Assembly (NCBI GenBank): GCA_913052575.1
Contig: CAJXFK010000013.1
Location: forward strand, 1-36,498
Reading direction: 5' to 3'
Source of the DNA: an uncultured Planctomycetaceae bacterium
Lineage (GTDB): Bacteria > Planctomycetota > Planctomycetia > Pirellulales > UBA1268
Length of the DNA: 36,498 nt
Below, one piece after another: positions 1-36,498 of the stretch. Position 1 is the first letter of the stretch. The number at the start of each line of letters is the position of its first letter. The notes below the pieces were generated by a model that did no database searches, was not told where the DNA came from, and saw nothing but the letters and a program-made list of their open reading frames with translations. The position numbers were made by a program, and so were the translations under genes.

Positions 1-431
1 TTTTTTGATGAAGAAAATGCTAAGATACTTCCATCATAATTAAGACAAATTCCATTTCCAATTTGATCATTATTACCTATAAAATGATCTCCATATCTTA
101 CCCAATAACTCTTTATGGCACTTGAATTAAATACACTATCGCTTCCTTTAATTATATCTAAAGTATCCCAGTCATTTTGTGTATTTATTTCTCTATATTC
201 AAATACAATAACTTTACCATCATCTACTCTTATAGTTTTATTAACATCATCTAATACATGATCATAATAAGGAATACCTAATGCAATTTTAGTACCATCT
301 TTACTTAAACTGATATATTCTCCAATAAATGTATTATGTTGTTGATAATCAATTAAAATATTGTTTCCCATTTGAATCCAATATTTATTATTAATGTCTA
401 TGGTATTGCTCTCGCTATTTCTTAATTGTTC
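1..431 (-). CDS. partial AT-rich repeat protein, possibly beta-propeller-like (both ends missing)
   Basis: An uninterrupted minus-strand reading frame runs from about 431 off the left edge; the first in-frame stop upstream is at 456-458. It encodes two copies of a roughly 60-residue repeat: a Trp followed by a GN/GD element, an I-G-E/N-Y/G-I element and then a strand such as SLSKDGTKIALG or LNYDGSILAFSSS. This resembles the FG-GAP/propeller-like surface proteins of AT-rich marine microbes and viruses. The base composition is about one quarter G+C, and Ile ATA, Arg AGA and Leu TTA codons dominate, unlike every other gene here. No convincing start codon lies at its 5' end, so it is truncated at the junction near 430 as well as by the window edge. 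Coding status is fairly sure; family and origin are inference. Confidence 0.6.
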
Positions 432-445
432 TTTCCTAATTCTTG
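410..445. other. abrupt composition boundary
   Basis: Sequence to the left is extremely AT-rich and coding on the minus strand. Sequence to the right is the ribosome-binding site and start of a typical planctomycete gene. The left reading frame stops making sense within about 30 bases of the right gene's Shine-Dalgarno sequence. No target-site duplication, integrase or inverted repeat is visible. The exact join cannot be placed better than a few tens of bases. Confidence 0.55.
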
Positions 446-457
446 GAGAATTTTCTT

Positions 458-1552
458 ATGTCTACCTTTTACAAGTCTCGCTCACGTGGGTTTACGCTCA
501 TTGAGCTTCTCGTTGTCATCGCCATCATTGGCGTTCTGGTTGGTCTTCTTTTGCCTGCTGTTCAGCAAGCTCGAGAAGCCGCTCGTCGTTCTTCCTGCGG
601 AAACAATCTCAAGCAGATTGGTCTTGCTGCCCACTCTCACATGGATGCAAGAAAAGCATTGCCGCCTGCAACAACATACGGCAACAATTCGAAAGGCGTT
701 TGGCCGCAAGACTATGTGGGAAATGGAGTGAATTCAACAAATGCGAACCAAAGCAAAAACCACGTTGCTCTCTTTCTTCTCTTGCCGTACATGGAAGAAA
801 CTGCTCGTTTCGACACGATTATCGAAGATCGTACCAATGGGCAGACCCCAAATGATGGTTCCATTACTTTCACTGGTGACGTAAAAGCAGCGCGTGAAAC
901 ACAGGTTAATGCTTTTAGCTGCCCATCAAGTGCTGTAGCACCAATGGATCCACATACCACAAGATGGAAACAAGCCAATTATTCGAAGTCGAACTATTGC
1001 GCGAATGGTGGTCCACTCCAAGTTTATAATTTCAGCCTTAGTGCATTTCCAGGAGCTGCCTCAGATAGAACGGCAACCTCACTGGGTGCACTATGCCACG
1101 GAAAGATGAACAAGCCCCGTGACATTGTAGACGGCCTGTCGAATACTCTCATGTTTGGTGAAGTTGGTGGTGCACACAGAGAACTAGCGACCCCAAATGC
1201 GAATTGGGATGAAGATTCTGATATTTGTGGCGTCTGGGGTGGCACATCAGGTGGGCAAAATGGTGCTCCTGAAGGTGTCCGATATGTTGGACAGAATCAG
1301 ACATTGAATAGAGGCCAAGATACTACTTTCGGCTCATCGCATGCAGGAATAGTGGGCTTCGTCATGGCTGATGGTGCAACGACATTCTTACCAGAAACCA
1401 TTAACTTTAATGCCACAGGCTGTACTTCCTCGAACTATGGCAACGATGGCTTGCCTACAACCAAAATTACTGCAGCAAAAGATCCAGCTCGTGGTGTACT
1501 CCAGAAGCTTTCTTGTCGAAATGATGGAAACGCTGCGGCTTTACCTGAATGA
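458..1552 (+). CDS. DUF1559 pseudopilin-like protein
   Basis: This is a 364-residue member of the large planctomycete DUF1559 (SBP_bac_10) family. It is probably exported and assembled by a type II secretion/type IV pilin-like system, though the role of the family is not known. The N-terminus carries a prepilin cleavage and methylation motif ([20 protein letters not shown], residues 10-29), then the hallmark [15 protein letters not shown] stretch. Near the C-terminus is the family H-x9-DG motif ([12 protein letters not shown]). I chose ATG 458 because GGAGA at 445-449 lies 8 bases upstream and the pilin motif then sits near residue 10; an in-frame TTG at 443 overlaps that Shine-Dalgarno and is unlikely. 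The next gene, a small lipoprotein, has the same TTGGAGAATT ribosome-binding element, and the two form the standard planctomycete pair. Confidence 0.95.
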
Positions 1553-1604
1553 TAATTTGTAGTTGTAATTCAATGTAAGTTTTCACTTTTGGAGAATTGT
1601 CTGG

Positions 1605-2027
1605 ATGAAACGTATTCGATCTATATCTGCTTTGGCGAGTTGTACCGTTGTACTCACTGCGGTGGGAATAATGGGCTGTGGCCAATCCGGCGCACCGTCA
1701 TCCACTGTGAAAGGTGTTGTGACAGTAAATGGCTCCCCTGCTCCTGCAGGATTAGACGTATCGTTTCAGCCAACATCTGAAGGAAGACCTTCTTTCGGGT
1801 CTACTGATACTGAAGGACGTTATGAACTTTCACTGACTGCAACCAAAAAAGGTGCACAGCCTGGTGAAAATGTTGTGACTGTTCAAGTTATCGAAGAGGA
1901 AGACAGTCCCCTTCCTGCTGGCTTGGCTGATATCAAAATCCTTAAGAAGTTCAGTGATCCAGCAACTCACAAGGTAGTTGTAAAAGATGGTTCAAATACC
2001 ATCGACCTTGAGATTGCCGCTGAGTAG
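1605..2027 (+). CDS. small carboxypeptidase-regulatory-like lipoprotein
   Basis: A 140-residue exported lipoprotein. Residues 1-25 form a signal sequence ending in a lipobox (GIMGC), so the mature protein should be lipid-anchored at Cys25. The rest resembles a carboxypeptidase regulatory-like (transthyretin-like) beta-sandwich: the strand VKGVVTVNG, then VSFQP, then a D-T-E-G-R-Y-E-L motif typical of this fold. Such lipoproteins very often follow DUF1559 genes in planctomycetes, and here the gap is 52 bases with a duplicated TTGGAGAATT Shine-Dalgarno at 1589-1598. A strong terminator lies 34 bases after the stop, closing the two-gene unit. The exact role is unknown; binding to or chaperoning the pseudopilin is only a guess. 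Confidence 0.88.
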   Translation: MKRIRSISALASCTVVLTAVGIMGCGQSGAPSSTVKGVVTVNGSPAPAGLDVSFQPTSEGRPSFGSTDTEGRYELSLTATKKGAQPGENVVTVQVIEEEDSPLPAGLADIKILKKFSDPATHKVVVKDGSNTIDLEIAAE

Positions 2028-2060
2028 TTCTTCTATTCCAAAGTAGAAAATTAGAACAGT

Positions 2061-2106
2061 AAAATCATCGCCCAGGCCAGCTACGCTGCTTGGGCGATGA
2101 TTTTTT
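2061..2106 (+). terminator. intrinsic terminator of the DUF1559 operon
   Basis: A perfect 14-base inverted repeat pairs 2061-2074 with 2091-2104 around a 16-base loop. The right arm runs into a T tract to 2106. It lies 34 bases after the lipoprotein stop codon. The A tract on the left side could allow function in both directions, but no minus-strand gene ends here. Confidence 0.9.
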
Positions 2107-2251
2107 ATGGACAGGCACACGTAGCGCTACGTATTTCGATGATTCCTTGTGTTTCCTAGAAATAAATATGGCAAGTTAAACAAGCTTTCACTAAGTACGG
2201 CATACTGTTTCTCAGCACTCTTGCAAATTTAATTTTTCTTGGAACCACATC

Positions 2252-2731
2252 ATGCGATTCAATGTTATTCACACGACCATTTTATGCATCACGATACTCG
2301 GGAGCTTTCTTGATACAACTCATGCGGCAACCGGTGACGCTGCAGCAATTGAAACAGCAGTCGTTGAGTTTCATGACGCACTGAACGTCTTGTTCAAAGG
2401 CGATGCTGGCCCCATGAAAACGTTGTGGTCACATGCAAACGACACTACATACATGGGTCCGATGGGAGATTTTGATTTGGGCTGGAGTGCAATTAGTTCA
2501 CTGTGGGACGAGCAGGCGAAACTCCAGCTTGGTGGCAAAGTTGTCGCTGAAAACATTCATGTCGCCGCAAGTCCGTCTCTTGCCGTTGCGCATTATATGG
2601 AGCGTGGTTCGAACATCATTGATGGAAAAGAGCAAAGAGTTTCTTTACAAACGACAATTACGTTCCGTAAAGAAAATGGCCTATGGAAGGTGATCGGGCA
2701 CCACACTGATACCCTTTCATACCTTGAGTAA
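2252..2731 (+). CDS. secreted SnoaL-like / DUF4440 protein (NTF2 fold)
   Basis: A 159-residue protein with a signal peptide (about residues 1-25, cleavage after THA). The mature part has the order typical of SnoaL-like/DUF4440 proteins: an initial helix (AIETAVVEFHDALNVLFKGD), a short segment with TLWSHANDTTYMGPMG, a strand-rich centre and a C-terminal TTITFRKENGLWKVIGHHTD strand pair. These NTF2-fold proteins hold a small-molecule pocket; many have no known substrate. It stands alone between the terminator at 2106 and the convergent gluQ. The ATG at 2252 is preceded by a TTGGAA element. The fold call is confident; the biochemical role is unknown. Confidence 0.82.
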   Translation: MRFNVIHTTILCITILGSFLDTTHAATGDAAAIETAVVEFHDALNVLFKGDAGPMKTLWSHANDTTYMGPMGDFDLGWSAISSLWDEQAKLQLGGKVVAENIHVAASPSLAVAHYMERGSNIIDGKEQRVSLQTTITFRKENGLWKVIGHHTDTLSYLE

Positions 2732-2804
2732 TAACAAAGGCAATGCCGCCAGCGTTCTGACATTATTAGACGGCCGATTCTAGAAAACTTTCCAAAAGAG
2801 TCGA

Positions 2805-3671
2805 TTACTTGTTCGGCCGAGGAGAATCATGTCGACCTATACGAAGACCTTCTACGGAGCAGTTTCGTACTTTTTCGGGAGCAACTCCTTGCCTCCGCAA
2901 TTCCCGTATGGTCATCCCATGTGAGCGTTTTGCCAGTCGTTCTCCATTGCAATCAAGCACAAGATTCGTGTGAAAAAAATCTGGACTCTTCCAGCCAAGT
3001 GCTTCATACAAAAGAAGTTGACGAGCGGTGCTTGTCAGCAGGTCTTTTCCCCGTACTACTTCACCGATTTCCATGTGATAGTCATCAACAACAACGGCAA
3101 GTTCATACGCTGCAAGATTGTCTCGCCTCCAGACGACGAAATCCCCAAAGTCTGTTCCTGCGACTCGTTGTACCAGCCCAAAATTCTTATCTACAAACTG
3201 TATCGTCTTTCCGTCCGGAACACGAAATCGCCACGGCACGCGTCCCGGGTGTTCTGGAACAACCCACTCATTCGGCCGATAGTTTTTAGGAAACACTGAC
3301 TCTCCTTCATCGGAGACGTGCGGTGCGAAAGCAGCTGTTTCCAGATCTCGTCGAGACTGTGGACTCGGATAAATATTTTTTTGTTGGGCTAACCGCTGCC
3401 AAGCTTGCAAATAAAAATCACTTCTCTGGCTTTGAAAATAGGGGCCATGGTCTCCCTCACCATCAGGGCCCTCAGTCCAAGAAAGACCAAGCCATCTCAG
3501 ATCCTCAATTGTAGCTGTCGTAAATTGTGGATTACACCGAGTGGCGTCTAGGTCTTCCACTCGAAGAATGAGCTTCCCGGCCGCGCGCTCAGCAGCTATG
3601 CCAAACGTATAAGCGTGGCCAACATGCAAAAAACCGGTCGGTGTTGGGGCGAGGCGGCCGCGTTGATTCAT
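2805..3671 (-). CDS. gluQ: glutamyl-Q tRNA(Asp) synthetase
   Basis: GluQ activates glutamate and attaches it to queuosine at position 34 of tRNA(Asp). It is a truncated GluRS-like class I enzyme without an anticodon-binding domain. At 288 residues the length fits. The HIGH-type motif is HVGH (16-19) in a PTGFLHVGHA context, and the KMSKS-type loop is RLAKR (245-249). The conserved RVEDLDATR and VVDDYHMEIGEVVRG segments are present. Notably, the zinc site of E. coli GluQ (C-x-C followed by Tyr and Cys) is missing: the positions read Ser103, Gln105, Phe127 and Tyr131. The ATG at 3671 starts immediately before the conserved RGRLAPTPTG. The gene is divergent from fusA, with 239 bases between them. 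A full-length GluRS is excluded by the short length. Confidence 0.93.
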   Translation of the reverse strand: MNQRGRLAPTPTGFLHVGHAYTFGIAAERAAGKLILRVEDLDATRCNPQFTTATIEDLRWLGLSWTEGPDGEGDHGPYFQSQRSDFYLQAWQRLAQQKNIYPSPQSRRDLETAAFAPHVSDEGESVFPKNYRPNEWVVPEHPGRVPWRFRVPDGKTIQFVDKNFGLVQRVAGTDFGDFVVWRRDNLAAYELAVVVDDYHMEIGEVVRGKDLLTSTARQLLLYEALGWKSPDFFHTNLVLDCNGERLAKRSHGMTIRELRRQGVAPEKVRNCSVEGLRIGRHDSPRPNK

Positions 3672-3770
3672 GCGTCAATTCTCGGGACAACAGGACGTAA
3701 TTCTTACAATCAACGGCTCGTGTGGGGGCGGTCTGTCACGTTTGAACATCGCCGGGTATAGTTTGGAGTG

Positions 3771-3792
3771 AACGGAATGTAAATATTCCGTT
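3771..3792. promoter_or_regulatory. inverted repeat in the fusA/gluQ intergenic region
   Basis: An 8-base perfect dyad (AACGGAAT at 3771-3778, ATTCCGTT at 3785-3792) encloses a 6-base loop and runs into further T residues. It lies 119 bases before the fusA start and 100 bases before gluQ on the other strand. It could be an operator, a leader hairpin or a weak terminator; nothing in the sequence decides. The rest of this intergenic region shows no clear promoter boxes. Confidence 0.35.
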
Positions 3793-3910
3793 TTGAACTG
3801 ATAGTAACTTTATTTCTACTCGAACCGTTACGGTACAGTACATCGGAAACGGCTTGTAAACTCTACACTTCTTCCCTCGTAAAAGGCCCTCTGAGGCACA
3901 ACCAATCCCA

Positions 3911-6001
3911 ATGGATCTTTCCAAACTTCGCAATATCGGCATTTCCGCTCACATCGACTCTGGAAAAACAACACTCTCGGAGCGAATCCTTTTTTATGCG
4001 GGCCGAATTCACCGTATTCAAGAAGTGAAAGGTGACGGCGATGGCGCCACAATGGATCACATGGATCTGGAACGAGAACGGGGTATTACCATCACCTCGG
4101 CTGCAACAAGTGTCGAATGGAATGATCATCCAATCAATTTGATTGATACACCAGGCCACGTTGACTTTACGGTTGAAGTTGAACGAAGTTTACGAGTTCT
4201 GGATGGTGCAGTTCTCGTTCTATGTTCTGTCGGTGGTGTTCAAAGCCAGTCCATGACTGTTGACCGACAAATGAAACGCTACAAGGTCCCAAGGTTGGCA
4301 TTCATCAACAAAATGGACCGAACGGGTGCGGACTTTCATCGTGTTGTAGAACAACTCCGCGACAAACTCGACGTTGATGCTATCCCAATGCAGCTTCCGA
4401 TCGGAAAGGAAGACCACCTCGAAGGCATTATTGACCTTGTGGCAATGAAAGCCGTCTACTTCGATGGAGATAACGGAGAAGATATACGAGAAGAAGAAAT
4501 TCCTGAAGGCCTGAAAGAGCAAGCTCAAGAGCAACGACACGCAATGCTTGAGAGTCTTACAATGTATTCTGACAGTCTCATGGAAAAACTGCTGTCTGAA
4601 GAGGCCATTAGTGAGGATGAAATTCATGATGTTGTGAAAACAGCTACACAAAGCCAAAGTATTACTCCTGTTTTCTGTGGGTCTGCTTACAAAAACAAGG
4701 GAGTTCAGCCTCTCCTTGATGCAGTAAATAGATATCTCCCAAGCCCTCTCGACCGCTCGGTGGCTGCAAAAAAATGGAATAATCCAGACGAAACATTCGG
4801 CCTCGAAGCTGATAATTCAAAGCCTGCGGTTGCGATGGCATTCAAAATTGTTGACGACCCATACGGCCAGTTGACATTTATGCGAATTTACCAGGGAACA
4901 CTTGCCAAGGGTGAGAGTTATTACAACCAGCGCACACAACAAAAGCAGCGATTTAGCCGTATCGTGCGAATGCATTCGGATAAACGCGAAGAGATCGACA
5001 CAGCCGGAGCGGGCGACATTGTTGCAGTCATGGGTGTCGATACGGCAAGCGGCGACACGTACGCCTCAGAAAACAAATACTGCTCTCTCGAAAACATGTT
5101 TGTTCCAGAAGCCGTCATCAAGATGGCGATCATGCCTACGAAACGCGATGGGCTCGATCGTCTCAGTAAAGCACTGCAGCGATTCACTCGTGAAGATCCC
5201 ACATTCAAAGTTTCAACTGATGACGAAACTCAAGAAACAGTCATTGCTGGCATGGGTGAACTACATCTCGACATTTATGTTGAACGAATTCGTCGCGAAT
5301 ACAAAGTTGACGTTGAAGTGGGTGCTCCAAAAGTAAGCTACCGTGAAGCTCCAACACGTCCTACCGAGTATGACTACAAACACAAGAAGCAGACTGGTGG
5401 TTCTGGACAATACGCTCATATTGTGGGCGAATTGTCTCCCATGCCAGAAGATGCCGATGAGAATTTTGAATTTGAAAATAAGGTTGTTGGTGGCCGTATC
5501 CCACGTGAATACATCCCATCAGTCGAAAAAGGTTTTCGAATGTCTATGGAAAAAGGCCCTATTGCTGGGTTCCCAATTGTTGGGGTCAAAGCAACACTTG
5601 CTGATGGCTCATATCACGATGTTGACTCCTCCGACATGGCATTTCAACTCTGTGCTCGTACCGGCTTTCGAGAAGCATTCCTGAAAACAAAGCCTGTTCT
5701 GTTGGAACCTATCATGAAAATTGAAGTCGAAGTTCCTGCTGACTTTCAAGGCGCTGTGACTGGTGAGCTCAATAAACGTCGGGGGCTCATCGTATCCACG
5801 GAAACGGTTGGAAATTCTTCTACCATTATTGCGGAGGTACCGCTTGCTCAGACATTTGGGTATTCCACTGACCTTCGAAGCCTCACTCAGGGCCAAGGTG
5901 TATTTTCGATGGAATTCTTCAAATACCGTCCTATGCCAGCGAACGTTCAGAAAGAAGTTGTTGAAGAACGAAAACAAGCAGAATTGGCAGCTGCAAAATA
6001 G
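3911..6001 (+). CDS. fusA: translation elongation factor G, spdEFG1-like
   Basis: EF-G is the GTPase that moves tRNA and mRNA through the ribosome after peptide bond formation. At 696 residues all domains are present. The G domain shows G1 AHIDSGKTT (13-21), the switch region [17 protein letters not shown]3 DTPGHVDF and G4 [10 protein letters not shown]. Domain II and the C-terminal domains IV-V ([18 protein letters not shown] and the ending [20 protein letters not shown]) follow. Ser17 in the P-loop, in place of the usual Ala, and the following [10 protein letters not shown] are characteristic of the mitochondrial EFG1/spdEFG1 subfamily, which is known from planctomycetes, spirochaetes and some deltaproteobacteria. 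In that subfamily a second paralogue takes over ribosome recycling. The gene stands alone rather than in a str operon with rpsL, rpsG and tuf. Confidence 0.96.
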
Positions 6002-6035
6002 CTGCTTTGTTTACTTTCAATAAAAACAAAACTTG

Positions 6036-6884
6036 TCACACAGCGGCGAGCCGAGTTGCTAGTGAGTCCCATAAGGTTATTCTCGCTTCAAGAGCATGCC
6101 GTGCCGTTTCAGATGCTTCGGCCCATCGCACGGGGTCGTTGCCACACATTGTTGCAACAATTCGGCGGCACACTGGACCGTGACGATCGTCATCGTGCTC
6201 TATATGACGCTCAAGATAATAGCGGAACTGCCCCCATATTTCAGGACTGTATGTAGCAAGTTTTACGACAACCTGTCGAAACATATCTGGGATGATATCT
6301 TCTCGTCCATACGTAAAAGCAGCAACAATACGATGAGAATTGCCAGAATGAATGATCGAAAATGAACGATTCACAAATTCTCTCGCCTCAGTCGGAACGG
6401 TTGAATCTTGGAGAACCTCAGAAATCGGATCACCTGACCTAATTCGATCAATTACACAACTTATGGGATTCGTATCTGCTCCAGCCGATTCCATGCTCCG
6501 AAGGTAGAGTTCAAAATGTGAAGCAAAACTGCCATTCGGTAGTTCATCAGATTCTTCATCAAGAACGATCTCATTGATCAACCGACGGGCCTCAGGATCT
6601 GGAGTTGGAACCCACGGAACAGTAACGCACGATAATTGTTGCTGAACTGATTTCAGCAAACTCTGAAAATCCCAGACAGCCCAGATATGGGTCTGCATGA
6701 AAAGTCTCATGCGTTCAGGCGTGTTGACAAGGCCGTATATGGGATGACGGATGAGCCTCTCACGGGAATCACCAAGTTCAATTCGGTAATCTGTCATATC
6801 CTTTTGAGACGTCTTCTTGCCTAAGGGTTTATCCAATGCCCTCGAAAGAGCTGGTTCCGTAAGAACCGAATCCATAGTGTCCAT
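6036..6884 (-). CDS. DUF3050 family protein (haem-oxygenase-like fold)
   Basis: A 282-residue soluble protein matching the DUF3050 family, which falls in the haem oxygenase-like superfamily. Diagnostic segments are HIWAVWDFQSLLKSVQQQL (66-84), CVTVPWVP, RRLINEIVLDEESDE (100-114) and SHFELYLRSM (122-131). His66, Glu105, Glu110/111 and His123 are in positions that could bind a diiron centre or haem, as in related proteins, but the reaction is unknown. No signal peptide or membrane segment is seen. The first ATG is at 6884; a second three codons on gives almost the same protein. The gene is convergent with fusA (34 bases between stops) and may share a promoter region with nothing else, since the next gene upstream ends 103 bases away on the same strand. 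Confidence 0.85.
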   Translation of the reverse strand: MDTMDSVLTEPALSRALDKPLGKKTSQKDMTDYRIELGDSRERLIRHPIYGLVNTPERMRLFMQTHIWAVWDFQSLLKSVQQQLSCVTVPWVPTPDPEARRLINEIVLDEESDELPNGSFASHFELYLRSMESAGADTNPISCVIDRIRSGDPISEVLQDSTVPTEAREFVNRSFSIIHSGNSHRIVAAFTYGREDIIPDMFRQVVVKLATYSPEIWGQFRYYLERHIEHDDDRHGPVCRRIVATMCGNDPVRWAEASETARHALEARITLWDSLATRLAAV

Positions 6885-6987
6885 CTAACAAAAACACTTT
6901 CTACTCGCAGTAACGCTGGTTTTCTAGTGTACTTTAGCCTGAACCTGAAAATCGGCGAGTCTTTGTGACATCTTCTGCCGGAACGCC

Positions 6988-8661
6988 TCAAAGTGGTAGG
7001 AAAGTAGTTTTACACGCTGCCTCGAGGTTCCCATCAAGATTTTCACCACCTAGGGAGGCCTTGGCCTCACCGCTTTCTCCGGCAGGTAATCGATAAATGA
7101 GTTCAAACGTTGATCGACCACCAGCAGCAAGACTATGAATTCCATCGAATGTGATTTCGCTACCGTCAATCCGGACTCGTGACGGCATGGGATTCCCAAC
7201 AAGACGAGCGTGTTCGGGCAATCGAATAACTAATTTCAAAGTGCCGCTTGGCTTATCTCCACGATTCAAAACAGTACAAATGAGTGTGGTTCCACCTCCA
7301 GCCCGTACCGGATCATCGAGGTCCGCCAAATTCAAACAAAGTCCTGCTTCTGCTGGCGACTGAAAACGAGGTGCACCAGACTTCACAACAACACATTTCT
7401 CATCAGCAACCATTGCTCCTCCTGGCAAGTCACTTAGAACTGTACGAACGCATGCTCGTGCACCAGAAAGAGAGACCTCTTCGCCTGCTCTTATGACTCC
7501 ACGAACATTAATTTGACGTCGAACACTTTCATTAATTGCTACTGGCGGAATGGACCAGGTCGCCTTGTTTTGATCCAACACATATCCGTCTGATGCTTCT
7601 AGTGGTGTAAGAAATGAATCCCACATCACTTCAAGGGAGATTTCTGTCGAGGGAGCCGTTCCTGTATTTTCGATCGTCACGACGAACTCTCCTACGCCTC
7701 CAGCATTTAACTCAGATGGCCCCGCAAGCGCCACTTGAAAGGCTGGACTCGCTTGCGTTGCAGTGGAGAGTGAGGCCACATTTGGCCCAACCACGTTTGG
7801 TGGTAATGCAGTAACGCTATCGTCTACAGTAACGCTATCGTCTAGGGGAGTGACAATCGGTACCGGAGATGATTCAACCCGAGGACTTGTCGCCTCTATT
7901 TTGGCAATTCCTTCAGACTTAACTGTCTTTTCGTCTACAGGGTTTGAGTCAGTCTGGTCCACAACGCTGCGAGGCTGTGCGACATTACCGGACTGTGGTG
8001 AGAGACTTGGTTGCGGGCTCTGGGATGTTGGTAACTGGGATGTTGGTAATTGAGAAAGCGGGGAGTCACGAGATCCCAGAGGCTGAGGAACTGAATTAGG
8101 AGGACCATTCTTCAAAGCTGGATGTAGTGGCCCAGCCGATTGCGACTCTGGCAACTTGATCGGAAACGGCTGAACTGCTCCAGGTGGCTGAACTGCTCCA
8201 GGTGGCTGAACTGCTCCAGGTGGCTGAACTGCTCTAGGTGCAGGGGCTGCTGGAGAATTTGGCGGGACAGCTTCTACGCATGCTGTTCCCGAGCCCACAG
8301 CCGTGTTTGTCTGATCAAGGATTTCAACTCGGTGGCACTGCCGTCCTAATTCAACAACCTGAAATTCGAGTGTCAATCGGCGGGATGTTCCTGCAGCAAG
8401 AACAATAGTTCCAGATTGCTCAATAGGGCTTGCAGAAACAGGATGTCTGAGGCCTTTGTCAAAATAATCAACCACTCGAAGCTGAGACAACTGCTTTCCA
8501 GAGCGATTCACAAGCTCGACTTCAAATGCCACGCTATCACCGACTGCCGCCTTTTCTGGACCTGTGAGAAGGACGCTTACAAGTTCATCACAGTACGCTA
8601 AATCGATAAAGACAAAGAACATACATACGCACAAAATAAATTTCTGCAAAGTCGAAGACAT
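6988..8661 (-). CDS. secreted CARDB/DUF11-type Ig-like repeat protein
   Basis: A 557-residue exported protein. It has a signal peptide (1-24, MSSTLQKFILCVCMFFVFID core), an Ig-like domain (about 25-131), a Pro/Ser/Gln-rich low-complexity linker (132-305) and two further CARDB/DUF11-like domains (306-425 and 438-555). The strands AVGDSVAFEVELVNRSG, GGVGEFVVTIENTGTAPST and RAGGGTTLICTVLNRGDKPS repeat the same pattern. This architecture is common in planctomycete cell-surface proteins. I chose the ATG at 8661 because GAGAGAGG precedes it and the signal peptide starts there; the open frame extends 41 codons further upstream without such support. The linker contains three separate in-frame DNA tandem repeats. 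The function is probably adhesive or structural; this is inference. Confidence 0.85.
   Translation of the reverse strand: MSSTLQKFILCVCMFFVFIDLAYCDELVSVLLTGPEKAAVGDSVAFEVELVNRSGKQLSQLRVVDYFDKGLRHPVSASPIEQSGTIVLAAGTSRRLTLEFQVVELGRQCHRVEILDQTNTAVGSGTACVEAVPPNSPAAPAPRAVQPPGAVQPPGAVQPPGAVQPFPIKLPESQSAGPLHPALKNGPPNSVPQPLGSRDSPLSQLPTSQLPTSQSPQPSLSPQSGNVAQPRSVVDQTDSNPVDEKTVKSEGIAKIEATSPRVESSPVPIVTPLDDSVTVDDSVTALPPNVVGPNVASLSTATQASPAFQVALAGPSELNAGGVGEFVVTIENTGTAPSTEISLEVMWDSFLTPLEASDGYVLDQNKATWSIPPVAINESVRRQINVRGVIRAGEEVSLSGARACVRTVLSDLPGGAMVADEKCVVVKSGAPRFQSPAEAGLCLNLADLDDPVRAGGGTTLICTVLNRGDKPSGTLKLVIRLPEHARLVGNPMPSRVRIDGSEITFDGIHSLAAGGRSTFELIYRLPAGESGEAKASLGGENLDGNLEAACKTTFLPL
7808..7843. repeat. 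2 x 18-bp in-frame tandem repeat
   Basis: Two 18-base units (7808-7825 and 7826-7843) differ at a single base. They encode a duplicated DDSVT-containing hexapeptide on the minus strand within the linker of the Ig-like protein. Confidence 0.9.
8021..8050. repeat. 2 x 15-bp in-frame tandem repeat
   Basis: Two 15-base units, TGGGATGTTGGTAAC and a near copy, are placed head to tail. They encode the repeated pentapeptide SQLPT on the minus strand in the same linker. Confidence 0.85.
8168..8239. repeat. 4 x 18-bp in-frame tandem repeat
   Basis: Four units of GGCTGAACTGCTCCAGGT follow one another (8168, 8186, 8204 and 8222); only the last differs, by one base. They encode the hexapeptide repeat AVQPPG on the minus strand. 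The near identity points to recent expansion by replication slippage. Confidence 0.95.
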
Positions 8662-8951
8662 ATTTGCCTCTCTCTTGTGCTGGTTAACCACCGCTACGCT
8701 TAGGAACTTGATTCTCTCTCCAAAGGTTACTTCCCGTTCCTCGGATTCGCAAAACCGAAATACCAAGGCTGCCGGAAAACTCAAAATCTACTATGACGTA
8801 TTCAATTATACGAATTCTTGGCAATTTATTTTGAACAACTACATGCCATCAAAATTACCCCTTCAGATTGTGACACTAATGCAAGAAGCAGTAATGTTAT
8901 GCTGTATTAGGAATTAATGACATTCTACGGAAAACTATATTGGGAGAGTCT

Positions 8952-9659
8952 ATGCACTCAGTAATTCCTCCGAGAACAACACCGCTTGTCGTGGACACCC
9001 CTATTATTCTTCCAGCTCTGTTACTGTGTGATTTTGGCCACCTCGCCGATGAAATAAAAAAGCTTGAAGAGGCTGGAGCAAAAGCACTGCATCTCGATAT
9101 TATGGATGGTCAGTTTGTTCCTCAACTTACTTATGGCAAGGTCGTTGTTGAAGCTGTTCGTCGTGCAGCTACTGTGCCTATCGAAGTTCACATGATGGTC
9201 GAAGATCAAGATAAAACAGCCATTGACTACGCAAACACCGGGGCTGATATTGTTACTGTTCACATAGAAGGTCTCACCAGACCGGAAGACACCTTAGCAA
9301 CTATTGCCAGCACAGGTGTTCGGGCTCATCTCGCAATAAGTCCAAATACACCAGTCTCAGATGTTGAGCCACTTCTTAGTCACTGTGACGGTGTCCTTGT
9401 AATGAGTGTAGAGCCTGGATTTGGTGGACAAGTGTTCCAACCATCAGCGATTGAGAAAATACGCCGGTTACATGAATTACGAACTTCTCAGGGCCAAGAT
9501 TTTTATATTGGTGTAGATGGTGGAATTTCAACCAAAACCATCGCATCTGTGTCGCAGGCTGGGGCAGATCTGATCGTCGCAGGCAGCGCCGTTCTCCAAC
9601 AAGAAAATTATGCCCATGCATTGCAAGAACTTGAAGATTTGGCAAGAAAAGCAAGGTGA
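8952..9659 (+). CDS. rpe: ribulose-phosphate 3-epimerase
   Basis: Rpe interconverts ribulose 5-phosphate and xylulose 5-phosphate in the pentose phosphate pathway. The 235-residue TIM barrel keeps the four metal ligands of the family: His and Asp in LHLDIMDG, His in EVHMMVE, and Asp in GVDGGIS. The phosphate-binding MSVEPGFGGQ and IVAGSAV loops are also intact. Some residues that line the active site differ from the common form: PSIL-S-ADF is PALLLCDF, and the MDGHFVPN motif is MDGQFVPQ. ATG 8952 is chosen because GGGAGAG sits at 8942-8948; an in-frame TTG at 8940 overlaps that site. The gene is divergent from the Ig-like protein gene across 290 bases with no clear regulatory motif. Confidence 0.92.
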   Translation: MHSVIPPRTTPLVVDTPIILPALLLCDFGHLADEIKKLEEAGAKALHLDIMDGQFVPQLTYGKVVVEAVRRAATVPIEVHMMVEDQDKTAIDYANTGADIVTVHIEGLTRPEDTLATIASTGVRAHLAISPNTPVSDVEPLLSHCDGVLVMSVEPGFGGQVFQPSAIEKIRRLHELRTSQGQDFYIGVDGGISTKTIASVSQAGADLIVAGSAVLQQENYAHALQELEDLARKAR

Positions 9660-9793
9660 CACTCGAAACCAAACAATTATGGTAGCCATCTAATCACCTC
9701 GATTGGTAATCTATTAATCGTTGGTTCCCCCAAATTCCAACTTGCTGAGTCCTCCAGAGCTCGGGCCAAGTAATCAAATTCGGAAAAATAGGA

Positions 9794-10720
9794 ATGACGC
9801 AGAAGCAGTCCACAAAAAATGATCAAAATCCTGACACTGAGTCGGGCTTTCCAAATCAGCAAGAACAAATGTTACAGCAACCTTCATTGACAGAAGGCCC
9901 GCGGATGCCAGGCTCGCGCTCGAAGAGAGGTGTGCCCGAAGGATTATGGCTCAAATGTAATGGATGCGGCTCAACAATTTATCGCAAAGAAGCCGAACAG
10001 ATGCTTAATGTTTGCCCGCAATGCGGCTTTCATTGGTACGTTTCGGCAAAGCAACGAATTGAACAACTTTTCGATCCGGGCACCTTTGAAGAGTGGGACG
10101 GTGGACTACTCCCCACTGACCCACTGCGTTTCAACGACAAAAAACCGTATGCAGACCGAATCGTATCGGAACAAAAAAGAACAGGACTGTCCGACGCAGC
10201 TCTCACTGGAACAGGAATGATTCGTGCTCGACGCGTTGCCTGTGGGGTCACCGACTCCTCATTTATCATGGGCAGCATGGGAAGTGTTGTGGGTGAACGA
10301 CTCACAAGACTCGTTGAACGCGCAACTATGGACTCACTACCACTGATTATAATTAGTGCTTCTGGCGGTGGCGCAAGAATGCATGAAGGGATTCTGTCTC
10401 TTATGCAAATGGCAAAGGTTTCGGCTGCACTAGCTCGTTATTCGGAGTCTGGTGGACTATTCATCTCAGTGCTTACAAATCCAACGATGGGCGGAGTGGC
10501 TGCAAGTTTCGCTTCTCTCGGTGACCTTGTGTTTGCAGAGCCAAGGGCTCTGATTGGCTTTGCCGGTCCGAGAACAATCAAGGCAACGATTCGGGTTGAG
10601 CTTCCGGAAGAATTTCAAACAAGTGAATTCTTACTTGAGCATGGATTCATAGACAGGATCATTAGTCGACAAAACCTGAAAAGTGAAATTGCAAGGGCTA
10701 TCGACTACTGCGGCGGCTAA
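9794..10720 (+). CDS. accD: acetyl-CoA carboxylase carboxyltransferase, beta subunit
   Basis: AccD forms the carboxyltransferase with AccA and makes malonyl-CoA, the first step of fatty acid synthesis. The 308-residue protein has the N-terminal zinc ribbon C-x2-C-x15-C-x2-C (Cys55, 58, 74, 77). The crotonase-like carboxyltransferase domain follows, with the oxyanion loops [12 protein letters not shown] and [13 protein letters not shown] and the segment [14 protein letters not shown]. The first 45 residues form a polar, Gln/Ser-rich extension that is longer than in E. coli AccD and probably disordered. No accA lies nearby, so the two subunits are encoded apart. The gene starts 134 bases after rpe on the same strand; co-transcription is possible but not shown. 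Confidence 0.95.
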
Positions 10721-10735
10721 GACGGTTGGCTACTC

Positions 10736-11023
10736 TTACAATAATGCGTCAATTTTTGATGCCGTGATAAAATCGTTTTCAGATAATCCGTGAATTGCGT
10801 GCGTCTTTAATTCAACCCTGACGCTACGATACTGCACGAGGTGAGGATCTGGATGATGCTGCTCATCTTCGGTGAGTCTTGCGACTTTCGTCATGAATTC
10901 AAATGCAGAACGAAAATCTTAGAACACCCAATTCCGATAGATTCTGTCACCGTCTTTGCCTAACTTTCAGTTTCAAAATTCTCCTAACTGCTTTTAGACT
11001 TTTTAATATTTTGAACTCTTCAT
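10736..11023 (-). pseudogene. decayed pterin-4a-carbinolamine dehydratase gene with five in-frame stops
   Basis: Read on the minus strand, this stretch gives an approximately 95-codon frame from ATG 11023 to TAA 10736-10738 that aligns along its whole length with pterin-4a-carbinolamine dehydratase (PhhB/PCD), with no frameshift. The C-terminal half is intact and has the family motif HHPD, then THAIHGLSENDF. Further upstream, GKDGDRIYRNWVF and DFRSAFEFMTKVA also fit. However, in-frame stops occur at 11003-11005 (TAA), 10994-10996 (TAA), 10973-10975 (TGA), 10967-10969 (TGA, where a conserved Trp is expected) and 10919-10921 (TAA, usually Lys in F-K-D-F). All five are in the N-terminal 35 codons. 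An internal ATG at 10894 would give 52 residues, without a visible Shine-Dalgarno. The remaining 207 bases to the next gene (11024-11230) hold nothing I recognise. Confidence 0.75.
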
Positions 11024-11230
11024 GCTGTGTATCGGAGAATAACTCCTTCACAAGCGGAACACTTAGGTGATCGCAATACTTCAGCGTGCAAGACGTTCAT
11101 GCCAGACCCGCCGTACAAACTGGCACTACACAACACTGTTCAACTTGGACATGAATTCAAAAAGGGCAGTGCAGTTACAACCACCGAAACCAAAAGAGTT
11201 GCACGGTTTTTCCGTTCGTGTATTCGCCCA

Positions 11231-12322
11231 TTAGTAGCGACTCTCAAAGCCAGCAAATGCACCATGAATAATTGATTCGGAGCCTGTTGTAATCCCCTGC
11301 AGGCTGGCTGCTGATGGTGCAGGCAAAATCGACGGCCACTGCCCGTCAGCCTGTGCAATATTACCAACACCCACAACGCGGTAACCTAACCAAAGGCTCC
11401 ATCGATCAGTGAGATCCCAGGCAACCGAAGTATCGACGGACCCCAACCATGAGAACACATCGGCTGTGGAGCGAACATCAGTTGTCCCTCCATTATTCTG
11501 TATTGCCCTATTGCTACTAGCGTTTCCAGCAAGCAGAAATTTCTTCAGTACGACAAATCTCATTCGAGGTGCAATTTCCCAGTCAAACCGACCTCCGATC
11601 TGCCCGCCAAACAAATTATTATTTGTCGATGTTTCAAGATCAAAGGTGGAAGATGTCACATCAAGACTTAGTTGATCCTCAAGTTGAAAAAATCGAAATC
11701 CTGCCAACCACATCCAATTCACACGTTTATTTCCCTGATGAAACTCTGGGCGAGTTCGTGGTGCATAGAGCCAGTTAATTTCGATATTATTTATTGTGTC
11801 TGATCGAGATAACACTCCGCTGGTTCCGCCTGTTTGCTGTGGGGCCGATGACCCGATGTTGTAAACCCCCCAATAGATCAACTCAATCGCGTGCTCTTGC
11901 CGTTCACCAAACCATCGGCCCAATTTTAGGTCTAATCCTCCTGGCCAACTCGCTGAAGCTGAGCGTGTGGAAACTGAAAGCCCTCCAGGCCCTGTTGAAG
12001 TATTGCCATCGGGAAGTGAACGCGTCATCACAAGACCACTTGCACTTGCAAACCATCGCGGCCAGCACTGCTTTCGAGGCAATCCAATACACGAAGACTC
12101 CCCTCCGTATCTTTGACACCAATTATCGGCATACGAGTCACAGTTTTCACCATCAATACCAACAAAAAGCGTTGGCCCCATAAGTTCATCTGAAATTAAG
12201 ATAGGGATCTCAACTAATTGCCCCGACTCATCGAGAACATAGTCGTCGGCTTGCAGCCATGAAGCTTCCCAAAGCAGACTCAACAGTAAAAACGCAACTA
12301 CTTTTTGGTATAATGATGCCAT
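11231..12322 (-). CDS. BBP7-type outer-membrane beta-barrel protein
   Basis: A 363-residue exported protein of the planctomycete BBP7 family, predicted to form an outer-membrane beta-barrel. A signal peptide (1-25, FLLLSLLWEASWLQA) is followed by a short Cys-containing segment, then the family opening WFASASGLVMTRS. Alternating amphipathic strands follow: WPGGLDLKLGRWF, HAIELIYWGVYN, NIEINWLYAP and MWLAGFRFFQLED. The C-terminus GAFAGFESRY resembles the terminal strand of an outer-membrane barrel. I chose ATG 12322 because the signal peptide begins there; the open frame continues 77 codons upstream without signs of coding. Clear Shine-Dalgarno bases are not seen. The gene is divergent from folC over 291 bases, in which I see no motif. 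Confidence 0.82.
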   Translation of the reverse strand: MASLYQKVVAFLLLSLLWEASWLQADDYVLDESGQLVEIPILISDELMGPTLFVGIDGENCDSYADNWCQRYGGESSCIGLPRKQCWPRWFASASGLVMTRSLPDGNTSTGPGGLSVSTRSASASWPGGLDLKLGRWFGERQEHAIELIYWGVYNIGSSAPQQTGGTSGVLSRSDTINNIEINWLYAPRTRPEFHQGNKRVNWMWLAGFRFFQLEDQLSLDVTSSTFDLETSTNNNLFGGQIGGRFDWEIAPRMRFVVLKKFLLAGNASSNRAIQNNGGTTDVRSTADVFSWLGSVDTSVAWDLTDRWSLWLGYRVVGVGNIAQADGQWPSILPAPSAASLQGITTGSESIIHGAFAGFESRY

Positions 12323-12613
12323 TGAATTATTTTGATGAACTGGCCACCTCGCCAAGTCACTATTTTTTTCTTGGCAGTACGATTTTTGGCACACTGTTGC
12401 TACCCGATCGAAAAAACAGATCGAAACCAGGACGTCTGAGCAGGTTTTTAATGGAAGCACGAGTAGTATCGCAGATAGAATACGGAATGTACGGCACACT
12501 TGTTTTGCAGAGCGTTGAAAAAAGCTCGGCGAAATGCAACGGCGGTTTCCCAAAGCACCTGCTAAATTCGCGACCTAAAACAACCACCTTCCCTGAATTG
12601 CCGAGATATTTTC

Positions 12614-14023
12614 ATGGGAGTCGATAAGCAAACGAAACAACGTCTCACCCGGCTTCAAGCGCTCCAATGGCTTGACAGACGATCAAACTTTGAGCAAACA
12701 CCGACTAAACTTGGAAAAAAAACAACATTCACCCTATCTCGGATGGGTGCTCTACTCAAAGCACTTGATAACCCACAGCGTCAGTTTCCTTCCGCACATC
12801 TTGCTGGCACAAAGGGCAAGGGTTCGACCGCCGCAATGCTAGCAGCGATCGTACAGTCTGCTGGGTATCGAGTTGGGTGCTATCTTTCTCCTCACGTTGA
12901 CAAAATCGAAGAGCGAATTTCTATAGCAGGCAGGCAGATCTCTACAGCCGACTTACTCACCGCTTTCCATAAAATAATTCCTATTGTTGAACGGCTCGAT
13001 CAACTTGCATTACGTAAAAATACAACTGGTCCAACTTGGTTTGAAATCCTAACAGCTATTGCATTTATTCACTTTGAGCGAAAAGGTGTTGACCTTGCTG
13101 TCATTGAGACTGGTCTTGGTGGAAGACTCGACGCAACAAACCTCTGCAATCCTATTGTCTCATTGATTACAAACATCAGTCTCGACCACACCGATGTCTT
13201 GGGAAACACTATCCGTGCCATTGCATTTGAAAAAGCGGGGATCATACGACGTGGTAGCCCTGTTGTATCGACGGCTTTGCACCCCGACGCCATGAAAGTC
13301 ATAGCCGAAAGAGCTGCACTCAAACGGACTAAAATATTTATTCTGAACCGAGATTTCACAGTACGCCCATCAAAGGTAGGGGCAAACAAAAGAGGAAATT
13401 CTACTCAAACCAATTTGCATTCATTTGAGATTCAGGCGCCACCAGGATCCCTCCCAGAAATCTACAGCATCGCAATGGCAGGTGTTCACCAGGCAGAAAA
13501 TGCTGCCTCGGCAATCATTGCTACGAAAGTACTAGTAGGACAAGGATTTCAAATAGCCAAGCAAGACATCGCTGTCGGCCTTCGGAAAACCTGCCTCCCA
13601 GCTCGGATTGAATGGATTTCATATTCTCCGCCAGTCATTCTTGACGCAGCACATAACGTTGCTTCAATGCATTCTTTAGTACAAACACTGGAATCTCAAA
13701 ACAACCAGCCTAAAAAACGGATTCTTATTTTTGCAGCAAGCGCTGACAAAGAACTTAAAGCGATGCTGCAAATAAGTAAAACGTATTTCACGGACGTTGT
13801 GCTCACACGCTATGCCACAAATCCACGAGCTGCCACGATCACGAGGTTGCGCGATGCGGCAAAAAAAGGAGGATGGCAGGAACCTCATGTTGCAGTTTCG
13901 CCTACAGAGGCAGTGCTGATCGGAAAGCGGCTATCTGGGAAAACCGGCCTACTGTGTGTAGCCGGCAGTTTTTTTCTCGCCGCTGAAGTACGTAACGCCT
14001 TAACGCGAAATATTAATTCATAG
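12614..14023 (+). CDS. folC: bifunctional folylpolyglutamate/dihydrofolate synthase
   Basis: FolC adds glutamates to folates and usually also makes dihydrofolate from dihydropteroate. The 469-residue protein is a Mur-ligase-type ATPase. The P-loop is GTKGKGS (65-71), followed by LSPHVDKIEERI, the metal/omega-loop region ETGLGGRLDATN, DHTDVLGNT, and FEKAGIIRRG. The C-terminal domain begins about residue 330 with ARIEW and VILDAAHN. The protein is slightly longer than E. coli FolC because of a polar insertion near residue 255. The gene is convergent with the S41 protease homologue, with 33 bases between the stops. The start ATG 12614 has only a weak GAGA upstream. Confidence 0.93.
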   Translation: MGVDKQTKQRLTRLQALQWLDRRSNFEQTPTKLGKKTTFTLSRMGALLKALDNPQRQFPSAHLAGTKGKGSTAAMLAAIVQSAGYRVGCYLSPHVDKIEERISIAGRQISTADLLTAFHKIIPIVERLDQLALRKNTTGPTWFEILTAIAFIHFERKGVDLAVIETGLGGRLDATNLCNPIVSLITNISLDHTDVLGNTIRAIAFEKAGIIRRGSPVVSTALHPDAMKVIAERAALKRTKIFILNRDFTVRPSKVGANKRGNSTQTNLHSFEIQAPPGSLPEIYSIAMAGVHQAENAASAIIATKVLVGQGFQIAKQDIAVGLRKTCLPARIEWISYSPPVILDAAHNVASMHSLVQTLESQNNQPKKRILIFAASADKELKAMLQISKTYFTDVVLTRYATNPRAATITRLRDAAKKGGWQEPHVAVSPTEAVLIGKRLSGKTGLLCVAGSFFLAAEVRNALTRNINS

Positions 14024-14056
14024 AGCCCGAGGCGACTGACTATCGTCCCGTGCCGT

Positions 14057-15394
14057 TTACAAGCGTTCTTCTGAACGAAAAAGCGTGAGTGCTCGCCCGA
14101 GTACAGGATCAGCATATTGAGGCAATAGTGCTCCGGGGTCGACTGGCTCATTGGGCTGACGGACACGCACAAGATCACGCTGTCTTCTCCAAGAAATCCA
14201 ATTTTCAAGCTGCTGCCGAGTAGGCGAAAAGGCAAAGTTAGAATTGGGTCGAACGCCCCATGAATCCGAATCGTGACTCGTACTCAACCTATTGAGGTGA
14301 GCACCACTAGGTCTCTGATATTCATTTGTCGTCAGCCGTATTGCCCCGGAGCCACTCGAAAGTACTGTGACTGCCTGCACCGAAGCATTCCCAAAAGAAC
14401 GGCTACCCACAATTGTTGCTCGGCCGTAGTCTTGCAGACACGCGGCGACTATTTCAGACACGTTTGCAGTAAATTCATCTATAAGGACAGCAATCGGTAC
14501 ACCTTGTAATATTTGTCCAGGTGATGCCTTCCATTCTTGCTGAATTTGCTTTTTTTGACCGAAACGATCACCGGTTCTCGCGTTTGCGATTGCAACAATT
14601 ACTTGATCCTCGAGAAAAAGATCACACACCGAGATTCCAGACTCTAATATGCCACCCGTGTTACCCCTTAAATCAATAATTAGACCTTTCAACTCATTTT
14701 TGCTTGCAAGATCTTCAAGTATGTCAGAGCACTGACTGCCTGTCTGATTACTGAAATAACTTATTCTCAAATAGGCGATATCTGATTCACCTTCTAGCCA
14801 CCAATCCCACGCACCACTTGGCAAACGGCGATCCCCTCGAATACTTTCAATGATAATATTTTTCCGGAGAATGGTGACATTTTGATAAACCGGTAGGCCA
14901 TTATCACTCATGTTCGTTTTTTGAATGCGAAGATTAACGGCACTGCCAACTTCACCACGAAACTGAGTCACTATTTCAGATAGATCCAGACCGGTTGCAG
15001 CAACACCATTAACGCTGTCTATGAGATCTCCAGAACGAATACCTGCCCGCCAGGCAGGCCCTCCAAACACTGGAGCAACAACAGCAATATCTCCTGTTAT
15101 AGAATCCGCATCTAGTTCAACACCGATACCAGCAAATTCTTTTGTCAATTCTTTATCATATTTTTTCAGATTGACCGCCTCAATGAACTCAGACCGATCA
15201 TCAAGCGTACGAAAGACACCATCCATCGCCGCATGGAATAGTTGTTCTGAGTCAACTGACTGAAAATGCCTGTCATTAATTTGCTGAATGACTTCAGCAA
15301 ACCGTTTCCCTTGACCAGTTCGATCCTGGGCAGCGAAGGCAAGAAGGCACCCGGGCACAACAATGGCGATAATAAGAAGATTTTTTTGGTGCAT
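14057..15394 (-). CDS. S41 (C-terminal processing) peptidase homologue, active-site residues replaced
   Basis: A 445-residue exported protein with the order of a CtpA/Prc family protease. An N-terminal signal or anchor (5-22) is followed by a helical segment, a PDZ domain (about 87-160, with FAGIGVELD, AGIRSGDLIDSVNG) and a tail-specific protease core (about 205-390; LKGLIIDLRGNTGGIL, RATIVGSRSFGNASVQ, YQRPSG). In the family the catalytic Ser lies in T-A-S-A-S-E-I and the Lys 25 residues on in F-G-K. Here these positions are Asn311 (TANVSEI) and Asn336 (FGNASVQ), with the conserved Gln340 kept. By sequence it is a pseudoprotease, perhaps a peptide-binding scaffold. ATG 15394 is preceded by AGGAAC. 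The GC sequence at Cys16 is a weak lipobox. Folding is likely intact, since no stop or frameshift is present. Confidence 0.85.
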   Translation of the reverse strand: MHQKNLLIIAIVVPGCLLAFAAQDRTGQGKRFAEVIQQINDRHFQSVDSEQLFHAAMDGVFRTLDDRSEFIEAVNLKKYDKELTKEFAGIGVELDADSITGDIAVVAPVFGGPAWRAGIRSGDLIDSVNGVAATGLDLSEIVTQFRGEVGSAVNLRIQKTNMSDNGLPVYQNVTILRKNIIIESIRGDRRLPSGAWDWWLEGESDIAYLRISYFSNQTGSQCSDILEDLASKNELKGLIIDLRGNTGGILESGISVCDLFLEDQVIVAIANARTGDRFGQKKQIQQEWKASPGQILQGVPIAVLIDEFTANVSEIVAACLQDYGRATIVGSRSFGNASVQAVTVLSSGSGAIRLTTNEYQRPSGAHLNRLSTSHDSDSWGVRPNSNFAFSPTRQQLENWISWRRQRDLVRVRQPNEPVDPGALLPQYADPVLGRALTLFRSEERL

Positions 15395-15735
15395 GTTCCT
15401 ATTTCACCAGTAAATGCCTAATCATGACAACCGCTGCGTCTAAAATAAACAGAAAAGCAGAAGACTTTATTGGACAGCCTGCTTCCAAAAATCAAAAAAA
15501 CATGATTGAGATGTGTCCACAGACGAAGTGTATCTCACGTCAAAACAGGCAATTTACGGCCGTTGGGTGCCATCTCTCACCTCCACTTCACCCGTGCTAG
15601 AGCTTGAAATTTACCAAACCATGAAATTCCCAAACGAAATCATTCATTTAGGAAGAAGCGATCTGGAACAGTATTCGCCACTTGTTTAATGTCTGGCTCG
15701 TCACCCAATTTTTACATTGTTAGGAACCATGCGCG
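15395..15735. other. intergenic region between divergent genes
   Basis: These 341 bases separate the S41 homologue (minus) and the LysM protein (plus), so both promoters should lie here. I see no RNA gene, strong inverted repeat or clear -35/-10 pair. The only sites I can support are the Shine-Dalgarno sequences at the two edges (AGGAA at 15722-15726 for the plus-strand gene). Confidence 0.5.
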
Positions 15736-16890
15736 ATGGCACGTCGACCAAAATCAAAGCATCGTAGAGAACCGCAGAAAGATCCACTTGAAGCCTTACG
15801 GCCGCTTATTGTCCTCGGGCTTTTGGGAATGATTCTGTACGGCGCCTATTCAATAATTCAAAAAGGACCAAAAGAAACGAATCAAGAATGGCAGCGCTCG
15901 GGATCAACATCCACAACTGCATCTGAAGCGCCACCTTTTGTGCCATCAGTGCCAGCACCACCTTCAGTAGATTTACAAAGTCCAGCCGAAACACTGACAA
16001 GTCTTCCTTCTGATCGAGACAATGCTCCTGCAGTATCTTCTGGCTCACAATCATTGGCACAAGAGCAACCTCGCACTCTGCCTATCGACCAAATGCCACC
16101 AACCTATATTGAGGCCGTTGCTGCAATCCCTCCTCAGTCACAAGCACCACCTGCTGGACCTGGTAGCACCACAAGAGATATTCTCGGACCAAAAGACTCC
16201 GCAGCTTTCACAGCTGCATGGACTGATGCCCATAATAAACTTGAGGCTGGCCGATACGCTGAGGCCCTCGCGGCTCTTTCCGTATGGCATGACAATTCGT
16301 CCCTGAGCGTTGAAGAAAACCTTCAGCTCGAAAGGCTGCTTGGCCAACTCGCTGGGACCGTAATATATTCGACACAAGACATGTTACTACCACCACATAC
16401 AGTAGCTGCTGGAGAAACATTAGAAACAATTGCGGAGCCATTAAATATTCCTTGGCAACTCCTTTCCAAAATAAATGGTCTGGAGCCTGGCAAGCTAACA
16501 ACTGGCCAACGAATCAAAGTTTTAAGAGGTCCGTTTGATGCCGTCGTCAGCGTCTCAAAGCGACGCCTGAGCCTCCAAGTAGGTGGTCGCTATGCAGGAA
16601 CTTTTCCTGCCGCCATCGGAAAAGGATTTGTTGACCGAACCGGTTCATCGGTACAGCTGCTTCAGATCCGCTCTAATGCTGAGCCTCAACCCCAGGCAGT
16701 TTCTGTAAGTTATCGATCCGCAGGCGGAACTGCGATTATTCTTGGCGACGGATTACGGATTCAACCCGCCATTGACCCAACTTTTATCATGAAAGATCCG
16801 GAGGACAATGTACTTCTGGTGTCCTCTGCCGATTTCAATGATCTAGTGGGAATACTCGGCCAAGGCTCTCAATTACTTGTTCAAAAGTAG
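15736..16890 (+). CDS. membrane-anchored LysM protein with degenerate L,D-transpeptidase-like domain
   Basis: A 384-residue protein probably anchored in the inner membrane and facing the periplasm. It has a basic N-terminus, one membrane helix (22-41), a Pro/Ser/Gln-rich linker (45-150), a helical segment (155-210) and a LysM peptidoglycan-binding module (219-264, HTVAAGETLETIAEPLNIPW). The C-terminal domain (266-383) starts like a YkuD L,D-transpeptidase: VVSVSKRRLSLQVGG then AGTFPAAIGKG. It ends with ADFNDLVGILGQGSQLLVQ, as YkuD domains do after the catalytic loop. The H-x-G ... S-H-G-C-x-R catalytic motif is missing, and the protein contains no cysteine at all, so cross-linking activity is very unlikely. 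The start at 15736 is supported by AGGAA 9 bases upstream; an out-of-frame ATG at 15729 ends quickly. Confidence 0.82.
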   Translation: MARRPKSKHRREPQKDPLEALRPLIVLGLLGMILYGAYSIIQKGPKETNQEWQRSGSTSTTASEAPPFVPSVPAPPSVDLQSPAETLTSLPSDRDNAPAVSSGSQSLAQEQPRTLPIDQMPPTYIEAVAAIPPQSQAPPAGPGSTTRDILGPKDSAAFTAAWTDAHNKLEAGRYAEALAALSVWHDNSSLSVEENLQLERLLGQLAGTVIYSTQDMLLPPHTVAAGETLETIAEPLNIPWQLLSKINGLEPGKLTTGQRIKVLRGPFDAVVSVSKRRLSLQVGGRYAGTFPAAIGKGFVDRTGSSVQLLQIRSNAEPQPQAVSVSYRSAGGTAIILGDGLRIQPAIDPTFIMKDPEDNVLLVSSADFNDLVGILGQGSQLLVQK

Positions 16891-17042
16891 CAAATAAGAT
16901 TTTCTAGCGACTCTTTACAAGTTTTTGTGAAGGTAACGCCTTTAACGATCCGAAGAAACATTCGGGTTAATTGGGAATTGCGGGGAACAGCCGCCGTAGT
17001 TGATTACGCCTTTGTGTGCAGAAAGCCAGGGGAGGCAAGTAG

Positions 17043-17519
17043 ATGCATTTTCATCATGTAATATGCCGAAAGAATTCATTCCCTGTATGGCTTCTTTTTC
17101 CATGCATTCTTTCTTTGGTGAGCACCGGATGCACGATGTGTCCGTCGCCTTTTGACTATTCCGGCACCGTCCCGGGATCTGCGAACCAAAATAATTTTCG
17201 ACTCCGGGCGAATGGTGTGCTACCTATTTGGATGCGACCAAAACCATGGCCTCCGGTAGTTTCTCAAGAAGCAGACGAATCGTCCTCCATGGCATCAAAT
17301 CTTGATAATGAAACCCAGAGAACATCTCGAATAGTTGTTGCTTCTCACGAAGAAGAAAAAAACAACCACTCAAAAGAGAATTCAGTGCTTATCACAAAAC
17401 AAACTGAAACAACGAGCACAAACGATAACCAGCTGATTCAGCAGAGCGATTCCAACAACACCTTGGAGACCATAACAAAACCTACGACCAATAAAGGCAG
17501 AGACTCTACTGAAAAATAA
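17043..17519 (+). CDS. small polar lipoprotein, function unknown
   Basis: A 158-residue exported protein with a signal sequence (about 1-29) ending in the lipobox SLVSTGC, so it should be lipid-anchored at Cys30. A short TMCPSPFDYSGTV segment right after the anchor resembles small planctomycete surface lipoproteins that carry a C-x-x-P-x-D-Y motif. The C-terminal two thirds are rich in Asn, Ser, Thr, Glu and Lys, with no hydrophobic core, and are probably disordered. A very strong Shine-Dalgarno (GGGGAGG) precedes ATG 17043. It follows the LysM gene on the same strand after 152 bases and ends 43 bases from the convergent glgC. I do not recognise a function. Confidence 0.75.
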   Translation: MHFHHVICRKNSFPVWLLFPCILSLVSTGCTMCPSPFDYSGTVPGSANQNNFRLRANGVLPIWMRPKPWPPVVSQEADESSSMASNLDNETQRTSRIVVASHEEEKNNHSKENSVLITKQTETTSTNDNQLIQQSDSNNTLETITKPTTNKGRDSTEK

Positions 17520-17562
17520 TGCAGGAATAGAATTACAAATCCACTCTATTTCGCAACCTAAT

Positions 17563-18870
17563 TCATGAAGCTTTGTCGGTCAGTTTCCAGCCGTTATGCA
17601 AAATAGCATTTTTAGGAACAACAACCACACCATCTCGAATCGTAAACGGAGCATCCTCGGGTAATTCTGCAAGCCCAAACTCATTAACAATTTTTACATG
17701 ACTTCCAATACGAACGTTCTTATCAATTATTGCTTTCTCAATTATTGTTCCGTCGCCAATACCCAGGGGTGGAACATTTTGAGATAAATCTACTTCAATA
17801 CGTTCCGGTGTCTCGTAGTAGTCATTTCCAAGAACAACAGAGTTCTTGATAACAACATTCTCTCCAATCTGACAGCGTAAACCGATAACGCTGTTCTCGA
17901 TCACAGCCCCTGCACCAATAGTACAACCATCGGATATAAGGCTTCCCCGAACACTCGCCCCATCGACTCGCGAAGGCGGTAAAAATCGTGCTCTTGAATA
18001 AATAGGTGCATGCGGTGTAGCTAATTCGAATGGTGGCTTTGATGACGCTAGGTCGATGTTGCATTGATAGTATGAACCTATCGTTCCAATATCTTCCCAG
18101 TAACCATCAAAAGGGTGAAGCTGAACGTGCTTTGCTCGTATTGCAGCTGGGAAAACCTCTTTTCCGAAGTCTTGATAATCTGTCTTGAGTAGCAGATCCA
18201 ACAAACAGTCTCTATCAAAAAGATAAATCCCCATGCTCGCCATTAAACTACGGCCCTCGGCCTGAATGCCCGCTTGTTCGATCCAAGCTGGATCAGTTCG
18301 GACCAACTCAAGTTCAGCGGCACTTTTTGGTTTTTCCAAGAAACCCTCAACGCGACCTGTCGAATTAAAACGCATGATGCCAAAAGCCGATGAAACATTA
18401 TCGCTAACAGGAATACCGGCTATCGTTACATCTGCGTTATTTGCTTCATGAGTTGCCAGGAGATCGGCATAATTCATCCGGTACAGTTGATCTCCTGAAA
18501 GTACCAACACCTGCTTGATATCAGAATCCTGCAACAACTTTATATGTTGCCGGACAGCATCTGCTGTCCCCTGGTACCAAGCCATGGCTTCATTCGTTTG
18601 CTGAGCCGCCAAGATCTCAACATAGCCCCCACTGAAAGCATCGAATCTATAAGTACGACGGATGTGTCGATGCAGACTCACTGAATTGAATTGTGTCATC
18701 ACATATATTCGCTGCACCCCGCTATTGATACAGTTCGATAGCGGAACATCGATGATGCGATACTTACCGGCTAGCGGAACTGCCGGCTTCGAGCGGTCTC
18801 GTGTGAGAGGATAAAGCCGAGTTCCACGACCGCCTCCAAGCACCAAAGCCAATACATTGCTCACACTCAT
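17563..18870 (-). CDS. glgC: glucose-1-phosphate adenylyltransferase (ADP-glucose synthase)
   Basis: GlgC makes ADP-glucose from ATP and glucose 1-phosphate, the committed step of bacterial glycogen synthesis. The 435-residue protein has the nucleotide-binding loop LGGGRGTRLYPLT (11-23), DVPLSNCINSG, the active-site SGDQLYRMNYADLL region, the sugar-binding FLEKPKS and DGYWEDIGTIGSYY. A C-terminal left-handed beta-helix of hexapeptide repeats follows (IGAGAVIENSVIG through RIGSHVKIVNEFG). The DGYWEDIGTI form and overall length look more like cyanobacterial/plant enzymes than enteric GlgC, which fits activation by 3-phosphoglycerate, but this is inference. ATG 18870 fits the family N-terminus and has GGAAAGTGA upstream; the frame extends 25 codons further without support. 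No other glycogen genes are close. Confidence 0.95.
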   Translation of the reverse strand: MSVSNVLALVLGGGRGTRLYPLTRDRSKPAVPLAGKYRIIDVPLSNCINSGVQRIYVMTQFNSVSLHRHIRRTYRFDAFSGGYVEILAAQQTNEAMAWYQGTADAVRQHIKLLQDSDIKQVLVLSGDQLYRMNYADLLATHEANNADVTIAGIPVSDNVSSAFGIMRFNSTGRVEGFLEKPKSAAELELVRTDPAWIEQAGIQAEGRSLMASMGIYLFDRDCLLDLLLKTDYQDFGKEVFPAAIRAKHVQLHPFDGYWEDIGTIGSYYQCNIDLASSKPPFELATPHAPIYSRARFLPPSRVDGASVRGSLISDGCTIGAGAVIENSVIGLRCQIGENVVIKNSVVLGNDYYETPERIEVDLSQNVPPLGIGDGTIIEKAIIDKNVRIGSHVKIVNEFGLAELPEDAPFTIRDGVVVVPKNAILHNGWKLTDKAS

Positions 18871-19092
18871 CAAATTCACTTTCCGCGTTGATGCTTTCTT
18901 AGCAAAAATAAACAGCAGACACAGACCACCAAAGATCACTATCAATACATGCTATGTCACAAAATCTTTGAAACCAGAGAACGTGCAATGAGAAAACGGC
19001 TATCTATTAAAAAGTAGGAGTTCTACCGTGCCGATTCTATCGAACACCCCACTTATTCCGTCCAACTTTTGAATGGAGAACCTGGATTTCTA

Positions 19093-21897
19093 TTACTTTT
19101 TGACTACAAAATTCACCATTCGATCTGGTATCGCAACAACTTTGATAATAGTTTTGTCATCAATCAACGCCGCAATTTTTGGCTCAGCAGCCGCAATAGC
19201 CTCCAATTGCTTGGCATCTGTACCCGCAGGAACAGTGATTCTTGCACGGAGCTTGCCTTGAACCTGAATCGGTATCTCTATGGTGTCATCATGGAGCCAA
19301 CGATTTTCTACAAGCGGCCAAGTTGCCAAGGAGACGGGGCTTTCATGCCCCAAAATAGTCCAGAGCTCTTCTGCCAGATGAGGCGCAAAAGGAGAAAGCG
19401 TAGCAACGAAAATAGAAAGCATTTCTCGCGGTCGCTCTTGAAGTGGTGTCGCAAAGTTTACAAACTCCATCATCTTCGCTATCGCAGTGTTAAATGATAG
19501 TGATTGAATATCGGCCGTAACTTTATCCAGCATACGATGCGTCACTCGCATCTGTTCATCTGTTGGCCTGCCTTCTGTTACTTGCGGGGAAATCTGAAGG
19601 TTTTCAGCCCCTTCATTAACCACGAGCCTCCAGCAGCGATCAAGAAAGCTACGGATTCCCCCAACTCCAGATGTACTCCAGGGCTTTGTTGCCTCAAGAG
19701 GTCCCATAAACATCTCATAGAGTCGCAAAGAATCCGCACCAAATGCCTGAACAATCTCATCAGGGTTTACAACATTTCCCCGACTCTTTGACATTTTATG
19801 TGCTCGACTTTCAACTCGCACTTCCGGTGCATCTCGTAGCACAAAGGACTCTCCCTGCTTCTCCACGTTCTCAGAGAAGACTTTCGTCGGGGTATCCGAA
19901 CTACTCTGTTGGCCAGCAGACACCCAACCACCCGAACTAGATCGATACCCTGTAAATTCAACTTCACCAAGAATCATCCCTTGATTTACTAACCGAGCAA
20001 ATGGCTCCACTGTTGAGACAAATCCTCGGTCATAAAGTACTTTATGCCAAAAGCGGCTATAGAGCAGATGAAGAACAGCATGCTCAGCTCCACCCACATA
20101 AAGGTCCACAGGCATCCAGGCTTTTTCGATTTCTGGATCAATAAATTGCTCATTATTCGCAGGGTCGAGAAACCGTAGGTAATACCAGCACGAACCCGCC
20201 CACTGAGGCATTGTATTTGTTTCTCGGCGGTATTTTTTACCGTCCCGTTCCACATACAACCAGTCATCATCGGCACGAGAAAGAGGAGGATCCGGAGTTT
20301 TTCCAGGACGGTAGTCGCTAAGTTTAGGAAGAGGCACTGGCAGCTCTTGAGGATCGAGCGCCCGAACGACACCGGTCGGCTGCCCCAATTCGTTCAGTTC
20401 GTGCAGTATAGGGAACGGCTCCCCCCAGAATCTTTGCCGACTGAAAAGCCAATCACGTAATTTATAGTTCGTAGCAGGACTCCCAAGCCCTATTCCAAGT
20501 AAGTCTGCGGCTACTTTTTCAATGAAAGTTTCACTATCCAAACCCGTATATGAGCCTGAAGCAATGGACCTTCCGTAACCAGTAAAAACTTGAGCATCTC
20601 CGCCATCATCGTCATTTGGCTCGATAACTGAAATAATTCTCAGACCGAATGCTTCAGCGAATTCAAAGTCCCTAGTGTCGTGGGCCGGCACTGACATGAT
20701 CGCGCCTGTGCCATAGGACGCGAGTACATAGTCTGCAATCCATATAGGCACACACTCACCTGTCAACGGATGAATACAATATGAGCCTGTAAAAACTCCT
20801 GTTTTTTCTTGTGAGAGATCAGTTCTATCAAGATCACTTTTACGACTCGCTGCATCACAGTAGTCATGAACAACATCTGCCTGAGCGGGTTGCGTCACCT
20901 GACCTCGTAATGGATGCTCTGGTGCAATAACCATACAACTCACACCGAACAACGTATCGGGACGTGTTGTGTAAATCCGAAGGCAGTCACCCGATACCTG
21001 TGCTGGATACCCGTTCGCTTTACGATGTATTTTCCATGTTAGAAAAGCATCGTTCATGTCTTTCTCTGATACATCTTGAGCAGGCAAGAAAAAATCAACT
21101 TCAGCGCCAGTACTACGTCCAATCCAATCCCTTTGAAGCTTTTTAATACTTTCGGGCCAATCGAGACTCTCCAGTTCTGATCCAAGACGATCTGCGTATG
21201 CTGTGATTCGTAACATCCATTGCCGCAGTGGTAGGCGAGTAACAGGATGCCCGCCCCGTTCACTAACTCCACCTATAACTTCCTCATTGGCGAGCACTGT
21301 ACCGAGTTCCGGACACCAGTTCACTGGTGCTTCCGACTGATATGCAAGACGATGAGAGTCCCGGTAGGTGCCAACGGACACCTCACCCAATTCCTGGATT
21401 TCATCAGGTATCTTTAATTCTGAGATTGGCCGACCCTGTTGCCGATGAGAATCGAACCAAGTGTCATAGAGAACCAAAAAAATCCATTGTGTCCAACGAA
21501 CAAACTCCGGATCTGTTGTTGAAATCTCGCGATCCCAGTCATAGCTGAACCCCAGCATTTGTAGTTGCCGCCGGAAGGTGGCTGTATTACGTTCAGTGCT
21601 TTCTCGTGGGGGAGTACCAGTGCGAATAGCGTACTCTTCAGCTGGTAAGCCAAAGGCATCAAACCCCATAGGATGAATAACACTAGTGCCTCTCATTCGC
21701 TCAAAACGACTCACAATGTCTGTCGCTGTGTAACCCTCTGGATGGCCAACATGCAATCCATCTCCACTGGGATACGGAAACATATCAAGAATAAATGCCT
21801 TCTCACCACGTGGAAGACGGGGTGAACGAAATGTTTTCTGCTCAGCCCACCAGTTTTGCCATTTTGGTTCTATGACAGACGGGTTGTATTTTGGCAT
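19093..21897 (-). CDS. leuS: leucyl-tRNA synthetase
   Basis: LeuS charges tRNA(Leu) and edits mischarged amino acids. At 934 residues it is full length for a bacterial enzyme. The HIGH motif is HVGH (49-52) in [15 protein letters not shown]. The CP1 editing domain shows the threonine-rich [15 protein letters not shown] and the [19 protein letters not shown] segment with its essential Asp. The catalytic GSCWYYLRF region, [20 protein letters not shown] and KMSKSRGN (701-708) follow, then the anticodon-binding helical domain and a C-terminal beta-rich domain. A roughly 50-residue insertion lies just before KMSKS, as is usual for bacterial LeuRS. No T-box or leader peptide is visible in the 163 bases shared with the divergent synthetase gene. 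Confidence 0.97.
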
Positions 21898-22037
21898 TTG
21901 TAAACAACGCTATTGGTTTAAGAGGTGTATGATGTCTTCGGGTTACACTTTGTTGAGTCTAATGGACCGGATAGTTCCGACAACGCTTTAAGAAGAGTTT
22001 CGGGCCAGGCAACAAAACACAAGATTTTAGAGAAAAC

Positions 22038-22064
22038 ATGCAACTGAGGAGATTACGCTGTTGA
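22038..22064 (+). other. possible 8-codon leader ORF overlapping a TTG start
   Basis: ATG 22038 opens a short frame (MQLRRLRC) that ends with TGA at 22062-22064. The stop overlaps the TTG start codon (22061) of the next gene. The Shine-Dalgarno GAGGAG (22046-22051) of that gene lies inside the small frame. This could couple translation, or be chance; no attenuator hairpin is seen. Confidence 0.2.
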
Positions 22065-23719
22065 ATCGTGAGACTACTCCTAGACGACCAGGAAAATCTG
22101 CTGATGGCGAACCAGAGAACTCCCTACTACTCCATTACCAGCTACTGAAAAGCCTGCGTACTGCTGGACAGCGGTTTAAGATGGCGGACTCACTTGGTAC
22201 TCGACTCACAGGACGGCAACTTCTTACTCGGATTCTAGCAGCAAGACTTGTTCTAGAAAAAACCCTCGACCCTGATGAGAAGCGTGTTGGCATTTTGCTT
22301 CCTCCCACTGCTGGTGCCGCAATAGTCAACGCTGCACTTGCTCTCATGGGCCGTGTTACTGTGAATTTTAACTACACGTCTTCTCAATCAATACTGGAAA
22401 CCTGTATCGAGCGAGCTGGGATTCAACATGTTATTTCAAGTCCGACATTTTTAACTCGGGTTAATCTTGATGTTGGCAATATTCTTATCGATGCGGCCGA
22501 GTTGCGAAAAAAACTGAATTTCATTCAAAAGATTCAGGCCTGGTCAGAGGCAAATTTTATACCACTGACTCGATTAGAACGTCGCCTTGGCTTAGAAAAT
22601 ATTCGGCCCAATGATACTCTTACTATTATCTTCACTTCAGGGTCAACCGGTGATCCAAAAGGTGTCGTTCTCAGCATCGAAAATGTTGGGAGTAACGTAC
22701 GAGCAATCTCTGATTTACTTCATCTTTCACCTGCTGACACTGCACTGGGCGTATTGCCTTTCTTTCATTCGTACGGTTACACAACTGCCTTATGGGTGCC
22801 GCTTACCCTTGAACCTGCGGTCGTCTACCACACAAACCCTCTTGACGCAAAGATGGTTGGTAAACTTGCGAGGGATCATCACGCTACGGTATTGATGGCG
22901 ACACCTACATTCCTGCGAACTTATATTCGCGGTACTGAACCAGATGCACTATCGACGCTTGAGGTTGTTTTTGGAGCTGCAGAAAAACTGACACTCGATG
23001 TCACAGATGCATTTGAAACGAAATTTGGAGTCAGACCCCATGAAGCGTACGGTGCAACCGAACTTTCTCCTTTGGTAGCTGCGAATGTTCCTCCTACAAG
23101 GCATGTGCCCGGCAAAGCAGTCGACGCCCGAGAAGGTACCGTTGGAAAACCGATACTCGGGTGCACCGCCAAGATTACAGACAGAGAGGGCCTTCATGAA
23201 CTTGCACTGGGTGAAGAAGGCCTTTTGTGGATCAAGGGCCCTAATGTCATGCAGGGATACCTTGACCGGGAAGACCTCACTCAAAAAGTGGTGTGTGACG
23301 GCTGGTACCGTACTGGTGACATTGCAAAACTCGACACAGATGGCTTCATCACAATCACAGGGCGTCAGAGTCGATTTTCCAAAATTGGTGGAGAAATGGT
23401 ACCCCACATGATCATTGAAGACTCTATTAATAAAATTCTGGGGGCAACCGATGGAGAACCTCTTGCTGTAGTCACTTCAGTTCCACACGCTAAAAAAGGT
23501 GAAAGGCTTGTTGTTCTTTCACTCAAACACGCTGTAGATCCCCGAAAAATCTGCAGTGAACTCTCTCATGCGGGACTTCCAAATCTCTGGATTCCGTCGG
23601 TTGAAAGCTTTGTTGAAATCGAAGAATTACCTGTGCTTGGTTCGGGAAAAATTGATCTACGAAGAATCAATGAAATCGCAGAGGGGAAATTTAGTGACCG
23701 CTCACATACCGAACAGTGA
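22061..23719 (+). CDS. AMP-forming acyl-ACP/acyl-CoA synthetase
   Basis: A 552-residue member of the ANL adenylating superfamily, most like the stand-alone synthetase part of Aas (acyl-ACP synthetase). It should activate a fatty acid with ATP and load it on CoA or ACP. The motifs are TSGSTGDPKG (192-201), FFHSYGYTTALWVPL (234-248), YGATELSPLVA (330-340), GWYRTGDIAKLDTDGF (414-429) and a C-terminal SGKIDLRRI with the catalytic Lys530. TTG 22061 is chosen as start because GAGGAG lies 9 bases upstream and no ATG occurs before residue 41, which is already inside the conserved region. No acyltransferase domain precedes it, unlike full-length Aas. Its stop overlaps the next gene by 26 bases, which points to translational coupling. 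Confidence 0.88.
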   Translation: MNRETTPRRPGKSADGEPENSLLLHYQLLKSLRTAGQRFKMADSLGTRLTGRQLLTRILAARLVLEKTLDPDEKRVGILLPPTAGAAIVNAALALMGRVTVNFNYTSSQSILETCIERAGIQHVISSPTFLTRVNLDVGNILIDAAELRKKLNFIQKIQAWSEANFIPLTRLERRLGLENIRPNDTLTIIFTSGSTGDPKGVVLSIENVGSNVRAISDLLHLSPADTALGVLPFFHSYGYTTALWVPLTLEPAVVYHTNPLDAKMVGKLARDHHATVLMATPTFLRTYIRGTEPDALSTLEVVFGAAEKLTLDVTDAFETKFGVRPHEAYGATELSPLVAANVPPTRHVPGKAVDAREGTVGKPILGCTAKITDREGLHELALGEEGLLWIKGPNVMQGYLDREDLTQKVVCDGWYRTGDIAKLDTDGFITITGRQSRFSKIGGEMVPHMIIEDSINKILGATDGEPLAVVTSVPHAKKGERLVVLSLKHAVDPRKICSELSHAGLPNLWIPSVESFVEIEELPVLGSGKIDLRRINEIAEGKFSDRSHTEQ

Positions 23720-24725
23720 AAGTTACAGAGGCATCTCCGAGCAGATGCGATTCAGAAGCATCCTAGGAAAGTCTGGTGACTTTAGAGCTGATGTGTTTTT
23801 TCAGTTTATTTTCCCAAAAATTACTGACATTGAAATACCGTTAACGCTTGATGGATTTCTTAGTGGCCCAACATCCACATCTGCCAGTACACTTCCTATT
23901 CATCAGAACATCAAAACCTATTCCCACAAGGTAGCTAATAACACTGTAGAGATCGTTGGGCACGTTGTCCTTACAGAGCCTGCATTTTGGACACCAAGCC
24001 TACCCATGCTCTACACCATAAAATGTAAGATCATGTCTACGGCCCGTGAGGTTGTTTCACTACATCAGACTATTGGACTTCGTCGATTCGGTATTCGAAA
24101 CCACTCTCTTTGGCTTGATGGTCATCGATTTGTTGTGCGTGGCATTACGTGTGGCAAGGTGGACAGCAAATCATTTGATAAACAAGTTTCTGCAGCGAAG
24201 GAACAGAACACAACAGAAATAATTGATCTATTTTCGGATGGCTCCTGCTCACACGAAGAGCTACCCAAACTAGATAGCCATTTGCAAAAATCTGATGAAA
24301 TTGGACGGCCAACAATTATTCGCATTGAAACAGAAACATGTCCCAGTGCCATGCCAGACATTCTCTGCACGCTCGCAAATCACCCCTCCGTATTCATAAC
24401 GGTGATACCACCTTCATTACTGCCAGACTTGGAAAATTTTACTCTTCTTAAGGGCACCATGCTTTTCGCTATAGAGGTCTCCAGTGAACGTGCATCACCG
24501 GAAATACCAAGTGGCATTGACGTTGCAATTGTTCAACTTACTAACTCTGAACCAGAAGCATCGTGGAAGAAACCTCCCCCCTATCCAATCATTGCCTGGA
24601 ACAAAGAATTCGCGTCACAGCGTCAAGAATGCGATCGCCTTCAAGCAGTACTTGCTACTTGGAGAAATTCTTCCGGAAGCCCACCGTCTACGTGGGACTG
24701 GGCAGGATTTTTAGTCGGTAATTAA
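23694..24725 (+). CDS. GH2-like beta-sandwich/degenerate barrel protein without catalytic motif
   Basis: A 343-residue protein that I can relate only to glycoside hydrolase family 2. Residues 99-107 (FWTPSLPMLY region) match the end of the GH2 Ig-like domain, and QTIGLRRFGI (125-134) plus LDGHRFVVRG (141-150) match the GH2 entry into the TIM barrel. NHPSV (229-233) matches the strand that normally runs into W-x-x-x-N-E. Here it continues FITVIPP, so the acid/base Glu is missing, and the barrel is much shorter than in real GH2 enzymes. GTG 23694 is preferred because GAGGGG lies 7 bases upstream; a longer frame overlapping the synthetase gene is possible. No signal peptide is seen, which is unusual for a GH2 relative. 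It overlaps the preceding gene by 26 bases and ends 12 bases before a ThiF-type gene. Confidence 0.7.
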   Translation: MTAHIPNSESYRGISEQMRFRSILGKSGDFRADVFFQFIFPKITDIEIPLTLDGFLSGPTSTSASTLPIHQNIKTYSHKVANNTVEIVGHVVLTEPAFWTPSLPMLYTIKCKIMSTAREVVSLHQTIGLRRFGIRNHSLWLDGHRFVVRGITCGKVDSKSFDKQVSAAKEQNTTEIIDLFSDGSCSHEELPKLDSHLQKSDEIGRPTIIRIETETCPSAMPDILCTLANHPSVFITVIPPSLLPDLENFTLLKGTMLFAIEVSSERASPEIPSGIDVAIVQLTNSEPEASWKKPPPYPIIAWNKEFASQRQECDRLQAVLATWRNSSGSPPSTWDWAGFLVGN

Positions 24726-24737
24726 GCAACTTCAATT

Positions 24738-25802
24738 ATGAATCTGAAACAAGACAGCCACATGCACAATGAAACAGGATTTGATGAGATGCGTTTCGTT
24801 CGCCAGATTCGCTACCATCGTCTCGGTGCGATAGGTCAACAAAAACTTTCAGAAGCACATGCTGCAATTGTTGGATGTGGGGCTCTCGGAAGTACAACAG
24901 CAATGTCACTCACGCGAGCGGGAATCGGTAGGCTTACGATCATTGACAGAGACGTGCCTGAGTGGAGTAATTTGCCTAGACAATTCTTATTTACTGAAAA
25001 AGACGTCTGTGATGGTCTTCCTAAAGCAATCATTGCAGAGAAACGACTGAAGGAAATCGACAGAAACGTACAGGTTATTCCTCACGTACGTGATTTATCT
25101 GCTCACAACATTTCTGACTTGCTTTCCTCTGTCGATGTCATTGTTGATGGCACCGACAATTTTGAGACACGTTTCCTCGTAAATGACTTTTCATGCCGAG
25201 AGAACATTCCTTGGGTCTATGGCGGTGTGATCGGTGCGGAAGGAAGAGTCATGGCCGTTATTCCCGGTACAACCGCATGCTTACGATGTCTTATCCCAGA
25301 ACCTCCGGCTCCTGGAAGCCTGCCAACATGCGACACAGCTGGTGTTCTTGGGGCAGCCGTTATGGTCGTCGGTGGTGTACAGACTTCAGAAACAATTAAA
25401 ATCCTTGTCAATGCTGCACCACCAACTGAGAGTACACTCTTCGTATTCGACCTCTGGGATTCGACCTGGAAGACAATTGATCTTAGATCACTTTCGAAAA
25501 CTGGTTGCACAAGCTGCCGCGGGAATGATTATCAATGGCTCAACACATCGAATAATCAATCAAGTATTCTTTGCGGCCAAGATGCCGTACAACTCTATCC
25601 GACACAGCGAGCACCGAACCTACGTAATATTGCAAAGCAACTAAGCTGTTTTGGAAATGTAAATGAAAACCCGTGGCTAGTTCGAGCTGAAGTGGAGCCA
25701 GGAATCACAGTCTCTGTATTCGCCGATGGGCGACTCATTGTTACTGGTACACGAGATCCATCACGGGCACGCTCGATAGTGTCGAAAACTGTTGGAATGT
25801 GA
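24738..25802 (+). CDS. ThiF/MoeB/HesA-family E1-like adenylyltransferase
   Basis: A 354-residue E1-like enzyme. Such proteins adenylate the C-terminal Gly-Gly of a sulfur-carrier protein (ThiS, MoaD) or a similar partner. The nucleotide loop is GCGALGST (47-53), followed by IDRDVPEWSNLPRQFLF, VDGTDNFETRFLVND (136-150) and GVIGAEGRVMAV. Two zinc pairs are C181-x2-C184 and C257-x2-C260, and Cys198 in PTCDTAGVLG is the usual candidate thiol. The C-terminal 75 residues, with ILCGQDAVQLYP and FADGRLIVTGTRDPSRARS, match the tail seen in many ThiF/MoeB proteins of other phyla. ATG 24738 is the first start; ATG 24789 has a better Shine-Dalgarno (AGGA, 9 bases upstream) and would begin close to the usual MoeB N-terminus. 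No ThiS/MoaD gene lies in the window, so the partner is unknown. Confidence 0.88.
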   Translation: MNLKQDSHMHNETGFDEMRFVRQIRYHRLGAIGQQKLSEAHAAIVGCGALGSTTAMSLTRAGIGRLTIIDRDVPEWSNLPRQFLFTEKDVCDGLPKAIIAEKRLKEIDRNVQVIPHVRDLSAHNISDLLSSVDVIVDGTDNFETRFLVNDFSCRENIPWVYGGVIGAEGRVMAVIPGTTACLRCLIPEPPAPGSLPTCDTAGVLGAAVMVVGGVQTSETIKILVNAAPPTESTLFVFDLWDSTWKTIDLRSLSKTGCTSCRGNDYQWLNTSNNQSSILCGQDAVQLYPTQRAPNLRNIAKQLSCFGNVNENPWLVRAEVEPGITVSVFADGRLIVTGTRDPSRARSIVSKTVGM

Positions 25803-25809
25803 TCAGCAC

Positions 25810-27366
25810 TCATGCTAGGGTTGCAGCGTTCATAATCTTTTGCTCGGTGGCCTCGTGGTGAGAAAATTCGCCTGTAACTTTCCCCTGATTCATAACGATG
25901 AGTCTATCCGAGAGGGTAAGTAGTTCTGGCAATTCACTTGATGTTAATACAACTGCCATACCTGCTTGGCACAAACTATTCACAAGCGTGTACAACTCTG
26001 CTTTTGCACCAACATCAATCCCACGTGTTGGATCATCCAACAAAAGTACCTTCGGCTTTGTGAGCAACCATCGAGAAATAATACATTTCTGCTGATTTCC
26101 ACCAGACAATTGGGTTATTTTAGTTGTCTGAGCGGGCGTTTTAATTCCTATTTGGCTGATTGCTTCAGCAACTAAATCTTCTTCTGCTCGCCGACTCAGA
26201 AACCCATTCCGCATAATTCGAAAGAGGCTGCAAAGGCTAATGTTTTCGTTGACCTGAAAATTTTCAAAAATGCCAAGCCGTTTGCGATCTTCGGGCACCA
26301 TCACCAACCCTGCCTTACAAGCTTCTGAAGGATGTTTAAATCGTACACGTTTTCCAGAAAGGAAAACCTCCCCTTGCCAGTGACCATGAGTCACCCCGAA
26401 GATTGCTTCAAGCACTTCGGTACGCCCAGCTCCCATGAGGCCAGCAATCCCGAGAACTTCACCAGCATGAACACGAAATGACACATCATGCAACTGATCA
26501 CTCTGACTTGAATAGTCTAGGGATGACGATAGTTTTTTAACTTCAAGCAGACACTTTCCGATTGTCGGCTGACTACGAAAATTATGATTTATTATGTCTC
26601 TACCGACCATCCAGTTTGCAACTTCAGAAGGTGAAGTTTCTGATTTATCAACAGTACGAACAAGCTGCCCGTCTCTGAGGACGGTGATCTGATCAGCTAA
26701 CCGGAACACCTCATCCATCTTGTGTGATATATAAAGTATTGTACAGCCCTGCTGACGCAACGCTCCAATAGTTTGCTCGAGGCGTTCAGTTTCTTTATCC
26801 GTCAACGCACTGGTTGGCTCATCCATAACTAGAATTGATGCATTAAGCGAAAGTGCTTTTGCAATCTCAACGAGTTGCTGGTCGCCAACTCGCAAAGCCC
26901 CTGTTTTTTCATCTGGTGAAATAGACGCCTCGAGCAAAGTGAGTAGCGATTGAGCTTTGTCCTTCGCAATATTATCGTTCAACAAGCCAAACATTCCTCG
27001 AGGCTCTCGACCTAGAAAAATATTTGCAGCGACGCTTAACTCTTCTACAAGTTCCAGTTCTTGGTGGATAATGGCAACACCTGCAACCTCCGCGTCTCGA
27101 GTACCTTGAAAAATTACCTTTTTGGCATTTATATGAAGCTCGCCAGCATCTGGCTGATACACACCTGATAAGATTTTCATCAGCGTGCTTTTTCCGGCAC
27201 CATTTTCACCACAGATAGCATGCACATGACCGCGACGCACATGCAGAGTGACACTTTCGAGCGCTACAACCCCCGGAAATCGTTTGGTTATCTTGCTCAT
27301 CGAGACAGCCGTCTCTAACGTTTCTTCCATCATGAACTGATGACCTGCATTTTTTAATTCCTGCAT
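25810..27366 (-). CDS. sugar ABC transporter, double ATP-binding subunit (RbsA/MglA family)
   Basis: A 518-residue protein with two fused ABC ATPase domains that drive a ribose/galactose-type importer. The first domain has Walker A GENGAGKST (53-61), signature VGDQQLVEIAKAL and Walker B ILVMDEPTSALTDKE. The second has the typical degenerate P-loop GLMGAGRTE, a normal LSGGNQQK signature and Walker B LLLDDPTRGID. Asp445 stands where the family normally has the catalytic Glu (DEPTRG). ATG 27366 lies inside a 16-bp triple repeat that also contains the stop of the permease gene; ATG at residues 12-13 is a plausible alternative. The gene is the last of a binding protein-permease-ATPase operon and ends 8 bases from the convergent ThiF-type gene. 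The transported sugar cannot be told. Confidence 0.94.
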   Translation of the reverse strand: MQELKNAGHQFMMEETLETAVSMSKITKRFPGVVALESVTLHVRRGHVHAICGENGAGKSTLMKILSGVYQPDAGELHINAKKVIFQGTRDAEVAGVAIIHQELELVEELSVAANIFLGREPRGMFGLLNDNIAKDKAQSLLTLLEASISPDEKTGALRVGDQQLVEIAKALSLNASILVMDEPTSALTDKETERLEQTIGALRQQGCTILYISHKMDEVFRLADQITVLRDGQLVRTVDKSETSPSEVANWMVGRDIINHNFRSQPTIGKCLLEVKKLSSSLDYSSQSDQLHDVSFRVHAGEVLGIAGLMGAGRTEVLEAIFGVTHGHWQGEVFLSGKRVRFKHPSEACKAGLVMVPEDRKRLGIFENFQVNENISLCSLFRIMRNGFLSRRAEEDLVAEAISQIGIKTPAQTTKITQLSGGNQQKCIISRWLLTKPKVLLLDDPTRGIDVGAKAELYTLVNSLCQAGMAVVLTSSELPELLTLSDRLIVMNQGKVTGEFSHHEATEQKIMNAATLA

Positions 27367-27394
27367 TCGTTAATTACAGCATTCTTTAATTACA
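27347..27394. repeat. 3 x 16-bp tandem repeat across the permease/ATPase gene junction
   Basis: Three 16-base units follow head to tail: GCATTTTTTAATTCCT, GCATTCGTTAATTACA and GCATTCTTTAATTACA. On the minus strand each unit carries an AATTAA followed three bases on by ATG. The third contains the permease stop codon, and the second contributes the ATPase start codon. The two right-hand units differ at one base only. Confidence 0.88.
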
Positions 27395-28606
27395 GCTTCT
27401 ATTTTCATAGATACGAAGTGATATGAGAGCAACAATAGCCGTAAAACAGACAGCCAAGCCACTACCAAGACCAGTTGTCATTGCAGCAAGACTTCCGGAA
27501 ATTAATGCCAGCACCGGAATCGTACAAAGGCCCAGCATGCCGGGTAGAATCCGTCGACCGTCCTGCTTTCCACTCATGCCTTGAGCAAAAGTGACGGCAA
27601 GAACTACGACGCCTCCAACAATCAACCCCTCATAAACATCGGCCCCCGTTTTAATGATCTTCGATACGGCATCAATAACAACTCGTAAAAAAAATGCACC
27701 GAGAACTGTTCCCGGAATTGTGCCTACACCACCAGACAGTGAGCAGCCACCAACCACAGCAGCTGCAATTGCGTTCAACTCATGCCCCCTACCTTGGTTT
27801 ACCGGTGCAGCAACTGATTCATTAGCGACATAAAAGAGCCCTGCGAGCGCCGCTGTCATCGCACCAAAGCAATAGGCAAACCACTTCACATTATCAGTGT
27901 GTATGCCAGCAAGCCGAGCAGCCTGCTCATTACCCCCAAGTGCTTTAAGATGACGTCCGAGCACTGTTCGAGTGAGAATCAGCCAGGTAATACACGCAAG
28001 AACAAGAAATGTTCCTACCGAAAACCATACGTTATCTCTCACTGATTTGAACAAAGGGTCCGCAACATTAATGACTGCACTTTTTGTTGGAGTCAAAACC
28101 GATGTACTGCTTTCACACAGTGCCCTCGCAAAACTTCGCAAGCCTACAAGTGTTGCAAGTGTCGCAACGAATGGAGGCAGATGAACAACCGTAATGAGCC
28201 AGGTATGGAGGGTACCAACAAAAAAACCTGTAAAAAGACTGGCCAAAATAGCAATAAGAACAATCTCCCAGCCGACCGGCTGAAATGCCATCATTTCAGT
28301 TGGCGCTAGCGCTAACATTGTCACAGAACACACCGTACCTGACAAAGCAATCATCGAACCGCTGGAGAGATCAATTCCACCGGAAATGATAACAACCGCA
28401 GCGCCAAGAGAAAACATTCCAAGCATTGCACTGTTGCGAGCAATGTCACGAAGGCTATCTAAGGGTTGAAAAAAGTAGGTATGATTCGTGTCGACGATCG
28501 CAGTAAACGCTAATGCAGCAATAATTGCCACAAGTAGCGACCATTCATTGTGCAATGGGAGCCATCGCTGTACTGCATTCCTCAAAAATAAATACCATGA
28601 TCTCAT
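27386..28606 (-). CDS. sugar ABC transporter permease (RbsC family)
   Basis: A 406-residue inner-membrane permease of the ribose-type ABC importers. Recognisable family segments are DIARNSAMLGMFSLGAAVVI, SGGIDLSSGSMIALSG, a cytoplasmic loop TVLGRHLKALGGNEQAARLAG (the ATPase-contact EAA-like loop) and AVVGGCSLSGGVGTIPGTVLG. About ten hydrophobic segments are visible. The protein is longer than E. coli RbsC because of an N-terminal extension and two extra hydrophobic stretches after residue 345. It starts 42 bases after the binding-protein gene (GGGTAGG upstream of ATG 28606) and its stop is 19 bases from the ATPase ATG. The extra C-terminal helices have no function I can assign. Confidence 0.92.
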   Translation of the reverse strand: MRSWYLFLRNAVQRWLPLHNEWSLLVAIIAALAFTAIVDTNHTYFFQPLDSLRDIARNSAMLGMFSLGAAVVIISGGIDLSSGSMIALSGTVCSVTMLALAPTEMMAFQPVGWEIVLIAILASLFTGFFVGTLHTWLITVVHLPPFVATLATLVGLRSFARALCESSTSVLTPTKSAVINVADPLFKSVRDNVWFSVGTFLVLACITWLILTRTVLGRHLKALGGNEQAARLAGIHTDNVKWFAYCFGAMTAALAGLFYVANESVAAPVNQGRGHELNAIAAAVVGGCSLSGGVGTIPGTVLGAFFLRVVIDAVSKIIKTGADVYEGLIVGGVVVLAVTFAQGMSGKQDGRRILPGMLGLCTIPVLALISGSLAAMTTGLGSGLAVCFTAIVALISLRIYENRSCN

Positions 28607-28648
28607 CGAGCCTACCCGTAAGCGATTTTCAAGCTGACTGCCTCAGGT

Positions 28649-29818
28649 TCAAGAACTCGACAAACCATATTTCTTCAACCATTCACGAAAAACTGACAAT
28701 GTTAAGACCTCAAGAGTGCCTGCTGACACAGCAGACTCAAGATCTTTTGCGTTGATAGGTGCACTACTCTTACCCGCCCAGTCATCAGGGATGATAAGCC
28801 GTAGGCCAGTAGTATATCTATCCCCTCCGGGCTCATCGCTATTGGGAAACATCTCTGCAATAACAGCATCTTTCTTTTCTACCATTGCAAGTAACAGCCG
28901 AACTGTTTGAACACCCATTTCGAAAGGGTTCTGTACAATCATACAGTCGATGTGCCCATCTTTCATGTGCTCGATTGCTTGAGCCGCGGCATCGAATGTG
29001 AATATCGAAATCTGATCCCGAACTCCTCGCTCTGCTACAACTTCGGCTATTGCCGGCGCATTGTAAGCCCAGATTCCGACTAAAGCATGTACATCGGGGT
29101 GATTTACAAGAGCAGTTCGTACGTTATCTCTAGCTCGTGAATGATCGAACGAATCAGCCATTCGATCTAATTCATTATAGTTTTTTCCAAGCGCGTCACG
29201 GCAGCCGTTCATTCTTGCTCTCGCATTATCGTTGTCAGTAAATCCAGTAAATTGAATAAACCCACCTTCATTAACACCTCGAGATTCTAAAACTTTCTTT
29301 GCGGCTGTGCCAAGCAAACGACCGGCTATTGAATTGTCTGTTCCTATGTAAAACGGGCGTGCATCTGAAAAAAGCTTCCCGTTAATATCACCATCGACAG
29401 TGATAACAGGCACACCTTTTTCAGCCAAACGTTTCATCTCTTCAACAATCGCCACATTCTCCGCCTGAATAACCGATATGGCAACTGCTGCGATATCTGC
29501 CTGAGTAACAAGTTGCCTGAGACGATTGATCTGTCCTTGAGCTGTTGCATTATTTTTTTCCATAACAACTTCGATGTTGCTTGAAGCAAGATCATATTTT
29601 TCAGCACCTGCCTGCAACCCAGCATTAAGCACGTCAAAATACGGATCATCCCCATTCGTTATAAAAATGAATCGCTTAGTAAGATTCCCTACGCTGGCTT
29701 TTTCCACCGAGGAAGAATCCACCGACTGTTTGCATCCGATTCCAGTAATGCTAAGAAGCAACAAAACCAATAAACAGGCGTGATGTGATGATCTTGAAAC
29801 AACAGCCATAGTTTCCAT
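28649..29818 (-). CDS. sugar ABC transporter, substrate-binding lipoprotein
   Basis: A 389-residue periplasmic binding protein type 1 of the RbsB-like group. A signal sequence ends in the lipobox ITGIGC, so it should be lipid-anchored at Cys29. The mature part begins KRFIFITNGDDPYFDVL and continues with INRLRQLVTQADIAAVAIS, VPVITVDGDING, FYIGTDNSIAGRLLG, HPDVHALVGIWAYNAPA and DCMIVQNPFEMG, all typical of the two-lobed sugar-binding fold. The start ATG 29818 has GGAA-AGAGA directly upstream; an ATG at 29809 is equally possible. It is the first gene of the three-gene transporter operon, the normal order for high binding-protein expression. The ligand is unknown; ribose is only one possibility among many sugars. 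Confidence 0.92.
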   Translation of the reverse strand: METMAVVSRSSHHACLLVLLLLSITGIGCKQSVDSSSVEKASVGNLTKRFIFITNGDDPYFDVLNAGLQAGAEKYDLASSNIEVVMEKNNATAQGQINRLRQLVTQADIAAVAISVIQAENVAIVEEMKRLAEKGVPVITVDGDINGKLFSDARPFYIGTDNSIAGRLLGTAAKKVLESRGVNEGGFIQFTGFTDNDNARARMNGCRDALGKNYNELDRMADSFDHSRARDNVRTALVNHPDVHALVGIWAYNAPAIAEVVAERGVRDQISIFTFDAAAQAIEHMKDGHIDCMIVQNPFEMGVQTVRLLLAMVEKKDAVIAEMFPNSDEPGGDRYTTGLRLIIPDDWAGKSSAPINAKDLESAVSAGTLEVLTLSVFREWLKKYGLSSS

Positions 29819-29906
29819 TCTCTTTCCGTTGTGTGAGATATGACGAACGAACAAAAAAATGCGCCTGGTCGATTTCTCTGACGACCCCTACCCCTGACTC
29901 ATGGAT

Positions 29907-30428
29907 TTAATAGTGTAAGCCACTTTTCCGAAGATGCACGATTGGCGTTTCTGTTGAATTTATTTCGCCAGCACATATATCTGCAATCACAATAGAATGG
30001 TCGCCACGACATTGGTCTGTATCGGAAGAAAGAAAAGCAGGCCTCGCTTTGCATTCCATCCAACCAACAACGCCCGGAAGGACCCCAGCACCGCAAGAAA
30101 CTCTCTTGATATCAAGGCCAGCAAATGGTTCATCTTCAACCACCGGAGGCTTACCAAACCTACCAAGGAGGCGTCGCTGATTTTCAGAAAGAACATTGAC
30201 AACAAAGTGAAAATCTCCACTTAGAACGGCTGAGAGAAAATGCCTGCCATTGCCTACAGCAATTGATATAGCTGGCGGATTAAACCCTGCTTGCATGAGC
30301 CAACTTGTCAGCATGGTTTTATCAACACCATTTTCTTGCCACGTAACAACAAAAAGGCCCCCTGGTATTCTCCCAAGAATTGAGCCAATTTCTTCACTAG
30401 AATCCTTCAAAGAATTGTCGCGTGTCAT
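29907..30428 (-). CDS. flavin reductase-like FMN-binding protein
   Basis: A 173-residue protein with the FMN-binding split-barrel fold of flavin reductases (PF01613 type). Family segments are GSILGRIPGGLFVVTW near the N-terminus, TMLTSWLMQAGFNPPAISIA, FHFVVNVLSENQ, LGRFGKPP, and CRGDHSIVIADI at the end, where the H in GDH contacts flavin phosphate in relatives. It looks most like the flavin reductase domain at the C-terminus of cyanobacterial flavodiiron proteins, here as a free protein. GGAAGGAG lies 7 bases before ATG 30428. Its stop is 88 bases upstream of the transporter operon on the same strand, so it may be transcribed with it, but no functional link to sugar uptake is evident. Electron donor and acceptor cannot be read from the sequence. 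Confidence 0.85.
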   Translation of the reverse strand: MTRDNSLKDSSEEIGSILGRIPGGLFVVTWQENGVDKTMLTSWLMQAGFNPPAISIAVGNGRHFLSAVLSGDFHFVVNVLSENQRRLLGRFGKPPVVEDEPFAGLDIKRVSCGAGVLPGVVGWMECKARPAFLSSDTDQCRGDHSIVIADICAGEINSTETPIVHLRKSGLHY

Positions 30429-30554
30429 GTAGCAACTCCTTCCACGTAAACTCTGACCAAATCATTCGAGGCACTTGTTTTTTTGATAATAACAGGAATT
30501 GCCGAACAATAAAAAACTAGGCTATTTGGGTGGCTGAGGGCAACATCGGAGCAC

Positions 30555-30612
30555 CCTCAATACATGTTTTCCTTAGGTCTCAATACAAAACAGGAAAACG
30601 ACATAATTGAGG
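30555..30612. promoter_or_regulatory. two-part hairpin in the leader of the DUF1207 gene
   Basis: CCTCAAT (30555-30561) pairs with ATTGAGG (30606-30612), and inside it GTTTTCC (30566-30572) pairs with GGAAAAC (30593-30599) around a 20-base loop. No T tract follows, so it is not a terminator. It lies 40 bases before the start of the DUF1207 gene and could be an RNA control structure or an operator. Confidence 0.35.
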
Positions 30613-30652
30613 AAACAAACCTATACAAGAGTATTTAGGAAAGGTCGCCTAG

Positions 30653-32083
30653 ATGACCTGCAGTTCAGTAAAACCGGCGATGGCTTCGGTCGAACAAAAC
30701 TATAGAGTTGCAGTCTCAGGCACACTTGCAACCCATACAAAAACCCTATCGTCGCGACATACCAGCACACACATTTTGTCACCACAACATCATATGTCGC
30801 ACAAAAATGTAATGATGATCAGAGCTAGTTCTCCCACGGCAACGTGGAATGCTGTCACGTATCTTTCATTTATATGCTTGCTTGGAACGCTGTTTCTTTC
30901 ATCTCTAAATCTGAGCAACGTTTTTGCTAAACCGCATAATGAGGACACACAACCCGAGCAAATGAATTGGTCGGAGAATAACAAATACCAACAGCATCGC
31001 GGAACGGAACCCCTCCAACTAGCTTCCGTATTTCAAGACGATGAACACCCGAACTATTTCTACGAAGAAGCCTCTAATGAAACATTCATGCAGGAGATGC
31101 AGGCAAACGGGCAAACAGTTCATGTGCTTCCTCCAGTTGAACCGCATGGACCAGTATTTTTGGATATGCCGTACGATGATATCAACGGATGCGACAGCTA
31201 TGGAATGTCTGGCACTCCGAACAGAAATTGCTATGACAATTTATGGGCACCGCGTCCTTGGTGTTGGCAGATCCTTCCAAATAATTTGATCTATACAAGC
31301 TATCTTGCAGGTCCCAAAGAACCACGTCTTGCGACGGTTTGGTATGACGACACTGGTCCATCACCCATCCCGGGGCGTGGTGGTGAACAAAACGGCTGGC
31401 TCTGGGACTCGACCCTTGGCGGAAGAGTTTCCATTCTGCGATACGGCTCCGACACGGAATTACACCCGCAAGGTTTCGAAGTACAAGTAGAAGGGGCGGC
31501 TTTTGTACGCCTTGACCCAGAAGATGATCGTGATCTTCGGTCAGCAGATTACCGCTTTGGTATTCCGTTGGTCTACGGTATTGGTCGCTGGCAGACGAAA
31601 CTTGCCTATTACCACAATAGTGCACACATCGGCGATGAATTCTATGAAAAATACAATCCACCATTTCAACGAGTGAACTATGTTCGCGATGTTATTGTCC
31701 TAGGCAATTCGTATTACATGTACGACTGGCTACGGCTTTATGGTGAAGTCGGTTGGTCGTTCTTCAACTCTGGCGGATCAGAACCGTGGGAATTCCAATT
31801 TGGTACTGAATTGATCCAGGCTAGACCAACAGGAATCCGTGGAGCACCATTTTTTGCTGTGAATGGAATGACTCGCCAGGAACTCAACTGGGGAGGAAAT
31901 GTCTGTGCTCAAGTTGGATGGGCTTGGCGAGGATATCAAAGTGAAAAGCTTTTCCGCCTTGGCTTTGAATATTTATACGGCTCTGATCCGCAGTATGAAT
32001 TTACGAAGACTGATGCAACGACTGGACGAATTACTGCTTTGAATCAAAACCGAGCAGGCATTGGCATGTGGTACGACTTTTAA
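30653..32083 (+). CDS. DUF1207 secreted/outer-membrane protein
   Basis: A 476-residue exported protein matching DUF1207, a family found mostly in planctomycetes. The core reads WQILPNNLIYTSYLAGPKEP, RVSILRYGSDTE, GFEVQVEGAAFVRLDPEDD, DYRFGIPLVYGIGRWQTKLA, YYHNSAHIGDEF and ends NQNRAGIGMWYDF. The alternating strands and aromatic C-terminus suggest an outer-membrane barrel. ATG 30653 is chosen because AGGAAAGG sits 8 bases upstream. With this start the hydrophobic signal segment lies late, at about 68-90, after a 65-residue polar extension. Starts at ATG 30794 or 30815 would give a normal signal peptide and remain possible. The function is unknown. Confidence 0.85.
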   Translation: MTCSSVKPAMASVEQNYRVAVSGTLATHTKTLSSRHTSTHILSPQHHMSHKNVMMIRASSPTATWNAVTYLSFICLLGTLFLSSLNLSNVFAKPHNEDTQPEQMNWSENNKYQQHRGTEPLQLASVFQDDEHPNYFYEEASNETFMQEMQANGQTVHVLPPVEPHGPVFLDMPYDDINGCDSYGMSGTPNRNCYDNLWAPRPWCWQILPNNLIYTSYLAGPKEPRLATVWYDDTGPSPIPGRGGEQNGWLWDSTLGGRVSILRYGSDTELHPQGFEVQVEGAAFVRLDPEDDRDLRSADYRFGIPLVYGIGRWQTKLAYYHNSAHIGDEFYEKYNPPFQRVNYVRDVIVLGNSYYMYDWLRLYGEVGWSFFNSGGSEPWEFQFGTELIQARPTGIRGAPFFAVNGMTRQELNWGGNVCAQVGWAWRGYQSEKLFRLGFEYLYGSDPQYEFTKTDATTGRITALNQNRAGIGMWYDF

Positions 32084-32190
32084 TCATAGTTCGGGACACA
32101 GAAACAGATTGGGACGTAGATTTAGAGCAACTGATATAGCGGAAACCTGCTTTAGAGGGAACCAGCAAACTAATAAGATAGACTTGTTGT

Positions 32191-33249
32191 ATGCCACTCC
32201 TTGCTATTGAGACAACCTGTGACGAAACGGCCGCGGCAATCATATCGCCAGAGAGACACGTTCTCTCAAGTGTCGTGGCGAGCCAGGACGAATTGCATGC
32301 TCGCTGGAGGGGTGTTGTGCCCGAAATTGCATCTCGTGCACATGTTGAACGAATTATTCCTGTAATTGATCAAGCAATCCAAAAAGCAGGCATTCGGAAA
32401 ACTGAACTTAGAGCCGTTGCTGTAGCGATCCGGCCAGGTTTGATAGGGTCTCTTCTCGTTGGTCTCTCAGCCGGAAAAGCAATTGCTGGCACACTCCGCA
32501 TACCACTAATTGGATATGACCATCTTGCTGCCCATCTCTATGCAAGCCGAATAGCATTTGGCGAAGAGCTCACCTATCCTGCAATCGGACTTGTTGCAAG
32601 CGGAGGACACACTTCTCTCTTTCACCTAAAAAACCCGATTGACCTTGAGGCTCTCGGAGGCACAATCGATGACGCCATTGGTGAAGCCTTTGACAAAGTC
32701 GCCAGCCTCCTCGGCCTAGGGTACCCTGGCGGGCCTCAGCTTGAGAAATTAGCTCTCAAGGGTAATTCGCGTTCACATCGCTTTCCACGACCACTTGCAA
32801 AAGACTCTTCTCGCCTTGACTTCAGTTTCAGTGGTCTCAAAACTGCCGTGCGATACCAAATACAGCCACCCGGAATGACCTCTCCACGATGCCTGAGCGA
32901 CCAAGAGCGTGCTGATCTTGCAGCATCTTTTCAGCAAGCGGCTGTCGACTCCGTCGTTGCAAAAGTAAGTCTTGCCATTCAAAAGACCAGCTGCCGTATC
33001 GTGGCAGTTGGTGGTGGAGTAACCGCAAACAAACTCCTTCGGACCGCCCTTGAAAAACTCGGGCAACAGCACTGCGCAAAGATTCTTATACCACCAATTC
33101 ATCTCTGCACTGACAATGCCGCAATGGGCGGAATTGGTTGGGAGCATATCGAACGCAATGAAATCGCCGATCTCGAACTTGATGTGCTTCCAAACGTTTA
33201 TCGAAAAAAAAAGCAGCAACCTAAACGCCATGGCGCGTCTCATCAATAA
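32191..33249 (+). CDS. tsaD: tRNA N6-adenosine threonylcarbamoyltransferase
   Basis: TsaD transfers the threonylcarbamoyl group to A37 of tRNAs that read ANN codons, working with TsaB, TsaE and TsaC. The 352-residue ASKHA-fold protein begins LLAIETTCDETAAAI. It has the metal site H111-x3-H115 (YDHLAAHLYA), ASGGHTSLFHL, GEAFDKVASLLGLGYPGGP, DFSFSGLKTAV and the nucleotide-binding AVGGGVTANKLLR and CTDNAAMGGIGW. All expected catalytic residues are present. The start is unambiguous, though the Shine-Dalgarno is weak. Its 3' end overlaps by 29 bases, tail to tail, the end of the SulP-carbonic anhydrase gene. TsaB and TsaE genes are not in the window. Confidence 0.96.
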   Translation: MPLLAIETTCDETAAAIISPERHVLSSVVASQDELHARWRGVVPEIASRAHVERIIPVIDQAIQKAGIRKTELRAVAVAIRPGLIGSLLVGLSAGKAIAGTLRIPLIGYDHLAAHLYASRIAFGEELTYPAIGLVASGGHTSLFHLKNPIDLEALGGTIDDAIGEAFDKVASLLGLGYPGGPQLEKLALKGNSRSHRFPRPLAKDSSRLDFSFSGLKTAVRYQIQPPGMTSPRCLSDQERADLAASFQQAAVDSVVAKVSLAIQKTSCRIVAVGGGVTANKLLRTALEKLGQQHCAKILIPPIHLCTDNAAMGGIGWEHIERNEIADLELDVLPNVYRKKKQQPKRHGASHQ

Positions 33250-35461
33250 CTTCGACTTCTCCACTTACAACGTCATACATCATTCCAACAACTCCAAGAC
33301 GCTGCTTCTTCACTTGCACCGTAACAGCCTTACTACCTTCAAGTAGTTTACGTACTACCCGAACAACATTTCGTCGGGCGACCGAATCAATAATCTCCTG
33401 ATGAGATTTGCTTTTCAAAGCTGCAACGCCTCGACAGTCATCTTCATTAACCACCTTGGCTACCTCTCGAAGAATGCCTTTTGCGTGTACACATTCTGGT
33501 GCAAGAGACTGATCGGGACAGCAATAATCAGTTACTGACGACTCGATCGCACCACATCGTGTATGCCCAACCACAACAACTAATTTTGCTCCCGCCACGA
33601 TTGCTGCAAATTCGATACTTCCGATTACTTCCTCGGTCGTAATATTGCCAGCTACACGAACACTCAACACATCACCGAGCCCAAGATCGAAAATTGCCTC
33701 AGCCGGTGAACGTGAATCAATACAACTTAATATCACTGCTAGAGGGTGCTGACCCGTAGCCGTTGCGGTCCTCTGCCTCTCCATACTCCTTTTTAGTGGC
33801 TCCCCGTCACGAAATCGATTATTACCCTCCAGCAACATAGCAAGTACTTCAGATGGGCTTGCGGCCTGCTGCACCTCATGGCTTGAGTGCTCAACAAACC
33901 GTATCTCGTCATGAAGGTTAGGATAGCGGGTTCCAAAGCCGACCAGACTCAGCTGTACCCAGCGAGCGGGCGCTCCGGTCTTCTGAAAGTCAGATAATAG
34001 ATCGATCACATCCGGATCAATATAATCTGCATTTGAAGCATCGATGAGGAGGGTTCCCCCGGGTGGAACCTCGTACAATACCGATTGCAATGCGGCACGA
34101 TTAAAGAAGGTCACTTGGTTCGCCAACTCAATCCGAATAACATTTCCCGAGGCATGACGCTCAAGTTTTTTAACAAGAGGGCGTCGATAATTAGAGTGCA
34201 AGATAAAGATAATACTGCAGATCAGGCCGATGCCTATACCAACCAAAAGGTCTGTCAGAACAATTGCCAGAACGGTGGCAACAAATGGTATGAATTGAGA
34301 ATACCCTTCCTGCCACAACTGATAGTAACGCTTCAAATTGGTTAATTTGTAACCCGTCTTAATCAAAATAGCAGCAAGTGTCGCCAAGGGTATTTCATTA
34401 AGCCAAGCGGGAAGAAGCAGCACACACAACAACAACAGAAGACCATGTGAAACGGTGGCAAAACGTGTTCTTGCCCCAGCATTGACGTTTGCAGTACCGC
34501 GAATGACTGCTGCACTCACCGGTAGCCCACCAAGCAGGCCACAAATAATATTACCGGTCCCCTGTGCTAAAAGTTCTCGATTCCGAGGAGTACGTTGCTG
34601 ACGTGGATCAATTTTGTCAACTGCCTCAATCGCCAAAAGTGATTCGAGACTGGCAATGATACCAATGGTTGCAGCAGACACGTAAACCCGCGAATCAGCG
34701 AGGCTTGAAAAATCAGGAAATGTTATTAAGCCCAACAATCCCTCTGGACCATTTGGCAGAGGTACTGAAACGAGATGCGTCGGGCCGATGGCCCACGGAC
34801 TTCCCATACGTTTAAGCAGTACATTCACGGCAGTACCGCCAACTACTGCAATAAGAGGACCTGGTATGCGCGTTTTCCGTAACCAGCTAATCTGATCCCA
34901 CGCAATGACCAAAAGGAGTGAGCCAATGCCTACGGTTGCAGCACCAGGTAAGAAATACTTGATTGACTTTGGCAAGTCAGAAAAAGTTGTCTCGCGGTCT
35001 GGCTGATTGAATGACATTTCACCGATTGGGTCTATGTCATAGCCGATCAAATGCGGAAGTTGCTTCAGGATGATAATGATACCAATCGCTGCGAGCAGTC
35101 CTTTAATCACACTCGTTGGGAAGAATGAGGAGATAAATCCTGCTTTGAGCAGGCCAAAAGCTATCTGAATAACTCCAGCCAGTAAGACTGCCGTCAAAAA
35201 TCCATCAAATCCACCGAGGGCTGTTGTCTGGGCAGAGACTATAGCGATCAACGCTGGCGAACCACCTGAGACACTCGTGCGAGAACCACTTAATCCTCCG
35301 ACGACAATGCCGCCCACTATTCCGGCAACAATACCTGAAAATAATGGTGCTCTTGCAGCTAAGGGCACGCCAAGACAGAGCGGCAACGCCACAAGGAAAA
35401 CAACAACCCCTGCCATAAGATCGGAAACTAGATATTCTGGTATTAAGCCACGCTTTGGCAT
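33221..35461 (-). CDS. SulP anion transporter-STAS-beta-carbonic anhydrase fusion
   Basis: A 746-residue fusion that probably imports bicarbonate and interconverts it with CO2. Residues 1-425 form a SulP transporter domain with many membrane segments (VFLVALPLCLGVPLA, SVSGGSPALIAIVSA, the IASLESLLAIEAVD segment 269-282). Residues 440-525 form a STAS-like domain with LLIDASNADYIDPDVIDLL. Residues 535-740 form a beta-class carbonic anhydrase whose zinc ligands are seen as C580 and D582 (SCIDSR), H633 and C636 (GHTRCGA). Similar fusions are known in several bacterial phyla. ATG 35461 is preceded by GAGGG about 9 bases upstream. The C-terminus overlaps the end of tsaD by 29 bases in convergent orientation. 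Sulfate as substrate cannot be excluded, but the fused anhydrase argues for bicarbonate. Confidence 0.92.
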   Translation of the reverse strand: MPKRGLIPEYLVSDLMAGVVVFLVALPLCLGVPLAARAPLFSGIVAGIVGGIVVGGLSGSRTSVSGGSPALIAIVSAQTTALGGFDGFLTAVLLAGVIQIAFGLLKAGFISSFFPTSVIKGLLAAIGIIIILKQLPHLIGYDIDPIGEMSFNQPDRETTFSDLPKSIKYFLPGAATVGIGSLLLVIAWDQISWLRKTRIPGPLIAVVGGTAVNVLLKRMGSPWAIGPTHLVSVPLPNGPEGLLGLITFPDFSSLADSRVYVSAATIGIIASLESLLAIEAVDKIDPRQQRTPRNRELLAQGTGNIICGLLGGLPVSAAVIRGTANVNAGARTRFATVSHGLLLLLCVLLLPAWLNEIPLATLAAILIKTGYKLTNLKRYYQLWQEGYSQFIPFVATVLAIVLTDLLVGIGIGLICSIIFILHSNYRRPLVKKLERHASGNVIRIELANQVTFFNRAALQSVLYEVPPGGTLLIDASNADYIDPDVIDLLSDFQKTGAPARWVQLSLVGFGTRYPNLHDEIRFVEHSSHEVQQAASPSEVLAMLLEGNNRFRDGEPLKRSMERQRTATATGQHPLAVILSCIDSRSPAEAIFDLGLGDVLSVRVAGNITTEEVIGSIEFAAIVAGAKLVVVVGHTRCGAIESSVTDYCCPDQSLAPECVHAKGILREVAKVVNEDDCRGVAALKSKSHQEIIDSVARRNVVRVVRKLLEGSKAVTVQVKKQRLGVVGMMYDVVSGEVEVIDETRHGV

Positions 35462-35659
35462 CTCAAAAAACCCTCAGAAACAGTTCGACCAAGCCACCGT
35501 CAGGACCGTCTTCGAGGAAATGTACCCTCCACCTGCTAATTTCGTCCACGCCGATAGAAATCTACCTAAAGCCTTGAATTTGTAGCATATTAAAACAGGC
35601 GTGTTATTCTTTTTCGGCAACCTGATCTTTAGGTTTTCCTTCAAGAAATCAAACAACAA

Positions 35660-36498
35660 ATGACAACAGCAACTGGCTATATCACGGACCTTGACTACAT
35701 CCCAGGGTTTTACCCGCACATGTCACCCACAGCGATACGATATGCTGCGTCACTCAATCGTGTTATTCCTCCTGCAACCACTGATAACTTTCGCTACCTC
35801 GAGCTTGGGTGTGGACTCGGAAATTCTTTAACCACACTTGCAGCAGCAAATCCACAGGGTGATTTTGTTGGCATTGATATCAATCCGAGCCATATTGAAA
35901 AAGTAGATAAAATTATCTCAGCTGGTGGATTGAATAACGCAAAGGCAATCCATTCTGATTTCACAAGCCTACCGAAAGACATTGGAACGTTTGAATTCAT
36001 ATCGCTCCACGGTGTCTTCAGCTGGGTTTCCCCGGAAGTAAGGGAACAGATACTTAGTATTGCCGAAAAACATCTTGCTCCAGGTGGGCTTCTTTTAGTC
36101 AGTTACAATGCAATGCCTGGATGGGCTCATCTTCAGCCTATACGGGGAATTCTTCGTCAATATGCCCAACTTAGGCAGGGCGACACAACACAGCGAATTC
36201 GTGATGCACTAACTTACCTTGTGTTCATCCGTGATAAGAAGGCAAAGTATTTCGAGGATAACCCTCGGGCTGCAGCCTACGTCGATAGTCTCTTGAAGCA
36301 AGACTTACGATACCTAGCGCATGAGTACCTCAATGAACATTGGACAAGTTTTTATTTTTCCGAGGTAGCCGCCATGTTTCGTTCAGTTGAAATGGCATTC
36401 GTGGGAAGCCTACCAGTTCATACCAACTTCTGGGATTTGTGCGTTCGCCCCGAGTTTCAAGACCTTTTTCGAACAACTAGTAATCGACTTGTCACTGA
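35660..36498 (+). CDS. class I SAM methyltransferase with regulatory domain, 3' end missing
   Basis: An open frame of 279 codons runs from ATG 35660 off the right edge. The N-terminal part is a class I methyltransferase. The SAM-binding motif is YLELGCGLGNSLTTLAA, followed by GDFVGIDINPSHIE, SDFTSLP, FEFISLHGVFSWV and LAPGGLLLVSYNAMPGW. The following segment (HLQPIRGILRQYAQLRQG, FIRDKKAKYFEDNPRAAAYV, HEYLNEHWTSFYFSEVA) is the start of the methyltransferase regulatory domain (PF10119 type), so the full protein is probably about 500 residues. It is divergent from the SulP fusion gene, with 198 bases between. The substrate is unknown. The Shine-Dalgarno is weak. Confidence 0.88.
   Translation, partial: MTTATGYITDLDYIPGFYPHMSPTAIRYAASLNRVIPPATTDNFRYLELGCGLGNSLTTLAAANPQGDFVGIDINPSHIEKVDKIISAGGLNNAKAIHSDFTSLPKDIGTFEFISLHGVFSWVSPEVREQILSIAEKHLAPGGLLLVSYNAMPGWAHLQPIRGILRQYAQLRQGDTTQRIRDALTYLVFIRDKKAKYFEDNPRAAAYVDSLLKQDLRYLAHEYLNEHWTSFYFSEVAAMFRSVEMAFVGSLPVHTNFWDLCVRPEFQDLFRTTSNRLVT

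Follow-up and report, generated by a model that had tools for sequence, protein, structure and literature searches.

A CtpA-type S41 protein of a planctomycete with asparagine at both catalytic positions, probably a pseudoprotease kept under purifying selection

In an uncultured Planctomycetaceae bacterium, a gene of the S41 protease family encodes asparagine where both catalytic residues are expected, raising the question of whether the protein still cuts, is decaying or is kept for another role. The gene lies at 14057..15394 on the minus strand of the window (the whole stretch of DNA that was analysed, 36,498 nucleotides) and was identified by its open reading frame, Pfam and structure alignment as encoding a probable S41/CtpA-type pseudoprotease of 445 amino acids; all positions within this gene are given for the minus strand. 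The Peptidase_S41 domain (PF03572, residues 205-369, 14288..14782) scored 128.6 bits in Pfam with a cut-off of 24, indicating homology to the S41 family. A PDZ region covers residues about 85-165 (14900..15142), according to the fold and a PDZ_6 match at residues 110-159 (40.4 bits, cut-off 27). The predicted model (mean pLDDT 85.5, pTM 0.81, from a 46-row alignment) has the CtpA-like fold with PDZ domain, and its closest solved structures were Pseudomonas aeruginosa CtpA (PaCtpA), Helicobacter pylori CtpA (HpCtpA), Bacillus subtilis CtpB, the photosystem II D1 protease and Prc. The match to PaCtpA extended over 358 residues with a Z of 34.8 and an rmsd of 2.9. The model also contains an N-terminal hydrophobic helix (residues 3-23), and we infer that the protein is anchored in or exported to the cell envelope; the periplasmic site named in the original prediction is suggested by this helix and by the known location of relatives. 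Cys16 (15347-15349) follows the hydrophobic stretch and is invariant in eight aligned proteins of the genus; judging by its position, it could be a lipoprotein site, although the Pro two residues upstream is unusual.

The catalytic site was read in an alignment of 110 distinct sequences, comprising 107 orthologue-type sequences (100 with Ser/Lys) and three paralogues. The register of the alignment is fixed by two PaCtpA structures, the wild type (7rpq) and the S302A mutant (7rqh), whose sequences differ solely at the column matching Asn311. Residues 311, 322, 336 and 340 were Asn, Asp, Asn and Gln, respectively. Codon 311 (AAC, 14462..14464) stands in the column of the nucleophilic Ser, where 105 of the 110 rows have AGC or AGT, and codon 336 (AAT, 14387..14389) stands in that of the general-base Lys, where 103 of the 110 have AAA or AAG; both figures take in sequences collected by a pattern scan, which asked for Ser or Asn in the catalytic position or for a WDWWLEG-type motif and so favours intact sites. 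Asn336 aligns with the PaCtpA Lys, 25 residues past the nucleophile column, and Gln340 (14375..14377), four residues after the Lys column, is kept in all 107 orthologue-type rows. The same +25/+4 spacing is reported for CtpB (residues 309/334/338; PMC3808539), PaCtpA (302/327/331; PMC11021448) and HpCtpA (300/325/329; PMC12749690). The Gln of active S41A peptidases is thus present, and both the nucleophilic Ser and the general-base Lys are absent, so that the protein belongs to S41 by homology and fold and yet is not classed as a peptidase.

The original prediction, which had placed Asn311 at the Ser position and Asn336 exactly 25 residues on, with Gln340 and the fold retained, agrees with the alignment to PaCtpA and its S302A mutant. 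The interval that it gave, 14380-14480, covers both Asn codons, and Gln340 falls just outside. The alignment contained neither a Ser/Lys pair elsewhere nor a nucleophile at Ser313, so the Asn/Asn placement stands: among the 100 Ser/Lys relatives, the position of Ser313 is held by Ala in 48, Ser in 44 and Gly in eight, which excludes it as a relocated nucleophile. A shifted alignment was excluded by the 7rpq/7rqh pair, which marks the column, and a sequencing or assembly error by the agreement of three separate assemblies (G000, G002 and G003). Asn as a self-cleaving nucleophile was also considered and found no support.

To see how far the Asn pair extends, the S41 orthologue was sought in 59 genomes of a relatives set, 10 of the genus and 72 of the family, these sets overlapping. 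Drawn from whole-genome searches and not from the biased pattern scan, the family census gave a match at 1e-40 in 59 of the 72 genomes, and the catalytic region was read in all 59: 52 had Ser/Lys, three Asn/Asn (G000, G002 and G003), three Ser/Asn, with Lys lost and Ser kept (G001, G005 and G006), and one His/Arg. This last one, in another genus of the family (G013:C184:8172-9545), carries His in the Ser column and Arg in the Lys column and appears as a second, independent loss of the dyad, resting on one assembly. Within the genus, the site was readable in nine of the 10 genomes, since in G008 a contig end leaves no more than a C-terminal fragment; the Asn pair is shared by three of these nine and is not genus-wide, the others being Ser/Asn or Ser/Lys. 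At the order level, all 39 further matches, fetched by rank down to about 1e-39, keep Ser and Lys, and the Asp column has one Glu and one Ala. The 13 family genomes with no match at 1e-40 include some incomplete assemblies. All four genomes of one genus, g6 (G014, G023, G031 and G063), are among those without a match at this threshold, which suggests that the whole gene was lost there.

The distribution of these residues bears on the order of loss. In a tree of the 110 rows, made by a quick method without bootstrap, the six Lys-less proteins formed one clade with a support of 100, within which the three Asn/Asn proteins (support 99) and the three Ser/Asn proteins (support 97) were separated. 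The lost-dyad label needs two changes on this tree, with G013 falling elsewhere. In the simplest history, Lys would have changed to Asn first, in the ancestor of the six genomes, and Ser to Asn later, in three of them. Each change is a single nucleotide step (AGC to AAC; AAA or AAG to AAT or AAC), and since single mutations readily yield both Asn residues, their match needs no special cause. The two matched losses of the original prediction were not borne out, as one loss followed the other, and in three sister genomes the Ser is still present beside an Asn in the Lys column. Lateral transfer of the gene is opposed by the conserved gene order described below.

After the loss, the gene remained under constraint. 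Pairwise NG86 dN/dS among the six Lys-less genes was 0.08-0.20, and the pooled value was 0.167, compared to 0.185 for Ser/Lys pairs, both pooled from pairs that share branches and hence are not independent. The Lys-less values come from pairs within the clade; against the Ser/Lys sisters, most dS values are saturated, and the stem branch lies outside the measurement. Around the Ser position (residues 300-325), dN/dS was 0.047 in the Lys-less clade and 0.048 in the Ser/Lys orthologues, and around the Lys position (residues 326-345), 0.075 and 0.078, respectively. Control genes of the same clade gave 0.11-0.15 (folC), 0.13-0.15 (LysM) and 0.09-0.24 (BBP7). The branches of the Lys-less clade are long for S41 and also for the accD, folC, BBP7 and LysM genes of the same genomes, which excludes an acceleration specific to S41; leuS was left out of these controls, as outgroups were lacking.

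The losses also stand out against a well-kept protein. Among 97 background Ser/Lys relatives, 60 positions show a conservation of 95% or more; the S41 protein departs from them at six (V185I, A253G, G264Q, R272A, S311N and K336N), and the chance of both dyad positions falling among six changes is about 0.0085 (6x5 over 60x59). The loss is shared between species, Lys in six genomes and Ser also in three, with purifying selection afterwards, as is expected of a pseudoprotease. This gene is not a pseudogene. The claim of loss without other decay was supported in this respect. With both catalytic residues gone, the remainder kept and purifying selection continuing, the protein is best read as serving, under selection, a role that involves no cleavage.

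The genomic setting of the gene is stable. The order accD, BBP7, folC, S41, LysM is conserved in the genus, and most family loci examined keep it with one gene inserted between S41 and LysM. This inserted gene (L093:4695-5978 and equivalents) is on the S41 strand and is not found at this place in the genus; as read in that one family locus, it encodes a nucleotidyltransferase with a GlmU-like hexapeptide end. The convergent neighbour is a folC-like Mur ligase gene (12614..14023, plus strand; Pfam), which served as a synteny marker. The divergent neighbour (15736..16890, plus strand) adjoins S41 in the genus and is still nearby across the family; Pfam, profile and model give it an N-terminal helix, LysM and an L,D-transpeptidase-like fold without Cys. 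Its C-terminal region is related to the L,D-transpeptidase YkuD (profile E 2.6e-6), and the folds most similar to its model, a poor one with a pLDDT of 56.6, were those of L,D-transpeptidases (Z of up to 9.2). The catalytic motif of L,D-transpeptidases comprises Cys and SHG or HGT. Among the 25 distinct relatives of this neighbour whose match reaches the protein end, none had SHG, three had a Cys within the last 175 residues and one had HGT. As far as these motifs tell, the neighbour appears to be a relative of transpeptidases that is catalytically dead throughout the family. A catalytic co-loss of S41 and its LysM neighbour was not supported, the neighbour being mostly without Cys even beside an intact S41. 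Plasmid and Rfam searches gave nothing bearing on the question of the dead dyad.

A search of the genome for an active CtpA, as the original prediction proposed, found two further S41 genes, one CtpA-like with 571 codons and one Prc-like with 741, both with Ser, Asp, Lys and Gln and hence intact at the sequence level; their genus counterparts, where found, also keep all four residues. A duplication with one copy freed from constraint was not supported, only one of the three S41 genes being of this orthologue group; the assembly is 84.7% complete, so the count of three may miss a copy. G001 has one more S41 gene, its fourth, whose dyad is intact (L159/L184, G001:C326); it is possibly contamination, which is listed at 5% for this genome.

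Residues beyond the dyad indicate what was kept and what was changed. By alignment, Phe87 (15134..15136) and Arg146 (14957..14959) are the equivalents of Phe-105 and Arg-162 of HpCtpA, the latter being the PDZ sensor Arg; both are reported to sense substrate (PMC12749690). The Lys-less clade retains these two as well as Pro113-Ala114 of the PDZ loop, Arg243, Gly247 and Gly248, the partial protein at L009 covering the later of these positions. Arg67 (15194..15196) occupies, by alignment, the position of PaCtpA His-84, described as a possible third catalytic residue (PMC11021448), and of HpCtpA His-85. It is derived in the Lys-less clade: of 97 background sequences, 53 have His and 39 have Tyr in this column, and the Ser/Lys sisters have Asn, Ala and Asn. 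Arg272 and Gly264, near-invariant in relatives, are both altered, and the pocket may have been remodelled for something other than peptide.

Four other explanations were weighed. If the protein were still a protease, with Ser313, Arg67 or a lysine elsewhere as the new nucleophile or base, one might point to the sub-clade that has Ser without Lys, to Ser313 lying two residues from the dead site and to the newly fixed Arg67. We consider this highly improbable: Ser313 is ordinary among the Ser/Lys relatives and absent in the Ser/Asn sub-clade, the sole newly fixed Lys or His residues common to all six Lys-less proteins, His2 and Lys159, are outside the catalytic domain, and the change of Lys to Ala is reported to kill both PaCtpA (PMC11021448) and Prc (PMC5686067). 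Least probable of all is a decaying gene, in which the need for the protease has gone and the reading frame has yet to break. The absence of the orthologue from the matches in some family genomes, the small genome (2.9 Mb) and the long stem branch of the Lys-less clade would fit such decay, which is, however, strongly opposed by the low dN/dS over a dS of up to about 2.8 within the clade, by five full-length open frames with a sixth cut by a contig end, and by branches of the neighbouring genes that are long as well.

The two remaining explanations keep a function and place it elsewhere. A non-peptide ligand might be bound in the old active-site region, as retinoids are by vertebrate IRBP/RBP3, whose S41 fold is shared (7jti, Z 17.2, 248 residues aligned; fold similarity alone), and the core of the Lys-less proteins has derived fixed residues at 253, 268, 271, 357 and 360; the PDZ domain, the sensor Arg146, Phe87 and the Gly-Gly loop are nevertheless kept and point to peptide handling, making this quite improbable. 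Decidedly improbable, too, is a role as decoy or hetero-oligomer partner regulating the two intact S41 proteases of 571 and 741 amino acids. Both are intact in this genome and in the genus members where they were found, and in the PaCtpA complex the linker of an inactive subunit is reported to touch the active site of its neighbour (PMC11021448); against this, the S41 protein is just 24-30% identical to these paralogues, so that mixed oligomers are not obvious, and no genetic link between them was seen.

The explanation that we favour, as probable, is an S41A pseudoprotease of the CtpA type that is retained in the envelope to bind or gate substrates without cleaving them. Its starting point would be a Ser/Lys protease that this family ancestrally had as a single copy. 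Proteolysis would have ended when the base Lys was lost (AAR to AAY) in the common ancestor of the six genomes; Ser, freed of its partner, would then have become Asn (AGY to AAC) in the sub-lineage including this genome, while purifying selection persisted at the level of the Ser/Lys orthologues, strongest around the dead site. The residue losses, their order, the constraint, the orthology and the intact paralogues are all read from the genes themselves. Proteolysis has very probably been lost in the Lys-less proteins, in line with the report that S302A and K327A abolish PaCtpA activity in vivo and that the effect of Q331A is minor (PMC11021448), and that a function is retained is nearly as likely.

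Beyond this, we infer that the protein binds, what it binds and where it does so. Prc-K477A is described as inactive with a co-purified peptide sitting in the site (PMC5686067), and CtpB S309A as binding PDZ peptides at 2-10 uM and adopting the active conformation even though the Ser hydroxyl is missing (PMC3808539). As these dead mutants hold peptide, and the PDZ domain, sensors and tunnel are kept here, capture of protein tails without cutting would be expected: the protein would most likely still recognise protein C-termini via PDZ, admit the peptide to the tunnel and hold it instead of cutting it, as a receptor, holdase or regulator of envelope proteins. This peptide-holding role, close to the peptide-binding one of the original prediction, is the least sure part of the explanation, with about even chances. 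The orthologue is dispensable in places, as the 13 family genomes without a match indicate, which speaks against the explanation, as do the changes at Arg272 and Gly264 and the Arg67 found where most relatives have His or Tyr, and the constraint could reflect a role in fold or oligomer without substrate binding. Further still, a single-copy protease turned into a dedicated peptide-holding receptor, maybe forming a non-enzymatic envelope-sensing or scaffold pair with the catalytically dead LysM neighbour, is an idea that we hold rather unlikely.

Pseudoenzymes usually come to notice when the loss is already old, and often the gene is a duplicate. In this case, the sole orthologue found in the genome appears to have given up its catalytic residues one after the other, with each stage represented by living species and the gene order unchanged. 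With this series, one can test whether proteases of the carboxy-terminal processing kind have a function apart from cutting, and which of the catalytic residues is the first to be lost as such an enzyme becomes inactive. Pseudoproteases in general, and S41-fold proteins that bind rather than cut, such as IRBP, are already known; what is unusual is that living species still show the intermediate stages of a gene with one copy found in each genome, and that G013 adds an independent loss. Our literature search, mostly of open-access papers, found no description of a natural dyad-less S41 protein in planctomycetes.

Among known systems, the modules of IRBP/RBP3 are described as an S41-related fold serving as a binding protein (PMC2000878). 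IRBP is a vertebrate retinoid carrier, whereas the S41 protein is bacterial and has a PDZ domain. To our knowledge, IRBP has no catalytic dyad. CtpB S309A and Escherichia coli Prc K477A are dead at the same positions and are reported with peptide bound or co-purified (PMC3808539, PMC5686067); these mutants are laboratory-made, whereas the loss described here is natural, apparently stepwise and common to several species. PaCtpA (S41A; 7rpq, 8sxg) shares the PDZ and S41 fold, the Gln, the Asp and the Gly-Gly loop, but has Ser-302/Lys-327 and His-84 where the S41 protein has Asn/Asn and Arg. The Ser/Lys orthologues of the genus and family (G004, G007, G009 and others) have the same gene order and domain layout as the S41 protein, with the dyad intact.
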